DNA from: Blastocatellia bacterium
Lineage (GTDB): Bacteria; Acidobacteriota; Blastocatellia; Chloracidobacteriales; Chloracidobacteriaceae
Direction: 5' to 3'
DNA: 64,000 bases
NCBI GenBank assembly: GCA_019695185.1
Contig: JAIBAN010000007.1
Coordinates: 1-64,000 of the forward strand
How positions within the stretch are numbered: position 1 is the first letter of the stretch; every line of letters starts with the position of its first letter. Made by a program: the position numbers and the translations under genes. The notes under the pieces are model-generated. The model saw nothing but the letters and a program-made list of their open reading frames with translations. It ran no database searches and had not been told where the DNA came from. This document shows positions 1 through 64,000 of this stretch, piece by piece.

Positions 1-119
1 TGAGGACTGAGCTTTAAGGAAAGCAAAGAGAGAGTTCGGACCAGGGTTATCATTTGGATTTCACTCAGTCCTCAGTCCTCAGTCCTCAGTCCTCAGTCCT
101 GGTTTTGTCCTCAGTCCTG
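1..119. repeat. TCAGTCC heptamer element, cut by window edge
   Basis: The left arm is only the tail of a GGACTGA array at the window start. The right arm, from about 64, is five tandem TCAGTCC units, then a short GGTTTTG spacer and one more unit. The array stops five bases before the stop codon of the FHA-kinase gene. The roughly 50-nt core between the arms does not resemble the cores of the other copies. Confidence 0.85.
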
Positions 120-123
120 GTTT

Positions 124-1314
124 TTAAGAGACCACAAATTTGAGCTTTGTTTCGCCAAAGTGGAGTTCTTCACCGTTGCGCAGCAGGTAGGGCTGACGCG
201 CCGGAATTTTCACATAGCCAGTGGTATAGGTTCCATTGGCACTCCCCAAATCCTCCACGTAAAACTGATTCCCTTTGCGTAAAATCTGGGCATGCCGCCG
301 GGAAACCTTGGTTTCCTTTTCATAAGGGGTCAAATCCACTTCGGGGAAGATGCCGGAATGCATGTCTATCCGGCCCACCAGATGGATTTCCTTTTCGAGC
401 GGGAAGGAAATGTTATAGCCGGTTGGTTCCAGCAGCACCAGTTTGGCTGTGATTTTGGTCGGGCGCGGGTTGTCAAGGAACTTGAGGTGCTCTTCCAAAG
501 CGGTTTTCATCTCAATGGCGGTAAACCGTTTGGAAGCCTTATGCTCGACCGTGCGGCACAGAATGCTGTCCATTTCAGGTGTCAGACCGGGATTGATCTC
601 ACAGGGACGCGGATTTTTGTTGAAGTCAAAAATCAGAAGGGGGTTGTCCTGCGGATTGGCTCCGGTCAACAAATGAAACATGGTGGCACCGAGTGAATAC
701 ACATCGGAGCGCGGTTCGACCTTTCCGGCAAACAACTCCGGCGGCGCATAGCCCATGGTCCCAATGGCCGTGACGCCTTTTTCGGTCGGTGCCACAAAGC
801 GGGCAATCCCAAAATCAACCAGCACCGCGCGGGGCGGCGTGATGCTGTCATCCAGCATGATATTGGCTGGTTTCAAGTCACGATAGATAATCGGCGGATT
901 CTGACTGTGCAGGTAATGCAGCACGTCACACAACTGAATGGACCATTCGGTGACCTGTCGTTCGCCCAAGGGTCCGTCACTGCGGCGAAGCTTCCCTTCC
1001 AAATCGCCGCCGGGTACAAATTTCATGACCAGATAGTAACGGCCATCATTGGCGAAATAATCGTAGATGGTGGGAATCGAGGGATGTTCCAACCCGGCGA
1101 GCAACTCAGCTTCGCGGCTGAAATCCTGGGTTGCCTTGGCTCGGCTGGCTTCGTCCGCATAGGAGCTGATCATTTCCTTCAGCGCCCGTTGCCGGTTATT
1201 AAGGTGAATATCCTGCACGAGATAAACGTTTCCCATGCCGCCTCCACCGACACGTTTTACCACCCGGTAACGGTTCGACAGAACGGTATCTGGTTTCAAC
1301 TGATCAACGGCCAT
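124..1314 (-). CDS. Ser/Thr protein kinase with C-terminal FHA domain
   Basis: This is a Hanks-type kinase that should phosphorylate Ser/Thr and read phosphothreonine through its own FHA domain. The glycine loop GGGGMGNVY lies near residues 23-31, the ATP lysine in ALKEM is K46, the catalytic loop is YRDLKPAN (D146; Tyr replaces the usual His) and DFG is at 167-169. Residues about 285-396 form an FHA domain with VSRRHA and SANGT motifs. No transmembrane segment is seen, so it is probably cytosolic. The frame is open upstream to 1425, but the ATG at 1314 is preceded by AAGGAAAA and starts directly at the kinase domain, so I chose it. The gene ends beside a heptamer array. Confidence 0.93.
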   Translation of the reverse strand: MAVDQLKPDTVLSNRYRVVKRVGGGGMGNVYLVQDIHLNNRQRALKEMISSYADEASRAKATQDFSREAELLAGLEHPSIPTIYDYFANDGRYYLVMKFVPGGDLEGKLRRSDGPLGERQVTEWSIQLCDVLHYLHSQNPPIIYRDLKPANIMLDDSITPPRAVLVDFGIARFVAPTEKGVTAIGTMGYAPPELFAGKVEPRSDVYSLGATMFHLLTGANPQDNPLLIFDFNKNPRPCEINPGLTPEMDSILCRTVEHKASKRFTAIEMKTALEEHLKFLDNPRPTKITAKLVLLEPTGYNISFPLEKEIHLVGRIDMHSGIFPEVDLTPYEKETKVSRRHAQILRKGNQFYVEDLGSANGTYTTGYVKIPARQPYLLRNGEELHFGETKLKFVVS

Positions 1315-1515
1315 GTGTCTGATTTTCCTTATGAGTCGAGTGGGCTCCGCCAAAATAGCAGGATTTTGCCACGAGAGAAAGTATCTTTTTACAGGGTTTG
1401 TGGACTGAAAACCAAGGGCTGACAATCAAAGACTGAGGACTGCGCGATGGGTTTGCCAGGAGCAGATGAAAAGGCAACCGGTTTCATAAACCGCAGTCCA
1501 CAGCCTGCCGATCTG

Positions 1516-4500
1516 CTATTTCTTCCTGGTCACTTGAAAATTTGTAAGAGCCGTTCCAGAAGGTGTCGTGATGACAATGCCTGCATTGCCAAACGGAACC
1601 GCTGGAATCAAAAATGACAAACGGGTTGAGGTTGCGTCAAAAAGTCCCACCGAAACCCCACTCACCATGACCTGCGCTCCATCCAAATCCGTCCCCATGA
1701 CCGTGACCAGCGTTCCAATCCGGCCTTTGGTCGGAGTCAGACTCGTGACAGCGGGGGGCGGGATTTTGGTGGTGCCCAGGGCCTCTTTGGAATTGACTGA
1801 TTCTTCCGTCGCATTGAATGCCCGCACCCGATAGACATAGCCGGTCTTGGGCTGCAACCCCTTGTCCAAAAACGAAGTCTGATTGGCGGTTCCAGTTCCA
1901 ACCAGAGCAAAGGTGCCCGCCGAACCCAGCCGGCGCTCAATCCGAAAACCGGTTTCATTGTAACTGGCGTCACGCCAGGTCACATTCATTTCGGTTGCGG
2001 AAACGGCTGTGGCAGTCACATTCATGGGGGGTGCAACCCCTTTGGTGACAGCGGTTGCATCATTGGAATAGGACGATTCCCCGCCGCCGTTGACGGCTCG
2101 CACCCGATAGACATAGGCGGTACCCGCCACCAGCCCGGTATCTTCAAATTTCGTGATATTGGCATCCAGTGTCTTGAGCAAGGTGAAATCAACCAAGTCG
2201 CTGGTCCGGCGCTCCACCTTGAAGCCAGCCTCGTTGTCACTGGTATCTTTCCATTGCAATGAAATCCGGTTTTCCGCAACAGTTGCGGCTTGTAACTCGG
2301 TGGGTGGCGTGGGAACCAACGGAACCGGATCCAAATAGACGGCAAATTCAGCCGAGGGGCGCGAACTGAGCACACTGTTGACCGCCCGAATGCGATAGGT
2401 ATGCAACGCCCCCGGACTGGCATAGCGATGCAGGAAGCGGGTTGCGTCGGGGCCCAGCCGGGAAAGCACTCCGTAATCCCCGTTATCCAGCTTGTGCTCA
2501 ACCAGATAGGCAATCTCATTGGAACTGTTGTCCGCCCAGGAAAGACTGATTTCCGAAACCGAAGCAACCGTCGCTTTCAGATTGGTCGGCGTGGCCGGGG
2601 TGGGGCTGTCCTCATTGGAAAAAGTTGAGTCCCCATCAAGCGACGTGGCCTGGACGCGGTAAAAATAAACCAGCCCTTCCTGCACTTTTTGATCCAAAAA
2701 TCCAATTGCATTGGGGCCAACAACTCCAACCTGGCGGAATGTCCCGGTTGCTTCCTCTTTGCGTTCGATAAAAAACCCCTGCTCATTGTCGCTGTTGTCA
2801 CGCCATTCCAGCCGGGTTTGCGTCGTGGTGACCGGAATTGCCCGTAATTGTGAAGGCGGGGCCACCCCAACCGTGCGCACCGTGGCTTCGTTGGAATAAG
2901 CCGATGCCCCGCCATCGGTCAGCGACCTCATCCGGTACACGTACCGGGTACCTGGCTGAACCGTGTCGGTATAGGTGAGTTGGGTTCCGGGTAGGAGCGT
3001 AAGCACTTCGAAAAACTGGTCGGTGGCAGTTTTCCGTTCCAGTGAAAAACCGGTGACTTCCGGTTGGTTGCGCGACCATCCCAGGTTGATTTTCCCAAGC
3101 TCACCCAAATTGGCCACCAGTGGCGACGGGGGTTTGGGTGGATTGAGGCTGACTTCGGTGCGAAAGACGCCGCGCCCGTGGGTAAAAGCATACAAAACCG
3201 GCGGATTGGGAAAGACATTTGGTTTGGTGGTAGGCTCCCAGGCCAGATGCTCCACCGCAACACTGGCAAACCCGGTGTTTTCAACATTCCAGTTCTGTCC
3301 GCCATCAATTGAAACGAACACCCCCAGGTCGGTACCGGCAAACAAAACCGTTGGCACGGTGGGATGCACGGCAAACGAGTTGACCGGAATATCCGGAATC
3401 GCCGTGCTGTTTTTTCCGTCCAGGTTGGCCCAATTCAAACCGCCATCCGTTGTTTTCCACACATGTCCAAAGCCAAAACTGGAAAACGTCGCATAAGCAA
3501 CCAGGGGATTTTTTGGATCCACCGTGATGGAACTGCACCATGCGCCGGTGGGAAGCCCCTGGCCTCTGCCCCAGGTGGGCGTCTCAGCCAAGCCATTGAC
3601 GGTGCGGAAAATACCGCCGTTGACGGTGCCCATATACACCACATCACTATTGGTTGGAGCAATTGCAACCGCCGAAACGGGACCGCCGGGAAACTCGGTC
3701 GGGCTGGCCGGTTCCCAGCTTGTCCCCTGATTCAATGTCCGAAATGGGCGACCCCCCCCCGTCCAGAGCACATTCGGTTTTTGCGCATCCAGGGCGTAAG
3801 GAACAATAAACAAAAACACATCCCGCAGCCCCTTGATGGCTGATTCAAAAGTCTTTCCCCTGTCCGTCGTGCGATAGAGTGAAACGGTTTGGTTTGAAAC
3901 ATAATAGGTTGCGCCATCAGTCGTGGCGTCCACACCGCAAAACCCACCGTCACCGGTGAGGAGCGTGGACCAGGCGTTCGGCTGCCGGGCCGAACCCATC
4001 ACCACCCCATTGTCCTGCGTTCCGCCAATCAGACTCATGCCACCGGGAAAAACTGCGCCCCCGTAAAACTGCGTGGCTCCATATCCATGATTTAAGGAAG
4101 CCCACGGGATGGCAGGCGGAATGCCCGGCTCGTAAAAACAGACACCGCGTCCATAGCCGGAAGCCACGGCCCCCATTCCCTTGGTGGTCCTGAAAATGCC
4201 GCCGTCCGTTCCAACCAGCAGGGTTTGGTTGGTGGTTCCGTTCCAGCGCGGGTCAAACGTGAGAACATGATGGTCGGCATGGACATACGCAGCTTCCGTC
4301 GGGTCAATCCACCAGTAGCTGCAAATTCCAAACGAAGCTCCGCCGTCATCCGAACGAAACAAGTCGATTCCACCGGCAAAAACCACGTTCGGGTCGCTGG
4401 GGGAAACGGCTATCACGTTGTCATACCAGCCCTGGCTGATAAAATCTCCCGACACATTGGGCGAGCAGATGGAATAGCTGGCCAGAAAAGGATTGGTCAG

Positions 4501-5688
4501 CAGGAGAAAATCAAGCCGGGTGGGTGAAAACGCGCCCTCAATCCGGGGGGCCCAGGTTTGCCCGCCGTCCGTACTGCGAAAAACATTGAGCAGTCGGTTC
4601 GAAGTCCGCGCCGCCATGGCGTAGATGGTATTTTGAGCACTCGGAGCAATTGCCAGCGAGGTGCGGCTGATGTCAGGAGCCGTCAACACCCGTGCCCAAG
4701 TCAGGCCGCTGTCGGTCGTCCGATAGACTCCATCCGAGGCATAGGTGCCCGAACTGGCAAAAACCGTGTCTTTATCCTTGGCGGTGTCGGTCCGAACGGC
4801 CAAATCCAAAATCCCGGTATCGCTCTGCGTATTAACCATGGTCGCGCTTGCACCACCGGCCCCGGTGGCGGCCAAAGTGCGGCCCCAGGTCTGCCCTCCG
4901 TCGGAGCTTTTCCAGACACCGGTCCGGGTGGCGGCATAGACCACCTGCGAATTGGTGGGACTGATGACCAAATCATTGACGTAGTAAAAATCCGGGGTTG
5001 CCGTGGCAGCCAGCCGGGTCCAGGTTTTACCGCTGTTCACACTTTTGAAAATCCCGCTCCCCCGAAGGGCATCGCTGTTGAGAAACCCTTCTCCGGTTCC
5101 GGCATAGAGCACGCGGTCGGTGGGTGGTGAAGTCAGGTCCAACACCAATGCGTTGACCGCCAGATTGGGCAGCATATCCCCGACGGCGTTCCAGGTGGCC
5201 CCGCTATCGGTTGATTTCCATACCCCGCCGGACGCAGCTCCGGCATAGATGGTCGCAGGAACTGCCGGGTCAATCACGAGAGTCCGGGTCCGCCCCCCCA
5301 CGTTACCAGGACCAAGCGGGTTCCAGGTTGAAATTCCAGCCAGAAACTGCTCCTCACCCTGAGCTGCGCTTCCAGCAACCGGCCTTCCCTGGCGACTGGA
5401 AAAGACCGGCATCCGGGCCATGTGCCGTTGCGCAGCCAGATATTTCTCCAGCGGCAGTTCGGTTCCACGGCCAACCCGTTTGCGCAGATAGAAGCGCTGC
5501 ATTTCATCCGGTTCATCGGCAGGATGAACTGCCGTGGGTGGCGGGACCGGGGCAGGCAGGCGACCCGGTCGCGGCTGGGATAGTTCAGGTGATTTCCGCT
5601 CCTGTGCCCACAACAAGCCAGTGAATCCCAGCGCCAGCAGCAGGAAAGGTGTTGCCAATACGATTTTTGCCAAATGTGTGTGTTTCAT
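1516..5688 (-). CDS. Secreted BNR/sortilin-like propeller protein with FN3 and IPT/TIG domains
   Basis: A 1390-residue exported protein. An N-terminal signal peptide (about 1-29, ending LLWAQ) is followed by a long beta-propeller region (about 120-870). This carries many copies of a motif like W-K-S-T-D-G-G-x-T-W, typical of BNR/VPS10-sortilin-type repeats. After that come about five fibronectin type III modules (about 875-1305) with recurring Y-x-Y-R-V-R-A strands. The C-terminus (about 1308-1390) begins PPAVTSLTPTKGRIG and looks like an IPT/TIG immunoglobulin fold. No catalytic signature is visible. The family is common among large secreted proteins of Acidobacteriota and Bacteroidota. A role in adhesion or polymer binding is an inference. 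Confidence 0.88.
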   Translation of the reverse strand: MKHTHLAKIVLATPFLLLALGFTGLLWAQERKSPELSQPRPGRLPAPVPPPTAVHPADEPDEMQRFYLRKRVGRGTELPLEKYLAAQRHMARMPVFSSRQGRPVAGSAAQGEEQFLAGISTWNPLGPGNVGGRTRTLVIDPAVPATIYAGAASGGVWKSTDSGATWNAVGDMLPNLAVNALVLDLTSPPTDRVLYAGTGEGFLNSDALRGSGIFKSVNSGKTWTRLAATATPDFYYVNDLVISPTNSQVVYAATRTGVWKSSDGGQTWGRTLAATGAGGASATMVNTQSDTGILDLAVRTDTAKDKDTVFASSGTYASDGVYRTTDSGLTWARVLTAPDISRTSLAIAPSAQNTIYAMAARTSNRLLNVFRSTDGGQTWAPRIEGAFSPTRLDFLLLTNPFLASYSICSPNVSGDFISQGWYDNVIAVSPSDPNVVFAGGIDLFRSDDGGASFGICSYWWIDPTEAAYVHADHHVLTFDPRWNGTTNQTLLVGTDGGIFRTTKGMGAVASGYGRGVCFYEPGIPPAIPWASLNHGYGATQFYGGAVFPGGMSLIGGTQDNGVVMGSARQPNAWSTLLTGDGGFCGVDATTDGATYYVSNQTVSLYRTTDRGKTFESAIKGLRDVFLFIVPYALDAQKPNVLWTGGGRPFRTLNQGTSWEPASPTEFPGGPVSAVAIAPTNSDVVYMGTVNGGIFRTVNGLAETPTWGRGQGLPTGAWCSSITVDPKNPLVAYATFSSFGFGHVWKTTDGGLNWANLDGKNSTAIPDIPVNSFAVHPTVPTVLFAGTDLGVFVSIDGGQNWNVENTGFASVAVEHLAWEPTTKPNVFPNPPVLYAFTHGRGVFRTEVSLNPPKPPSPLVANLGELGKINLGWSRNQPEVTGFSLERKTATDQFFEVLTLLPGTQLTYTDTVQPGTRYVYRMRSLTDGGASAYSNEATVRTVGVAPPSQLRAIPVTTTQTRLEWRDNSDNEQGFFIERKEEATGTFRQVGVVGPNAIGFLDQKVQEGLVYFYRVQATSLDGDSTFSNEDSPTPATPTNLKATVASVSEISLSWADNSSNEIAYLVEHKLDNGDYGVLSRLGPDATRFLHRYASPGALHTYRIRAVNSVLSSRPSAEFAVYLDPVPLVPTPPTELQAATVAENRISLQWKDTSDNEAGFKVERRTSDLVDFTLLKTLDANITKFEDTGLVAGTAYVYRVRAVNGGGESSYSNDATAVTKGVAPPMNVTATAVSATEMNVTWRDASYNETGFRIERRLGSAGTFALVGTGTANQTSFLDKGLQPKTGYVYRVRAFNATEESVNSKEALGTTKIPPPAVTSLTPTKGRIGTLVTVMGTDLDGAQVMVSGVSVGLFDATSTRLSFLIPAVPFGNAGIVITTPSGTALTNFQVTRKK

Positions 5689-5863
5689 AACTTCTTACAT
5701 TTAGGAAATCTGCATCCTGGCCAGCAGCAGTGCCCTGGGTCCAGGTCCCCTGGAAAAACTCAAAGCCAAAACCTGGCCCTTCAACCAAAGGCTCTTTGGT
5801 TTCAACCCCAACCATTCGATTCCACAAAGCACGCTACTTGCCTAATCGGGGATTGTCGAACGT

Positions 5864-8191
5864 TTACTTTTCAACTTCGGCTTTTTTCAGTGCCTCAATG
5901 ATTTTCGGATGATTTTTTTCCTGAGCAATTTGCCAAACGGTTTGGCCGGATTCGTCTCTGTAGTGAATGTTGGCTCCCCGGACAATCAGTAGCCTAACGG
6001 TTTCGGGGTGTCCCGCCCAGACAGCTTCAACCAGCGGTGTGCGATGACCACAGCGTCCCCCCTGGCATTGCCACACCTGCGCATCCACCGGTACCCCAAC
6101 CGCCAGCAAACTGCGAATCAGATTGTTATAGCCGTTTTTAGCCGCAAAATTGATTACCCGGCCTTGAAATGCAAACCAACTGCCAATGAAAAGGAGACTG
6201 GCAGTCATCAGAGCCAAACCAACCGTATAAGGCATTGTGGTTGGTTTCAGGGTTTCCGCAAGTTGAAATTCCGTTTCCGTATGGTCTTGCAGTTTTTCCC
6301 CATGCGCCTGTTTGGCCGTGAAATAAAGCATGGCCTGACTGACGCCCAGGGTTGGCTGGATGGCTGCCAGCAGCAAAGTCGGACCGCCGCCCACCAAAAC
6401 AATCACCGCCTCCCGAATGATGGGTGAATTCAACCCCAACAGGTCCACTGCCAAACCGCCCAATAAAAATGCGGTCGGAAAGCCAAAGACCGGCACAATG
6501 CCGGTATTGAAGTGGCGTAACTGCACCAGTGCCGCAATCGTGCGAAACGGTTTGATGAGTTCACGGGAACGGTCCAGTGCCGCCCGACCATGTTTCCCTT
6601 CCAGTACCACAATTGGGGCATAGAGCGCGGTCTCCACATATCCGGCCAGACCCGGCACAATCATTCGGGCAAAACCGCCCAAAACCCGGACCGTATTCCA
6701 AATCTCGGTTTCCAACAGCCGACCCGTCACCGGTTGCAATAGATGGAGCACCTGCCGGGCGGAGATTCTGCGCCCGGTACGAATATGGTCCATGGCCAGG
6801 GTGCAGGCGGCTGCATTCAAAACATTGGCGGTCAGTCCGCAGACCCCCCAAACGGTCACCAGCACCAACTGCAAGATGGGCAGCACCCATTCCGGCAAAA
6901 ATGTGCGCGGCACGGCATAGAGGGCAAACAGCATGATGGTGTTAATCAGAAAAAGCGGCAGATAGATGCGCAGAGCCAGCGGTACAAAAGTAAAGAAATG
7001 CTCGCTGTAAACCGTCAGGGCTTTTTTGAACAGGCCACCGGCCCCTTCGCTGTGGGCGCGGAGCGTAATGGCAAACATTTCGGCGGAAACAGGCCGCTCA
7101 TCCGGATTTTTCGCCAGGGCCGACATCACGACGCGCGCCACCGCCTTGGGCAGGTCGGCCCGCTTTTCCGCCAGTGGAGGCGGTGGTTCTTCGCCATGTT
7201 TCCGGATGAGTTGCCATGTGTCGCCGGTAAAAGGCAACTCTCCGGCCAGCATTTGATAGACAATCACCGCCAGACTGTAAAGATCCGACCGGGCGTCAAC
7301 TTTTTCCCCCCGGCATTGTTCGGGAGACATATAGGTGGGTGTGCCAATCACGGTTCCAATCCGGGTCAGGCCACCGGCCAGGGTTTCGCGGGCGACTTCT
7401 TCGCCGGTTCCCTGACCGCTGAGGGTTTGGGTAACCATCTGGTAATCGGAAGCCGAACCCAACACCCTGGTTCCATCATCAACCACGGTGGGGGCAATGG
7501 CACCGGTGATGTCCTGCAAGGTCACTGCGGGGTCTTCCCGGCGCGGGTCATCAGCCACGGTGGGCGCACCGGTGTCAACCGGCGGCTGATGCAAGGTGTC
7601 AACCTGTGTGTCAACGTCAGCCCTCAGAAAAACCTTTCCGGGTTTCAGGGTTTCGCCGGTATCGCGGCTTGGATTTTTGAGTTTGGCAATCCCGAAATCG
7701 AGCACCTTGACGTTATAGCCCCCGCGCCCATTCGGTTCCAGCCAGATATTGTCGGGCTTCAAATCGCGGTGCACAATGTCGAGTTGATGGGCCTTTTCAA
7801 TCGCCAGACAGGTTTGCTCGACCACATCCACCACAAATCCGAGTGGCAGCCGCGAGGATTTCCGTAAAACCTGGGTCAGCGTATGACCATCAAGGTATTC
7901 CATCACGAGGTAGGCCACCCGTTCCCCATCCACATTGCCGAATCCGAAATCGGTCACATTGATGATATTGGGGTGACGCAGCCGCCCGGCGGCACGAGCT
8001 TCGCGCTTGAACCGCTCGACAAACTCCTGATTGGCCATGAATTCCGGAGCAATCACTTTCACGGCAACAGGTCGTTCCGTGCCCAGATGGGTGGCACGAA
8101 ACACGGCTCCCATCCCACCGTGACCCAGCATGGTCTCAATCCGGTATTTGCCGTCCAAAACCTGCCCGATTAAGTGTGAAAGTCCAATCAT
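5864..8191 (-). CDS. Membrane Ser/Thr kinase with ankyrin repeats and very long activation segment
   Basis: A 775-residue Hanks-type kinase. Residues 1-370 hold the kinase domain: glycine loop GHGGMGAVF at 23-31, K45, HRDLKPDN from 141, DFG at 165-167. The activation segment is unusual, because about 105 extra residues rich in Asp, Thr and Val separate DFG from GTPTYMSPE (283-291). Residues about 385-710 contain several hydrophobic segments, so the protein is membrane-embedded. The tail (about 705-775) has ankyrin-type repeats (TPLVEAVWAGHPETVRLLI). The frame extends to a TTG at 8203; the ATG at 8191 fits better, and no clear Shine-Dalgarno precedes either. A 9-mer repeat array lies only 12 bases upstream of this ATG. 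Confidence 0.92.
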   Translation of the reverse strand: MIGLSHLIGQVLDGKYRIETMLGHGGMGAVFRATHLGTERPVAVKVIAPEFMANQEFVERFKREARAAGRLRHPNIINVTDFGFGNVDGERVAYLVMEYLDGHTLTQVLRKSSRLPLGFVVDVVEQTCLAIEKAHQLDIVHRDLKPDNIWLEPNGRGGYNVKVLDFGIAKLKNPSRDTGETLKPGKVFLRADVDTQVDTLHQPPVDTGAPTVADDPRREDPAVTLQDITGAIAPTVVDDGTRVLGSASDYQMVTQTLSGQGTGEEVARETLAGGLTRIGTVIGTPTYMSPEQCRGEKVDARSDLYSLAVIVYQMLAGELPFTGDTWQLIRKHGEEPPPPLAEKRADLPKAVARVVMSALAKNPDERPVSAEMFAITLRAHSEGAGGLFKKALTVYSEHFFTFVPLALRIYLPLFLINTIMLFALYAVPRTFLPEWVLPILQLVLVTVWGVCGLTANVLNAAACTLAMDHIRTGRRISARQVLHLLQPVTGRLLETEIWNTVRVLGGFARMIVPGLAGYVETALYAPIVVLEGKHGRAALDRSRELIKPFRTIAALVQLRHFNTGIVPVFGFPTAFLLGGLAVDLLGLNSPIIREAVIVLVGGGPTLLLAAIQPTLGVSQAMLYFTAKQAHGEKLQDHTETEFQLAETLKPTTMPYTVGLALMTASLLFIGSWFAFQGRVINFAAKNGYNNLIRSLLAVGVPVDAQVWQCQGGRCGHRTPLVEAVWAGHPETVRLLIVRGANIHYRDESGQTVWQIAQEKNHPKIIEALKKAEVEK

Positions 8192-8202
8192 AATGAAAAT
8201 CA

Positions 8203-8320
8203 AGTCTTGGGAGTCTTGGAAGTCTTGAGGGTCTTGGGGGTCAAACCCTGACAGGGTGACAAGGCGACAAATTTCCTTGACTCCCAGGACTCCCCAGACT
8301 CCCCAGACTCCCCAGACTTC
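8203..8320. repeat. 9-nt repeat element (AGTCTTGGG arms) with TGACAGGG core
   Basis: The left arm has four degenerate AGTCTTGGG units and the right arm has GACTCCCCA units in inverted orientation. They flank a core containing CTGACAGGGTGACAAGG and AATTTCC. The right arm ends exactly at the stop codon of the threonylcarbamoyl-AMP synthase gene, and the left arm lies just upstream of the ankyrin-kinase start. A closely similar core lies at 56.5 kb. Confidence 0.85.
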
Positions 8321-9349
8321 TTACTTTGCGGCTGCCCGTTGCAATCGGTCCCGGATGCCATCCCATTGCGAACCGGCGGGAACAGCTTCAATCACCAGAT
8401 GGGTCACGCCCTGGTCTTCCAAATGATGCAAGGTTCCATAGAGCCGTTCGGCATAACGGGATGCCTCCAAAGGCAAGGTTTCATGGTAAATGGCGACTGG
8501 AGTTTGGAACCGGAGCGGCGAAATGGTTAATGCCCCAATTTGGCTGGGAGCGATTCCGGTTGTGAGCATTGCCCGAATGGTTTCGGCAATGGTTTCCGGT
8601 TGGCCAAACGGTTGTAACAGAACTTCAGCCTTGGGAGCATAATGCTTGCGCTCCTGCCCCGGCGAGGCCGCCGGTCCCTGCCGGTTGTGAGCAGCGGCGG
8701 GCGTTTTCACCGGCCCAATCACCTGCTCCAGTTCGGTGCGGGAAATCATTCCCTCACGCCATAAAATCGGCACCTCACCGCTGACATCAAGCACCGTGGA
8801 TTCGATACCGACCTGGGTCGGTCCGCCGTCCACAACCAAATCAACCCGCCCTTTCAGTCCTTTTAAGACATGCCGGGCCGTGGTGGGGGAAATTTCGGTT
8901 GACCGGTTGGCGCTCGGAGCCGCCACCGGAACCTGAGCCGCCTGCAACAAGGCCAAGGCGACTGGATGAGCCGGCATCCGGACTCCCACGGTTGGCCCTC
9001 CCGCCGTCACAACCAACGGAATGCCCTGGGCCTTGGGCACAATCAGGGTCAACGGCCCCGGCCAATAGCGGGCGGCCAATTTTTGCGCTGCTTCCGGCCA
9101 GATTGAAGCAACCTCGGACACTTGACCCAATGAAGCGATATGGACAATCAGAGGATTGGTTGCCGGACGGCCTTTGGCTTTGAAAATTCCTGCCACTGCC
9201 TGCTCATCCAGGGCATTGGCCCCCAAGCCGTATACGGTTTCGGTCGGAAAGGCGACCAATTTCCCAGCGCGCAGCAGGGCTCCGGCAGCTTCCAACGTGG
9301 ATTGATTCAAATGGTCCGGCTGGACAGTCCAAACAAGTGTTTCTTTCAT
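8321..9349 (-). CDS. tsaC: L-threonylcarbamoyladenylate synthase, long Sua5 form
   Basis: This makes threonylcarbamoyl-AMP from threonine, bicarbonate and ATP, the first step of the t6A37 modification of ANN-decoding tRNAs. Residues about 15-205 form a YrdC/Sua5 domain with the nucleotide-binding motifs FPTETVYGLG and KGRPATNPL. Residues about 235-342 are the Sua5 C-terminal domain, which TsaC-only proteins lack, so this is the Sua5/YwlC architecture. The frame opens with a TTG at 9355; the ATG at 9349 is the likelier start, although no strong ribosome site is seen. It is oriented with the ankyrin kinase, but the repeat element between them makes co-transcription uncertain. Confidence 0.95.
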   Translation of the reverse strand: MKETLVWTVQPDHLNQSTLEAAGALLRAGKLVAFPTETVYGLGANALDEQAVAGIFKAKGRPATNPLIVHIASLGQVSEVASIWPEAAQKLAARYWPGPLTLIVPKAQGIPLVVTAGGPTVGVRMPAHPVALALLQAAQVPVAAPSANRSTEISPTTARHVLKGLKGRVDLVVDGGPTQVGIESTVLDVSGEVPILWREGMISRTELEQVIGPVKTPAAAHNRQGPAASPGQERKHYAPKAEVLLQPFGQPETIAETIRAMLTTGIAPSQIGALTISPLRFQTPVAIYHETLPLEASRYAERLYGTLHHLEDQGVTHLVIEAVPAGSQWDGIRDRLQRAAAK

Positions 9350-9649
9350 CAACAAAATTGAATTGGGCGCAAGTCCAAAAATTCAGAGTTCAGATATCCG
9401 CCAAGATACCACAACCCGAAACCAGTCTCCCAAACCGAACTGCCTGTCAGAATACAAAACCGTTCAAAGCAAGGTTGATAAAATCAAACAGGCGGCTTTC
9501 CGGAATTTGCTTCCTTGAGCCGCCTGCCCTGATTTTTTTCTTTTCGGACGTTGCCACGTCAGGCTTCCTGGCTTGGCAACACCCCCCTGGAATGAAAGAG
9601 GCTCAGTTCTCAGTCCTGAGTCCTGGATGGTGTCCTCAAATCCTTCCGG
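9350..9649. other. 300-nt intergenic region with GC hairpin and degenerate heptamers
   Basis: No gene is evident. At 9489-9526 the 9-bp arms CAGGCGGCT and AGCCGCCTG enclose a 20-nt loop, and a T-run follows six bases later. This is terminator-like on the plus strand, but no plus-strand gene ends here. At 9601-9637 there are degenerate TCAGTCC units containing the CTGGATGGTGTCCTC variant of a submotif found at other heptamer loci. The rest shows nothing I recognise; the promoter for the gene ending at 8321 should lie here. Confidence 0.5.
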
Positions 9650-10519
9650 TTAGTTCAGATGCTGGCGTTTGAAAAACTCAACCGCCACTTTCAAGGCCGG
9701 TTTGGGAAATTCATGGCCTCCGGGATGCAAATACGTCGCCAGTTCCAACCCTGTCGCACCCGGTTCCAAGGTCACATACCCCTGTTTGGTGGCTTTGTCC
9801 GGGTTGGTTTGCAACAACCGTCGGGCCAGCACAACACTGGCCGTTTGGCTTTGATAGGAAACCAGGGGGTCTTCCTCTCCAGCCACAATCATGATTGAGC
9901 GTGGAATACATTCAGGAATCAGCGCACCTCCTTGACCGGAGGCAGAACAAACAGCGGCTATTTCCACACCCCGTTCATGCCATAACACATTGGCAAAGCG
10001 ACCACCATTGGAATGTCCCAGCACAAACACGCGGTTGGGGTCAATCCGGGCTCCGGCTTCAACTCCAGCCAAAGCTGCGTCAAAGAACTTGATATCACGG
10101 TCGTTCAGTTCGCCTGGGTCTTTTTGCCAGCCGTTTTTACTGCCGTCCGGGTCGGTAATTCCTTCAACTCCCGGAATACCTTGCATATAGACGACCACCG
10201 CTTCCGGCCAGAGCAGATGAATCTGGAATTTTTTGGCGGCGTTTTTGGCAGTTCCGCCATGTCCGTGAAAGACGAAAACCAAGGGAGCCCCGGATTCCGG
10301 GGCCGGGTTTGCATTGGGATAAATCAAGGCGGTTCGCTTGACGCCTTCGATATTGAAAGCCTGTTCAAGCGGCTGAACGGCAGCCACAGGGTCACCCTGA
10401 AACGACTGCTGCAAGCGCGCCCGTCGGGCAGCCTGAGCCTGGGAAAAGATTGGCCAACCGACCGACAAAATCATTATCATCAAACCAAAGACTGAAGGTA
10501 CGCTGAATATTTTTTTCAT
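9650..10519 (-). CDS. Secreted PHB-depolymerase-like (LpqC family) esterase
   Basis: A 289-residue alpha/beta hydrolase with a signal peptide (about 1-30, ending FSQAQA). The oxyanion region FVFHGHGG lies at about 82-89, the nucleophile elbow GHSNGG puts the catalytic serine at S170, and a likely catalytic histidine is in HPGGHEFP near 272. The order of motifs matches the LpqC/poly(3-hydroxybutyrate) depolymerase-like esterases, which also include feruloyl and acetyl-xylan esterases. The true substrate cannot be told from the sequence. The ATG is preceded by TGAGGAAT. It stands alone, with about 300 bases of non-coding sequence on each side. Confidence 0.88.
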   Translation of the reverse strand: MKKIFSVPSVFGLMIMILSVGWPIFSQAQAARRARLQQSFQGDPVAAVQPLEQAFNIEGVKRTALIYPNANPAPESGAPLVFVFHGHGGTAKNAAKKFQIHLLWPEAVVVYMQGIPGVEGITDPDGSKNGWQKDPGELNDRDIKFFDAALAGVEAGARIDPNRVFVLGHSNGGRFANVLWHERGVEIAAVCSASGQGGALIPECIPRSIMIVAGEEDPLVSYQSQTASVVLARRLLQTNPDKATKQGYVTLEPGATGLELATYLHPGGHEFPKPALKVAVEFFKRQHLN

Positions 10520-10838
10520 AAATGGGATTCCTCAATTCCTGTTTGGTATTTTCTTGTTTTCAAATCTGGTATTGGCATCCATCGGAATAAACACTCTAAA
10601 CACCTGAAGACAAACGTCTTTACCCGTGCCAAGAGGTTTATTCGAGCCGGTTTGTCTGGCCCTATAGAGCAAACCTGCCAACAAAAAGTCTGAAGAAAAT
10701 GCTTTTTACCGAAAGGAAACCCGCCAAGTTGGCTTGTTCGATCTTCAATTTTTCGTATAACTATGACGCAACACAGCATTCCAAACACCCACTGCCGTCA
10801 CTGGCAACGTTTGCTGTGATTCAAAACAAATCAAACCA
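10520..10838. other. Divergent intergenic region
   Basis: This 319-nt region separates the minus-strand esterase from the plus-strand dehydrogenase, so both promoters should lie here. A minus-strand open frame at 10516-10788 has no family features, overlaps the esterase start and looks like chance. Apart from the candidate promoter listed separately I see no structured element. Confidence 0.5.
10734..10761 (+). promoter_or_regulatory. Candidate sigma70 promoter for the dehydrogenase gene
   Basis: TTGTTC at 10734-10739 and TATAAC at 10756-10761 are separated by 16 nt, giving a leader of about 70 nt before the ATG at 10839. The match to TTGACA/TATAAT is partial, so this is tentative. Confidence 0.35.
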
Positions 10839-11804
10839 ATGAGAGCATTACAATTTCTTCCTCCCGCACTCACTCTGGTGGACGTGTCTCCGCCTGATAT
10901 TCCGCATGAAGCGCTTATCCGCGTTCACCGCGCTGGAATCTGCGCTACGGATATTGCCATTACCCACGGCTACGCGGGGTATTCCGGGACGCTGGGCCAC
11001 GAATTCGTGGGCACGGTCGAGCGTTGTCCCGATGCCAATTGGATTGGCAAACGTGTGGTTGGCGAAATCAATATCGGCTGCGGGGCATGTCGCCGGTGTG
11101 ACCAGGGTGACCCGCGCCATTGTCCGTTTCGGCAGGTCCTGGGCATCAGGGAACGCAATGGGGCCATGGCTGAATTCGTGTCACTTCCCATCAGAAATCT
11201 GCATCTGGTCCCGGATGGGATAACTGACCGGCAGGCAGTCTTTCTGGAGCCGCTGGCGGCAGCCTGTCATGTCCTTGACCACCACCTGCTCTCACCTGAA
11301 ATGCGGATTTTTATTTTGGGTGACGGGAAATTGGCCCAACTGATTGGACGCGCGTTGCAAGCCCAAGGGTTTCAACCAACTTTAGTGGGGAGGCACCCGG
11401 CCAAACTGGCTTTGGCAAAAGCCGCCGGGATCCGGACCAGCTTGCTGACGGAAGTGGAAACCGACCTTGCGCTCCGGCGCTCGGTTGATGCTGTCATTGA
11501 GGCAACGGGACGCAACGCCGGCATTTCCCTGGCCCTTGATTTGGTTTCCCCCTGCGGAATCGTAATTCTCAAATCCACCTTTCACGAAGCCTGGAACCTT
11601 GTGCCCCAGAAAATCGTGGTCCCCGAAGTTACGCTGGTCGGTTCCCGTTGCGGAAAAATGGAAGCTGCGCTGGATTTGTTTTCCACCGGTCGAATTGAAG
11701 TTGATTCTCTTGTCAGTGCTGAATTTTCTTTCACTGACGCCCTTTTGGCCTTTGCCGCAGCCCAGGACTCACAGGCACTCAAGGTTCAGCTTGTCATGAA
11801 CTAA
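10839..11804 (+). CDS. Zinc-type medium-chain alcohol dehydrogenase-like oxidoreductase
   Basis: A 321-residue MDR-family protein. The GroES-like catalytic domain carries C35 (GICATD) and the GHE motif at 53-55 for the catalytic zinc. Four cysteines (C81, C84, C87, C95) are in the classic spacing for the structural zinc. The second half is a Rossmann domain starting near MRIFILGDGKLAQL, with G-D-G-x-L-A replacing the usual GxGxxG. The family oxidises secondary alcohols or polyols (threonine, sorbitol and similar) with NAD(P); the substrate is not predictable. It is slightly shorter than the usual 340-360 residues. It stands alone, and its 3' end faces nrdD across a heptamer element. Confidence 0.87.
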   Translation: MRALQFLPPALTLVDVSPPDIPHEALIRVHRAGICATDIAITHGYAGYSGTLGHEFVGTVERCPDANWIGKRVVGEINIGCGACRRCDQGDPRHCPFRQVLGIRERNGAMAEFVSLPIRNLHLVPDGITDRQAVFLEPLAAACHVLDHHLLSPEMRIFILGDGKLAQLIGRALQAQGFQPTLVGRHPAKLALAKAAGIRTSLLTEVETDLALRRSVDAVIEATGRNAGISLALDLVSPCGIVILKSTFHEAWNLVPQKIVVPEVTLVGSRCGKMEAALDLFSTGRIEVDSLVSAEFSFTDALLAFAAAQDSQALKVQLVMN

Positions 11805-11813
11805 CCCAAAAGA

Positions 11814-11950
11814 AGGACTGAGGACTGAGGACTGAGGACTGAGTTTTTCAAAGGCCATAGCGGAAGCAAACTTGCCAAACCTGGCTTGTTCCTGCTCGAC
11901 CCTCAGTCCTCAGTCCTCAGTCCTCAGTCCTGGATTGTGTCCTCAGTCTG
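11814..11950. repeat. TCAGTCC heptamer element, copy A of a conserved-core pair
   Basis: The left arm is four GGACTGA units, followed by a 57-nt core (11844-11900, from TTTTTCAAAG to CCTGCTCGAC). The right arm is TCAGTCC units with a CTGGATTGTGTCCTCAG submotif, ending at the nrdD stop codon. The core matches the reverse complement of the core at 35986-36041 with about nine mismatches in 57 positions, counted by eye. It sits between two converging genes. Confidence 0.88.
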
Positions 11951-11952
11951 GC

Positions 11953-14091
11953 CTAGTCTGTGAGACTTTCCCGATTGCGGGCGGCAAGTTCGGTGAGCAT
12001 GCTGCGTGACCACCCGGAAGTCCGGCTGTAGCGGTCGGCAGCCTGAGCGATACCATCCACCTGAGTTGAACCACAGGCTTCACACGACTGACTCAATCCG
12101 TGGGTAACAGCCTTGCAGCTCAAGCAAATGGTGAATTCCGGCGAGAACAATAACCCAATGGTTTGGGATTGGTAAAAAGCACGGGAAATAAAAACTGAGA
12201 CACTGCCAGCCGAGGCTGGTTCTTTCCCCATGCGGATGTCGCTCCCGGCATTGAACAGGTGTTGCCCTTGCAGTTCGCCCTCGACCCGGACCCGCTCCAA
12301 CGCGGAAACCCTGGCGGCAGAACTGAGTTTGATACCGTTGGTGTAATAGACTTCCCCGGTTTGTCGGTTTCCCTGTAAAACTCCAGCGGATTCTTCCGAA
12401 AAGAACTGCAAATCGGTTTTGGCAAGGCGAAAGGGCGGCCCCTCGGCGGCTGATTCGGCCAGTACAAAGCGGGTTTTGTGCCGGGAAGTCAACCGGGCGG
12501 CTTCTCCTGCCAGGTGATTGATGACTTTGCTGCCAAAATCCCGTGCTTCGGCAGATTCATGCAATTGATGTCCGGTCACGGCTGCCACCAGTTCATTGAG
12601 CCCGATTGGACAAATCCAGTGAATGGTGCGGCTTAACCGAAGAAACGGACTTCCGTGCCGCCGCATGGCGAGCAGTGCCAACGGACCTTGTTCCCCCAGG
12701 GCCATCAGTTTTTCGATAAAAATCCGTTTTTCCAGATGCGCCTGGGCAGCGACATCCATCAACCGGGTCAGTTCCTCAAAAATGGCCAAGTGGTTGGTTG
12801 CTCCGGCGCGATAGGCAGCACGGGGTAAATTCAGCGACACCGCCTGGAAAACCGCCGTACACCATTCCGTGCTTTCCGCCTTGGCCAGCGACCCTTCCAA
12901 CGGCAGGCCATAGCGCCGGTAAAAACTGGTGGATTCATCCCGGTCAAAAACAAAATGGACCCCGCCCCGCCCGGTGGCCACTTGACTCACCAGGTCCAAC
13001 AACCCTTTGTAGCCCGGACTTTCCGAAAAATGATGCGTGATATGCAGAACCGGGCGGGCTCCGGTAAAGGGCACCTGCTGGCCGTCACCTTCCAAATAGG
13101 CTTCAAAAATCGCCCGCAACAGCGTGCGGGCCGGTTCGGTATAGTCCCGGTATGGTTTGCCGGTTGGCTCACCGCCCGGTCCGATGGCAATCCGGTCTTT
13201 GAGATACGCTGGTACATCCCAGTCCAAATGGAGTGTGCAGGTCAACATCTGGCCCCCGCGTGCCAGCGAGGGTGAGGAAAGCTCAAAAATGAGACTTTGT
13301 GCCAGTTGTTGAATTTCCTTGGGGTCCAGTGCTTCAACATACGGAGCCAGACAGTAATTGACCGCATCCCACTCAACCGGCCCGCTGGTGTAACTTTGCA
13401 GGGCAGCGGAAAATTTGACGAGGTGGGCCACCAGCACTTCGGGATGTTTCGCCGGACGCCAGTTGGCAAACCGGTGCGGCGTGGTAAACCCGTAGCGTTT
13501 GATGGTGTCCAGGCTTTGGGTAATCGAATAGGGCCGGTCCACTGCGCCCAGGTCCTGAATGTAAATGTCGCCTACCAGATGGGCCTTGGCCACCGGGTCT
13601 GAAAAGACCGACAAAATGGCATATTCGCGCTTGATGGCCTCAGCCAGCAACAGGCTGGTTCCTTCCGGCCCCAGAGCATACACTGAGGTTTCGCGGCGAG
13701 CCTGATGTATCACCCGGTCCACGTCATAGAGTGGTACTCCCAGGCGTGAATGGGCGCGAAATTCCTTTTCCAGTCCATGCTCAATCAATTTGGCATCAAC
13801 CAGACTGCGAATCAGCGAGGAACTCAACCGGGAAACTCCCGATTTGCGGACCATCGCCTGAATCTCAAGGCTGATTTGACCTGCCAGTTCAACGCTCATG
13901 CCCGTCTCGCGGATAAGAGCGTCAATAATCCGCTGACGGTCAAAATGGGTGATATGTTCGTCAGAGCGCCGCACCAGCAAATCAGGCTCCGGTGAAGTGA
14001 CCGCAATGGCCTCGGCGGGTGATTCGGACTCATTGGTTGAGTCGAGAATTTCGTCTTCTCGTTGGAGGTTTGTCACGCCTATAGGTCCCAT
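11953..14091 (-). CDS. nrdD: Anaerobic (class III) ribonucleoside-triphosphate reductase-like protein with ATP cone
   Basis: A 712-residue protein. Residues about 35-130 form an ATP-cone allosteric domain. The body carries NrdD-type signatures, such as the ARGGQ segment followed by a beta strand ending in LHLDWDVP. The C-terminus has a two-CxxC zinc site (CLSC and CEAC) and then RTSGW, where G693 is the expected glycyl-radical residue of the RVxGY motif. The segment after the glycine is divergent and shorter than in the E. coli enzyme. The family reduces ribonucleotides to deoxyribonucleotides without oxygen and needs the radical-SAM activase NrdG. No nrdG lies in this window. Confidence 0.82.
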   Translation of the reverse strand: MGPIGVTNLQREDEILDSTNESESPAEAIAVTSPEPDLLVRRSDEHITHFDRQRIIDALIRETGMSVELAGQISLEIQAMVRKSGVSRLSSSLIRSLVDAKLIEHGLEKEFRAHSRLGVPLYDVDRVIHQARRETSVYALGPEGTSLLLAEAIKREYAILSVFSDPVAKAHLVGDIYIQDLGAVDRPYSITQSLDTIKRYGFTTPHRFANWRPAKHPEVLVAHLVKFSAALQSYTSGPVEWDAVNYCLAPYVEALDPKEIQQLAQSLIFELSSPSLARGGQMLTCTLHLDWDVPAYLKDRIAIGPGGEPTGKPYRDYTEPARTLLRAIFEAYLEGDGQQVPFTGARPVLHITHHFSESPGYKGLLDLVSQVATGRGGVHFVFDRDESTSFYRRYGLPLEGSLAKAESTEWCTAVFQAVSLNLPRAAYRAGATNHLAIFEELTRLMDVAAQAHLEKRIFIEKLMALGEQGPLALLAMRRHGSPFLRLSRTIHWICPIGLNELVAAVTGHQLHESAEARDFGSKVINHLAGEAARLTSRHKTRFVLAESAAEGPPFRLAKTDLQFFSEESAGVLQGNRQTGEVYYTNGIKLSSAARVSALERVRVEGELQGQHLFNAGSDIRMGKEPASAGSVSVFISRAFYQSQTIGLLFSPEFTICLSCKAVTHGLSQSCEACGSTQVDGIAQAADRYSRTSGWSRSMLTELAARNRESLTD

Positions 14092-14411
14092 TTCTGGAAA
14101 ATCGTGAAATCAACGACGCATGCCGACAAAGTGAAGGGATTTGAATTTCGTCCAAAATAGCTGTAGCAGCCTGATGTGAAGGAACTTTGTCTGGACAAAT
14201 GCGCCGCCAGCATACCATAGTTTGCCCAGCCTCAAAAATATTGGATGTTTTCATTTGCGATTTGCCATTTGCAAACGGACAGGGTTCAGTGTGAATTTTT
14301 TTCCTGAAACAAAAATCTGATTGCCAACGTGAAAACTGATTTGTCCCTTCAAACACTGGCAAATCGCAAATCGCAAATCGCAAATGTTTTGATTGTCTTT
14401 CCTGAACTCTT
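14092..14411. other. Divergent intergenic region before TMEM14-like gene
   Basis: This 320-nt gap holds the nrdD upstream region (14092-14250) and the GCAAATC repeat element listed separately. No small gene, tRNA or clear promoter is seen. Confidence 0.5.
14251..14386. repeat. GCAAATC heptamer element
   Basis: The left arm is CATTTGCGATTTGCCATTTG (14251-14272) and the right arm is GCAAATCGCAAATCGCAAAT (from 14359), an inverted pair about 85 nt apart. It ends about 25 bases before the ATG of the TMEM14-like gene, so it would lie in that gene's leader or promoter region. Confidence 0.85.
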
Positions 14412-14726
14412 ATGTTTCTTGCTTACTGGACGATTTGTTACGGTATTTTGGTGCTGCTTGGCGGCGTGATGGGTTATGTCAGCAAAAAAAGCATGCCTTC
14501 CCTGATTGCCGGTGCCGCTTTTGGCCTGGCTCTCATTGGAAGCGGTTTCCTGACCTTTCAGCAACGCTTTTTCGGCATGGTGGCAGCCTTGGTGCTAACC
14601 TTGCTGCTGACAGTTTTCTTTGGAATCCGCCTCAAAAAAACCGGGAAATTCATGCCCGCCGGCATGGTTCTGCTGCTCAGTCTGGTCACCCTGGTTTTAC
14701 TGGGTATGGGATTTATGCAGGGCTGA
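14412..14726 (+). CDS. Small TMEM14/UPF0136-like membrane protein
   Basis: A 104-residue, strongly hydrophobic protein with four predicted membrane segments (roughly 4-22, 28-48, 54-72 and 80-100). Glycine-rich stretches such as GGVMGYVSKKSMPSLIAG are the hallmark of the TMEM14/UPF0136 family, which also occurs in cyanobacteria, chlamydiae and eukaryotic organelles. The bacterial function is not established. Its last 30 bases overlap the 3' end of the convergent hybrid kinase gene, so the two transcripts would be complementary there. Confidence 0.8.
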   Translation: MFLAYWTICYGILVLLGGVMGYVSKKSMPSLIAGAAFGLALIGSGFLTFQQRFFGMVAALVLTLLLTVFFGIRLKKTGKFMPAGMVLLLSLVTLVLLGMGFMQG

Positions 14727-17700
14727 CAAGGCGTCGAGTAGCTGGCTCAGGGTTTCATATTTGACCGGCTTTCCCAAAAAATCATCTATGCCGGCAGCAA
14801 AAAAGTTTTCCCGGTCCTCAGCCAACACACTTGCCGTCAGGGCGACAATGTGGGGACGGTATCCCCGCTCCGATTCGTTTGCCCGAATCCGGCGGGTGGC
14901 TTCGACTCCATCCATTTCGGGCATTTGCAGGTCCATCAAAATCAAGTCATAACGATGCCGCTGGACAAACTCCAGCACTTCCAGCCCATTATTTACAATG
15001 TCGGCCTGATATCCCAGCTTGCGCAGCATCAGGCTCGTCACCTTTTGATTGACCGGGTGGTCTTCCGCCAAAAGGATTTTCAGAGGTGAAACCAGAGCTG
15101 TGTTTGGTTTTATTGCAATGGAAACCGGTGAACCAGACTTGGCCGGGTGCGGGTCAAACCATTCGGCTTGAAAGCGAAAGTAAAAGGTGGAGCCCTGCCC
15201 CTCGCTGCTTTTCACTTCCAGTGTGCCTCCCATTTTTTCCGCCAGCCGGCGACTGATGGTCAGCCCCAGTCCGGTCCCCCCATATTTGCGGGTCATGGAG
15301 GAATCCCCCTGACTGAAAGGCTTGAACAACCGCTCAAGCGCCTGCGGAGAGATGCCAATCCCTGTATCTGCCACTGCAATTTCAAGCCCGACTGCGGAGG
15401 TGCCGGTTGTGGTTGCGGCCACCGAAACCACAATTTTTCCCGTGGCCGTAAATTTGACCGCATTCCCCATCAAATTGAGCAGGATTTGCCGAATCCGCTG
15501 ACTGTCACCCAGAATCGCATCGGGCACAGTTGGTCCGACATGTGCCAATAACGTCAGATTTTTTTGCTGCACTTGAATGGAAAACAGGCTCACCACCTCC
15601 TCAGCCAGTTCCTTGAGCGAAAACGGGGTTTTCTCAAGCTCCATCATGCCAGCTTCGATCTTGGAAAAATCGAGAATATCGTTGATGACTGAAAGCAGCG
15701 ATTCCCCCGCTGTTTTGATGGTTTGAGCCGCGTCAGCCTGTTCAGCATTCAAGTCCGTCATGTGCAGCACACTGGTCATGCCGATGACGGCACTGAGCGG
15801 TGTCCGGAGCTCATGGCTCATATTGGCCAGGAATTCACTCTTGGCCCGGTTAGCCTGTTCGGCCTCAGCCCGCGAAGACTGCGCCTCCTGTTCCGACAAA
15901 CGGAGTTCCTGGACCAGTTTCTCCAATTGAGTTGCTTTTTCCACCAGCAGTTTTTCCGACTCAGCCAGCTTGCGGGTACGTTCCCGGACTTTTTCCTCGA
16001 GCAGCCGGTTACGCTGGCGAAACGATTTCATCCGGGCTTGAAAAAAGAAGTACAAACCCCAGCCACTCAGGCTGATATACCCGACAATCGCCCACCACGA
16101 GACCCAGGGAGCCCGCCGAATCCGAAAGGTAACCCGGCGCGTGGCGGTTGGCTGGCCATAAACATTGTGCGCCCGGACCCAAAAGGTATAAACCCCGGCA
16201 GAAAGACCAGTGTATTTTTGGGTTGCCGCGTGGGTCCATTCCACCGTTGGCTGCAACCCTTCAAGCTGGGTTTCAAACCGGGTACTGGCTTCCCGAAAAA
16301 AATAGGGAAACGCATATTCCACCACAATCGTGTTCTGGTCAGAGGGCAGGTCAAAAAACGTTTGAGTGGCTGAAACCGGGGCTCCGTTGACCAGCACCCG
16401 CTCAATGAAAAGGTCGGCTTGCAACGTTGGAACCTCATCCACCGGTGATAAACAGGCAGCCCCATCCGACGTTCCGACCCAAATCCTGCCGCGCCCGTCA
16501 CAGGCGCTGCCCCAATGTGAGGTGGAACTGCTGGGCAACCCGTCCTGTGTGGTAAACGTGTAAGCCCCAATGGGGTTTTCAGTGCCCGCAGCAAACCGAA
16601 GCTGCGTCACCCCCTGGTTGGTTCCGACATACAACCGTCCCTGCCGGTCCTCGGTCAGATTCAACACCATATTGTTGGGCAAGGCCGGATTTGTGGTATC
16701 CGACAACACCAGCCACGGTGTGGCGGGAGCAGTCAAATCAATCCGTGCCAACCCAAAGTCGGTTCCGACCCACAGATAGGGTTTTCCGTTGTAAGTGGAT
16801 TCGTGCAAACAATTAACCCAATTGTTGGGAAGAGATGAATTGGAAATGTGATAGGTCTCCCACCGATTGCGCGTATGCCGGGCCAGGCCGTTCCGGGTGC
16901 CAATCCACAGTGACCATTCCCCATCGGCCCAGGATTCCTGCAAAGCATAAATGGAATCATCCGGCAGGCCGGAATTGCGGCGGGTGTAGGTGTCCCACTT
17001 TCCGTTTTGATAAAAAGCCAGCCCGCCACGGGTTCCAACGGCAATGCCGGTCATTTCCCCCACGGTAATTTTCGCCAGGCGCAGAATTTGGGCGTTGGGC
17101 AAAGGGGAATTCTCCGGCGTCAGAACTTTCCAGCTCTTTCCGGTCAGAATTCCCAGCCCGTTTTCGGTGGCCACCCAATAACTGGTCTGCCCCTTGGGCT
17201 CATTGACACAGAGCAGGTCGTTCATGCTGTCATTGGGCAATCCGGAATTTTTGGTCGTAAAGGTTTCCCAGACCCCGTTTTTGAAATGGCTGAGGCCGGA
17301 ATATTCAGTCCCAAACCACATTTCAGGGGTTTCAGGCGGTCCGGTCTCCTTGATGAGAAACACTTCATTGTCGCCGAGCGGAGAATTTTCCTGGTTGACG
17401 GTTTCCCACAAACCGGACTGATACCGCAACAAGCCTTTTCCGGTCCCAATCCACAAAATATTGTTCTGATTGGCAACGTTTGACTGCAAACAACGCACCG
17501 GCGCATTGAGCGTCGGGGTATTCGCTTTTGTGTAGCTGGTCCAGGCTCCCTTGCTCCAGCACAATAAACCGCCGGCGGTCCCGACCCAGGTTTCCACCAG
17601 ACCGCCCACACGGGTCTCGGCAAAAGAAGAAACATGATTATTCGGCAAGGAGGAATTCCCCATAGTCAGGACTTCCCATGTGCTTTCGCCGGTTGCCTTT

Positions 17701-18530
17701 TCCTGGTGCAAGCGGGCCATCCCGCTCTCCAGGGTTCCGACCCAGATGGTCCGGGTGGCTTCCGCTTCAGTCACCCACAAAGCTGAAATCATATTGGAAG
17801 GAAGCGGCGTGGTCACGGTCGAAAAGCTCTGCCACCGGTCGTTTTGGAACCAGGCCACGCCTTTTTGAGTGCCAACCCAAATTTCATCCGCCCCTGGGGT
17901 CCGTGAGGCGGCCAGACACGTGATGATATCTCCGGGCAAACCGGAGTTTTGCGGAGTAAACCAAGTCCAGGCACCGTGACGCAGTCGCCCCAACCCAGCC
18001 GCAGTGCCCACCCAGAGCGTGGTTTGCAGGCCGGTTCCCGTCAACAACAGGCTGGAAATCTCGTCACTAAGCAGTTGACCGGTTGCCTTCTGAAACGTGG
18101 CCCATTCACCTGAAGGAGACAACCGGTGCAATCCGGCATTGCTGGCAAACCAGAGATTTCCGTCAGAGTCGCACACACCAGCATTCACATAATTGGATTC
18201 GCGGCGGTTGGGCAGCGACAGGGATTTCCAGACGTGTCCGTTATAGACGGCAACGCCTTCCTGAGTTCCCGCCCATAATCGGTGATGGTTGTCGAACGTA
18301 AGGCTCTGAATGTAGTTCTGGGGCAAAAACATCGTATCGTCAAACCGGTGAAACCATAAACTGCCTTGCGGGTACAGCCTGGTGTCCGGAGTTTGCCCGG
18401 AGTTTGCCGCGCTGGTTTGGGGATTGCCGGAAGCCGGTTGCTTGGTCCCACCGGAAACACTTCCAGCCAGCAGGCAGCAGCCCGTTGTCAAACTTACCAA
18501 CAACCGGAAGATCAGTTTCAGCAGGCACAT
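14697..18530 (-). CDS. Hybrid two-component sensor kinase with periplasmic propeller and receiver domain
   Basis: About 1277 residues. A signal peptide (about 1-27) leads into a two-component-regulator propeller (about 45-690, repeats of the type L-W-x-G-T-x-x-G-L). A Y_Y_Y domain (about 700-775), a transmembrane helix (about 785-805) and a coiled coil (about 810-880) follow. Then come a HisKA domain with SHELRTP, a HATPase domain with NLMGNAVKFT, DTGIGI and GGTGLGLTI, and a C-terminal receiver with phospho-acceptor Asp in LILMDLQMPEMDG. This is the periplasmic ligand-sensing architecture known from polysaccharide-responsive hybrid systems, although no DNA-binding domain is fused here. The frame continues to a TTG at 18575; the ATG at 18530 is where the signal peptide begins. 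Confidence 0.93.
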   Translation of the reverse strand: MCLLKLIFRLLVSLTTGCCLLAGSVSGGTKQPASGNPQTSAANSGQTPDTRLYPQGSLWFHRFDDTMFLPQNYIQSLTFDNHHRLWAGTQEGVAVYNGHVWKSLSLPNRRESNYVNAGVCDSDGNLWFASNAGLHRLSPSGEWATFQKATGQLLSDEISSLLLTGTGLQTTLWVGTAAGLGRLRHGAWTWFTPQNSGLPGDIITCLAASRTPGADEIWVGTQKGVAWFQNDRWQSFSTVTTPLPSNMISALWVTEAEATRTIWVGTLESGMARLHQEKATGESTWEVLTMGNSSLPNNHVSSFAETRVGGLVETWVGTAGGLLCWSKGAWTSYTKANTPTLNAPVRCLQSNVANQNNILWIGTGKGLLRYQSGLWETVNQENSPLGDNEVFLIKETGPPETPEMWFGTEYSGLSHFKNGVWETFTTKNSGLPNDSMNDLLCVNEPKGQTSYWVATENGLGILTGKSWKVLTPENSPLPNAQILRLAKITVGEMTGIAVGTRGGLAFYQNGKWDTYTRRNSGLPDDSIYALQESWADGEWSLWIGTRNGLARHTRNRWETYHISNSSLPNNWVNCLHESTYNGKPYLWVGTDFGLARIDLTAPATPWLVLSDTTNPALPNNMVLNLTEDRQGRLYVGTNQGVTQLRFAAGTENPIGAYTFTTQDGLPSSSTSHWGSACDGRGRIWVGTSDGAACLSPVDEVPTLQADLFIERVLVNGAPVSATQTFFDLPSDQNTIVVEYAFPYFFREASTRFETQLEGLQPTVEWTHAATQKYTGLSAGVYTFWVRAHNVYGQPTATRRVTFRIRRAPWVSWWAIVGYISLSGWGLYFFFQARMKSFRQRNRLLEEKVRERTRKLAESEKLLVEKATQLEKLVQELRLSEQEAQSSRAEAEQANRAKSEFLANMSHELRTPLSAVIGMTSVLHMTDLNAEQADAAQTIKTAGESLLSVINDILDFSKIEAGMMELEKTPFSLKELAEEVVSLFSIQVQQKNLTLLAHVGPTVPDAILGDSQRIRQILLNLMGNAVKFTATGKIVVSVAATTTGTSAVGLEIAVADTGIGISPQALERLFKPFSQGDSSMTRKYGGTGLGLTISRRLAEKMGGTLEVKSSEGQGSTFYFRFQAEWFDPHPAKSGSPVSIAIKPNTALVSPLKILLAEDHPVNQKVTSLMLRKLGYQADIVNNGLEVLEFVQRHRYDLILMDLQMPEMDGVEATRRIRANESERGYRPHIVALTASVLAEDRENFFAAGIDDFLGKPVKYETLSQLLDALSALHKSHTQ

Positions 18531-18761
18531 AGCCAGGGAAAAGGAGAATCGAGGGAAATGTAGTGCGTCAGCCAAACCGGCTCGCGGGAAACAACCGCCT
18601 TACCGTATCCGGCAATTCTTGTGAAATTATGGTGAAGGGAAAGTTCCCGGCAACGTTAAAGTTATTCTATTTTTGGCGTGGGGAACCAGCTAAGATCGAA
18701 AAACCTGAAAAATTCCCAGGCACAAACACCGGAACTCGTTTGGGTGAAGGAAACAAACGTC

Positions 18762-19571
18762 ATGAGCGACTCCCACATTGGCCAGTTTCAGGGAAGAACC
18801 CTGAACACACAACAGTTTGACGGAGTGGTTGCCACTGAAACCGAATACAGCTACCGGTTCATAGATTGGCATTACCACCGGAATCCGTATTTCTCACTGG
18901 TCATGACAGGCAACTGCCGGGAGGTCAACCAACGGGGAACCATTGATTTCACGGCTGATGCGCTGGTTTTTCACAACCATCACGAGCCGCATTCGAGCGT
19001 CAAGGAAAGCGGTACGTCACGCCATTTTCAGATCGAATTTTCCACCGACTGGTGCCGCCGGTTTGAAATTGACCCGGATGGCCTGCCTGCCAGCACCAAG
19101 CTCCTGAATCCGAAACTCAAGCTGCTTTTTCATCAAATATACCGTGAAACCAAACGATGTGACCCCGTTTCAGCGCTCACCATTGATACGTTGCTGCTGC
19201 AAGCCTGGGAAACCATGCGCGGGGTGACCTCCGGCAGAGTGGCCGGAAAACCCGGCTGGGTTGCCAGGATTGACGAAATGCTGCATGAAAATTTTGATCA
19301 AACCCTTTCGCTCAAGGAGCTTTCCCACCAACTGGACCTTCATTCCGCTCACCTTTCCCGTGATTTCCCCCGCTATTTTCGCTGCACGTTTGGCGAATAC
19401 CTGCGCATGATCCGGGTTGAAAAAGCGCTCCCGCTGTTACGCAACCAAAAGGTTTCATTGACCGAGATCGCCGCCCATTGCGGTTTTGCCGACCAAAGTC
19501 ACTTCATCCGGTGCTTTAAGGAATTCCTCGGAATCACACCCAAAGCCTATCGGAAAATAGTCGTTTCATAG
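18762..19571 (+). CDS. AraC-family transcriptional regulator
   Basis: 269 residues. The N-terminal half is a cupin-like sensing region containing HNHHEPHSS. The C-terminal about 95 residues hold two helix-turn-helix motifs, with the conserved second-HTH signature EIAAHCGFADQSHFIRCFKEFLGITPKAYRK. The frame is open upstream to 18678 (GTG), but the ATG at 18762 has GAAGGAAA at the right distance. It probably regulates the three genes that follow on the same strand, by position only. Confidence 0.9.
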   Translation: MSDSHIGQFQGRTLNTQQFDGVVATETEYSYRFIDWHYHRNPYFSLVMTGNCREVNQRGTIDFTADALVFHNHHEPHSSVKESGTSRHFQIEFSTDWCRRFEIDPDGLPASTKLLNPKLKLLFHQIYRETKRCDPVSALTIDTLLLQAWETMRGVTSGRVAGKPGWVARIDEMLHENFDQTLSLKELSHQLDLHSAHLSRDFPRYFRCTFGEYLRMIRVEKALPLLRNQKVSLTEIAAHCGFADQSHFIRCFKEFLGITPKAYRKIVVS

Positions 19572-19660
19572 CTCCCTGCCGCCTCAATCGAAAACAGGAA
19601 ACCCGCTTCTCCCCAAGCGAAGGCCGTGCTGCGCCCGGCCCTCCGGAAAGGTGCCGACTG

Positions 19661-20191
19661 ATGAACCACTATCAGCCCCGCAAAATCACCCTGGTTCGGT
19701 TTTTAACCGTAAACAACTGGAAAATAAAAATTTATACCATTACCCGGCAAACCCGGTTTGCCTTTGGAACCACCATGCAGGCCGCTCTCAGCGCCCTGCC
19801 CGCATGGTTGGAACAGTCCCGTACCTTGGGGTTTGAAAACTACGAAACCGCTTTTTTGATTGTCCACGAAGGAATTGACGGGATTTGGACGCTGCTCAAC
19901 TGGTGGGTTGAAGGTGGGATTCTGTACAGCCGGACTTTTTTCACCGCCTTGACCGCTCCCACCGAGTTTCAGGTTTTACCCAGAGAAGGGTTCATGTCCT
20001 GTGTCTGGGAAATGGAGGTTATCCATTTTGAACGGGCGATGTGGATCGAACACATCCTGAAAAAAGCGGACCAACCCGATTTTGAACGGTACTGGCAGGC
20101 TTCGTGGCATCACGACGGTTCAGCCGCCCCCTGTACGGAACCGCTTTCCGAAACTGCAACCGCAAGTGAACAAAGGAGTTCTCTCACATGA
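19661..20191 (+). CDS. Uncharacterised protein (176 aa)
   Basis: I do not recognise this family. The protein is soluble, without a signal peptide, and rich in Trp, Phe and Tyr, with the segments EGIDGIWTLLNWW and EMEVIHFERAMWIEHIL. The ATG follows GGAAAGG. Its stop codon overlaps the start codon of the next gene in an ATGA arrangement, so the two are translationally coupled and very probably act together. The last 25 residues look unstructured. Confidence 0.72.
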   Translation: MNHYQPRKITLVRFLTVNNWKIKIYTITRQTRFAFGTTMQAALSALPAWLEQSRTLGFENYETAFLIVHEGIDGIWTLLNWWVEGGILYSRTFFTALTAPTEFQVLPREGFMSCVWEMEVIHFERAMWIEHILKKADQPDFERYWQASWHHDGSAAPCTEPLSETATASEQRSSLT

Positions 20192-20742
20192 AAAAATCAG
20201 ACATCAACCAGCCGCCCTGCTATTTCGATATATACATCAACTGCATCGCCGACCTCGAACTCTTCGAGGCCTTCAGTCAATCCCGGCTTGCGCTGGAACA
20301 ACTGAACCTGGACCAGCTCACTCAAGTCGGAGACCGTGCCTATGCCAGCGGTAAATGGACCGTCAAAGACATCTTCCAGCATTTGATTGATGCTGAACGG
20401 GTGTTGGCATACCGGGCTTTGCGCATTGGACGCAACGACCAGACCGCCCTGCCCGGTTTTGACGAAGCTTTGTTTGCAGCCAACGTCAATCCCAGGGACC
20501 GAAGCCTGTCCAGCCTGGTGGATGAATTGCATCTGGTGCGGCAAACCACCGAACGGCTGTTTGCTTCGTTTGACGCAGATGCCATGCAGCGCTTTCTGAC
20601 CATCAACGGCAATCGCATGTCGGCGCTGGCTTACGGGTTTTCGATCCTGGGACATCAAGCCTATCACCTGAAAATCATTGAGGAAAAATACATTCCCTTG
20701 ATCGGTCAGGCCGCCCTTGAGGCAACCGCAACAGAAAGGTAA
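20188..20742 (+). CDS. DinB-like four-helix protein
   Basis: 184 residues matching the DinB/YfiT superfamily, metal-binding four-helix bundles that often act as thiol-dependent transferases. The likely metal-ligand histidines are in FQHLIDAER and in the pair GHQAYHLKII near the C-terminus, the classic H...HxxxH triad. It starts inside the stop codon of the upstream gene (ATGA overlap) and ends six bases before the M1-like gene, indicating one operon. The substrate is unknown. Confidence 0.85.
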   Translation: MKKSDINQPPCYFDIYINCIADLELFEAFSQSRLALEQLNLDQLTQVGDRAYASGKWTVKDIFQHLIDAERVLAYRALRIGRNDQTALPGFDEALFAANVNPRDRSLSSLVDELHLVRQTTERLFASFDADAMQRFLTINGNRMSALAYGFSILGHQAYHLKIIEEKYIPLIGQAALEATATER

Positions 20743-20748
20743 CCAGTC

Positions 20749-23424
20749 ATGTCCAAAGGAACCTTCCGGCCCCGGTTTGTACCGGCTTTGTTTCTTCTTT
20801 TACAGATGACCCTGCACCCAACAGCCGGCTGGGGAGGAACCGCTCCGCCCGGCTGGAATCGGGACAATCAACCGGCTCCCCGCCTGCCGCCCGTCAATTG
20901 GGCGCGCCCACGCAAATTTGACGTGCAGCACCTGGCGCTTGATTTGCGATTTGACTGGCCCCGCAAGCAAGCCCACGGAACGGCTGTCATCACCCTGGTT
21001 CCCTTGGCGGCCACTGACCGGATTGCGCTCGATGCAGCGTATTTCACCATCACGGCGGTGACCTCCGGGCACGGCGCACCGCTCTCCTTTGACTATGACG
21101 GAGGTGATAAAAACGAGAACCTCCGTATCAGGCTTGGGCGGGAATATCGGGCTGGCGAAGCGGTCACGGTCAAAATTGCCTACCGGACCAATTGGGTCAA
21201 CCACACCGACCCTGACAATCTGAGCGGCAGCACCGGCAAAGGACTCCGTTTTTTTGAGCCGACCTCCAACGACCAGACCCGCCCGCGCGAAATCTGGTCA
21301 ATGGGCGACCCGGAGGGCAACCGCTACTGGTTTCCCGGTTTCGACGCCCCCAACGACGTGCGCACAACTGAACTGACCGCCACAGTAGCCAAACCATTGT
21401 CCGTTATTTCCAACGGCATGTTGTTGAAAACCAAAGACAACGGAGATGGAACCCGAACCTTTCACTGGAAGACCGAAACCCCTTATCCCAATCATCTGAC
21501 GGCTTTGGTGGTGGGCGAATATGTTGACGTACAACAGGTCTGCGATGGGATTGAATTGCATAATTTCGCCTATCCCGGAGAGGTGGAAGCAGTCAAAGCC
21601 ACGGTGGCCCGCCTTCCTGAAATGCTTCGGTTCTTTTCGCAGACCACCGGCGTCAAATATCCTTACCCCAGCTATGCCCAGGTTTCAGCCCAGGACCTGC
21701 CCTGGGGAACGGCCAATCACATGTTTTCCACGCAAACCGAAAATATGATTGACGATGACCGGACCCATGCCGATTTTCTCTATCTGTGGGACGGATTGGA
21801 AGCTGAAACCCTTGCCCATCAATGGTTTGGCAATTACTTGAACTGTTCCGACTGGAGCCATGTCTGGCTGAACCGGGGCTTTGCTCATTACTTTGACGGC
21901 CTTTTCAACGAATCAAAAAACGGCCATGACGAGTTTCTCTTATGGCAGCTTCGCGCGGACCACAGCACGTATCTCAGCGACTGGAACGCCGGACTGCGGC
22001 ATCCGGTGGTCACCCGGAACTATGAAAACGCGGAGGGGTTTGCCGCTGACAACTACCCTTACGTGCGGGGGGCGGCAGTTCTGCATATGCTGCGCAAGCA
22101 TCTGGGAGATGAAATCTGGGGGAAAGCGATTCGGCACTATGTCAAAACCCATGGGGGGCAGTTGGTTTCAACCGAGGATTTCCGCAAATCGGTGGAAGCC
22201 GTCAGCGGCGAGCCGTTGGATTGGTTCTTTGACCAGTGGCTCTACAAAATGGGACATCCTGTTTTTTCCGTGACCAAAGCCTATGACCCCGCCGCCCAGC
22301 GCCTGACCCTCACGGTTAAACAGGTCCAAACGGTTGACCCGGCGGCGGTTTTTCCGCAAACCCAGTATTTCGCAGGAAAAGTTGAAGTCGAAATTGACGG
22401 ACGAATTGAGCCTGTTTGGCTGGAACCCAAGGCTGAGAATGTTTTCTCCTGGCCGGCAACCCAATCGCCGAAACTGGTCAATTTCGATTTTGAAAGCACC
22501 TGGATCAAAGAAATCAAATTTGAGAAAACGCTGGATGAGCTTTTGTACCAGGTTCGCCATGACCGGGATGTACTGGGTCGCCGTTGGGCACTGGACGAAC
22601 TGGTCGCCCAGGCGCAGAAACCCGACCTTGCAGCAACAGACAAAAACCGGATTTGTGCCGAATTGCGCAACCTGATTCAAAGCCCGGCCTATTGGCGCTT
22701 GCGGCTGGCCGCCCTGCAACAATTGCAAAACCTGCTGGCCCCGCCTCCCAACTCCCAACCGGCCATGCTGGATGCGGAAACCCTGGCCATGCTGCACCAC
22801 CTCATCCGGCATGAAACTTCATGGAACCGGGCCGCCGCCTTGAATTTCCTGGGCCTCACCCAGAACCCGCAATATGCTGACCTGTATTGCAGCTTTTTCA
22901 ACGACCCCAGCGACCGGGTAGTCAATGCAGCCGCGATTGCTCTGGGCAGGAGCAAAAGCCCCCAGGCATTTGAAGCGCTGGCCAAACTGGTCAACCGGCC
23001 TTCGTGGAAAAACCAAAGCCTGATGAGCGCTCTGAGCGGCCTGCAACAACTGGGGGATCCACGCGGGAGCGACATTGCCTTGAAAGCATTGGCTGACGGA
23101 CGCTTGCTGCGCTGGCGGCTGCCGACTCCGCCGGTCTGGGATGTGCGGGTGATTGCGGTAAATACCCTGGTTGCCTTGGGAAACGGCGAGGCAGCAGGTC
23201 CGCTTCTCCAAAAGCACCTTGCCAAAGCCGTGGAGGAAAACGATCTCAGCGGGATGTTCAATAACCTGCTGCTTTTAACCAAAGTGGCTCACCCGCAGGG
23301 GCAGGAGGTATTTTCCTCTTTGCGGACAAAGTTCAAGGACGACCCCAAAGGGCTGGAAACCATTCGGAGCTACGAAGCGCAGTTTAACGAAAACCTGAAA
23401 GCAGCCGCCGCCAAACGGAATTAG
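20749..23424 (+). CDS. Secreted M1 aminopeptidase homologue lacking catalytic residues
   Basis: An 891-residue exported protein (signal peptide about 1-28) with the full M1 fold. It has the N-terminal beta domain including RYWFPGFDAPND, the gluzincin domain, and a C-terminal HEAT-like repeat region (about 700-870). The catalytic residues are changed. The HExxH position reads ETLAH (353-357), so the first zinc His and the catalytic Glu are lost. The third ligand, 18 residues later (normally NEG), is NRG (R376). The GxMEN motif reads GTANH (320-324). The following YVRG tyrosine is kept. It is therefore most likely a pseudo-peptidase. Its 3' end overlaps the convergent gene by four bases. Confidence 0.9.
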   Translation: MSKGTFRPRFVPALFLLLQMTLHPTAGWGGTAPPGWNRDNQPAPRLPPVNWARPRKFDVQHLALDLRFDWPRKQAHGTAVITLVPLAATDRIALDAAYFTITAVTSGHGAPLSFDYDGGDKNENLRIRLGREYRAGEAVTVKIAYRTNWVNHTDPDNLSGSTGKGLRFFEPTSNDQTRPREIWSMGDPEGNRYWFPGFDAPNDVRTTELTATVAKPLSVISNGMLLKTKDNGDGTRTFHWKTETPYPNHLTALVVGEYVDVQQVCDGIELHNFAYPGEVEAVKATVARLPEMLRFFSQTTGVKYPYPSYAQVSAQDLPWGTANHMFSTQTENMIDDDRTHADFLYLWDGLEAETLAHQWFGNYLNCSDWSHVWLNRGFAHYFDGLFNESKNGHDEFLLWQLRADHSTYLSDWNAGLRHPVVTRNYENAEGFAADNYPYVRGAAVLHMLRKHLGDEIWGKAIRHYVKTHGGQLVSTEDFRKSVEAVSGEPLDWFFDQWLYKMGHPVFSVTKAYDPAAQRLTLTVKQVQTVDPAAVFPQTQYFAGKVEVEIDGRIEPVWLEPKAENVFSWPATQSPKLVNFDFESTWIKEIKFEKTLDELLYQVRHDRDVLGRRWALDELVAQAQKPDLAATDKNRICAELRNLIQSPAYWRLRLAALQQLQNLLAPPPNSQPAMLDAETLAMLHHLIRHETSWNRAAALNFLGLTQNPQYADLYCSFFNDPSDRVVNAAAIALGRSKSPQAFEALAKLVNRPSWKNQSLMSALSGLQQLGDPRGSDIALKALADGRLLRWRLPTPPVWDVRVIAVNTLVALGNGEAAGPLLQKHLAKAVEENDLSGMFNNLLLLTKVAHPQGQEVFSSLRTKFKDDPKGLETIRSYEAQFNENLKAAAAKRN

Positions 23425-24152
23425 GGCCGGTTGTTTCCCAGAAATTTGGCATAAGGAGCCAGGGGAACGATTTCAGCACGGGACCGGGCCGTATCCAGCG
23501 CCCGGTCCATTTCTTCGTTGACCCGTTTTTCCAGCAAAATTCGCTCGATCTTTTTGCGTTCTTCTTCGCTGGGCGCTTCCGGCAGGACCACGTTTTGGGC
23601 TTGGGCGCGCGGACGCACAATGTCACGATAGAACGTATTGATTTCGTCATCCGTCACAATCACAAACGACCGGAAACGAAAGTCCGTGTACTTCTCCAGT
23701 TTCACCATTTCGCCGGCAATCTGATTGAGGACGGTGGCCGTCATGCCAACGCTTTCCATGCGCTGGCGAAAAAGCATTTCCGACGGAAACCGGGCAATGA
23801 TATTGCGTTCGGCGGTTTTGACTTCGGCAGGGGAAATACTGAGGGTGGGCAGACGGCGGGCTTCCTGCGACAGCAGCAACTGGTCCACTTTACTGTTGAG
23901 GATCCGCTGGAGTTCGCTTGTTTCGACCTGTGAAACCGTGGCCTTGGGGTCGCAGACCAAAAGCCAGATGAGGTCGCTTTGGGTAACGACCTCTCCGTTG
24001 ACAGTAGCCACAATCTGGTCAAAGGGCTCGGAATTGGCTGAAACGGAACGGGTGGTTTGCCCCTGGACAGCTTCAGAACCGAAACTGATACAGACAAACA
24101 AACCGACCGAGAGCAAAAATCTTTGTACCAGTGAATTTTTTGGCGCTGTCAT
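23421..24152 (-). CDS. SurA N-terminal-like periplasmic protein without PPIase domain
   Basis: About 243 residues. A signal peptide (ending EAVQGQ) leads into a SurA_N-type chaperone region with the hallmark FDQIVATVNGEVVTQSDL. Helical segments follow, but there is no parvulin rotamase domain, which SurA and PpiD normally carry. The family helps outer-membrane proteins through the periplasm. I chose the ATG at 24152, which begins the signal peptide; the frame extends to 24194. It is the last gene of the minus-strand run that contains the OmpA-fused binding protein, which could be its client (inference). Confidence 0.8.
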   Translation of the reverse strand: MTAPKNSLVQRFLLSVGLFVCISFGSEAVQGQTTRSVSANSEPFDQIVATVNGEVVTQSDLIWLLVCDPKATVSQVETSELQRILNSKVDQLLLSQEARRLPTLSISPAEVKTAERNIIARFPSEMLFRQRMESVGMTATVLNQIAGEMVKLEKYTDFRFRSFVIVTDDEINTFYRDIVRPRAQAQNVVLPEAPSEEERKKIERILLEKRVNEEMDRALDTARSRAEIVPLAPYAKFLGNNRP

Positions 24153-24207
24153 ATTTTTTACCGCAGTCTTGATGAACCAATGGCACACAGCCACGGATGA
24201 AAACCAA

Positions 24208-24233
24208 CTCAGTCCTCAGTCCTCAGTCCTGAG
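24208..24233. repeat. Single TCAGTCC heptamer arm
   Basis: Three and a half TCAGTCC units next to the stop codon of the Pro-rich coiled-coil gene. No inverted partner arm is present, unlike most other copies. Confidence 0.8.
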
Positions 24234-24234
24234 T

Positions 24235-25125
24235 TTATTCCGGTTTGGGTTCACCCGGCTGGTTGCCGACCGTCACCGGATTGGGTTTGCCTTGCAGGAA
24301 AGGGCTAATCAGGTTGGCCATTCGTTTCTCTTCCACTTCGCGGCGGATGGCAAATTCATCCGATTGCCGTTTGACATCGTTGGTTTCCATCCGCAGGGTT
24401 TCAATTTCAGCCTGTTTGCGTTTCAGGTATTCCTCAACTTCCTGTTGCAACTGTTGGATTTTGGCCTGATTGCGTTGCTCGGTGGTACGGGCCCGTTCAA
24501 ACAACATGTCCTGGTAGGCATCCAATGCCCGGTCGCGTCGCATGGCATCGGCAATCGGGACATCCGGCCCAATTCCTTTGGCTGACAGGGCCAGATTGAC
24601 CGCCACCACCTTGATGCTCATGGGCTGATTGGCCACCGTTGGGTTGTTCAACAAGCGTTCCAGTTCATCCACGTCGCAATTATGTTCCGACACTCCGGCA
24701 TCCTGATAGATTTCCGGAAACGGTTTTTGGGACAGGTCGTCTGCCGCTTTTTCGGGTGCTGAAAATTTGGGCAACGGTTCGTTTGCAACCAAATCGCCCA
24801 CGCGCGGAGCCGGACGCGGAACCGGAATGTCCGGGGTTGGAAGTTTCGCAACCGGAGGCACCTGCGGAGGCGCGGCGGCTGAAGCTGCCGGCTTGGCCGG
24901 AGCCGGAGGTGGAGCCACCGGTTTGGCAGGTGGGGCCGGTTCGTCCGCCGGGTCAATCTTGATAAAGAACCCCAACAGGGATTTCAAGGCACCTTCCTCT
25001 TTCTGAACCGGTTTGGCTGGTCCGGGCGGTGGTTGTTTGGCTCCCACGCCTTTTGACATGGCTTCCATTTCGCGGAGGATTTCTTCGGTGCTGCGTGGTT
25101 TGGGCGGTTGCTTCGGGTCTGGCAT
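24235..25125 (-). CDS. Uncharacterised Pro/Ala-rich coiled-coil protein
   Basis: 296 residues, unknown family. The first 20 residues include STEEILREMEAMSKGVG. Residues about 30-130 are a low-complexity Pro/Ala/Lys linker, residues about 135-195 look globular, and residues about 200-265 form a long charged coiled coil (QQEVEEYLKRKQAEIETLR). No signal peptide is seen, so it is probably cytosolic and scaffold-like. AAAAAAGGAC precedes the ATG. It lies in the same-strand run with the ABC transporter and the two-TM coiled-coil gene. Confidence 0.72.
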   Translation of the reverse strand: MPDPKQPPKPRSTEEILREMEAMSKGVGAKQPPPGPAKPVQKEEGALKSLLGFFIKIDPADEPAPPAKPVAPPPAPAKPAASAAAPPQVPPVAKLPTPDIPVPRPAPRVGDLVANEPLPKFSAPEKAADDLSQKPFPEIYQDAGVSEHNCDVDELERLLNNPTVANQPMSIKVVAVNLALSAKGIGPDVPIADAMRRDRALDAYQDMLFERARTTEQRNQAKIQQLQQEVEEYLKRKQAEIETLRMETNDVKRQSDEFAIRREVEEKRMANLISPFLQGKPNPVTVGNQPGEPKPE

Positions 25126-25145
25126 AGCGTCCTTTTTTTAGTTCT

Positions 25146-25192
25146 GAGTTCCGCCTTCAGGCGGCTGTTTGGAGTTCCGCCTTCAGGCGGCT
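25146..25192. repeat. GAGTTCCGCCTTCAGGCGG repeat, two direct copies
   Basis: Two 21-bp copies (25146-25166 and 25172-25192), each containing the self-complementary CCGCCTTCAGGCGG hairpin. The same unit recurs downstream of the gamma-glutamyltransferase gene at 34.75-34.87 kb. Confidence 0.85.
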
Positions 25193-25220
25193 TTCATGGT
25201 TTTTCCCCGGAAAGACAGTT

Positions 25221-26114
25221 CTATTTGATTCGTCGAATCTGCTCACGGGGCGGAATGCGGGGGTCAGCCTGTTGTGCCGGAGGGGCTTCCTGGCTCATTT
25301 CCGGTTCCAAGGTCATCCCCTCAATGGTTGAAAGGGTTGACATATTGGAACCGACGCTCAAAACATCCTCATAAGCCGCCCGGAATTCATCGCTCACGCT
25401 CAAATTCAGCAACAGATTGTCAACCAGCCCGGAAATTCCAGCCACATCGGTCATGGAATACACTTCATCCTGAATCAGACTGAGGGAATTTTTGATGACC
25501 TGCAAACGGGCTTCCAACAGTCGTACCAGTTCGTCCAGGCGGCGAATCCGTGCGGAGCGCTGTTTGAGAATGTTCAGATTCTGGGTCAGCGCCTGTTTGA
25601 CCTGAGGTGACTCTTCCCGCTCAATTGCCTTTTCCGCTTTGGAAATCTCATTCGTCAGCGCATTTTGAATATTCCGGTAATTGCGGGTTGAAAGCAGGTG
25701 GTGAGCGCGCAGCATCCGGGCGTACTCATAACGGAATGACGAAAGTTTTTCAGTCAACCCGCTCAACATGATGTTGCTGCCTGACCCGTCCAATTCGGCT
25801 GACCGCCGTTCGATTTCTTCACAAAGCGACCGCAACGACTGAAAATCAAACTGATAGTTTTGGGGCAAAGCCCGAATGATGGTGGTTTCGGCTTCCTGGA
25901 TTTCCAGTTTTTGGTCTTTGTTCTTGCGGGACCGGATGATGCGCTGCACCCTTGTATTCTGGGCAATGAACAGACAGGCAATCTCCCCAGCCAGCAAAAA
26001 CGGAAGGCAGGCCCAATTGCCAATCAGGGTCAAAAACAGCATCACGCCGATAAAAGCAAGATTGAGTTCGCTTTGCAGCACTTCTTTGACGTAATTGATG
26101 TCGTCTTCAGGCAT
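25221..26114 (-). CDS. Uncharacterised two-TM coiled-coil membrane protein
   Basis: 297 residues. Two adjacent transmembrane helices near the N-terminus (about 18-33 and 36-52) are followed by a long, mostly helical cytosolic region. This has many heptad-like segments and an Arg/Lys-rich juxtamembrane stretch (IIRSRKNKDQK). No known domain is recognised. Its position between the Pro-rich coiled-coil gene and the ABC ATPase genes suggests it forms a membrane scaffold with them, but this rests on context only. Confidence 0.72.
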   Translation of the reverse strand: MPEDDINYVKEVLQSELNLAFIGVMLFLTLIGNWACLPFLLAGEIACLFIAQNTRVQRIIRSRKNKDQKLEIQEAETTIIRALPQNYQFDFQSLRSLCEEIERRSAELDGSGSNIMLSGLTEKLSSFRYEYARMLRAHHLLSTRNYRNIQNALTNEISKAEKAIEREESPQVKQALTQNLNILKQRSARIRRLDELVRLLEARLQVIKNSLSLIQDEVYSMTDVAGISGLVDNLLLNLSVSDEFRAAYEDVLSVGSNMSTLSTIEGMTLEPEMSQEAPPAQQADPRIPPREQIRRIK

Positions 26115-26124
26115 AAAACCAAGG

Positions 26125-26250
26125 TCTGGGGTTCAGGGTTCAGGGTTCAGGGTTTTTGAATACCAGGACATTTGAAATTTTGGATGGGATTTAATTGTCC
26201 ATCGCCCATTGTCCATTCAAAAGCCCCTGAATCCTGAACCCTGAACTCTA
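26125..26250. repeat. GGGTTCA heptamer element
   Basis: The left arm has three to four GGGTTCA units (26129-26155), and the right arm has degenerate inverted TGAACCC units (26225-26249). The spacer is about 70 nt, AT-rich and contains CCCATTGTCCATT. It lies between the stop of the 148-aa-class gene (26258) and the start of the two-TM gene. Confidence 0.82.
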
Positions 26251-26257
26251 AATTGAT

Positions 26258-26647
26258 CTAGGCGGCATGGGTCAGAAAAACCATCAGAAATTCATGGTCT
26301 TCCGTCACATACAATTCATGGCAAATGATATTGTGGATTTGGGCGGCGGCATCTGCCATGGCCTGCTCCAATTTGGAAAAGTCATTGGTGTCCACATCAG
26401 TGACTGTGCCCAGTGAAGTGCAGTGAACCGCCACCGGATACCCCGGCTCGTCATCACGGTAACCGATGGTGATAATCAAGCGTTGGGCTGATTCCAAATA
26501 TTCCACGCCAATACTTTTGGCAGCAATCTTGGCATCAGCGGCAAATTTGGCGATTTCCCCGGCCAGGGGGCCAATCGTGCGGTCAGCTTCCAGCTTTCCC
26601 GCAAACACCTTGAATTTTCCATGTACTTGCTGATTAATTTGACTCAT
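26258..26647 (-). CDS. Uncharacterised small protein in ABC transporter run
   Basis: 129 residues from the ATG at 26647, which has a strong AAGGAG ribosome site; the frame extends further to 26704 without one. It is soluble with no signal peptide, and contains KFAADAKIAAKSIGVEYLES and IITIGYRDDEPGYPVAVHC. The family is not recognised. It follows the ABC ATPase gene by about 57 bases on the same strand, so co-expression is likely. A regulatory or adaptor role is possible but unsupported. Confidence 0.75.
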   Translation of the reverse strand: MSQINQQVHGKFKVFAGKLEADRTIGPLAGEIAKFAADAKIAAKSIGVEYLESAQRLIITIGYRDDEPGYPVAVHCTSLGTVTDVDTNDFSKLEQAMADAAAQIHNIICHELYVTEDHEFLMVFLTHAA

Positions 26648-26704
26648 TCCGGAACTCCTTGTCATCAATGAAAAAATTAAGCCTCCTGAACTGCCAGACG
26701 GCAT

Positions 26705-27583
26705 TCAGAGTTTGGGAAACTCAACCAGTTTGATTTCCTTGCGAATCTCGGCAAACCGGGGCAAATCCTCGACGTCAGGCCGATAGGCCAGTCCTTCTGC
26801 AATCATGTCATATTCCTTTTGGACCCGTGCGCCAGGAATGGGTTCCCCGCTTTCATCCCGGTCCCGCCCAATCAAATAAACGTGGTCAGAGATAATCAGG
26901 GCAGACGTGACATCGTGGGTGATGATGATAAAGGTGTTGTATTCATGCTGATGTGCGATTTTTGAAAGCAGACTGATGGCATTGTTGATGCTCACCGGGT
27001 CCAGTCCCGAAAACGGCTCATCCAGAATGATGAAATAGCGTTCCAGCATCAACTGTTGCAAAATGGCAACCCGCTGCCGCTGCCCGCCTGAAAGCTGGCG
27101 GGGCCAAGCCAACGCATGGGACATCAAGTCAAAATCCTGCAAGTACCGTTCGGCTTTTTCCCGCGCCACCGAACGCGTCAGCATCCCACGCCGGACGGGT
27201 GGCTCGATCAGATTTTCAATCACCTTGAGGTCTTCGAACAAAGGATATTTTTGAAAAACCACCCCGATGTCTCCCACCCGTACCGGTCGCATCTGGTCGG
27301 GCGTCCCATCGGTAATCAGAATCGTCCCCTCAGAAGGCGCATCCAGCCCGGCCAACATCCGCAGGAGCGTTGTTTTCCCTACTCCCGACGGTCCCAGCAA
27401 GCTGATGATTTGCGGCTTGCCTTTCAGGTCGTGAATCTGAAACGAGCATCCTTTCAGCACCGGAAACAGCGCACCGTCCTCCAGTTGAAAAGACTTGCCG
27501 ACATTTTCAACCGTGAGCAGGGCTCCCAGGATTTCCGGTTTTTCCGCCAAAGGCCCTGAAACACAGGGCATGTCGTTTGTCAT
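26705..27583 (-). CDS. ABC transporter ATP-binding protein, SsuB/TauB/NrtD type
   Basis: 292 residues. Walker A is GPSGVGKTT (64-72), the signature is LSGGQRQRVAI (164-174), Walker B is YFIILDEP (183-190), and a switch His sits in IIITHD. The overall pattern matches importers for nitrate, sulfonate or taurine. The roughly 20-residue N-terminal extension before the ABC domain is unusual. It powers the permease encoded just upstream, with the OmpA-fused binding protein further upstream. A TTGAGAA heptamer element separates it from the permease gene. Confidence 0.9.
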   Translation of the reverse strand: MTNDMPCVSGPLAEKPEILGALLTVENVGKSFQLEDGALFPVLKGCSFQIHDLKGKPQIISLLGPSGVGKTTLLRMLAGLDAPSEGTILITDGTPDQMRPVRVGDIGVVFQKYPLFEDLKVIENLIEPPVRRGMLTRSVAREKAERYLQDFDLMSHALAWPRQLSGGQRQRVAILQQLMLERYFIILDEPFSGLDPVSINNAISLLSKIAHQHEYNTFIIITHDVTSALIISDHVYLIGRDRDESGEPIPGARVQKEYDMIAEGLAYRPDVEDLPRFAEIRKEIKLVEFPKL

Positions 27584-27591
27584 AGCTTAAT

Positions 27592-27723
27592 CATTGAGAA
27601 TTGAGAATTGAGAATTGAGAATTGAGAATTGCTGACAAGGCGTAATCTCGATACTGATTAAAAACCGGTTCCACAGCAGCTTTGGGGTTTCATTCTCAAT
27701 TCTCAATTCTCAATTCTCAATTC
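27592..27723. repeat. TTGAGAA heptamer element
   Basis: The left arm has five TTGAGAA units (27595-27629) and the right arm has four to five inverted TTCTCAA units (27691-27722). The arms are near-perfect and about 60 nt apart. The right arm runs into the permease stop codon. The second locus of this family is at 60.3 kb. Confidence 0.88.
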
Positions 27724-28492
27724 ACCCTCTTTCCGCAATCAGGCTGTAGGGGAACAATATCCGTTTCAAAAGCACAAACAGGAAATCTTCAACCAGGGCG
27801 ATGATGCCAATGATAAAGAGATAGGCGTAAACCCGCGACAAATCGGTGGCAATGGCAATCTGGCTGCCGATACCGCCTTCCGTCCGGTTAAACGATTCAA
27901 TCGAGGCAATCATGACCCAGCCAATCGCCGCATTTTGAGCCACCATATCCAGCATGTGCGGCAAGGTTGGGCGCATCACCACCGTATAAAACACCTGCCA
28001 GTCGTTGTACCCCAGCACTTTCGCCAGTTCAAACCGCATTTGGGGGATTTCCTGAATCACCCCGGTCATGCTGGTGACCAGGAAAAACGACATCCCGGCT
28101 GTCAGCATGGCAACCTTGAGCGCCCAGCCAATCGGGAAAAAGGCCAGAAAAATCAGGTTGAACCCAATAATTGGAATGTAGCGCAGAATCTGAACGAATT
28201 TATTGACCGGCTGCACCAACGGAACCACGCTCAGGTAGGAAATCACCAGCGAAAGAACGGTCGAATACACCAACCCCACCACATTCAGCTTGATGGTGGT
28301 CAACACATGGTAGCCCAGAGCGTATTTGTTCCACATCTCCCCCACGGCATGCCAGACTTCGCTTGGATAAGGCAACGCCTTGATTGGGCTGAAAACCCAG
28401 AGGAGAAAAAAAGCCCCCGTCCACATTACCGCCAGATAGATTCGGGTCAGATTTCTGACATTGCCAAAAACCCGGAAAATTTCATGTGCCAT
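27722..28492 (-). CDS. ABC transporter permease, binding-protein-dependent (SsuC/TauC type)
   Basis: 256 residues with about six hydrophobic segments. The EAA loop around EIPQMRFELAKVLGYNDWQVFYTVVMRPTLPHML couples to the ATPase. The family forms the inner-membrane channel of importers for sulfonates, nitrate, taurine or thiamine precursors. It lies between the binding-protein and ATPase genes on the same strand, so the three make a complete importer. Confidence 0.9.
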   Translation of the reverse strand: MAHEIFRVFGNVRNLTRIYLAVMWTGAFFLLWVFSPIKALPYPSEVWHAVGEMWNKYALGYHVLTTIKLNVVGLVYSTVLSLVISYLSVVPLVQPVNKFVQILRYIPIIGFNLIFLAFFPIGWALKVAMLTAGMSFFLVTSMTGVIQEIPQMRFELAKVLGYNDWQVFYTVVMRPTLPHMLDMVAQNAAIGWVMIASIESFNRTEGGIGSQIAIATDLSRVYAYLFIIGIIALVEDFLFVLLKRILFPYSLIAERG

Positions 28493-28495
28493 TGT

Positions 28496-28567
28496 TCATT
28501 TGCGATTTGCCATTTGCGATTTGCCAATGTTCAGACGTGGTATGGCAAACCGCAAATCGCAAATGGA
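28496..28567. repeat. GCAAATC heptamer hairpin
   Basis: Compact copy: the left arm is TTTGCGATTTGCCATTTGCG and the right arm is GCAAACCGCAAATCGCAAAT, with a short loop of about 20 nt. It fills almost the whole gap between the stop of the OmpA-fused binding-protein gene and the start of the permease gene. Confidence 0.87.
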
Positions 28568-28568
28568 A

Positions 28569-30347
28569 CTACTTCAGAATAATCACGACCCGCCGGTTGG
28601 CAGCCTTTTCCTTGTCATCCCGATTCTGGTTCCCAGGGAGCGGGCGATAGGAGCCGTATCCTTCAACGCCCACCAGACGTGCATCATTGACGTTGACTTT
28701 GCTTGTATCCTGAGCCTTGAGCCATTGCCAAACTGAGTTGGCCCGGTCCTTTGACAATTTCAGGTTGGTTCCGTCATCGCCGGTATTGTCGGTGTGGCCT
28801 TCAATGATGATTTTTGTGTCGGTGGCACGGACCAGCAGGTTGTAAATCTCCCGCAGGACGGCTTCCTCCGAAGGTTTGATGTTGGCCGAACCGGAATCAA
28901 AGTTGATTTGGTAATTGGCCTGGACCACGGTTCCCTGGTTTCCGCCGCTTTGGAATTGCGGTTGATACACCTGGGTGGAGGCTTTTTCGTCCGTGATGTT
29001 CTCGATAAAGCTCAAATCCACGGTTTCCGCCACGGGCGTGTAATTTTCCAGCCGGAGCGGCATCACTTTTTGCAACCGCTTGGCATGGTCCAGATAGGTA
29101 ATGCCGTAAATGCTGCGTTCAATCGAGGTGTTGCTGTCCAGGCCAAAGAGGTGGCGCACCTCGGCAATGTTGTTCACGCGTGACCCGCCCAACGGAACCC
29201 CATCCTGGGTTTTCCCGGTGAAATAGTCGTTCCAGAAGGTCGGCCCCCGGCTTTCCACATTGAAAATGACTGCATTCAAAGCCGCCACCCGGTTTTTGAA
29301 ATAATCGGGGTCGGTTTTGATGCTTTCATTGGAACGGGCCATACAGCGCAGCAGCGTTTTCACATAGTCGCGGTGTTTGTTCAGCCATTCGGTATTGCCA
29401 AAGAGAATATTCGGCATCATGTAGCTGTATTCTTTCGTCGAAACGATTTTTTGCAGCTTTTCCGATTTGCCTTTGTAATTCACGTTGCGGCGGCCTTCAA
29501 AAGCCATCACGTCGCCCGGCGTCCAGGTGGCCACGGCATTGATTTCAACCGGTTCGGTGGCTCCGGTTTTCCGGTTGCGCAAACTGACTTTGGCGTTGGT
29601 GACAAATTTCTGGGCGGCTTCGATATGGTCGCTGGCGTTGACGAAATTGATGGCGTCCGGGTCGTAGACCGCTTCATCCGGATTGACGGGAATCTGGTTG
29701 TCCGCCGCCCAGTCCACGGTCACGTTCCAGTCGCAATAAGGAACCGCCGTCACCACCACGGCCCCGCGTGCCAGTTGGGGATCCTTTTTCCATGATTCCG
29801 GCCCCATCAGGCAGTCTTCCCCAAACGAATAGCCCCCGCTCCAGATAACTTTGGCTTTGTTGCCGCGCAATTCCTTGTTGGCAGAGGAAATATCCACTGC
29901 CGCCTGGTCACCGGTGGTGGTGACAAGCTGCATTTTCCCGGTTGCCAGGGCTGCAATCTGTTTGGAAGTGTCGTTTTCAACCACCAGCGAGGTGTTGGTG
30001 ATGCCTGCCTGACAGAGGCAACTGCTCGCATGGTCGCCCGATTTGCCAGGGCCACCCACCGCATCAATCAAACCGCTGGCCGTTTGCCAGGTCCAGATAC
30101 CAATCACCACTTCCGGATTGTCCGAGGTTTTTTCCGGAGCCTTGACCTTGGAAGGTGGAAGTTCTCCGACCGAAACTTTACTCGGGTCTTCACGGGGAGG
30201 AGGAACATAGGATTTTCCGTCATCCTTGGGCGGATTGAATTTCTCCAAAATTCCTGCCTGTTTCACTCCGACATAGACCAACCCGGCCATCACCAGCACA
30301 ATCAGTAAGACTCCCCCTGGGCCAAGCTGAACACGACCGATACGCAT
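28569..30347 (-). CDS. ABC solute-binding protein fused to OmpA peptidoglycan-binding domain
   Basis: 592 residues. An N-terminal anchor helix (about 13-32) and a Pro/Lys linker (about 35-75) precede a periplasmic-binding fold of the NMT1/SsuA-like type (about 80-470, beginning VVIGIWTWQ). The C-terminus is an OmpA domain (about 475-592) with IIIEGHTDNTG, LSKDRANSVWQWL and the conserved NRRVVI end. The predicted protein is fixed at the inner membrane and to peptidoglycan, unlike ordinary mobile binding proteins. The ATG has AAGGAGA at ideal spacing. It opens the seven-gene run. Several Cys residues (CLC, DCLMG, YCDW) could form disulfides. The substrate is unknown. Confidence 0.88.
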   Translation of the reverse strand: MRIGRVQLGPGGVLLIVLVMAGLVYVGVKQAGILEKFNPPKDDGKSYVPPPREDPSKVSVGELPPSKVKAPEKTSDNPEVVIGIWTWQTASGLIDAVGGPGKSGDHASSCLCQAGITNTSLVVENDTSKQIAALATGKMQLVTTTGDQAAVDISSANKELRGNKAKVIWSGGYSFGEDCLMGPESWKKDPQLARGAVVVTAVPYCDWNVTVDWAADNQIPVNPDEAVYDPDAINFVNASDHIEAAQKFVTNAKVSLRNRKTGATEPVEINAVATWTPGDVMAFEGRRNVNYKGKSEKLQKIVSTKEYSYMMPNILFGNTEWLNKHRDYVKTLLRCMARSNESIKTDPDYFKNRVAALNAVIFNVESRGPTFWNDYFTGKTQDGVPLGGSRVNNIAEVRHLFGLDSNTSIERSIYGITYLDHAKRLQKVMPLRLENYTPVAETVDLSFIENITDEKASTQVYQPQFQSGGNQGTVVQANYQINFDSGSANIKPSEEAVLREIYNLLVRATDTKIIIEGHTDNTGDDGTNLKLSKDRANSVWQWLKAQDTSKVNVNDARLVGVEGYGSYRPLPGNQNRDDKEKAANRRVVIILK

Positions 30348-30677
30348 TGAAATCTCCTTTTTTGTGGGATTGCGTCAGGTGCCGAGTGCCCGGTTGTGTC
30401 TGCGCATCACCTGTGAATGCGTGAACCACTATGTTGTACGCCGGAACGCCTGTCACCAGCCGTCAATCACCAATCAATCCGAGCAAGCTTCAAAAAACAA
30501 ACACATCTCTCTTGCCGCGCGGATGGTATAGCGGCAGTGAACGGGACGCAACAAAAATCGAATTTTCAAAGAAGACTGGAAAATTGGGCTGATGCCTGCC
30601 AGGACAAGGAATTTCACTGTTTCAGAGCATGAAATTCCCATCCCGAAAGGCATCACAAAAGATGATGGCAATCCGAA
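30348..30677. other. 330-nt intergenic region upstream of the ABC/OmpA run
   Basis: The promoter for the seven-gene minus-strand run should lie here. There is no heptamer array, which is notable because nearly every other gap in this stretch has one. I see no tRNA, small gene or clear promoter hexamers. Confidence 0.45.
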
Positions 30678-31343
30678 TTACAGGTTGGGGAGTGGAGTCA
30701 GTCGCCCGGTAGAGGAACGCAGGATTTCAGCCCGCCCGCGCTCAACTTCCATGATGAACGACTGCATTTTGATACGGTCTTTGCGTCCGGGGCTTCCTTC
30801 AACCCCGCTCAACACATCCACGGCATAGGGCTTGACCGTGCGAAGGGCAGCCGCGACATTTTCCGGCGTCAGACCGCCCGACAAAATCACCCGAGAATAC
30901 TGCTTGGCAGCAGCAGCAATACGCCAGTCAAAGAGTTTTCCGGCGCTCCCGTCTTCCGTGTACCCTTCAAGCAACACGGCACTGACCGGAAACTGGCGGA
31001 TATGGCCGAAATCAAAACTTTCCGCCACCCGCAGGGTTTTAATCAGGCGAAACCCGCTGAACTCCGCACAATATTGCGGACTTTCATTTCCATGCAGTTG
31101 AAGGACCGTAACCTTGGCCGTCTCCGCAATGCTGCGCACGGCTTCCAGGTTAAACTCGTTGTAAAAAACACCGACAATCGGCACAAACGGAGGGAGTTTG
31201 TTGACAATCTCGCGGGCATCCGAGGGTGCGATGTACGAGGTGCTCTTGTTGTTGAAGACAAAACCAAGGGCGTCTGCTCCCAGGTCAAGAGCCAGAGCCG
31301 CGTCCTGATAGTTGGTGATTCCGCAGATTTTGATCTTGACCAT
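30678..31343 (-). CDS. trpF: Phosphoribosylanthranilate isomerase
   Basis: TrpF converts N-(5-phosphoribosyl)anthranilate to the carboxyphenylamino-deoxyribulose phosphate, the third step of tryptophan synthesis. The TIM-barrel signatures are clear: KICGIT at the start with the catalytic Cys, LQLHGNE, LLEGYTEDGSAGKLFDW, ILSGGLTPENV and AVDVLSGVEGSPGRKD for the phosphate site. At 221 residues it is slightly longer than usual because of a C-terminal tail. No other trp gene lies in the window. It follows the BMC-H gene across a repeat element, which is probably coincidental. Confidence 0.96.
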   Translation of the reverse strand: MVKIKICGITNYQDAALALDLGADALGFVFNNKSTSYIAPSDAREIVNKLPPFVPIVGVFYNEFNLEAVRSIAETAKVTVLQLHGNESPQYCAEFSGFRLIKTLRVAESFDFGHIRQFPVSAVLLEGYTEDGSAGKLFDWRIAAAAKQYSRVILSGGLTPENVAAALRTVKPYAVDVLSGVEGSPGRKDRIKMQSFIMEVERGRAEILRSSTGRLTPLPNL

Positions 31344-31357
31344 ACAAACCCCTTTTT

Positions 31358-31493
31358 AGGGTTCAGGGTTCAGGGTTCAGGGTTCAGGGTTGTTGTCTGA
31401 AAATGTGAGTTGTGTTGTGAAAAGGCAAGTTTGAAACGCCTGGATTCAACCCCGTACAGACCCTGAACCCTGAACCCTGAACCCTGAACCCTG
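31358..31493. repeat. GGGTTCA heptamer element
   Basis: The left arm has five GGGTTCA units (31358-31392) and the right arm has five TGAACCC units (31460-31493), about 67 nt apart. The right arm ends four bases before the BMC-H stop codon. Confidence 0.88.
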
Positions 31494-31496
31494 CTG

Positions 31497-31790
31497 TTAT
31501 TTCTTCTTGCCCCGGCTTTCGTGGGTGACAGGAAGCGCTTCGTTGACACTTTGGTGCGGGCGCGGAATGACGTGGACGCTGACCAGTTCCCCGACCCGGC
31601 GGGCAGCGGCGGCTCCGGCATCGGTGGCGGCTTTGACCGCAGCCACATCACCACGGACAATGGCGGTCATAAAACCGGCACTGATTTTTTCATAGCCGAC
31701 GAGCGTCACATTGGCCGCCTTGACCATTGCGTCCGAGGCTTCAATCACCGCAATCAATCCTTTGGTTTCAACCATTCCAAGTGCTTCCAT
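31497..31790 (-). CDS. Bacterial microcompartment hexameric shell protein (BMC-H)
   Basis: 97 residues with the canonical single BMC domain: [28 protein letters not shown], then [19 protein letters not shown] and [10 protein letters not shown]. Such proteins form the hexagonal facets of carboxysome, Pdu, Eut or glycyl-radical compartments. It resembles PduA/EutM in length. It lies about 120 bases downstream of the class II aldolase gene on the same strand. No pentameric vertex protein (BMC-P) or other shell gene is seen in the window, so the rest of the shell must be elsewhere or absent. Confidence 0.95.
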
Positions 31791-31909
31791 GACAAATCAT
31801 CCTCTTTTCTGCTGTGCGTATGCACACCTGGCTTAATGCAAAGGCCGCTCACACGACCTGTTTTCAGATTAAAAAATCAAAAACTCCAAACCGGCTGTCA
31901 GACCCTTTT

Positions 31910-32734
31910 TTATCTGTTTCCTTTGGCTGCCAGTTGGGCAGCACGGTCCAACAGGTCAATCAATTCCCGCCGCGTCAGTGTGACGGTTTCGTCTTCTGCG
32001 GCGGAAACCGGGGTCGGAACGGAAGTCGGGCAATTCAATCCGGGAACCTCATCCGTGTAGGAACATTCCTGGCAGCGCATTTCCGGCGACATCAAACCGG
32101 CTTTTTCCCGCACCTCAATCAATTTTCCAATCATCGGGCCGGTAATGGGTTTGCCACCGCCCAGCACATGGGCCGTCAGGCTGATGCGGGCGAAATGTTC
32201 AATCGTTTCCATCCGGTTAAAGGCAGTTTCCAGGTCGGGACCGGAAGCTACCGCTCCGTGATTGGCCATCAAAATTGCGTCGTGCCGGTGGCACAGGGAC
32301 CGCAACGCATCAGGGAGTTCCCTGGTTGAAGGTGTTCCATACGGAGCCAGCGGAATACATCCCAGTGTCAACACGACTTCCGAAACAAAAGCCTTGTCCA
32401 GAGCCAGCCCCGCTGCGGCAAACCCGGTCGCAATCGGCGGATGGGCATGGACAATGGCCTGCACGTCGGGGCGTTCTTCGTAAATGGCCAGATGCATGGC
32501 CAATTCCGACGAAGACCGGTGTGACCCGGCCACATGCTGTCCCGTGAGCGTCGTTTTGACAATCATGTCGGGTTTGAGAAAACCCTTGTTGATTCCGGTC
32601 GGGGTGACCAATACGTTGCCATCCGATGTGCGTGCGCTCACATTTCCGTCACCCGCAACAATGTAACCGCGCTCGTAAAGGCGTCGTCCGATTTCGACAA
32701 TCTGGGCGGCTATCTGCTGTTCTTGTAAAACCAT
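31910..32734 (-). CDS. Class II aldolase (fuculose-phosphate-aldolase-like) with possible encapsulation tail
   Basis: 274 residues. Residues about 1-215 are a class II aldolase/adducin domain with metal ligands H96, H98 (VHAHPP) and H159 (ANHGAV) and catalytic E77 (SSELAMH). The family cleaves fuculose- or rhamnulose-1-phosphate to DHAP and lactaldehyde. The C-terminus is atypical. A Cys cluster (C221, C224, C235) is followed by a Pro/Ser/Ala linker (about 236-250) and a short amphipathic helix (about 251-270, TLTRRELIDLLDRAAQLA), which looks like a microcompartment encapsulation peptide. The BMC-H gene directly downstream supports a lactaldehyde-handling compartment. Confidence 0.9.
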   Translation of the reverse strand: MVLQEQQIAAQIVEIGRRLYERGYIVAGDGNVSARTSDGNVLVTPTGINKGFLKPDMIVKTTLTGQHVAGSHRSSSELAMHLAIYEERPDVQAIVHAHPPIATGFAAAGLALDKAFVSEVVLTLGCIPLAPYGTPSTRELPDALRSLCHRHDAILMANHGAVASGPDLETAFNRMETIEHFARISLTAHVLGGGKPITGPMIGKLIEVREKAGLMSPEMRCQECSYTDEVPGLNCPTSVPTPVSAAEDETVTLTRRELIDLLDRAAQLAAKGNR

Positions 32735-32997
32735 TGAATATGAATGCTCAAAATCACTCTGGTCTTGAATTTGAAACGAACGGCGTGCAGTTTATGAATC
32801 AGGCAGTTGAGAAAACGCAATCTTATACAGCCCTCTGCCCGGTTGCAAGCCGAGGCAGTTCCGGTGTTTTGAGTTTGTTCCAGGAAACCGCCGGGAAACC
32901 GGTCAGCAGGCTTTGCAAATTTGGGTTGCCATCCTCATAATCAGCCCCTCTTTCCTGAAATCCCATTCTTCATTTTTGGATAACACACCGCATCACT

Positions 32998-34746
32998 ATG
33001 ACACCTATTCGCTTTTTCTGGCGGTTGCTGGTTTGTGCCCTCCTGGCCACCACCCTGGGAGTTTCCGGCCCGTTTCCTGGTTTTACCGGTTCCCGTTCTG
33101 TTGCGGCGGTTCCAGCCTCACCCCATCCGGTTCGTGCCCGGCATGGAATGGTGGCATCAACCAGCGAAATTGCCTCCCAAATCGGGGGGGATGTGCTCAA
33201 ACGCGGCGGGAACGCCGTGGATGCCGCGATTGCCGTCTCCCTGGCCCTTGCCGTGACCTACCCTTCCGCCGGAAATCTGGGTGGCGGCGGGTTTATGCTC
33301 GTTCGCATGGCCGATGGGCGGACCACCGCCCTTGATTACCGTGAAACCGCTCCGGCCCAAGCCCGCGCCACCATGTATCAGGACGCCCAGGGGAATGTCA
33401 TTCCCAAACTCTCTTCGATTGGCCATCTGGCCGTGGGCGTGCCGGGAACAGTGGCAGGAATGGACCTTGCGCTGAAAAAATTCGGCACCCGGAAATGGGC
33501 TGATTTGGTTGAACCGGCGCGCCGGGTGGCGGCTGAGGGGTTCCCCGTGGGCTACGGACTGATGACCTCTCTGCGACGGGAACAGAAGCTGTTGGAACGA
33601 TTTCCTGAAACCAAACGGATTTATCTGGGAAATGGAAGATTTCTGCAAGAAGGGGAAATTTTCCGGCAACCGGAACTGGCCGCCACCCTGACCCGTCTGC
33701 GGGACCAGGGGCCACGTGAGTTTTACGAAGGAAAAACCGCCCAACTGCTGGTTGCGGAAGTCAAACGCGGCGGCGGGCTGATTACGCTCGAAGACCTGAA
33801 AAACTACCAACCGGTGGAACGCGAACCGTTGCGCGGCACCTATCGCGGATACGACCTCATCACCATGCCACCACCCAGTTCCGGCGGGATTGCCCTGCTC
33901 GAAATGCTCAACATGCTGGAGTTGCACAAACCGGACCCAGCCCAGGCCGGGTCCTCGGAATTCCTCCATTTGATGGCCGAAATTATGCGCCGGGCCTTTG
34001 CCGACCGGGCGGAATTTCCGGGCGACCCGGATTTTGTCAAGGTACCGGTGGCAGGACTGATTTCCAAGAAATATGCCCAGGAGCGGGCTGCTTCCATTGA
34101 CCTCAAGCGGGCCTCAACCAGCAAAACCGTCCTCTTTGGCAATCCGGTTCCCTATGAATCGCAGGAAACCACGCATTTCACCATTATTGACAAGGACGGC
34201 AATGTGGTCTCGAACACCTACACGCTCAATGGGGCCTTTGGCAGCGGCGTCACGGTGGCCGGAGCCGGGTTTCTGCTCAACAATGAAATGGACGATTTTG
34301 CCGCCAAGGAAAACGCCCCCAACGATTACGACCTGATTCAGGGCAAAGCCAATGCCATTGCCCCGCACAAACGTCCGCTTTCCTCCATGACCCCAACCAT
34401 TGTGCTGAAAGACGGCAAGGTGGTGCTGGCGATTGGCAGTCCGGGTGGTCCGACCATCATCAACACGGTGTTTCAGGTGATTGTCAACGTGCTTGATTTC
34501 AAAATGAATATTCAGGAGGCGATTGACGCGCCTCGGATTCATCATCAATGGCTGCCTGATGAAATCCGGCGGGAACCGAAGGGATTCAGTCTGGATGTGG
34601 TCCGGGCTTTGGAAGCACGCGGCCATCATTGGCGGGAAAAGCCGGAAAATATGGGAGATGCCCAGGGCATCATGATTGAACCCGAAACCGGCATGCGGCT
34701 GGGGGCGTCTGATCCGAGGAATTTTGGAAAAGCGGTTGGGTATTAG
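32998..34746 (+). CDS. ggt: Gamma-glutamyltransferase
   Basis: 582 residues with a signal peptide. It cleaves gamma-glutamyl bonds of glutathione in the periplasm and transfers the glutamyl group to water or amino acids. The precursor self-cleaves before T391 (QET-THF), giving the new N-terminal nucleophile; TTHFTIIDKDGNVVS and TLNGAFGSG follow as in the family. The large-subunit signature GNLGGGGFML near the start is also present. It stands alone with about 260 bases upstream and a CCGCCTTCAGGCGG hairpin region downstream. Confidence 0.95.
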   Translation: MTPIRFFWRLLVCALLATTLGVSGPFPGFTGSRSVAAVPASPHPVRARHGMVASTSEIASQIGGDVLKRGGNAVDAAIAVSLALAVTYPSAGNLGGGGFMLVRMADGRTTALDYRETAPAQARATMYQDAQGNVIPKLSSIGHLAVGVPGTVAGMDLALKKFGTRKWADLVEPARRVAAEGFPVGYGLMTSLRREQKLLERFPETKRIYLGNGRFLQEGEIFRQPELAATLTRLRDQGPREFYEGKTAQLLVAEVKRGGGLITLEDLKNYQPVEREPLRGTYRGYDLITMPPPSSGGIALLEMLNMLELHKPDPAQAGSSEFLHLMAEIMRRAFADRAEFPGDPDFVKVPVAGLISKKYAQERAASIDLKRASTSKTVLFGNPVPYESQETTHFTIIDKDGNVVSNTYTLNGAFGSGVTVAGAGFLLNNEMDDFAAKENAPNDYDLIQGKANAIAPHKRPLSSMTPTIVLKDGKVVLAIGSPGGPTIINTVFQVIVNVLDFKMNIQEAIDAPRIHHQWLPDEIRREPKGFSLDVVRALEARGHHWREKPENMGDAQGIMIEPETGMRLGASDPRNFGKAVGY

Positions 34747-34748
34747 TT

Positions 34749-34870
34749 TTGAGTTCCGCCTTCAGGCGGCAGTTTGGAATACAGCCTTCAGGCTGATTGG
34801 CTTGTTTCCTTGAAGTAGGCCGCCTGAAGGCGGAACTCAAAACTGCCGCCTGAAGGCGGAACTCAGAACT
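34749..34870. repeat. CCGCCTTCAGGCGG hairpin cluster
   Basis: Contains GAGTTCCGCCTTCAGGCGG once on the plus strand, a diverged AGCCTTCAGGCT copy, and two copies in inverted orientation ending at 34864. It lies between the convergent ends of ggt and the DUF4384-like gene and could act as a bidirectional terminator. It shares its unit with 25146-25192. Confidence 0.82.
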
Positions 34871-34871
34871 T

Positions 34872-35804
34872 TTATTTTCCAATCTTGAGCGGCACATCCA
34901 CCATGACCGGGTTTTTGGGTTTGGTGGAAACCCGATAGATGGTTTGCGGCAACGGGTCGTTTTGGGTCAGGTCGCGGGTCCGGGCTCCGGCAGCCTTTTC
35001 TTCGCGGGTGTAGGTCTTTCCGGCACCGTCAACCAGTTCATGAATTTCCACCTGGGTGCCCCACTGTTTTTCCCACAGCGAAAATTGATCCACCGACAGT
35101 TTCAGAATTTTGCGGCCAATTGTGATGTCAGCCAACGGCTCAGGCGACACAATCAAGGTCAGCACATCGCTGACTTGATCAGGCCGACTCCGTTTCACTA
35201 AAAAGTAGGGATGCTTGTCTTCCTGGGCGGGCACTTCGATGGTGGATCCGGCCTGCACCCGGTTGTTTTCCAGACCCCGTGCCCGCTGGACGGGGAAAAT
35301 CAGGTAGGGGTCTCCATAGGTGCCGTCAGCATATTGTTCCCGGTCAACCACATACAGATAACCCGAACGGGGCACCTCAACCGAGAACCGGACCCGCTGC
35401 CCTTCAACCAACGGCGTCTGTGCGTCAATCCGTTCCGGCATCCATTCATTGTTTGAGCTGTTGTCGTCCTCCCGTTCCAGAATCCGGGTGGCCTGGTCAT
35501 CAGACGTTGTGGCCGGACGCAGCCGCCAGACCGTCACCCCGACATTAATGGCAGCTCCATCAGCGTTTTTGGCCGTCGGGGCCGGGCTGACACGTTTATA
35601 CTTAATTGTTTTGTTTGAGCTTTGGGCAGGGCTGGTTTTTGCAGTCGGTCTTTTTTGCAGAAATTCGGAATCCCAAATCCGGCGTTCCTGATCCTCCTGC
35701 TGAGGAGGAAAAGCCGCCGTCACCATGAGCATCCCGCCCGACAAGGCAATGGCGCACAACAACGCCAACCATCGGTTTCCAAGCCGAGAAAATTGGTGGT
35801 ACAT
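34872..35804 (-). CDS. Secreted DUF4384-like protein
   Basis: 310 residues from the ATG at 35804, which has GGAGAA just upstream. The frame runs open to 36014, but that extension only translates heptamer repeats and is rejected. An N-terminal signal or anchor (about 12-35) precedes a region (about 110-250) resembling DUF4384: RVRFSVEVPRSGYLYVV, then LIFPVQ and AGSTIEVPAQ. The adjacent kinase has the same kind of domain at its extracytoplasmic end. The two proteins may share a ligand or partner outside the cell (inference). Function unknown. Confidence 0.8.
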   Translation of the reverse strand: MYHQFSRLGNRWLALLCAIALSGGMLMVTAAFPPQQEDQERRIWDSEFLQKRPTAKTSPAQSSNKTIKYKRVSPAPTAKNADGAAINVGVTVWRLRPATTSDDQATRILEREDDNSSNNEWMPERIDAQTPLVEGQRVRFSVEVPRSGYLYVVDREQYADGTYGDPYLIFPVQRARGLENNRVQAGSTIEVPAQEDKHPYFLVKRSRPDQVSDVLTLIVSPEPLADITIGRKILKLSVDQFSLWEKQWGTQVEIHELVDGAGKTYTREEKAAGARTRDLTQNDPLPQTIYRVSTKPKNPVMVDVPLKIGK

Positions 35805-35949
35805 ACGTTCTCCGTTCAAATTGGTCAGTGAATAATGGCGTGAATCTGAAGGGTTCGGCGTGACGGATGCGTCAGTCTGAATATTTGTTTTCTTGTTAGG
35901 ACAGACTCTACTCGATTTTTTGAATTTTGAGAAGAAAACAACCCAAAAA

Positions 35950-36098
35950 GACTGAGGACTGAGGACTGAGGACTGAGGACTGAGGGCCGAGCAGGAACAA
36001 GTCAAGTTCGGCAAATTTGCTTCAGGTACGGTCTTTGAAAAACTCAGTCCTCAGTCCTCAGCCCTCAGTCCTGGATTGCGTCCTCAGCCCTCAGTCCT
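35950..36098. repeat. TCAGTCC heptamer element, copy B of the conserved-core pair
   Basis: The left arm is five GGACTGA units. The core at 35986-36041 is the inverted counterpart of the core at 11844-11900. The right arm is TCAGTCC/CAGCCCT units with the CTGGATTGCGTCCTCAG submotif. It ends just before the stop codon of the 634-aa kinase, so the arms keep the same order relative to the gene as at 11.8 kb while the core is flipped. Confidence 0.88.
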
Positions 36099-36104
36099 GT
36101 TTTT

Positions 36105-38009
36105 TCAGTGATGTTCCAGTTTGACCAGATTGACGAAAGGATCCGTTTGGCTGGTAATGAGTGTCAGCTTCTGGTCGTCGTTTTTTTCAACCGTCGGCTT
36201 GGAAGCCCCGTATTTTACCAGCAGGTCGCGCAGAGTCTGAATCTGGTCAGGCTTGCTGACCACTCCTTTTTCTTCGGGATTAGCCACGGTTTTGATGGCT
36301 TCAAGCTGGGGAATGCTCTGTTTGGACCAGATAAACCAAAGCTTTTCAACCCCTTCCTCCTGATCAAAAACAAACGGATTCTGGCCTGGGATTCTGATTT
36401 CCTGTTTGCCACCCACCAGAGCCGACCCGCCATTCACCGAGCTTTTTGGAAAGAGCACCAGATAATCCGGGAGTCCAGTGGAACCCTGCGGGCCTTCGTT
36501 AATGATATAGAGGTATCCATCCTCTCCGTTTTCCAACGAAAGCCAAACCCGGTCGCCGGGTGAAAAAATAACCTCTCCGGGCAGCCGGAAGGGCTTGCTG
36601 TCGGGATATTTGGCTGGGTCTTTTTGCACGGTCATCCAATAACTTAACCGATGTGTGGCAACCGGAGTGACGACCGGCGGTTTGGACGGTGGTTCCGGAG
36701 GCGTGCCTTTCGGCCAAAACAAAAAACCAACCACACCCAGTATCACCACCACCGCAGCCGCTCCGATACCCAGCATCGGTCCTAATGATTTGGAGGGTCG
36801 CGGCAAAACCGTTGCAGGCATTTCCGATTTTGCCGAGTCAACCACCGTCGGGGGCGCTTTCTCCTGGACCGGTCTTTGCTTGGGTCCGACCTTGGTTGGC
36901 GGGGATGCTTCCTCTTCGTTGGTCGCGGGACGGGGGGAATCGGTCAGGCGAATTTCTTCGGGTGAAGTTACCACCACCTGGCCGCTCACCATCGTCTCCA
37001 TGGTCTGAATATTGTCAGGCATTGGTTCCGGCTGCCTGAGCATCACAGGCTGCAAAATGTAGCGGGCAAAGTTATCAGCAAATTCCTCAGCGGTTTTCGG
37101 GCGTTTCTGAGGGTCGTAATGCAGGGCCTGGGCAAGATAAGTCTGAGCCACGTCAGGAATTTCCGGACGGACGGAACGCGGCGGAACCGTAATCCCGGTT
37201 TGGTGTTTTTTCAGGATTTCAATCGCCGCCGAAACCTGATACTCGGAATTTGAGTCAAACGGCCGCCGTCCGGTAATCATTTCATAGACGATGACGCCCA
37301 AGGCAAAAATATCGCTGGCCGCAGAGGTCTGCCCCCGCTCAATCTGTTCCGGAGCCATATAGGACAAGGTTCCGGCCAGCAGGACCGCCGAGCTTTTTTC
37401 GGCTGAACGGGGTTCCTCAATTTTGGCAATTCCGAAATCAATCAATTTGGCCTGCTCATGCCCCCCGCTTAAAGTTTGCAGCATGATGTTTTCAGGCTTC
37501 AGGTCACGGTGAAAGATTCCTTCCTTGTGAACCGCAGTCAGTATGTCGCCCAGTTGTCGCACAATGCGGGCCACCTCAGGAAACTCCATTCCGGTTGGCG
37601 GAATACAGGTCCGCAAGGTTGTCCCTTTGACAAACTCCATCACCAGAAACGGTTTACCGTTTTCCAACTGCCCCCGGTCCAACACCTTGACGACACCCGG
37701 ATGGTCAATCCGGGAAAGAGCCTCGCTTTCATGATGAAATTTGCGGGCCACCCAATCATTTTCACTTGGGTTGGAAAGCAGGACCTTAATCACCACCGGA
37801 CGGTTATGCACTTGTGTGTCATGGGCCAGATACACCACACCGATTCCGCCCCTTCCGAGTTCGGATTCAATCATGTAACGGCCCTGGACAGTTTTCCCAA
37901 CCAGTTTTTCCTCGTTCCCTTTGGCCGAAGGCAAACTGGTCGGAAACTCTGTCGGGACATCGCTGATTTCCGGCTTTGATTGGAAAAGGGGTCTATCGTT
38001 TTGAGCCAC
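36105..38009 (-). CDS. Transmembrane Ser/Thr kinase with DUF4384-like sensor domain
   Basis: 634 residues starting at a GTG preceded by GAGGACA. The kinase domain (about 45-310) has GRGGIGVVY, K75, HRDLKPEN and DFGIAKI followed by GTLSYMAPEQ. A Pro/Lys linker leads to one transmembrane helix (about 400-420). The outer domain (about 455-590) is DUF4384-like: DRVWLSLENGEDGYLYIINE, LVLFPKS and EIRIPGQNPF. The topology is that of PknB-type receptors. A gene for a secreted protein of the same domain type lies directly downstream. Confidence 0.92.
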   Translation of the reverse strand: MAQNDRPLFQSKPEISDVPTEFPTSLPSAKGNEEKLVGKTVQGRYMIESELGRGGIGVVYLAHDTQVHNRPVVIKVLLSNPSENDWVARKFHHESEALSRIDHPGVVKVLDRGQLENGKPFLVMEFVKGTTLRTCIPPTGMEFPEVARIVRQLGDILTAVHKEGIFHRDLKPENIMLQTLSGGHEQAKLIDFGIAKIEEPRSAEKSSAVLLAGTLSYMAPEQIERGQTSAASDIFALGVIVYEMITGRRPFDSNSEYQVSAAIEILKKHQTGITVPPRSVRPEIPDVAQTYLAQALHYDPQKRPKTAEEFADNFARYILQPVMLRQPEPMPDNIQTMETMVSGQVVVTSPEEIRLTDSPRPATNEEEASPPTKVGPKQRPVQEKAPPTVVDSAKSEMPATVLPRPSKSLGPMLGIGAAAVVVILGVVGFLFWPKGTPPEPPSKPPVVTPVATHRLSYWMTVQKDPAKYPDSKPFRLPGEVIFSPGDRVWLSLENGEDGYLYIINEGPQGSTGLPDYLVLFPKSSVNGGSALVGGKQEIRIPGQNPFVFDQEEGVEKLWFIWSKQSIPQLEAIKTVANPEEKGVVSKPDQIQTLRDLLVKYGASKPTVEKNDDQKLTLITSQTDPFVNLVKLEHH

Positions 38010-38177
38010 GCAAGAGTGTCCTCATGTGTCTGCTGCTATCAACCTTCATCCTGGAGTCAAGCGCCTGTGAAGATTTGAGTGAATGGAAAATAGTGAGTGG
38101 TATGTGATCTGGTGAACCCAGATTTTACTTTTTGTTATTGTCTCTTGCCAGCCTTTCATTGTCCACCAAAAAGACGC

Positions 38178-38906
38178 TTACTTTTGGAGTGCCCGGCGGG
38201 CAGCCAGTTCATTTGCCAACAATTGACGGATTTTCAGAAAATGCTCCTTGGGAATTTTTTGCAAGGCTTGCTGAAACCGCTCAACCAGGCTTTTGATTTC
38301 AGGCTCATCCTGAATTTGCAGCAACTCCAGTTCCGAGGTGACCTTGGCTTCGGTGGGGTTGACGATTTTGCGCAATCGCCCATACAAAGCTCCCACTGCC
38401 GCCGTCACAAGGTCTTTGGATTTGCGAAACGTGGCAGCCAAGGCATGTTCAATCGGGTCGGTTTTGACCTTGGTACAAACCGTATCAATCGCCGTGCGCA
38501 ATTCCGCCGCCGAAAACGCCCCTTGCGGAGTATACCAGCTTTCATCCAATGCACACTCAAGCAGATACCCGCGATGATAGACCCGGCTGAGGGTGTCAAC
38601 CGCACGCTTCCACTCAAGAACCACAAAAACCTTGCGAAAGATCAGTTTCAACGGCAGCACCAGAACCGAAGCCAGACAGCCGGTCAGACAACCGGTTTCA
38701 GGCTCATCAGCCAGGGTTTTGATGATTTCCGGATCAAGTTCCACATTGTGGAAGGCCGCCAGTTTCCGCACTTGCCGCCGGAGCAGATAGGCTTTCACCC
38801 AATCATCCACCAGCGGAATCGGAATTAATGGCGTCAATCCCGCCAGAAGGGCGTGCTTGAGAATAATATATTGCTTTATATTGTCGCGCTCGGAAGTGGT
38901 ATCCAT
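38178..38906 (-). CDS. Uncharacterised protein with central hydrophobic segments
   Basis: About 242 residues from the ATG at 38906; an ATG at 38924 is equally possible. The frame is open to 39083, but that part only translates GCAAATC repeats. An early hydrophobic segment (HALLAGLTPLIPIPLVDDWV) is followed by TGCLTGCLASVLVLPLKLIF and a helical C-terminal half. I do not recognise the family. The C-terminal region EIKSLVERFQQALQKIPKEHF is amphipathic. It is flanked by the kinase gene downstream and by a divergent epimerase gene. Confidence 0.7.
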   Translation of the reverse strand: MDTTSERDNIKQYIILKHALLAGLTPLIPIPLVDDWVKAYLLRRQVRKLAAFHNVELDPEIIKTLADEPETGCLTGCLASVLVLPLKLIFRKVFVVLEWKRAVDTLSRVYHRGYLLECALDESWYTPQGAFSAAELRTAIDTVCTKVKTDPIEHALAATFRKSKDLVTAAVGALYGRLRKIVNPTEAKVTSELELLQIQDEPEIKSLVERFQQALQKIPKEHFLKIRQLLANELAARRALQK

Positions 38907-38920
38907 TTTATCAACTGTAT

Positions 38921-39066
38921 CCATTTGCCATTTTCCATTTGCGATTTGCGATTTTTCATTTGCGATGTTGACTTCCGGGCCAAGGGAAATGACAACGTTC
39001 CCAGATGAGCAAAGGGAAAATCCCATCCGAATCCGATGGCAAATCGCACATGCCAAATCGTAAATA
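38921..39066. repeat. GCAAATC heptamer element
   Basis: The left arm has ATTTGCGATTTGCGATTT-type units (38922-38967) and the right arm has GGCAAATCGCACATGCCAAATC (39048-39069 region), about 80 nt apart. It fills the divergent promoter region between the 38.2-kb gene and the epimerase gene. It also creates the upstream extension of the 38.2-kb reading frame. Confidence 0.82.
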
Positions 39067-39082
39067 ATTGAAGAGGTCTTCA

Positions 39083-39997
39083 ATGTCCATCAGACCACGG
39101 GTTTTTGTCACCGGAGCCTCCGGGTTTGTAGGCGGCTACCTGCTCAAAGCTTTGACTGCACAAGGATACGACATCATTGCCTTATCCCGCTCGACTCGCA
39201 AGCCCGAAGGCGCGGTTCGCTGGATTGCAGGTGATTCAACCCGCTCAGGCGAGTGGCAAAAGGAAGTGGACGGCTGTCAGGCGGTCATCAACCTGGCGGG
39301 TGAAAGTGTGGTTGGGAAGCGCTGGTCCACTGAACAAAAAGAGCAGATTCGCGCCAGCCGGGTCGAAACCACCAACCGTCTGGTGGAAGCCATTGAACAG
39401 GCCCAAACGCGACCTCAAGCCTTTATTGCGGCTTCGGCTATCGGCTATTACCCCAAAAATGAAGAAACCGCCTTTGACGAAACCAGTCCGGCAGCTTCGG
39501 ATTTTTTGGGCGAGGTCTGCCGTGCCTGGGAACAGGCAGCACTTCCGGTTACTTCGGCGGGAGTGCGGTTGGTCTGGCTCCGAATTGGCATTGTGTTGGG
39601 AATTGGCGGCGGCGCGCTGGAAAAAATGCTGCCGCCGTTCAAGCTCGGCCTGGGAGGACCGCTTGGGTCAGGGACGCAATGGATGTCCTGGATCCATGTG
39701 GACGATGTGGTCGGACTCATTCAGTATGCGCTGGGCAATCCGCAGGTTTCCGGCCCGCTCAATGCCGTGACCCCCAACCCGGTGCGCATGAATGAATTTG
39801 CAACCGAACTGGGGCAGGTGCTGCACCGCCCGACTTTCTTTTTTGTTCCCGGCTTTGCCATCGAGTTATTGCTGGGTGAGGCTGCCAGCGTTGTTCTGGA
39901 TAGTCAGAAGGTCCTTCCGCTGGCAGTTGAAAAAGCGGGCTACAAATTCAAGTTTCCCAAGCTGGGGCAGGCGTTGAGGGATTTACTTCAGGACTGA
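39083..39997 (+). CDS. TIGR01777 family NAD(P)-dependent epimerase (YfcH-like)
   Basis: 304 residues of the extended short-chain dehydrogenase fold, with the nucleotide motif VTGASGFVGGYL near the start and the family signatures INLAGESVVGKRW and ASAIGYYP. The usual Tyr is retained in GYYP. C-terminal DUF1731-like residues are present (GFAIELLLGEAASVVLDSQKVLP). In bacteria the family is also called SulA-like epimerase; the substrate is unknown. The ATG follows GAAGAGG. The last codons CAG GAC and the stop TGA belong to the first GGACTGA unit of the following array. Confidence 0.92.
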   Translation: MSIRPRVFVTGASGFVGGYLLKALTAQGYDIIALSRSTRKPEGAVRWIAGDSTRSGEWQKEVDGCQAVINLAGESVVGKRWSTEQKEQIRASRVETTNRLVEAIEQAQTRPQAFIAASAIGYYPKNEETAFDETSPAASDFLGEVCRAWEQAALPVTSAGVRLVWLRIGIVLGIGGGALEKMLPPFKLGLGGPLGSGTQWMSWIHVDDVVGLIQYALGNPQVSGPLNAVTPNPVRMNEFATELGQVLHRPTFFFVPGFAIELLLGEAASVVLDSQKVLPLAVEKAGYKFKFPKLGQALRDLLQD

Positions 39998-40264
39998 GGA
40001 CCAACCAACAGGACTGAGGACCAACCAACAGGACTGAGGACCAACCAACAGGACTGAGGACTGAGGACTGAGTTTTTCGAACTCAAGGAATCGGTGCATG
40101 TAATGGAATGCTTTTCCTCAGTCCTCAGTCCTCAGTCCTCAGTCCTGGATTGGTCCTCAGTCCTCAGTCCTCAGTCCTGGATTGGTCCTCAGTCCTCAGT
40201 CCTCAGTCCTGGATTGGTCCTCAGTCCTCAGTCCTCAGTCCTGGATTGCCCCTCAGTCCTGGAT
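39991..40264. repeat. Largest TCAGTCC heptamer region, with 20-bp higher-order units
   Basis: Three perfect 20-bp units (GGACTGAGGACCAACCAACA) lead into GGACTGA heptamers. A core of about 45 nt follows. The right half then repeats a block of TCAGTCC triplets plus CTGGATTGG three to four times. It reaches from inside the epimerase stop codon to the stop of the next minus-strand gene. Two reading frames across it translate only the repeat. Confidence 0.9.
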
Positions 40265-40265
40265 T

Positions 40266-40598
40266 TTAGCCTCTCACATTGTTGTTGTGTTTGCGCCTGT
40301 AAATCTTGCGGCTGTTTCGGTTTTCAGCCTTTTGCAGGCGGGCGCGTTCTTCCGGTGTCACAACTCCGTCGGACTTGGCTTTTGTCTCTTTGGCTTGCAG
40401 TTTGGCCTCATGTTTTTCCAAATGGCGGGCTTCTCTCTTGGTTAGCTCCCCGTTTTGAACCCCCTGGTTGATACGCTGTTGCTGGTTTTTCTGCCGTTTA
40501 TCCACTTTGGGTGTGTTTTGCGCCAAGGCTGGAAGGGCAAAAGTGGTGACCAGTGTCAAAACGAAAGCGGCGACCAACAGACGAAATGTGCTGTTCAT
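40266..40598 (-). CDS. Small secreted basic, helical protein
   Basis: 110 residues. A clear signal peptide (about 1-26, cleavage after ALPALA) precedes a highly charged helical mature part rich in Lys, Arg, Gln and Glu. Two similar motifs, INQGVQNGELTKREARHLEK and AKSDGVVTPEERARLQKAE, each resemble a loop followed by a helix. Such small periplasmic proteins are widespread and mostly uncharacterised. A GAGGAG ribosome site precedes the ATG. Confidence 0.82.
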   Translation of the reverse strand: MNSTFRLLVAAFVLTLVTTFALPALAQNTPKVDKRQKNQQQRINQGVQNGELTKREARHLEKHEAKLQAKETKAKSDGVVTPEERARLQKAENRNSRKIYRRKHNNNVRG

Positions 40599-40801
40599 AA
40601 AAGAGGCTCCTCAAGAATAATGGTTTTGGATTTTCACACTACCAAACAGCACCATCAGAGAACAAACCAACCAAAAAGTTTGAAAAATCAGAATGGAAAT
40701 TTTCAAACCTGTCATGCTCCAGAGGTTTGCCCTTGACAAGGTAAAGGTCCATTCCTATTATCCGCGCACTCCAGGAAAATCCATCTCGGATCCCGCTTTT
40801 C
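40599..40801. other. Divergent region upstream of tRNA-Ala
   Basis: Two hundred bases between the small secreted-protein gene and the tRNA. It holds the tRNA promoter listed separately; nothing else is recognised. Confidence 0.5.
40733..40761 (+). promoter_or_regulatory. Sigma70-type promoter of tRNA-Ala
   Basis: A perfect TTGACA at 40733-40738 and TATTAT at 40756-40761 are separated by 17 nt. The tRNA begins 40 nt after the -10 element. Confidence 0.8.
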
Positions 40802-40874
40802 GGGGATGTAGCTCAGTTGGCAGAGCGCCGCGTTCGCAATGCGGAGGCCAGGGGTTCGACCCCCCTCATCTCCA
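40802..40874 (+). tRNA. tRNA-Ala (anticodon CGC)
   Basis: A full 73-nt cloverleaf. The acceptor GGGGATG pairs with CATCTCC and includes the alanine identity pair G3:U70. The D-arm is GCTC/GAGC, the anticodon stem CCGCG/TGCGG has loop TTCGCAA (anticodon CGC, reading GCG), and the T-arm is AGGGG TTCGACC CCCCT. The discriminator is A, and no CCA is encoded. Confidence 0.97.
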
Positions 40875-40911
40875 TTGGTTTTCAGTTTTTTCTCCCTGTA
40901 ATTCTTTTTTA

Positions 40912-40939
40912 CCCAATCGGTTTTCGATTGGGTTTTTTT
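40912..40939 (+). terminator. Rho-independent terminator after tRNA-Ala
   Basis: The 8-bp perfect stem CCCAATCG/CGATTGGG with loop GTTTT is followed by seven T residues. It lies 37 nt after the tRNA 3' end and directly before the SBBP-protein gene. Confidence 0.93.
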
Positions 40940-40966
40940 ATGGCCGACGGCCAGGCGGAAGAGCCT

Positions 40967-43900
40967 ATGATTCGCCTGCACAAACTCCTGGTGCCTCTCC
41001 TTTTGGGTTCATTCGGCTGGATTCCCGGTTTGTTTCCCATTCCCCAGGCTGACAATGCCGCCAACCATCGTTTCGTAAGGGAAACCCGCCATCATCAGGT
41101 GCCGCCAACGGCTTTAGCCCTTTCCCGCCTTCCTGCTGTGTTTGAAGAAGTTCCAGCACCGGACCGAAAGCAGCCTGCCTTTGTCCATCGAACCTCAAGC
41201 CATTCCGTTTTTTTAACCGCTGCCGGTTTTTCCATCCGGACCTCTCCGGCCAACGACCAGCCAGCTTCCTGCCTGCGCCTGGAATTTGCCGGGGCTGCCC
41301 GCCCAACCATTCCAATCGGAACCGCCCAAACTTCCTCCGTCAGTCATTATTTTCTGGGAAACGACCGCCGAAAATGGCATTGCAACATGCCGAACTTCGC
41401 CCGGATTCAGTATCCCAATCTGTATCGCGGGGTGGATGTTCTGGTCTATGGGCAGCAAAACCAACTGGAATATGATTTTGTGGTGGCCCCCGGAATTGAC
41501 CCGGCGGTGATTCGGCTGCGCATTCCGGAGGTGCGGACCTACCGGCTTGACTCCTCCGGCGACCTGATACTAACCATTGGTGGAATTGAAATACGGCAGG
41601 CCAAGCCTGTTTGCTACCAAATCATCAATGGAAAAAAACAGTCTGTTTCCGGTGCGTTCCGGCTCTTTCCCCAAAATCCTCAAACGTCAGACATCAAACG
41701 TCAAACGTCAAACGTTTCTTTGCTGGTCGGATTTTCAGTGGGTGCCTATGACCGGTCGCAGCCGCTTGTAATTGACCCGGTGGTGACCTTTGCCACGGTT
41801 TTGGGCGGAAGCGGTCAAAGCGCCGCCAATGCCGTGGCACTAGACCGCGAAGGCAATCTGTATGTGACGGGAACCACCGATGCAGTTGATTTTCCCACGA
41901 CGTTTACCACCCCCCAACGCGGTCAACGTGATGTGTTTGTCACCAAAATCAACCCTGCGGGAACGGAGATTCTGTATTCGACCTATCTGGGCGGCTCGTT
42001 TTCGGAAACGGGTTACGGAATTGCAGTGGATGCCACGGGCCGGGCCGTACTCGCCGGCGAAGCCATCTCTTTTGATTTTCCCACGACGGAAAAAGCGGTT
42101 CAGCCGGCACTGAACGGTTTTGCCGATGGAATCACAGGTGATGCGTTTGTGACCAAGTTGAGCCCCAACGGTGACCGGTTGGAATTTTCCACCTTTCTGG
42201 GCGGAAAACGGTCCGACCTCGCCCGCAGTCTGGCGCTTGATGCAAATGGCAATGTGCTGATTGCCGGTGAAACCCAATCGGAGGACTTCCCGGTGGTTCA
42301 AGCGGCACAATCCAAATATGGCCAATTGGGCGATGGGTTTGTGGCCAAGCTGAATGCCGCCGGAACGGAACTGGTGTATTCTACCTATCTGGGCGGAAAT
42401 GAATTTGATGCAGCCTCCTGCATCGTCACGGACCGGTTGGGGAACGCGTATGTCACTGGTCGCACCGCTACGGTTTTTGGGTTTCCCTCTCCCCAGCCAT
42501 TTGATTTTCCCTACGGCGGAGGCGCAACCGATGCGTTTTTGGTCAAATTGCCGCCGACCGGTGCTCCGTTGGCGTTTTCCCGCTATTTCGGCGGGACGGG
42601 GGCCGACAGCGGCAATGCGATTGCCGTTGATACCGCCGGAAACATCCTGCTGGCGGGTGAAACCGCATCAGGCAGATTTCCCACCTTCAATCCTTTGCAG
42701 GGGGTTTTGTCCGGCCCTTCGGATGCGTTTGTCTCGAAATTTGACCCGACCGGTTCCCGGCTTTTGTTTTCGACCTATCTGGGAGGTAGCAACAGTGACC
42801 GTGCCCATGCGCTGGCAATTGATGGAGCCGGCAATGTGTTTGTCGCTGGTGAAACCTCCTCCAGTGATTTTCCGGTGGAAAACCCCGTGCAAGGCGAGCC
42901 GGGGGATTTGAATGCCGACGGATTCATCGCCAGACTCAACCCAACCGGCTCCAAACTGGAATTTTCAACCTATTTGGGTGGAACTGCGGCAGATACGGTG
43001 CGCGGCTTGGCTCTTGATGCGCGTCAGGCAATCCGGGTGGCGGGAACCTCTTTTTCCTCCAATTTCCCGGTGCGTAAACCGCTCCTTCCCTACCCCCGCG
43101 AAGGTGGCTCCTTTGCCTTTGTGACGACCATTGCGCAAATCATTGACCCACCGGCAACTCCGCTGGGGCTGAAAGCAATTGCCCAATCGGATTCCCGGAT
43201 TTTTTTGCAATGGCAGGCCGGAGGCGACGACCAAACCGGATTTGTGGTGGAACGGAGTTTGACCGCTTCGGATTCCTTTGTCCCGGCTGGCCGGACCGCC
43301 GCCGCCGTCACCAGCTTTATCGATGATGGGCTGGAATCTGACACAACCTATTTCTATCGGATTCGGGCCTCCAATCCGGGAGGACTTTCCGTTCCCACCA
43401 GCCCGGTTTCCGTGACTACCTTTGAATCACCCGACCAGGAGCCGCCCACCGTCCACTTACTGGTCCCCAATGGAGGCGAGCAGGTGACCGCTGGCCAAAA
43501 ACTGGCGATTGCCTGGACTTCAACCGACAATCGTGGGGTTTCCACCCACCAACTTGACCTCTCAACCGATGGTGGAGCCCGATTTGCACTTCCCATTGCG
43601 GCCAATCTGGCAGGTAATGTGACCGCCTTTTCCTTTCAGATTCCAAGTGACGTGACCTCCGCCACAACCCGTGTCCGGGTGCTTGCCCGTGACGTGGCGG
43701 GAAATGAAGGCAGCGCGATTTCCCAGACGGATTTCACAATTCATCCCCCGGATACCATTGCGCCGACGGTACGCCTGCTGGCTCCCAACGGCGGGGAGAA
43801 ACTCAAAGCCGGCAAATCCTTTACCGTTGTGTGGCAGGCAGCGGACAATGTTGGCATCCGACACCAGGAGCTTCGAATTTCAACCGATGGTGGAAAAACC

Positions 43901-44083
43901 TTCTCCGTGGTGATTGTCAGCGGGCTGGCCGGGACCGTCCGGATGTTTGATTTTCAAATTCCGGCCACCCACCCCCCAAGTAAAACTGTCCGGATGCGGG
44001 TGCTTGCCACCGATGCGGCTGGAAATACCGGTCAGGATGACAGCGACGGGGATTTCATCTTCAAAAAACCGGCCCAGCCATGA
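40967..44083 (+). CDS. Secreted SBBP-repeat beta-propeller protein with FN3 domain
   Basis: 1038 residues. The signal peptide begins at the ATG at 40967, preceded by GGCGGAAGAG; the frame also runs back through the tRNA, which excludes earlier starts. Residues about 40-250 are the N-terminal domain typical of these proteins, ending PLVIDPVVTFATVLGG. At least seven SBBP repeats follow (about 260-710), each with motifs like FSTYLGG...D...A-I-A-V-D-x-x-G-N. An FN3 module (about 725-810) and two Ig-like domains (about 820-1030) complete it. Probably a cell-surface protein. A TCAAACG heptamer run lies in frame inside the coding region. Confidence 0.9.
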   Translation: MIRLHKLLVPLLLGSFGWIPGLFPIPQADNAANHRFVRETRHHQVPPTALALSRLPAVFEEVPAPDRKQPAFVHRTSSHSVFLTAAGFSIRTSPANDQPASCLRLEFAGAARPTIPIGTAQTSSVSHYFLGNDRRKWHCNMPNFARIQYPNLYRGVDVLVYGQQNQLEYDFVVAPGIDPAVIRLRIPEVRTYRLDSSGDLILTIGGIEIRQAKPVCYQIINGKKQSVSGAFRLFPQNPQTSDIKRQTSNVSLLVGFSVGAYDRSQPLVIDPVVTFATVLGGSGQSAANAVALDREGNLYVTGTTDAVDFPTTFTTPQRGQRDVFVTKINPAGTEILYSTYLGGSFSETGYGIAVDATGRAVLAGEAISFDFPTTEKAVQPALNGFADGITGDAFVTKLSPNGDRLEFSTFLGGKRSDLARSLALDANGNVLIAGETQSEDFPVVQAAQSKYGQLGDGFVAKLNAAGTELVYSTYLGGNEFDAASCIVTDRLGNAYVTGRTATVFGFPSPQPFDFPYGGGATDAFLVKLPPTGAPLAFSRYFGGTGADSGNAIAVDTAGNILLAGETASGRFPTFNPLQGVLSGPSDAFVSKFDPTGSRLLFSTYLGGSNSDRAHALAIDGAGNVFVAGETSSSDFPVENPVQGEPGDLNADGFIARLNPTGSKLEFSTYLGGTAADTVRGLALDARQAIRVAGTSFSSNFPVRKPLLPYPREGGSFAFVTTIAQIIDPPATPLGLKAIAQSDSRIFLQWQAGGDDQTGFVVERSLTASDSFVPAGRTAAAVTSFIDDGLESDTTYFYRIRASNPGGLSVPTSPVSVTTFESPDQEPPTVHLLVPNGGEQVTAGQKLAIAWTSTDNRGVSTHQLDLSTDGGARFALPIAANLAGNVTAFSFQIPSDVTSATTRVRVLARDVAGNEGSAISQTDFTIHPPDTIAPTVRLLAPNGGEKLKAGKSFTVVWQAADNVGIRHQELRISTDGGKTFSVVIVSGLAGTVRMFDFQIPATHPPSKTVRMRVLATDAAGNTGQDDSDGDFIFKKPAQP
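41680..41714 (+). repeat. In-frame TCAAACG heptamer run inside SBBP gene
   Basis: Five consecutive 7-nt units (TCAAACG, TCAGACA, then three TCAAACG) lie within codons of the SBBP gene. They encode a low-complexity stretch just before the conserved GFSVGAYD segment. Gain or loss of one unit would shift the reading frame. Confidence 0.85.
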
Positions 44084-44934
44084 CCTTGACCGCTTGCCTG
44101 CTGATTCTTGGTTCCGCACTGTTTCATACCAGTTGGAATTTGTTGCTCAAACAAACCAACCAGAAACAGATTGCGTCCTGGTGGGCCTTGCTGATTGGCT
44201 CAGTCTGCTCCCTGCCGTTGCTGGCAGTGGACCGGACCTTTGTCAGGGAGGCCTGGCCATTGGCCGGATTGAGTGCCTTTTTTGAAGCGGTTTATTTCAT
44301 TTCGCTGGCAGCCGCCTATGGAAATTCGGATTTTTCGCTGGCTTACCCGTTGGCGCGAGGGGCGGCTCCGGCTTTGATTGCGCTGTGGTCAGTGCTGTTT
44401 CTGGGTGAGCGACTGAGCCTGCGAGGCGGCTTGGGGTTGGTTGTCCTGGTGGTTGGGCTTGTCACCATTGGCGCGAGCGCGTTGCTCAAAGCAGGAAAAA
44501 CAGCCCCCGACTGGCGGAGCCTGCTGCTCGCGCTCCGGGTTGCGCTCTTCATTTCCCTGTACTCAGTGATTGATGGGCGGGCCGTTCGGTTGACGGGTTC
44601 GCTGGCCTATACGGTGGTGGTGTTTTGGCTGACCACGCTTTTTATCATGCCGTTCATGCTCAGGCGGTTTGGCTGGCAAGCCATCAAAAGCGAATGGATG
44701 ACCAACCGGGTAAAGCTTTCAACCATTGGGTTGTTCAGCCTGCTGGCCTATGGACTGGTTCTGGTGGCTTTCACCATCGCCCCGGTCAGCTATACGGGAG
44801 CCATCCGCGAAATCAGTATTGTGTTTGCCACACTGGCTGGCTGGCTGTTTCTCAAGGAAGGACTTGACCGAATGCGCCTTGCCGGGGCAATTGTGGCCTT
44901 TACCGGAATTCTTTTGCTTGCAACAGCCAAATGA
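44080..44934 (+). CDS. EamA/DMT-superfamily permease
   Basis: 284 residues with about ten hydrophobic helices in two EamA halves. The half-repeat signatures are present, for example YPLARGAAPALIALWSVLFLGERLSL and FTIAPVSYTGAIREISIVFATLAGWLFLKE. DMT permeases export or import metabolites such as amino acids or drugs; the substrate is unknown. The start codon overlaps the SBBP stop codon (ATGA), so the two genes are translationally coupled, an odd pairing for a surface protein and a permease. Confidence 0.92.
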   Translation: MTLTACLLILGSALFHTSWNLLLKQTNQKQIASWWALLIGSVCSLPLLAVDRTFVREAWPLAGLSAFFEAVYFISLAAAYGNSDFSLAYPLARGAAPALIALWSVLFLGERLSLRGGLGLVVLVVGLVTIGASALLKAGKTAPDWRSLLLALRVALFISLYSVIDGRAVRLTGSLAYTVVVFWLTTLFIMPFMLRRFGWQAIKSEWMTNRVKLSTIGLFSLLAYGLVLVAFTIAPVSYTGAIREISIVFATLAGWLFLKEGLDRMRLAGAIVAFTGILLLATAK

Positions 44935-44998
44935 GCAAAACCGGACAACCAGCGAATTTGGTGACCTGATTTTCATTCACCGCAGAGACAAAAAGGAC

Positions 44999-45847
44999 AT
45001 GACCATGAAACTGATGGGGAAATTTGGGCTGGCTCTGTTGTTCAGCCTTGTGGTTCCATTTTTGAACGTACCCGCAGAAACTATGAACCAGACCACACCA
45101 CTTGTGATGGGTGAAACCTTTACGATTGATTCCAAAATCTTAGGGGAAACCCGGCGTATCAACGTCTATTTCCCTCCCGGCTACAAGGAAACACCCGAAG
45201 CACGGGTGCCGGTGCTCTATATGCCGGACGGCGGCATGGCCGAGGATTTTCTGCATGTAGCCGGGTTGGTGCAGGTTTCGGTCGGAAACGGAACCATGCG
45301 GCCTTTTCTGTTGGTTGGCATTGAAAACACCCAGCGGCGACGGGATATGACCGGTCCCACCGAAGACCCGGAAGATAAAAAAATTGCCCCCAGGGTTGGT
45401 GGCGCGGCTGCCTTTCGAAAATTTATCCGCGCAGAACTGATGCCGCAGGTCAAGACCCGGTATCGCACCACCGCCGAAAGTGCCATCGTCGGTGAATCCC
45501 TGGCCGGACTCTTTGTGGTTGAGACTTTTTTCCTGGAGCCCGATTTGTTTGACACCTATCTGGCGTTTGACCCCAGCCTGTGGTGGAACCGGCAGCAGTT
45601 GGTGAAAACCGCCGCCGAACGGCTGCGGGGGCAGTCCAAAATCAGGAAAACCCTCTATTTTGCCAGTAGCGATGAAAAAGGAATCCGTGAAACGACGGAC
45701 CGGTTGGCGGAGATTTTGGGGAAAGAGGCACCCGCCGGCCTTGCGTGGCATTACGAAAAAATGCCGGACGAGCATCATTCAACCATTTACCATCCGGCGG
45801 CGCTGAAAGCCTTTCGGGCTGCCTTCAAACCAGCTCCAACAAATTAA
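44999..45847 (+). CDS. Secreted alpha/beta-hydrolase, esterase D/Fes-like
   Basis: 282 residues from the ATG at 44999, preceded by AAAAGGAC. The frame is open far upstream, but that stretch lies inside the DMT permease gene. A signal peptide (about 1-24) is followed by INVYFPPGYKE, VLYMPDGG, the nucleophile elbow GESLAG and a late His in DEHHSTIYHPA. This pattern matches the putative esterase family (enterochelin-esterase, IroE and BesA type). The substrate is undefined. Confidence 0.87.
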   Translation: MTMKLMGKFGLALLFSLVVPFLNVPAETMNQTTPLVMGETFTIDSKILGETRRINVYFPPGYKETPEARVPVLYMPDGGMAEDFLHVAGLVQVSVGNGTMRPFLLVGIENTQRRRDMTGPTEDPEDKKIAPRVGGAAAFRKFIRAELMPQVKTRYRTTAESAIVGESLAGLFVVETFFLEPDLFDTYLAFDPSLWWNRQQLVKTAAERLRGQSKIRKTLYFASSDEKGIRETTDRLAEILGKEAPAGLAWHYEKMPDEHHSTIYHPAALKAFRAAFKPAPTN

Positions 45848-46251
45848 GGCTTTTCACGGTAGCAAGGTTAAAGCCCTGAAAGGGCGAAATCCAAAAGCCA
45901 GGGTGTGGAGCGAAGCGAAACCCCTGGAACCCGGTGTCGAACATTTCTCCGGCAGGGGCACATGGTGATGTGCAAACCCATCAGGCCAAATACAACAATT
46001 GCCAAGGGATATGCGCCCCTTCAGGGCGCGAAATCGTTGGGGGCGCTCCATTCCATGGGTTTTGCGTTGCTTCACACCCTGGCTACCATATTTCGCCCTT
46101 TCAGGGCTTGGGGCGCTCTGGCAGGAGCGCAATGCACGGAGAGAACGGAAAGGCACAAGGCTCACTTTGAAAAAATCCTGACCAATTTGCCGCGACCCGT
46201 CCGTTGTTTTTGGCAAATCCCCCAATTTGCTCCTACAAGGAAACAACGGTT
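45848..46251. other. 404-nt intergenic region dominated by a palindromic element
   Basis: Contains the roughly 235-bp imperfect palindrome listed separately and the ribosome site AAGGAAAC for the downstream gene. Open frames on both strands here (45854-46246 and 45905 onward) are translations of the palindrome and have no family features. Confidence 0.7.
45873..46107. repeat. Large imperfect palindrome (GCCCTGAAAGGGCGAAAT ends)
   Basis: The 18-bp ends are perfect inverted repeats (45873-45890 and 46090-46107). Inside, AGCCAGGGTGTGGAGCGAAG on the left is matched by a diverged reverse complement on the right (near 46050-46085). The centre holds further CCCTTCAGGGCGCG-type motifs. The whole could fold into a cruciform or a long RNA hairpin. 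It is unrelated to the heptamer families. Similar non-coding repeats are common in large environmental bacterial genomes. Confidence 0.88.
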
Positions 46252-48042
46252 ATGCGGCACATTATTCGAATTCTGTTTTTGGCAATGGTTGGCTGGTTTG
46301 GTGGAACCACCTGGGTTTTGCAGGCACATCCGGCCCCCCTTCAGGGACCGCCCCCCCAGGGTGGCCCGGTCACCCATAAAGTTTACAGCGCCACCAGTAA
46401 AGACGGGCTCAACTGGACGGCAGACAATGTGGTTTTACTTGAAAAAGCCTCGGTTCCCTGTGCAGCGGTCACAAAAGACGGAAAAATCCGGATTTATTAT
46501 GTGGATGCCTCAACCATGCCCGAAGGTGCCAACGTCGCCGAATCCACCGACGGAGGGAAAACCTTCAAGCCACTGGGCCTGAAAATTATCAACCGGGCCG
46601 AATTCAAAGCCGTGGACCCCAGCATTGTGCAACTCAAAGATGGACGGTTTCGGCTCTATTACTATGCCGCCAAGATGCAAATCGGTGAAAAGGACCTGCA
46701 CTCGGTGCATAGTGCGATTTCCACCGATGGCGTTACCTTCACCGAGGAACAAGGCAACCTGGAGTATCCCGGTTTGGTTGACCCGGACGTTTTCAAAGCC
46801 CGCAAAGAATGGCTGATGTTTGTTTTTTCCCTGACCGACCTGAAAACCATTGTGGCAAGCAGCCGGGATGGATTGAATTTCAAATATGTCGGGCCGCTCA
46901 GCGTCCAAGGGTATGGCACGACGGCACCGGTTAAACTTGATGACGGGCGGTTCCGCCTTTATGCCTTTAACCAACGGGGAAACCGGACCTTCCACAGCTT
47001 TGTTTCCACCGACGGGCTGAACTGGACGGAGGAACCGGGCATTCGGCTGCAACTGGAAGGACCAGGCCAGATTACCGACCCGTTTGTGGTGCGACTGTCG
47101 GATGGGACCTGGAAAATGTTCTACAAATACGGCCCGGAAGGAGGTAACCCGCCGCCGCCGACCAGTTCGGACGCGAATTTCTATATGTCGTTTCACGCCT
47201 GCAACCCGGCTTCCGCCAACTGCGGCGACCCGCGCAACCATCAGGTCTATCTGGCGCAAAGCACCGATGGGGTAAAATGGAGCCCGGTGCCCAACTGGAA
47301 ACCGTTTGCCGGTTCGGTGCCCGATGTCATCCGGCGGGGGAATACACTTTACATTTTTTCGGTCGGAAACGGAGGTCGCCTTGCCCGGTATCATCTCGAC
47401 ACCAAAATTCAGGACGAGGCGGTCCCCTTCAGTGTCTCCGGCCTGGATAATCTGGGCTTTGTGGACCCTTCGCTGACCATGGATGAGAACGGGAAACTGG
47501 TACTGTTTTTTCTGCGCGGTTTGGGACCCAATGGGAGTGACCCGGCTGGCTGTGGGTCCCAAAGCAGTTGCGAGAAATTTTTTGGTTCAGCCACCGAAGT
47601 GGACGGCAGCGATGGAGCCCAGTTCACGCTGGATTCCGGCAGCCGGGCCTTGGTCAGTTTGGGCGGAAGCAGTCCCTACCGGTCGGCTTCGGACCCGGAT
47701 ATTTTTTTTGATGGCAAGCAATATGTGCTCTACATTTCGCACGGCCCCAGTATTTCCGTCTGGACCTCAGCCCAGTTGCGGGGCAGCTATCTCAAAACAC
47801 TTGACCTTTCGACGCAAACCGGCGGCATTCCCAGTGGTTATTTTGACAGCCAAAGTGGAAAATACTGGACCTTCAGCCATATCACCCAAAACGGGGCGGC
47901 AGTGATTCGGCGGGCCGTGCATAGCGATTTTTCCAAATCCCTGGTTGAAACCGACTGGAGCACCGTGTTGACCGCCCCGCTGGTCAATCTGCCTGCCGGG
48001 GTGAATGTTGAAAGCCCCGGCTTTGCAGTTGGAAAACAATGA
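46252..48042 (+). CDS. Secreted five-bladed-propeller (sialidase/glycosidase-like) protein
   Basis: 596 residues from the ATG at 46252, with AAGGAAAC upstream. The signal peptide (about 1-23, ending QAHP) precedes repeated blades with motifs such as SKDGLNWT, SIVQLKDGRFRLYYYA, STDGVTFTEE and SSRDGLNFKYVG. These resemble BNR/Asp-box and GH43/GH32-type five-bladed propellers. The recurring Asp at blade starts (DPSIV, DPDVF, DPFVV, DPSLT) matches glycosidase propeller logic, so a sugar-acting enzyme is possible. Substrate unknown. Confidence 0.83.
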   Translation: MRHIIRILFLAMVGWFGGTTWVLQAHPAPLQGPPPQGGPVTHKVYSATSKDGLNWTADNVVLLEKASVPCAAVTKDGKIRIYYVDASTMPEGANVAESTDGGKTFKPLGLKIINRAEFKAVDPSIVQLKDGRFRLYYYAAKMQIGEKDLHSVHSAISTDGVTFTEEQGNLEYPGLVDPDVFKARKEWLMFVFSLTDLKTIVASSRDGLNFKYVGPLSVQGYGTTAPVKLDDGRFRLYAFNQRGNRTFHSFVSTDGLNWTEEPGIRLQLEGPGQITDPFVVRLSDGTWKMFYKYGPEGGNPPPPTSSDANFYMSFHACNPASANCGDPRNHQVYLAQSTDGVKWSPVPNWKPFAGSVPDVIRRGNTLYIFSVGNGGRLARYHLDTKIQDEAVPFSVSGLDNLGFVDPSLTMDENGKLVLFFLRGLGPNGSDPAGCGSQSSCEKFFGSATEVDGSDGAQFTLDSGSRALVSLGGSSPYRSASDPDIFFDGKQYVLYISHGPSISVWTSAQLRGSYLKTLDLSTQTGGIPSGYFDSQSGKYWTFSHITQNGAAVIRRAVHSDFSKSLVETDWSTVLTAPLVNLPAGVNVESPGFAVGKQ

Positions 48043-48078
48043 ACCCCGTGGCGACTGTTCGAACAATCGCAAATCAAA

Positions 48079-49155
48079 TCACCCTTCTCCGGCCAATTGC
48101 GCAGTGGTCACCGCCCAGGCCGCCAGTGCCCCGTTGAAGCTGGTGTAAAACCCATAGGACTCATAAAGCGTGTTGCCCCAATTGCTTTGGACATCCTCCG
48201 GAAGCTGGGCATTCTGAGCCGGATTTGACAAATTCCGGATAAACCCAAAAGGCACATTGACCTTGTTGCAGATTTTGCCGACGATGGCATCGCTCATCTC
48301 GACACAGGCAAAGCTGGCGAAATTTCCGGCGTTGTTTCCCACAATAAAGGTGCTGGTGGTGAGCAGCGACATGCCCACCGAGGTCAGGTTCTCAATCAAA
48401 GGCAGCGGGTCAGCCATGTCCAGGTTCCCCGGATTCAATTGGTCCAGGGTGTAGCTGGTGCCGTAATACTGATTGAATTGTTGACAAAGGGACTGCAAAT
48501 CGCTCTCAGTGGTGGGAACCGGAAACAACAGACCGGGAAAACCCGGACTCCAAAGGACTGAGGTGTTTGGCTCCCAGGCATTCCTGTACGTTGGCCAATC
48601 CGGCTGCGGCTCCGCAGCATTGTACAGTGTTCCGCCATTCACGATGTAGGTGGTTCCCGTATGGGCGGTCACCTGGGTGCCGCCCGAAGTTCCAATTGAA
48701 ATCAAGAGTTTGGGCTGGACCAATGTCACCACCAATCCAATAAAGCCTTCCAGATAGATTTCTCCCGGCCATACCAAATGGGTGTTCGATTTAATGAGCA
48801 GCACCCGCTTTCCCTGAATTTCAACCAAACGGGTCAAACACCAGCAGGTCCAGGGGTCATCGGGCCTGCAGTAAGGTAACATATACTTGGTGTACGGGTA
48901 CCATCCGGGCCAGGAACTGTTGTTCTGGTCGCTGTAAGGCATGGTGTTCTGACTGTTGCAAAAAACCTGCTCCATGGCCGCCCATTCCGAAAGTGCCCAG
49001 GTGATAATCACCACATCCGCCGGGGGCAGTTCATTGACCGGGGTATCAAGCAGAATCGGGGCTTCCTGTCCCAGTACACTCCAATCAATGGAAGGCAGGT
49101 CCGGTGTGTCGGTGATGACTGGAACAAAACCATCTTGTTGCTGTACGAATCGCAT
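48079..49155 (-). CDS. Nucleoside-phosphorylase-like protein (PNP/MTAN superfamily, divergent)
   Basis: 358 residues, no signal peptide. Two stretches match the PNP_UDP_1 fold: PKLLISIGTSGG (normally the G-x-A/S-G-G phosphate or ribose loop), and FASFACVEMSDAIVGKICNKVNVPFGFIRNLSNPAQN (normally EMExxAxxxVxxxxxVPxxxIRxISD). The base-binding Asp of the usual SD motif is replaced by Asn (LSNPA). The N-terminal half has an unusual Trp/Tyr/Cys-rich segment (about 85-115). It may be a nucleosidase with altered specificity, or inactive. AGAGG precedes the ATG. Confidence 0.68.
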   Translation of the reverse strand: MRFVQQQDGFVPVITDTPDLPSIDWSVLGQEAPILLDTPVNELPPADVVIITWALSEWAAMEQVFCNSQNTMPYSDQNNSSWPGWYPYTKYMLPYCRPDDPWTCWCLTRLVEIQGKRVLLIKSNTHLVWPGEIYLEGFIGLVVTLVQPKLLISIGTSGGTQVTAHTGTTYIVNGGTLYNAAEPQPDWPTYRNAWEPNTSVLWSPGFPGLLFPVPTTESDLQSLCQQFNQYYGTSYTLDQLNPGNLDMADPLPLIENLTSVGMSLLTTSTFIVGNNAGNFASFACVEMSDAIVGKICNKVNVPFGFIRNLSNPAQNAQLPEDVQSNWGNTLYESYGFYTSFNGALAAWAVTTAQLAGEG

Positions 49156-49310
49156 ATAACCTCTTGGGGGGTTGGGGCCTGTAACCGCGAAACCCGTCAG
49201 GGCGACTGCCTGACAGGCAAATCTTGTCCCGGTTGGCAGGCAATGGTGATTTCAGGCAAATCGGTTCGTGCGCGAGAGTGTGAATGACAGGAAAACCAAT
49301 CTTGAATTTT

Positions 49311-50936
49311 TTACTTTTGTCGGTGGGGCGAGAGTTTGTCCGGCGGTTCTGAAGGGGCGTCGGAACCCGGCGAGTTGCCGACTCCGGGCCGTCCCTGAAG
49401 CGAAGTCATTTTTTTGATTTCCTCTTGAATGGCATCGGCCCGCGTTTTCCATTTCTCAATCTGGGTGCGGTCCTGGGCGGAGAGCTTCCCTTTTCCGGCT
49501 GCCAGTTTTTCCAATTCGGTTTGTGCCTCCTGCAATTCCGTTTCAAAGGTCTTGCACTTTTGTCTGGCTGTCTGAGCTTCTTTCCCGGTTCCGAGCAGGT
49601 CATTTTTTGACAACACCTGCTCCACGACGGCCAGCGTCTCCTTCACCAACGTCAGCGTTGCATTCAGACTGTCCCGTTCATTGGATTTGGTGCCATCCAT
49701 ACCCGTGGTGGGATTGGCCGGAGTGGCTCCCTGATTGTATCCGGTTGTTTCAGAAGGAGCCGTGAATTTCAGGGTCAAGAGCACCACCCCGGCACCAGCC
49801 ACCAGAAAAACCAAAACGGCAGGAATCACAGCCGCCAAGGGCAAAGAGCGGTTGGCAGTGGAATATGATTGTGCGGGAGGCTGACCGTAGGGCAAGGTGG
49901 TTTCCGCTGCCGGTACTGAAGGCGCAGCAACCGATGGGCCGGGCGGGCGGGCGGGATGGAATGTCGGATACGGGACTGTCTGGGGTTGGGTGGGCGGCGG
50001 GGTGCTTTCGGACGTAAGCATGGCGGTCTGGGCATGCAGGGGACCAGTTGCCGAGGCGGCCGGCTCCATCATCCCTTCATCGCCATTGGAAACAATGGCA
50101 AACGTGGCGGTTACACTCAATTCATCCGGCAGAGGCAAGAGATTGCCGTCAAATCGGGCCAGCACAACTGTAATGTTGTCTTCCCCACCCCGTTGATTGG
50201 CAAGCTCAATCAACGCCCGGCAAGCCCCATCCAGATCGGCGGCCCCAACCACTGCCGTCTGCATTTCCTGGTCTTGAATTTTATTGGAGAGACCGTCACT
50301 GCACAGCAGCAGGTAATCGCCCCGGCACAAGAAAATGCTGGTGACTTCCGCATTCAGTGAAGGTTGCGTCCCCAGGGCCTGCAAAATGACATTGCTGGGA
50401 ACATGCGAATGGTCAATCCCGCTTTTCTTGATTGCATTGGCCCAGGATTGATCTTCGGTAACCTGTTTGATCTGCTGGCGACGAATGATATAGGCCCGTG
50501 AATCGCCCACCTGCGAAACGTAAAGTTTGCCTCCCAACACAAAGGCTGCGGTCAGGGTGGCACCCAGGCCCCGCACGGTTAAATCTTTTTGTGATTTTTC
50601 CCAGATTTTTTGATTCGCCGTGTCAGACGCCTGGCGCAGCACAGTGGGAACGGCTGCCCCTGGAACGAAGTTGCGGCTCATTTCCTCGTGAACAATCTGC
50701 ACCGCCATGGAGCTGGCCACTTCTCCGGCTGCCGCTCCCCCCATTCCATCACTGACAATCAGCAGGGTTCCCCGAATCCCCAAGCGATGTTGGGTCATCT
50801 CTGGGGAAAGCCCCATTCGCCCGGTTGTTAAATCAGCCACCAAAAAACTGTCTTCGTTTCCGCTGCGGCGCATTCCGACATCGGTGCGGGCAGAAACCGA
50901 AACCCAAACGCCGTCTTGTGTGGCTGGCATCGTCAC
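49311..50936 (-). CDS. PP2C-family Ser/Thr phosphatase with membrane anchor and coiled-coil tail
   Basis: 541 residues. The PPM/PP2C catalytic domain (about 10-260) has RSGNEDSFLV, VSDGMGGAAAGEVAS, VGDSRAYI, LLLCSDGLSNKI and GGEDNITVVLARF, giving the metal-binding Asp set. It probably reverses phosphorylation by the Hanks-type kinases nearby. A Pro-rich linker, one transmembrane helix (about 370-395) and a charged coiled coil (about 425-520) follow. It starts at GTG 50936 or ATG 50930, which cannot be separated. The downstream order on this strand is REC-PATAN, FHA, PP2C. Confidence 0.93.
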   Translation of the reverse strand: MTMPATQDGVWVSVSARTDVGMRRSGNEDSFLVADLTTGRMGLSPEMTQHRLGIRGTLLIVSDGMGGAAAGEVASSMAVQIVHEEMSRNFVPGAAVPTVLRQASDTANQKIWEKSQKDLTVRGLGATLTAAFVLGGKLYVSQVGDSRAYIIRRQQIKQVTEDQSWANAIKKSGIDHSHVPSNVILQALGTQPSLNAEVTSIFLCRGDYLLLCSDGLSNKIQDQEMQTAVVGAADLDGACRALIELANQRGGEDNITVVLARFDGNLLPLPDELSVTATFAIVSNGDEGMMEPAASATGPLHAQTAMLTSESTPPPTQPQTVPYPTFHPARPPGPSVAAPSVPAAETTLPYGQPPAQSYSTANRSLPLAAVIPAVLVFLVAGAGVVLLTLKFTAPSETTGYNQGATPANPTTGMDGTKSNERDSLNATLTLVKETLAVVEQVLSKNDLLGTGKEAQTARQKCKTFETELQEAQTELEKLAAGKGKLSAQDRTQIEKWKTRADAIQEEIKKMTSLQGRPGVGNSPGSDAPSEPPDKLSPHRQK

Positions 50937-50958
50937 GGGCGTCTCACCAAGGAAAGAA

Positions 50959-51087
50959 TTCAGGGTTCAGGGTTCAGGGTTCAGGGTTCAGGGTTTTGTA
51001 TACTGGAAACGAATGATTCTGAGTCAACATTTACCTTGCAGATACAACTCCCCTTAACCCTCTACCCCCTTGGACCCTGAACCCTTG
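50959..51087. repeat. GGGTTCA heptamer element
   Basis: The left arm has five GGGTTCA units (50961-50995) and the right arm has two degenerate inverted units (51072-51086). It lies between the phosphatase start and the stop of the FHA gene. Confidence 0.85.
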
Positions 51088-51090
51088 GAT

Positions 51091-52002
51091 TTACTGTACT
51101 TCAAACCGAAACAACTGTTTTCCAATCAGAATGACATCACCGGGTTTCAGTTTGACTTCACCATCAATCTTTTTGAAGGTTCCATTACGGGAATTTTCGT
51201 CGTGAAGCACAAACTGGTCGCCTTTGCGGACAATGCGGGCATGGCGACCTGACATGTACCCGTCATGCGGGAACCGAATGTCGCCGGCATTGCGCCCCAC
51301 AATTACCTCATCGGTTTCAAGTTTATACACTTCCCCTTCCCCGCCACCCTCCTGAATCAGGCGCAGCCGTGCCACCGGCCCGCGCGGCTGGGACGACATG
51401 ACCACCGTGGATTCGGCAGGGGCTGGCAAGGCCGCTCCGCAGGCAGCACAAAAACTGCTGCCACCGGGGTTTTGTTTTCCGCAATTGGTACAAGAGACAG
51501 CACCCATGGCTGGGGTAGCACCCTGCGGGGTTGAAAATCCTTGAGGTTGTGGAACCGGCTGGGCAATCACCGTCGGCGGTGCCACCATCGGCTGGGCAAT
51601 CACCGTCGGCGGTGCCACCATCGGCTGGGCAATCACCGTCGGCGGTGCCACCATCGGCTGGGCAATCACCGTCGGCGGTGCCATCGGTTGGGCCATGGGC
51701 GGAGGCATCGGCGGAGCCATGGGGGGACTGGGCGGCGGTGCCGGTTTGGGAGGTGCCGCAGGAGGAGCAGGCGCACGATGCAACGGAGACCCACATTGTT
51801 GGCAAAACGCCCAAGTGGAATCATTGACCGCTCCACAAATGGAACATAAAACTTCTCCCGGACCTACATTACCGCCTCCCGGCGGCGCATTGTCGAAAGC
51901 TGGTGTCATAAGCGTTGCAGGAGCTTCAAGCGGTGTGGCGCACATCCGACACATGGTAGCTGTTGGCTTGTTTTCAGCCCCACAGCGAGGACAGGTAATC
52001 AT
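51091..52002 (-). CDS. Zinc-ribbon FHA-domain protein with 11-residue repeats
   Basis: 303 residues from the ATG at 52002 (GAGGAG nine bases upstream); the frame opens with a GTG six bases earlier. Three CxxC-type zinc ribbons are present: near the start (CPRCG...CRMC), about residue 55-75 (CSICG...CQQCG) and about 175-195 (CTNCG...CAACG). A Pro-rich linker carries four copies of PMVAPPTVIAQ. The C-terminal FHA domain (about 215-303) has MSGRHARIV and NSRNGTF. It should bind phosphothreonine, probably from the neighbouring kinase/phosphatase network. Confidence 0.9.
   Translation of the reverse strand: MITCPRCGAENKPTATMCRMCATPLEAPATLMTPAFDNAPPGGGNVGPGEVLCSICGAVNDSTWAFCQQCGSPLHRAPAPPAAPPKPAPPPSPPMAPPMPPPMAQPMAPPTVIAQPMVAPPTVIAQPMVAPPTVIAQPMVAPPTVIAQPVPQPQGFSTPQGATPAMGAVSCTNCGKQNPGGSSFCAACGAALPAPAESTVVMSSQPRGPVARLRLIQEGGGEGEVYKLETDEVIVGRNAGDIRFPHDGYMSGRHARIVRKGDQFVLHDENSRNGTFKKIDGEVKLKPGDVILIGKQLFRFEVQ
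51556..51687 (-). repeat. Four 33-bp tandem repeats in FHA-protein gene
   Basis: Four near-identical 33-bp units encode PMVAPPTVIAQ in tandem. The length keeps the frame, so copy-number change alters linker length without breaking the gene. Confidence 0.92.
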
Positions 52003-52136
52003 TGCCACGTTCTCCTCTTGCGAAATTTGAACCTTTGGTTGGATTTCCTCTTATGCAAAGCATTGGTTGCGAGTGTGAAGGCCGGGTCACTATACCACAG
52101 CCCCAATCGCACAAGCCAAGCCAAAAATATTACACC

Positions 52137-52269
52137 AGGACTGAGGACTGAAGACTGAGGACTGAGCCAGCTACAAAAATCAGAGACTCCGGTATTTTGT
52201 ATTCCGCTCTCAAGATTTTTTCATCAAAAGCGTCGAAAACCAGGTTTCGTTCTCAGTCCTCAGTCCTGT
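52137..52269. repeat. TCAGTCC heptamer element
   Basis: The left arm is four GGACTGA-type units (one reads AGACTGA), and the right arm is two TCAGTCC units ending about ten bases before the REC-PATAN stop codon. The core of about 90 nt is longer than usual and unlike the other cores. It fills most of the gap upstream of the FHA gene. Confidence 0.83.
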
Positions 52270-52277
52270 TGCTGCAG

Positions 52278-53798
52278 TTACAGCGTGATTTCCTCTCCCG
52301 GAACCAACAACCCCTGTTTGAAGAGTTCTCCGATGAGAACCACCGTTTCAAGCTCGCCCGTCAGTTCATTCACACATTCCTGGAGGGTCCGGCGTCCGTT
52401 GAAAAGCTTCTTGATGCGGGTGACATAGGGGACAAACTCCAGTTCCATGGTGGCCTTGTCAATCTCATCAGAACACATGTAGGTCAACGATTTGTCGGGA
52501 AAATCCTCATCACTGGCGCGGTTGATTTCATCAAACCGGCGAAATGCCTCCATCAGAAGCTGTTGGGTGTTGAGTGTCACGGTTTTTTCGCGGGTGACCG
52601 GAACCGAACGGAAAGCAAACTCGCCGCCCATCCAATAAACAATTTTGTAAATCACCATGTCCCCCTGAATGTCGCCCAGTTCGGCATGGACCACATTGCC
52701 CTCATCAAAGTATAGAATTGCCTCTTTCAACTCATACTTGACGCTCAGGATGCCGGTTTTCCGGCCTCCTTCCAGTAACTGTAGCAGTTCGGGCAAGGCA
52801 ATTTGGGCTAACTGGCCGGACATGTCCACCGGGCGGCGGATGCGTTTGAGCAGGTGGCGGACCCGAATCGTCAGTTCGGCAATACTGAACGGTTTGATCC
52901 AATAGTCCTCCACTCCCCGGTCAAGCGCTGAAATCCGCTCCATTTCCTGCCCGCGTGAAGTCAGGCAGACAAAGGGCACATTCTTTAAGGTTGGATGCCG
53001 CCGCAACTGGGCAAACAACTGGCTTCCGTCCATTTTGGGCATGAGCAGGTCGGAAATGATCAGCGTGGGATTGATGACCGTCGCCAGTTCAAACGCCTCT
53101 TCCCCGTTGTTGGCAGTGTGAATCTTGCATCCCAGCCGGTTGAACGCAGCCTGCAGCAGTTGCAACACGCCCGGCTCATCATCCACCAGCAGAAGCGTAT
53201 GGTCGGGGAATTTTTCTTCCCGTTCGCGCATGGCAACTTCCGGATTTTGCGGAGTTTCCCCTTCAATGACCCAGGTTCCGCGAGCCCCCTGAGCCCATTC
53301 TTCCCGGTTGAGATTGACCATCTCCACCAGTTCCTTGCGAAATTGGGCATCTTTCGGACCAAGTGGAGGCAGAGCGGCCAGCATTCCGGCGGCGGCATCG
53401 GTCTGCTGCCGGGCAATCAGCAATTCAAGCACATTCCGCATCCGTTGATAGGCATCATCATATCGCTTGAGTTGAATGCTCAAATCCACCAACTGGCGCA
53501 GGATTTGCAACCGCTGGTCGCTGTTGCCCAAACGTTCGGCTTTCCGAAAGAACGCCAGGGCCAGGTCATATTCCTTGCGTGTCCGATGAATCTCGGCAGC
53601 CTGGCACAAAACCCCAACCGCCTTGTCATTTTGTTTGTTTTCCTGATAGAGGTCGCTCAACTGTTGCATGGCGAACACACTTTCAGGATTTTCAAGCAGT
53701 TCCTTTTCAAATCGGTCTATCTCGCGGCGAACTTTGGCATCATCCAGCATGCTTGACATCTGCTGACTGACAGCACGGACTTTATCAAACAATCCCAT
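52278..53798 (-). CDS. TPR-like, response-regulator receiver and PATAN (DUF4388) protein
   Basis: 506 residues. Residues about 1-160 form TPR-like helical pairs. Residues about 200-320 are a receiver domain (LLLVDDEP, phospho-acceptor Asp in LIISDLLMPKMDG, later WIKPF). Residues about 330-430 are a PATAN/DUF4388 domain (LPELLQLLEGGRKTGILSVKY and VVHAELGDIQGDMVIYKIVYWMGGEF). PATAN proteins in cyanobacteria and deltaproteobacteria act in motility or gliding-type signalling. Placement with the FHA and PP2C genes suggests one signalling module that joins His-Asp and Ser/Thr phosphorylation. Confidence 0.92.
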   Translation of the reverse strand: MGLFDKVRAVSQQMSSMLDDAKVRREIDRFEKELLENPESVFAMQQLSDLYQENKQNDKAVGVLCQAAEIHRTRKEYDLALAFFRKAERLGNSDQRLQILRQLVDLSIQLKRYDDAYQRMRNVLELLIARQQTDAAAGMLAALPPLGPKDAQFRKELVEMVNLNREEWAQGARGTWVIEGETPQNPEVAMREREEKFPDHTLLLVDDEPGVLQLLQAAFNRLGCKIHTANNGEEAFELATVINPTLIISDLLMPKMDGSQLFAQLRRHPTLKNVPFVCLTSRGQEMERISALDRGVEDYWIKPFSIAELTIRVRHLLKRIRRPVDMSGQLAQIALPELLQLLEGGRKTGILSVKYELKEAILYFDEGNVVHAELGDIQGDMVIYKIVYWMGGEFAFRSVPVTREKTVTLNTQQLLMEAFRRFDEINRASDEDFPDKSLTYMCSDEIDKATMELEFVPYVTRIKKLFNGRRTLQECVNELTGELETVVLIGELFKQGLLVPGEEITL

Positions 53799-54151
53799 AG
53801 GTGTTGTGACCTCCGAGGTTGGCTCTCACGGAAAACGAATGCGACACGGGCAACATTTCCGGCCTGTCCGGGCCGGACTCCGGTAAAATTGGAAATGAAG
53901 TGCGTAAAGTGGTTGGTGGGTGACAAGCTGCTCCATTATAGTAACGAAGTTCCGCTGGCCGCAATGCGCAAGCCAAATCTGTTATTGCAAACTTTGGTTC
54001 AGGGTTCAGGGTTTAAGGTTCAGGGTTTGAGGTTTTTGCATCAGGCAGTGTGGATTGATGAGTTTTTGGGACTAAAAAGTTACAGAACCTCAAGGTTTCA
54101 GTTTTTCCAAACCCTGAACCCTGGACCCTGGACCCTCCCGCAGGTATTCGC
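53799..54151. other. 353-nt divergent region before ccsA/hemX-hemA
   Basis: Holds the GGGTTCA element listed separately. Upstream of it, TTGGTG and TATAGT with an 18-nt spacer (ending near 53940) form a weak plus-strand promoter candidate for the haem genes. Confidence 0.45.
53997..54136. repeat. GGGTTCA heptamer element
   Basis: The left arm is GGTTCAGGGTTCAGGGTTTAAGG with diverged units, and the right arm is ACCCTGAACCCTGGACCCTGGACC. The spacer is about 75 nt. It ends 15 bases before the ccsA-like start codon. Confidence 0.8.
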
Positions 54152-54970
54152 ATGATGAAATTGCTTTTATGGGGCAGCCTGGCCTGTTATTCCGTCGGAT
54201 TGATTCAGGCCCTGGTCATGCTGGTTCGCAAACAGACCATCGAGTGGAAAACGACCCAATGGATTCTGGCCTTGGGATTTTTTGCCCACACCGGTTCCCT
54301 CGTCCTCCGGGGAATTGAGGTCGGACGGTGCCCGCTCTTGCTGCAGCAGGAAGTCTGCTCGTTTCTTGCCTGGTCGGTCATGGCTTACTATCTGGGCACC
54401 AAATATTGGTATCGGTCTCAGGCATTGGTTTCGTTTGTCATGCCGGTGGTTTTCATTCTGACCCTGGCAGGGCTGCTTTTGCCCTCCAGCGAATCCGTTC
54501 CCTTCGCCTTGCGCCTGGGTCAGCGCCCGACCCTGCTTTTTCTGCACATTGCCTTGTTTCTCTTTGCCTATGGAGCGTTCATTATTACTTTTTTGGCCGG
54601 ACTGATGTACATCATCCAGGAACGTTCGCTCAAACAGAAGCGGTTTGGCTCGCTCTGGTTCAAATTGCCCTCCCTCGATACCTGCGATGACATGAGCTAT
54701 AAATCAGTCGGGATTGGTTTCGTTTTGCTGACTTTGGGCATTGTTACCGGAATTGTCAGTTCCCGTCACATTGACGGTCTTTATTGGCATGGCGACCCGT
54801 CAGAGTTTCTGGCTTTGGCCACATGGTGTGTCTATCTGTTCATGGTCCATTGTCGCCTGACTGCCGGTTGGCGCGGACGACGGGCCGCACTCCTCAGCAT
54901 CGCCGGTTTTGTCATGACCCTGGTGAGTTTGGGCGGAGTCGGATATTTCAGTGGTTTTCACTTCGAATAA
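54152..54970 (+). CDS. CcsA/HemX-type cytochrome c assembly membrane protein
   Basis: 272 residues with eight hydrophobic helices. The tryptophan-rich haem-handling motif of CcsA/CcmC/HemX is partly kept (DGLYWHGDPSEFLALATWCVYL; the usual WGxxWxWDPKE reads YWHGDPSEF). The GWRGRRAALLSIAGF end is typical. HemX-type members lie next to hemA and influence glutamyl-tRNA reductase level; CcsA members deliver haem to cytochrome c. The next gene is hemA, which favours the HemX reading. Confidence 0.88.
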   Translation: MMKLLLWGSLACYSVGLIQALVMLVRKQTIEWKTTQWILALGFFAHTGSLVLRGIEVGRCPLLLQQEVCSFLAWSVMAYYLGTKYWYRSQALVSFVMPVVFILTLAGLLLPSSESVPFALRLGQRPTLLFLHIALFLFAYGAFIITFLAGLMYIIQERSLKQKRFGSLWFKLPSLDTCDDMSYKSVGIGFVLLTLGIVTGIVSSRHIDGLYWHGDPSEFLALATWCVYLFMVHCRLTAGWRGRRAALLSIAGFVMTLVSLGGVGYFSGFHFE

Positions 54971-54971
54971 A

Positions 54972-55133
54972 TCCATTTGCGATTTGCCATTTACGATTTG
55001 CCATTTAGTCGGAAGTTGGGAATTGGCTGTATTTTGGCGGGTTACCTCATTTTAGGGTAAGGCTAAACCGTAACCTCCATCCCCCAGCCGACAAGTTGGC
55101 AAATCGCAAATCGCAAATCGCAAATGGCAAATG
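54972..55133. repeat. GCAAATC heptamer element
   Basis: The left arm is CATTTGCGATTTGCCATTTACG-type units directly after the ccsA/hemX stop codon, and the right arm is four GCAAATC units (55098-55133). The last units read GCAAATGGCAAATG, so the repeat supplies an extra in-frame ATG at 55124 ahead of the true hemA start. Confidence 0.87.
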
Positions 55134-55135
55134 TT

Positions 55136-56407
55136 ATGAATTTGATTCTTGTTGGCCTCAATCATAAAACCGCCCCAGTTGAAGTCCGGGAACGCCTTGC
55201 CTTTCCCCAGTCCATTGTGAGCGATGCCCTGAAGCATCTGGTCAACCGGACTCATATTGAAGAAGCCATGATTGTTTCGACCTGCAATCGGGTGGAAGTG
55301 CTGGCCAAGGCGGAAGTCAATCCGGTGGAAGCCCGGATTATCGTGACCGATTTTCTGCATTCCTATCATTCGCTGCCTCAAACCGAAGTGGTTCCTCATT
55401 TATACGTGCATGAGGAACACCACGCCGTGCGTCATCTCTTTCGGGTGGCCTCCAGCCTGGATTCCATGGTGGTCGGAGAACCGCAAATCCTGGGCCAGGT
55501 CAAAGACGCCTATGCCGAAGCAGTCAAGGCCGGTACAGTGGGGCGTTGTCTGCACCGCCTCCTGGCCCGTGCCTTTTCAGTTGCCAAACGGGTCCGGACC
55601 GAAACCGGTATCGCTTCTTTTGCGGTCTCCATGAGTTATGTGGCAGTTGAACTTTCAAAGAAAATTTTTGAAGACCTGCGCCAAAAAACCGCCCTGTTGA
55701 TTGGAGCCGGCGAAATGGCGGAACTGGCCGCCAAACATTTGCTGGCCGCAGGGGTAAAAAAAATTCTGGTGGCCAACCGCACACTGGGAAATGCCGAAGC
55801 CCTGGCTTCGGAACTTGGTCATGGCGAGGGATTCGCGCTGGAACGGCTGCCTGAGCGGCTGCACGAAGCCGACATTGTGATTGTTTCGACCGGGGCCACC
55901 CATTACATCATTAACCCGGTGCTCGCCCGCAAAGCCATGGAACTGCGCCGCAACCGCACCATGCTCTTTGTGGATTTGTCGGTCCCACGCAACGTGGACC
56001 CCATCGTGGCGGATTTTGACAACCTGTTTGTGTTTGACGTGGATGACCTGCAAAACGCAGCAGCGGCCAACCTGCGGGAGCGTCAACGCGAGGCCCAGCG
56101 GGCCGAAGGTATCATTGATGCTGAAACCGCCCAGTTCATCACTTCCTTCAAACAAGCCGACATCGGCCCACTGATTGGCCTGCTCAAACAGCGGTTAAAT
56201 CAAATGGCATTGGCTGAGTTTGAACGCCACCGGAGACAGTTGGGAGAGCTTTCGCCCGAACAGGAAGAAACCATCAAACATCTCCTGCTGGGGTCCGTGG
56301 TCAATAAGTTTCTGCATCCTGTGATTATTGAACTGCGGGAAACAGCCCATCAGGAGGACCACCGAATTGATATTTGCCGGGCGTTTGAGGTTGAAGAGAA
56401 GGACTGA
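55136..56407 (+). CDS. hemA: Glutamyl-tRNA reductase
   Basis: 423 residues. It reduces glutamyl-tRNA(Glu) to glutamate-1-semialdehyde, the first committed step of the C5 haem pathway. The catalytic C50 sits in VSTCNRVEV. Other signatures are GLNHKTAPVE, VVGEPQILGQVKDAY and the NADPH domain GAGEMAEL with ANRTLGNAE. The ATG at 55136 begins the conserved N-terminus; the ATG at 55124 lies inside repeat sequence. The stop TGA comes from an AAGGACTGA unit of the following array. Confidence 0.96.
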   Translation: MNLILVGLNHKTAPVEVRERLAFPQSIVSDALKHLVNRTHIEEAMIVSTCNRVEVLAKAEVNPVEARIIVTDFLHSYHSLPQTEVVPHLYVHEEHHAVRHLFRVASSLDSMVVGEPQILGQVKDAYAEAVKAGTVGRCLHRLLARAFSVAKRVRTETGIASFAVSMSYVAVELSKKIFEDLRQKTALLIGAGEMAELAAKHLLAAGVKKILVANRTLGNAEALASELGHGEGFALERLPERLHEADIVIVSTGATHYIINPVLARKAMELRRNRTMLFVDLSVPRNVDPIVADFDNLFVFDVDDLQNAAAANLRERQREAQRAEGIIDAETAQFITSFKQADIGPLIGLLKQRLNQMALAEFERHRRQLGELSPEQEETIKHLLLGSVVNKFLHPVIIELRETAHQEDHRIDICRAFEVEEKD

Positions 56408-56546
56408 AATGAGTCTTGGGAGTCTGGGGAGTCTTGAGAGTCTGGGGAGTCTGGGGAGTCTGGGGAGTCTTGGGAATCAAAAAATCTGACAGGGTGACAG
56501 GGTGAAAATTTCCTAGACTCCCCAGACTCTCAGGACTCCCAAGACC
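56403..56546. repeat. 9-nt repeat element with TGACAGGG core
   Basis: The left arm has seven AGTCTTGGG/AGTCTGGGG units and the right arm is GACTCCCCAGACTC. The core has CTGACAGGGTGACAGGG and AATTTCC, closely matching 8.2 kb. It fills the gap between the converging hemA and fabF genes and begins inside the hemA stop codon region. Confidence 0.87.
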
Positions 56547-56550
56547 TTTC

Positions 56551-57789
56551 TTATTCAGCTCGCCGAAAAGCCAGTGACACGTTGGTTCCGCCAAAGCCAA
56601 ATGAATTCGACAAAGCGTAGGTCACCTCAGCCGGACATGCTTTGTTGGGGGTGTAATCCAAATCACATTCCGGGTCGGGGTCTTCGTAATTGACCGTTGG
56701 GGCAATCTGCTGGTCACGCAACGTGAGTGCCACAATACAGGCTTCCAGCGCTCCAGCGGCTCCCAGCAGGTGGCCGGTCATGGATTTGGTCGAGCTGATT
56801 TTGAGGGTGTTGGCATGGTCCCCAAACACCTTGCGGACAGCCAGAGACTCAAGCTTGTCGTTAAAGGGTGTGGAGGTTCCGTGGGCGTTGAGATAGCCCA
56901 CCTCGTGCGGCTCAATCCCCGCATCCTTCAGGGCATTTTTCATCACCCGCACCACCCCGTCAGCCGATTCGGAAGGTTGAGTCAAATGGAAGGCATCACT
57001 TGACATGCCGTAGCCGACGACCTCAGCCAAAATTTTGGCACCCCTGGCCTGAGCATGTTCAAGCGACTCCAGAATCAGAATTCCAGCCCCTTCTCCCATG
57101 ACGAATCCATCACGACCCCGGTCAAACGGACGACTGGCTCGCTGGGGTTCATCATTGCGGGTGGAAAGTGCTTTCATCGAAGCAAAGCCGGCCATTCCCA
57201 TGGGTGTCACGGTGGCTTCGGCTCCGCCGCAAATGACGGCATCGCATTCCCCTCGGCGAATCATACGAAAAGACTCGCCAATGGCATGAGCTCCGGAGGC
57301 GCAGGCTGTGGCTGTGGCTGAATTCGGCCCCTTGCTGCCAAACCGAATGGAAATTTGCCCGGTGGCCAGATTGATGATGGACGAAGGGATGAAAAACGGA
57401 GAAATCCGGTCCGGTCCACCATTGAACAACTTGGTTTGTTCCCGTTCGATAATGGTGAATCCACCCAGGGCTGACCCCACAAAGGTACCAATCCGCTCGG
57501 CATTCTCCTCAGTGATTTTCAGACCGCTGGCATCCAGAGCTTCCTGCGCCGCAGCTACGGCGTAGTGGATGAACGGATCCATTTTCTTGATTTCTTTTTT
57601 TTCGATAAACGCGGCAGGGTCGAAATTTTTCACCTCAGCGGCAATCCGGACGGAATATTCACTGGGGTCAAAGTGGGTAATGCGGTCCATTCCGGTTTGC
57701 CCCCGGAGCAACGCCGCCCAGGATTCCTCGGCGGTGTTACCCACAGGGCTAACCATTCCGACCCCGGTGATGACGACGCGATGTTTCAC
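56551..57789 (-). CDS. fabF: 3-oxoacyl-ACP synthase II
   Basis: 412 residues. It elongates acyl-ACP with malonyl-ACP in type II fatty-acid synthesis. The catalytic triad is clear: C163 in TACASGAH, His in NAHGTSTP and His in SMTGHLLGAAG. I chose the GTG at 57789, preceded by GAGGTGA at good spacing; another GTG nine bases upstream is less well placed. It is the last gene of the fatty-acid run, 21 bases after acpP. Confidence 0.96.
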   Translation of the reverse strand: MKHRVVITGVGMVSPVGNTAEESWAALLRGQTGMDRITHFDPSEYSVRIAAEVKNFDPAAFIEKKEIKKMDPFIHYAVAAAQEALDASGLKITEENAERIGTFVGSALGGFTIIEREQTKLFNGGPDRISPFFIPSSIINLATGQISIRFGSKGPNSATATACASGAHAIGESFRMIRRGECDAVICGGAEATVTPMGMAGFASMKALSTRNDEPQRASRPFDRGRDGFVMGEGAGILILESLEHAQARGAKILAEVVGYGMSSDAFHLTQPSESADGVVRVMKNALKDAGIEPHEVGYLNAHGTSTPFNDKLESLAVRKVFGDHANTLKISSTKSMTGHLLGAAGALEACIVALTLRDQQIAPTVNYEDPDPECDLDYTPNKACPAEVTYALSNSFGFGGTNVSLAFRRAE

Positions 57790-57810
57790 AAGTCTCACCT
57801 CGTTGGGTCG

Positions 57811-58056
57811 TTATTTGCCGAGATGCTGTTCAATATAGGTCACAGCTTCACGCACACTGGTGATTTTTTCGGCATCTTCATCCGGGATTTCGATTCCGAA
57901 ATCCTCTTCGAAACGCATCACCAGTTCGACCGTGTCGAGTGAATCTGCACCAAGGTCGTCAATAAACCGGGCATTGGCCGTCACTTCGGCTTCGTCCACA
58001 CCCAGTTCTTCCACGATAATTTGACGGACTCTTTCTTCAACTGACAAATCTGACAT
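57811..58056 (-). CDS. acpP: Acyl carrier protein
   Basis: 81 residues, acidic, with the phosphopantetheine serine in [12 protein letters not shown] and the family end [15 protein letters not shown]. It carries growing acyl chains for FabD, FabH and FabF. The ribosome site is GAGGAGG. It lies between fabD and fabF. Confidence 0.98.
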
Positions 58057-58138
58057 AAAAACGTGATTTCCTCCTCAAAAATGAAAAAAAGTGTGGGCTA
58101 CCTTACCGTTCCCCACGCCTGTGCGCAACCCCTTTTCT

Positions 58139-58257
58139 CAGGACTGAGGACTGAGGACTGAGGACTGAGTTCACAACCAAATTTGACACGAGCCAGCATG
58201 CCCCCGGCGGCTTACCACCGGGAACCAAAATTGGCTCAGTCCTCAGTCCTCAGTCCT
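58139..58257. repeat. TCAGTCC heptamer element inside the fatty-acid cluster
   Basis: The left arm is four GGACTGA units, the core is 66 nt with its own CCCGGCGGC...CCGGG character, and the right arm is four TCAGTCC units. The right arm includes the fabD codons for QD and its TGA stop. It interrupts the fabD-acpP gap of an otherwise compact cluster. Confidence 0.88.
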
Positions 58258-59173
58258 GCGGTAAGGCTGCCAGGGTTTCCGGCGATTCAACGTTATAGGT
58301 TTTGAGTTGCGCATCAATTTGCCGCACCAAACCGCACAGAACGGTTTTTGGCCCGACTTCGATACAGGTTGTGACCCCGGCTTGGGCCAAGGCACGAATG
58401 GAATCAGTCCAGCGCACCGGGGAGCAAACCTGCGCAATCAGGTTTTCCCTAATGTGGGCACCAGTTCTGACTATCTGGGCATTGACGTTGGCAACCACCG
58501 GAAACACTGCATCATGAAAGGTCAGGTTTTGTAAGTCAGCCGCCAGCCGGACTTCCGCCGGTTTCATTAACTCACAATGGAACGGGGCGCTGACTGGCAG
58601 CAGCATGGCTCGTGCCCCGCGTGCCTTAAACAATGGCAACGCCCGATTGACGGCTTCTGCCTGACCGGCAATCACAATCTGACCCGGAGAATTCAGATTT
58701 GCCGGGCTGCACACCTGACCTTGTGCGGCCTCAGCACAAACCGCCGTAACGGTTTCCAGGTCGGCTTTGAGGACAGCAGCCATGGCTCCCTGTCCGGGCG
58801 GAACTGCTTCCTGCATATAGGTTCCACGGCGGCGGACCGCCACCACTGCCTCCTGCAATGAGAGGACGCCCGCTGCCACCAGGGCACTGTACTCGCCCAG
58901 CGAATGGCCAGCCACAAAGTCCGGCTTCAGGCCCTGTGCGGCCAAAACCCGGTAGACCGCAACCGAAACCGTCAAAATCGCCGGCTGTGTGTTGGCCGTT
59001 AATGTCAAATCAGCTTCCGGTCCGGCAAAGCAAAGCCCGGAAATGGAAAAACCGAGGCTGTCGTCAGCCTCTTCAAAAACGGCGCGGGCTTCAGGGAAGG
59101 TTTCAGCCAGGGCTTTGCCCATGCCGACATATTGCGAAGCCTGTCCAGGAAACAAAAAAGCGGTTTTCGTCAT
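58250..59173 (-). CDS. fabD: Malonyl-CoA:ACP transacylase
   Basis: 307 residues. It loads malonyl groups onto ACP. The motifs are FPGQASQYVGMG at the start, the nucleophile GHSLGEYSALVAAG (S near 91) and the histidine region SAPFHCELM. The final residues QD and the stop codon are provided by the first CAGGACTGA of the heptamer array, so the array starts within the gene. Confidence 0.97.
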   Translation of the reverse strand: MTKTAFLFPGQASQYVGMGKALAETFPEARAVFEEADDSLGFSISGLCFAGPEADLTLTANTQPAILTVSVAVYRVLAAQGLKPDFVAGHSLGEYSALVAAGVLSLQEAVVAVRRRGTYMQEAVPPGQGAMAAVLKADLETVTAVCAEAAQGQVCSPANLNSPGQIVIAGQAEAVNRALPLFKARGARAMLLPVSAPFHCELMKPAEVRLAADLQNLTFHDAVFPVVANVNAQIVRTGAHIRENLIAQVCSPVRWTDSIRALAQAGVTTCIEVGPKTVLCGLVRQIDAQLKTYNVESPETLAALPQD

Positions 59174-59277
59174 AGTGTCTTGGGTAGGTTTGGAAAAAAT
59201 GTAAGGAATCCGATTACAGCCACAGGGCCTGCGGCCTGTTCCTCTTCGTTAAGCTTCAATTGCACAGCCAGTGAAGT

Positions 59278-60117
59278 TCAGAACTTGTATTTCTCCAGTC
59301 CACAGTCGTTCAACAACTGCTGCACATAAGGGCCAAGATTATTGTTCAATTTCACATTCTGGCTAAATTCCCCGCCCTTGAGTTTCGGATTGTCCGCAAC
59401 TGACTTGAGAATCTTGTCACGGTCAATTCCTTCCGTCAGACGCCAGATTGCCAGTTGAACCGGCATCAGGTCGTATTTTTTGTTGTCTTCCGGACCTTTG
59501 TTTTCCACATTGGTGGGGGGAAGAATATATGTAGCCGGTTCACCCGGCTGGGTGGGAACCTGCACCACGCCTGGAGGAAGCTCCGTCGGGTCTTTGTAAT
59601 CCGGCCTTCGCTTGGCAAAGCAACTGATAAAACTGGCCGTATCGCCTCCGATTTTGTTGCCCAGGCGGTATTGAGTTTTGGCACTCGGAGAAAAAAGATT
59701 GAACTCAATGGAAAAGACTTCAACGGTTACAGCCCGGCTTTCATTGGGGGCCAACGGTACGACTTCTCCGGCCATCACCACCACACTGGTATAGAGTCGG
59801 TCCATCGAACGTAACACAGTCCCCGGTTCAACCGTGACAACCAAAGGTTTGCCAGAGGTGTTTTTCAGGTACATATCCAGCATCCGGCCAAAGATGGTGT
59901 GCTTGGGGTTGGGAACCAGCACAATTTTTTCGATCTGGATCTGTTTTTGTTGTTCCAGGTAGAACAATTCGGGATGCCGGTCACTTTCCTGGGGCAGTCG
60001 TCCGCTGCCAGCACAGCCGGTTGTCACCAGCGAAAAACCGACTAAAGCCAGACACAGGAAGCCAGACAACATTTTTGGAAGGAACGTGAACGTACGCGGA
60101 GATGGGTTTTGCAGCAT
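59278..60117 (-). CDS. Uncharacterised lipoprotein within the fatty-acid cluster
   Basis: 279 residues. The lipobox VTTGCAGS gives a lipid-anchored Cys near 34. The mature part has beta-rich stretches (IVLVPNPKHTIFGRMLDMYLKNTSGKPLVVTVEPGTV) and a Pro-rich middle (PPGVVQVPTQPGEPATYILPP). It is probably outer-membrane or periplasmic, and the family is not recognised. It lies between fabH and fabD, where fabG is often found in other bacteria. Its role in lipid synthesis is unsupported. Confidence 0.78.
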   Translation of the reverse strand: MLQNPSPRTFTFLPKMLSGFLCLALVGFSLVTTGCAGSGRLPQESDRHPELFYLEQQKQIQIEKIVLVPNPKHTIFGRMLDMYLKNTSGKPLVVTVEPGTVLRSMDRLYTSVVVMAGEVVPLAPNESRAVTVEVFSIEFNLFSPSAKTQYRLGNKIGGDTASFISCFAKRRPDYKDPTELPPGVVQVPTQPGEPATYILPPTNVENKGPEDNKKYDLMPVQLAIWRLTEGIDRDKILKSVADNPKLKGGEFSQNVKLNNNLGPYVQQLLNDCGLEKYKF

Positions 60118-60417
60118 GAAGATAAAGTCCTGCCTTCTACCGTTCCCTTCACGTCAAATCCGTTGATCAACAATCAGGATTACAGACCTGGGAAGAACCT
60201 TCTCAGTATGGATGTGTTACGTTTGGAAACGGGAGTTTGAGAATATCCCTGCCATTCAGGGTTTGGCTCAAACAGAGCAAGCAGCGTGCCGCTTTTTTCA
60301 GAATTGAGAATTGAGAATTAAAAACAGTGTTCCGAAAAGAAATTGGTTGGGTTGAAAGGCTCTTTAGTTGAAAAGAGGGGAATTCTCAATTTTCAATTCT
60401 TGATTCTCAATTCAGAA
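60118..60417. other. 300-nt gap between lipoprotein gene and fabH
   Basis: Contains the TTGAGAA element listed separately. The remaining part is unstructured to my eye; it may carry a promoter for the lipoprotein gene. Confidence 0.5.
60301..60413. repeat. TTGAGAA heptamer element
   Basis: The left arm is two to three TTGAGAA units (60303-60320) and the right arm is ATTCTCAATTTTCAATTC-type units (60381-60413), about 60 nt apart. The right arm ends at the fabH stop. Confidence 0.83.
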
Positions 60418-61398
60418 CTACCAGCGCAGAACCATACTGCCCCAAGTGGCACCGGCTCCAAAAGACGTAAACATGAGGAGGTTTCCCCGGTGAATCCTTC
60501 CGCCCCGGACACATTCATCCAGGGCAATTGGGATTGAGGCTGAAGAAGTATTGCCAATGCGGCTGATGTTGGCATAAATCCGGTCGGCCGGGATGCCCAG
60601 ACGGTCGGAGACAGCATCTGTAATGCGCTGATTGGCTTGGTGCGGAATCACCAAATCTATATCGTTGACTGTGAGTTGTAGCCGGTCCAGGACGTTGCGG
60701 GAGCTTTCCGTCATGTTGCGCACAGCAACTTTGAACAATTCGTTTCCCCGCATCTTGATATAGTGAAGCCGGTCCTGGATGGTTTGCTCGCTGGTCGGGT
60801 GAGCCGTTCCGCCTCCCGGTGTGTAGAGATATTCAGCCAAGTCGCCGTCGCTTTGAATTTTACTGGCGAGGATGCCCCGCCCCTCCTCCACTTGGGAGAG
60901 CACGGCAGCACCGGCACCATCACCAAAAATCACGCAGGTGGCCCGGTCCGTGTAATCCACATAACGGGAAAGTTCCTCTGCCCCAATCACCAGCACATGC
61001 CGGGCCTGACCGGTGGCAATGTAGCCTTGGGCCACGGTCAGGGCATACAAAAAGCCGGAACATGCGGCAACCAAATCAAAAGCGGCAGCATTTTTGGCCC
61101 CCAGATGGGATTGAATAAAGCAGGCTGTCGAAGGAAGGGCCATGTCCGGGCACACGGTGGCACATAAAATCAAATCCAGGTCCAGTGCGGAAAGACCGGC
61201 AGCTTCGATGGCCTTGCGTCCGGCACTGGCGGCAATCAAGGAGGTGGTTTCGCCAGGGGCGGCAATATGACGCTCCCGAATCCCCGTCCGGCTGACAATC
61301 CAGTCATCCGAGGTTTCCACCATTCTTTCCAAATCCGCGTTGGTGAGCACTTTTTCCGGAAGCATGTGGCCGGTGCCGGTGATTCCTGCCGAATACAT
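60418..61398 (-). CDS. fabH: 3-oxoacyl-ACP synthase III
   Basis: 326 residues. It starts fatty-acid synthesis by condensing acyl-CoA with malonyl-ACP. The catalytic triad is visible: C113 in AACSGFLYAL, His in IPHQANQR and Asn in ISRIGNTSS. The ATG at 61398 has AAGGAG upstream. The frame is open to 61485, but that part translates heptamer repeats. Confidence 0.96.
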   Translation of the reverse strand: MYSAGITGTGHMLPEKVLTNADLERMVETSDDWIVSRTGIRERHIAAPGETTSLIAASAGRKAIEAAGLSALDLDLILCATVCPDMALPSTACFIQSHLGAKNAAAFDLVAACSGFLYALTVAQGYIATGQARHVLVIGAEELSRYVDYTDRATCVIFGDGAGAAVLSQVEEGRGILASKIQSDGDLAEYLYTPGGGTAHPTSEQTIQDRLHYIKMRGNELFKVAVRNMTESSRNVLDRLQLTVNDIDLVIPHQANQRITDAVSDRLGIPADRIYANISRIGNTSSASIPIALDECVRGGRIHRGNLLMFTSFGAGATWGSMVLRW

Positions 61399-61413
61399 AA
61401 GCAACTCCTTTGA

Positions 61414-61513
61414 AGGACTGAGGACTGAGGACTGAGGACGGGTCAAGAAAAATAATTCCACTTGGATAAGGACATGAAGAAGCAAGGCATCTCAGTCCTC
61501 AGTCCTCAGTCCT
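61414..61513. repeat. TCAGTCC heptamer element
   Basis: The left arm is GGACTGA units from 61415 just upstream of fabH, and the right arm is TCAGTCC units ending two bases before the plsX stop. The core of about 50 nt is AT-rich and unlike the other cores. Confidence 0.86.
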
Positions 61514-61514
61514 G

Positions 61515-62549
61515 CTATTGTTTTCCGCCTGTCACACGTTTGGTTGGTTGATAGATATTTGCCAGTTCCGTTTCAATCAGACGATTGACATCCCGTTCGA
61601 CAAATTCCTTGGCCACCCGGATGGCATTGCGAATGGCCTTTCCGTTGGAACGTCCGTGGCAGATAATGACGGTTCCTTTGGCCCCCAGCAATGGAGCCCC
61701 GCCATATTCGTCATAATCAAGGCGCTTTTTGAAAGCCTGAAATGCGGGACGTACCAAAAATGCGCCGGCCTGCGTATCCAGTCGGCGCATCATCTCTTCT
61801 TTCAACATTTTCTGAATGGCGTCAATCAGACCTTCACTGGTCTTGAGCACCACATTTCCGGTAAACCCGTCACAAACCACCACATCCACATCACCGGTAA
61901 ACAGGTCTTTACCTTCCACATTTCCGGTAAAATTGATACCTGTGGCCGCTTTGAGCAGTTTATGGGTTTCACGGGTCAGTTCGTTGCCTTTGGTATCTTC
62001 CTCGCCAATGGAAAGCAAACCGACCCGAGGATGGATGTGCCCCAGAATTTTTTCGGCATAGAGCCCGCCCATGACAGCAAACTGTTCCAAAAATGCTGGT
62101 TTGCAGTCCGCATTGGCTCCGACATCAAGCAACACCGTGCCATTGCGGGTCACAGTCGGCAAAACCATGGCCAAAGCAGGCCGCTCAACCCCTTCGAGAG
62201 TTCCCAAAAGCAAAGCGGCAGACATCATCACCGCGCCGGTATTCCCGGCGCTGACCATGGCGTCGACCCGCCCATCGCGCAATAACTGCATGGCCACCCG
62301 GATGGTCGCGTCCTTTTTGCGCCGCACCGCCCGTGCCACGTCATCGCTCATCGAAATGACTTCGGTGGCATTGACAATCTCAATCGGCTCGGAGGTCCAG
62401 CCCAGGTCTTTGAGGGCATTTTCCAGGAGCCCTTCGGGACCAACCATGGTGATGTGGACATTTAATTCGCGGGCCGCTTGTAAACAGCCTTCCAACTCAC
62501 TTGCGGGTGAACGGTCCGCACCCAAGGCATCAACGGCAACTCGCAACAT
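61515..62549 (-). CDS. plsX: Phosphate acyltransferase PlsX
   Basis: 344 residues from the ATG at 62549, where the conserved MLRVAVDALGADRSP begins. It makes acyl-phosphate from acyl-ACP, linking fatty-acid and phospholipid synthesis. The characteristic GNTGAVM and VVCDGFTGNVVLKTSEG motifs are present. It follows rpmF and precedes fabH, the standard order in many bacteria. Confidence 0.95.
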   Translation of the reverse strand: MLRVAVDALGADRSPASELEGCLQAARELNVHITMVGPEGLLENALKDLGWTSEPIEIVNATEVISMSDDVARAVRRKKDATIRVAMQLLRDGRVDAMVSAGNTGAVMMSAALLLGTLEGVERPALAMVLPTVTRNGTVLLDVGANADCKPAFLEQFAVMGGLYAEKILGHIHPRVGLLSIGEEDTKGNELTRETHKLLKAATGINFTGNVEGKDLFTGDVDVVVCDGFTGNVVLKTSEGLIDAIQKMLKEEMMRRLDTQAGAFLVRPAFQAFKKRLDYDEYGGAPLLGAKGTVIICHGRSNGKAIRNAIRVAKEFVERDVNRLIETELANIYQPTKRVTGGKQ

Positions 62550-62678
62550 AAATCTCACGAAACAATCACGTGTGATGGACGGTTTGGATTGGAAAACCAA
62601 GGCTGCGTTTCCCGTAAAACCGATTTCATCACAGTGGGAACCCGCAGCCGGGGAGTATGTGCAGAGCGGATGAGGTGG

Positions 62679-62870
62679 TTACTCTTCGCTGGTGGTGCGA
62701 ACCGCTGTTACTTGGCGGCCTTTGTAATAACCGCATTTTCCGCAGGCGCGGTGGGGCAGGGCGTAATTCCCGCAATTCGAACAGGTAATCATCATTGGTG
62801 TGGCCAGCGCATCATGGGCGCGGCGCTTGCCGCGCCGGGAAGACGAATGGCGTCGTTTTGGATTAGGCAT
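62679..62870 (-). CDS. rpmF: 50S ribosomal protein L32
   Basis: 63 residues. MPNPKRRHSSSRRGKRRAH is the family start, and a four-Cys zinc ribbon follows (CSNCGNYALPHRACGKCG). The ribosome site is GAGGAGAG. It opens the fatty-acid run, transcribed from the consensus promoter about 125 bases upstream. Confidence 0.98.
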   Translation of the reverse strand: MPNPKRRHSSSRRGKRRAHDALATPMMITCSNCGNYALPHRACGKCGYYKGRQVTAVRTTSEE

Positions 62871-63174
62871 ACAACAAACTCTCCTCGTGTTCTAGGTAAA
62901 AGTACAGACAGATTGTGCGTGGCGAAGGCTGGCCAGGGCCTTGATTGGCAAACAATGAAGCGCGGACACCTCGCGGAGACGCAAAAATCGGTTATTATAA
63001 GGGGCGGGCGAAATTTGTCAATCATTGGTCTTCAAGGGCCCGGCCCGTTACTCGGTCCTGTCCATTCCGGCTTGTGCGGCTGGTTCCGATGTGGTACTTA
63101 ACAGATGGGCAAGACCATTCAAAATCAACAAGTTCAGCCTCTTCAGGCAAATCTCACAACCGTTTGACAGGATT
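62871..63174. other. Divergent rpmF/hisIE intergenic region
   Basis: Contains the rpmF promoter listed separately. The hisIE upstream frame from 63025 is open but unconserved, and no ribosome site is strong. There are no repeats. Confidence 0.5.
62994..63021 (-). promoter_or_regulatory. Consensus sigma70 promoter for rpmF-plsX-fab cluster
   Basis: On the minus strand, a perfect TTGACA (63016-63021) and a perfect TATAAT (62994-62999) are separated by 16 nt, with a G/C-rich spacer. The leader before rpmF is about 115 nt. Confidence 0.82.
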
Positions 63175-63903
63175 ATGATTCAGGGATTGAAGTTTGACGA
63201 ACAGGGCCTGATTCCAGCCGTGGTTCAGGACAGTCGCACCCAGCAGGTGCTGACACTGGCATACATGAATGCCGAAAGCCTGGCCCTCACTCTGCAATTA
63301 GGGGAGGTCTGTTTTTTCAGCCGCTCCCGACAGGAATTGTGGCATAAAGGCAAAACTTCGGGAAACACCATGCGGGTGGTTGATATTGCATTGGACTGTG
63401 ACGGCGACGCGCTGGTCGTGCGGGTCGAACCACGAGGACCAGCTTGCCATACGGGAGCCGTTTCCTGTTTTCACAATTCGGTCCCGGAAACCGCCGCACC
63501 GGTTGAAACCTCCCCAACAGTTGCCCCTGGCAATGGGAGCCCTGCGGTTGCTCCCCCTCTGACCAAACCAGGGGTCGAACTGGTCAGCGTCAGTGCCATG
63601 GAATTGGGAATTTTGTTGGAACAACTCTACCGGTTGATTGCAGAACGCAAGGCATTACGCCCAGAGGGTTCATACACCACCTATCTGTTTAATGCCGGTC
63701 TGGACAAAATTCTGAAAAAAGTTGGGGAAGAAGCCACCGAAACGGTGATTGCCGCCAAAAACGGCTCCCGCAAGGAAATGTCAGCCGAGATTTCTGATCT
63801 GTTTTATCACTTGCTGGTCCTGATGGTGGAACGCGAAGTTGCGCTTCACGATATTTTACAGGTACTCAAAAACCGCGCTGGAAAAGCGACGGAAACGAAA
63901 TAA
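63175..63903 (+). CDS. hisIE: Bifunctional phosphoribosyl-AMP cyclohydrolase/phosphoribosyl-ATP pyrophosphatase
   Basis: 242 residues. The HisI half (about 1-105) has [18 protein letters not shown], the metal-binding region [15 protein letters not shown] and [11 protein letters not shown]. The HisE half (about 145-240) has GSYTTYLF and [16 protein letters not shown] Pro/Ala-rich linker of about 40 residues joins them, longer than usual. Together they catalyse steps 2 and 3 of histidine synthesis. The ATG at 63175 is the only conserved start. No other his gene is in the window. Confidence 0.96.
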
Positions 63904-64000
63904 GTCTTGGGGGTCTTGGGAGTCTTGGAGGTCTTGGGAGTCAAAGTCAGGTGACAAGTGATAAGTGACAAGAAAAAATCCTGTCACGGTTCACTGCTTC
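63904..64000. repeat. 9-nt repeat element, cut by window edge
   Basis: Four AGTCTTGGG-type units start immediately at the hisIE stop codon. A core with GGTGACAAGTGATAAGTGACAAG follows and is related to the TGACA cores at 8.2 and 56.5 kb. The right arm is beyond the window. Confidence 0.8.

Follow-up and report, generated by a model that had tools for sequence, protein, structure and literature searches.

Our analysis showed that the two copies of a 57-nt sequence found in opposite orientations in the window (the whole 64,000-nt stretch of DNA that was analysed) form the loops of two hairpins that belong to a very large class, its members built from heptamers and lying directly after genes. 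It is probable that in this class the arms and their anchoring at stop codons persist, and that the loop is copied between neighbouring elements or inverted in place. Element 1 lies between convergent stops, with the plus-strand stop of an alcohol dehydrogenase gene ending at 11804, 9 nt upstream, and a minus-strand stop at 11953; the minus-strand stop next to element 2 is at 36105, and the earlier note was thus right to place such a stop beside each copy. The arms of both elements are perfect heptamer runs save for one substitution. The features concerned, together with the other elements of the window, are the following:

10839 to 11804, plus strand: open reading frame, zinc-dependent alcohol dehydrogenase family gene (Pfam ADH_N, ADH_zinc_N)
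11814 to 11843: left arm of element 1, (AGGACTG)4.3, perfect
11844 to 11900, plus strand: core (loop) of element 1, 57 nt
11901 to 11931: right arm of element 1, (CCTCAGT)4.4, perfect
11932 to 11948, plus strand: right outer extension of element 1, GGATTG-T-GTCCTCAGTC, with the exact submotif CTGGATTGNGTCCTCAG at 11930-11946
11953 to 14091, minus strand: NrdD-like anaerobic ribonucleotide reductase (Pfam NRDD, E 5e-74), its stop abutting element 1
27593 to 27723: element of the AATTCTC heptamer family, architecture as in the TCAGTCC elements
31358 to 31493: element of the AACCCTG heptamer family, architecture as in the TCAGTCC elements
35950 to 35985: left arm of element 2, (GACTGAG)5.1, perfect
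35986 to 36042, minus strand: core of element 2, 84% identical to the core of element 1, inverted
36043 to 36072: right arm of element 2, (CTCAGTC)4.3, one substitution
36073 to 36098, plus strand: right outer extension of element 2, GGATTG-C-GTCCTCAG, with the exact submotif at 36071-36087
36105 to 38009, minus strand: gene of a Ser/Thr protein kinase whose C-terminal part resembles DUF4384; its stop abuts element 2
40050 to 40260: TCAGTCC element with a core of 42 nt and a right arm expanded into 32-nt units
58140 to 58257: TCAGTCC element with a 65-nt core, unrelated
61414 to 61513: TCAGTCC element with a 51-nt core, unrelated

The NrdD-like protein scores below the TIGR02487 equivalog cut-off. 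The third TCAGTCC element has one arm expanded at a higher order (40121-40260), into 4.4 near-perfect 32-nt units that combine TCAGTCC repeats with TGGATTG, and the window also holds a 33-nt repeat in 3.9 perfect copies (51556-51683).

TCAGTCC 21-mers number 598 + 571 in the genome, with none or a few in each of 57 relatives, and 396 perfect period-7 runs were counted in 1.58 Mb, whereas no other period exceeded 53. Our class statistics cover about a quarter of the 8.33 Mb genome and use genes called by a simple codon-usage caller. Three main families (TCAGTCC, AATTCTC and AACCCTG) and seven minor ones make up 10 heptamer families that form inverted pairs, and all follow one layout: G-rich tandem heptamers after the stop, then a loop of about 30-130 nt (median 65 nt) and, ahead of the next gene, the array in reverse complement. 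The 5' arm holds more G than C in 133 of the 134 pairs across the 10 families, and the arrays of the lone exception, 226 nt apart, may be halves of two elements. A nonamer version exists as well, with 11 inverted pairs in 2.11 Mb, every one of them G-rich first; a nonamer hairpin of AGTCTTGGG-type arrays, a short loop and GACTCCCCA-type arrays lies at 8202-8318 of the window. The median distance to the stop codon is 3-9 nt in the three main families, and elements are over-represented between convergent genes; paired TCAGTCC elements between two called genes occupy 29 co-directional, 14 convergent and no divergent sites. Even unpaired arrays keep the polarity in co-directional cases, the G-rich ones following a stop (41/45) and the C-rich ones lying nearer the next start (36/47). 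The earlier view that the sequence is not a random tandem repeat therefore holds: these are inverted-arm hairpins abutting stops, genome-wide. A supply of three-frame stops by the TGA within the heptamer was also considered, but the CAGGGTT, CTGGGGT and CCAGGGT arms lack TGA, and such a supply is thus not the common rule.

An ungapped alignment of the core of element 1 (11844-11900) with the reverse-complemented stretch 35986-36042 has nine mismatches in 57 positions, 84% identity (blastn E = 2e-12 in a search space of 1.58 Mb). This reproduces the identity counted by eye in the earlier note, whose core limits also stood except for the last, 36041, which is one base short. Its further proposal of a dispersed element fits the arms, which are dispersed, but not the core: a search of all 8.33 Mb recovered just the two copies and no others, and the 57 related genomes gave no credible match, only hits of fewer than 30 bases at E > 0.002. 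The absence of more copies in the genome is among the results that the earlier note had named as refuting its interpretation. We therefore rejected the core as a dispersed family. We likewise rejected the duplication of a larger region, as identity stops at the arms except for about 9 nt on the left and about 17 nt on the right. That the core belongs to a small structured RNA family, as also suggested at the outset, had in its favour a conserved 57-nt sequence flanked by long complementary arms. This explanation is now very improbable: besides the two copies and the lack of credible ones in relatives, the cores fold like their shuffles (z-scores of -0.6 and +0.4) and differently from each other, homologous as they are, and have no Rfam match.

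Sharing of cores was seen elsewhere in the TCAGTCC family, with a local bias. Among 53 elements, cores are almost all unrelated, with 5 homologous pairs in 1,378 comparisons, yet four of these five lie on the same contig, although same-contig comparisons number only 72 (p about 3e-5). These four pairs are 1.3, 1.5, 24 and 87 kb apart and three are inverted; the other inverted pairs (C2, C11) have no flanks common to both members. The gene at L039 5635-6798, which lies between two inverted-core elements, encodes a caspase-like domain (Peptidase_C14) and a Tudor-knot/Agenet-like C-terminus. A weaker pair, at 1585-1700 and 3394-3480 of L156, has a 31-nt core in common, in direct orientation and 1.8 kb apart, and its elements flank one subtilase-like gene. 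Each of the five local core-sharing pairs (C31, C2, C11 x2, L156) apparently combines one convergent and one co-directional site, which may be coincidence.

These observations suggest how the 57-nt core came to be shared. One of two nearby hairpins apparently received its loop from the other, and the 57-nt core would be one such shared loop. Arm length would change by slippage, and template switching between the two arms would keep them perfect; polymerase strand switching or gene conversion might then copy a loop into a nearby element in either orientation, or the loop might be inverted in place through the symmetric arms. Because all elements have the same arms, which are symmetric under reverse complementation, copying through them would be blind to orientation. 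What is maintained would be the 3'-end hairpin of transcripts, the loop sequence being largely free. For the transfer of cores, the evidence consists of the five homologous pairs. Homogenisation of arms and inversion of loops by template switching have been described (PMC8604942, PMC8794818).

For the pair in the window, the outer flanks bear on the choice between copying and flipping. The submotif CTGGATTG-N-GTCCTCAG, said to be common to both loci, is indeed exact and on the plus strand at each, and these are two of its three exact places in the 8.33 Mb genome. The related claim that the arms keep their order while the core is inverted holds for the outer flanks, which are direct; the arms themselves are symmetric under reverse complementation, so that only the outer flanks can give them a direction. 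On the left, AACCCAAAA precedes the arm at both loci, outside the arms and in direct orientation. With heptamers masked, direct two-sided flank similarity as high as this occurs in 19 of 2,756 element-to-element comparisons, and the combination of direct flanks and inverted core, nominally significant and not overwhelming, has for this reason only moderate support; the unmasked comparison (142/2,756) mainly reflected heptamer units scattered in the flanks, and we used the masked version. That the outer flanks are similar and direct favours, for this pair, either inversion in place or copying of the whole element. The flip of the core across the inverted arms that the earlier note proposed is possible, if rather unlikely: after duplication of the whole element, recombination or template switching between the two arms of one copy would have turned its core round. 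Such a history would leave AACCCAAAA and TGGATTG-N-GTCCTCAG direct in both copies, as observed, and the inversion of loops by template switching is documented (PMC8794818). Against it stand the inverted pairs of C2 and C11, whose flanks are not shared and which copying between neighbours explains as well or better, and the single loop orientation that is kept in both members of an orthologous pair of Phycisphaerales elements.

A mobile miniature element, MITE- or REPIN-like, with the heptamer arrays as symmetric ends and the core as cargo in either orientation, was also considered. In AACCCTG hairpins, at 26134-26223 of the window and at many other loci, one directional core often recurs, CTTTTGAATTGAGAATT ... 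TATTCGAAAACCC, in which AATTGAG heptamers are nested; it occurs in both orientations relative to genes and resembles a dispersed element more closely than do the TCAGTCC cores. This family, and the presence of the GGACTGA hairpin in several phyla, would suit mobility. The unrelatedness of nearly all TCAGTCC cores and the variable length and phase of the arms would not, and neither anchoring at stops nor different heptamers at orthologous stops would be expected of one element; we regard this explanation as improbable.

As RNA, whole elements fold at about -70 to -78 kcal/mol (z about -9) and the cores alone at z about 0, no better than shuffles. Nor do the TCAGTCC cores have a motif in common, since no 8-mer exceeds shuffles and only T/A-rich 6-mers (TTTTCA) and T-rich core edges were seen. 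In 80 co-directional elements no U-tract follows the 3' arm on the sense strand, the T fraction staying within 0.19-0.33 over all 12 positions. The data therefore do not support a canonical U-tract terminator; an excess of T was found instead on the antisense, stop-proximal side, and we ascribe part of it to the stop codon. The function that we tentatively predict is that of an RNA hairpin at the 3' end, acting in 3'-end formation without a U-tract or in protection of the mRNA 3' end.

Comparison with relatives suggests that across genera the position of these elements persists and the heptamer and loop are replaced. The NrdD orthologue of a sister genus (G003; 70% identity) has at its stop CAGTCGT/CAGTAGT arrays, after which come a long loop and the inverse ACTACTG array, and the best match of the kinase in the same genome (49% identity) has AGTGGTT ... 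AACCACT arrays at its stop. The stretches around the NrdD matches of G001 and G002 hold no such arrays, that of G002 possibly not being the one after the stop. MAGs of Phycisphaerales, Chloroflexia, Thermomicrobiales (Chloroflexota) and other Acidobacteriota contain the identical GGACTGA hairpin, and at all three of the loci examined among them an ORF ends inside an array. In the orthologous element of two Phycisphaerales MAGs, differences affect 0/56 arm, 4/31 loop and 25/214 flank positions.

This turnover between genera is also what one would see if the hairpins were neutral by-products, formed by heptamer slippage and fold-back replication where coding constraint ends, and heptamers are indeed over-represented among bacterial SSRs, with polymerase slippage as the proposed cause (PMC4692102). 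Such an origin does not readily account for the strict G-rich-first polarity across 10 families, the placement on the stop side, the lack of paired TCAGTCC elements between divergent genes or the conservation of arms in the orthologous pair. We consequently favour a role at the 3' end, itself tentative, over neutral slippage, which we hold to be possible and rather doubtful. Whether these hairpins represent a general and previously unrecognised bacterial 3'-end element is a bolder idea, to which we give a low probability: it would be a stop-borne tandem heptamer (or nonamer) hairpin, G-rich first, whose heptamer and loop can be replaced freely, which template switching between the arms maintains in several phyla and which acts in 3'-end formation independently of a U-tract.

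The closest known system in the open-access literature is the GGGAATC repeat of Xanthomonas campestris and X. axonopodis, in which hundreds of intergenic heptamer arrays include 70 and 75 'convergent' inverted pairs; the number of units varies, the role is unknown and G-quadruplexes have been proposed (PMC4692102). As in that case, our elements are tandem 7-nt units in inverted pairs between genes, with the G-rich strand close 3' of an ORF and the C-rich strand 5' of the next, and divergent contexts are rare. Here, however, a single genome contains several heptamers side by side, and GAGAATT, GAGTTTT and GGACTGA arms, the first and last being the units of the two largest families, show the same geometry without G3 tracts. 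Loop copying is not described in PMC4692102, whereas local sharing of loops is seen here, and this genome adds to the Xanthomonas case the stop-by-stop replacement of heptamers between genera. That about ten heptamer families obey a single geometric rule separates position and polarity from any particular sequence and argues against G-quadruplexes as the common cause. The over-representation of heptamers in bacteria has been noted since 2007, as cited by PMC4692102, without an accepted explanation. The TAACTGA repeats of Beggiatoaceae, Cyanobacteria and Bacteroidetes (PMC4679880) are likewise abundant intergenic heptamers across distant phyla, but they are direct and lie just upstream of start codons, with one indirect case reported, whereas ours are inverted pairs anchored at stops. 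REP and REPIN sequences are also short extragenic hairpins of high copy number; they are, however, conserved palindromes linked to TnpA(REP), in contrast to the variable tandem heptamer arms and unrelated loops found here. Finally, template-switch hairpins (PMC8794818, PMC8604942) resemble ours in the homogenisation of arms and the inversion of loops; the cases described there concern microRNA, rRNA and yeast loci, whereas here the process would act on bacterial intergenic heptamer hairpins, whose shared and inverted loops provide markers for testing hairpin copying and repair in bacteria.
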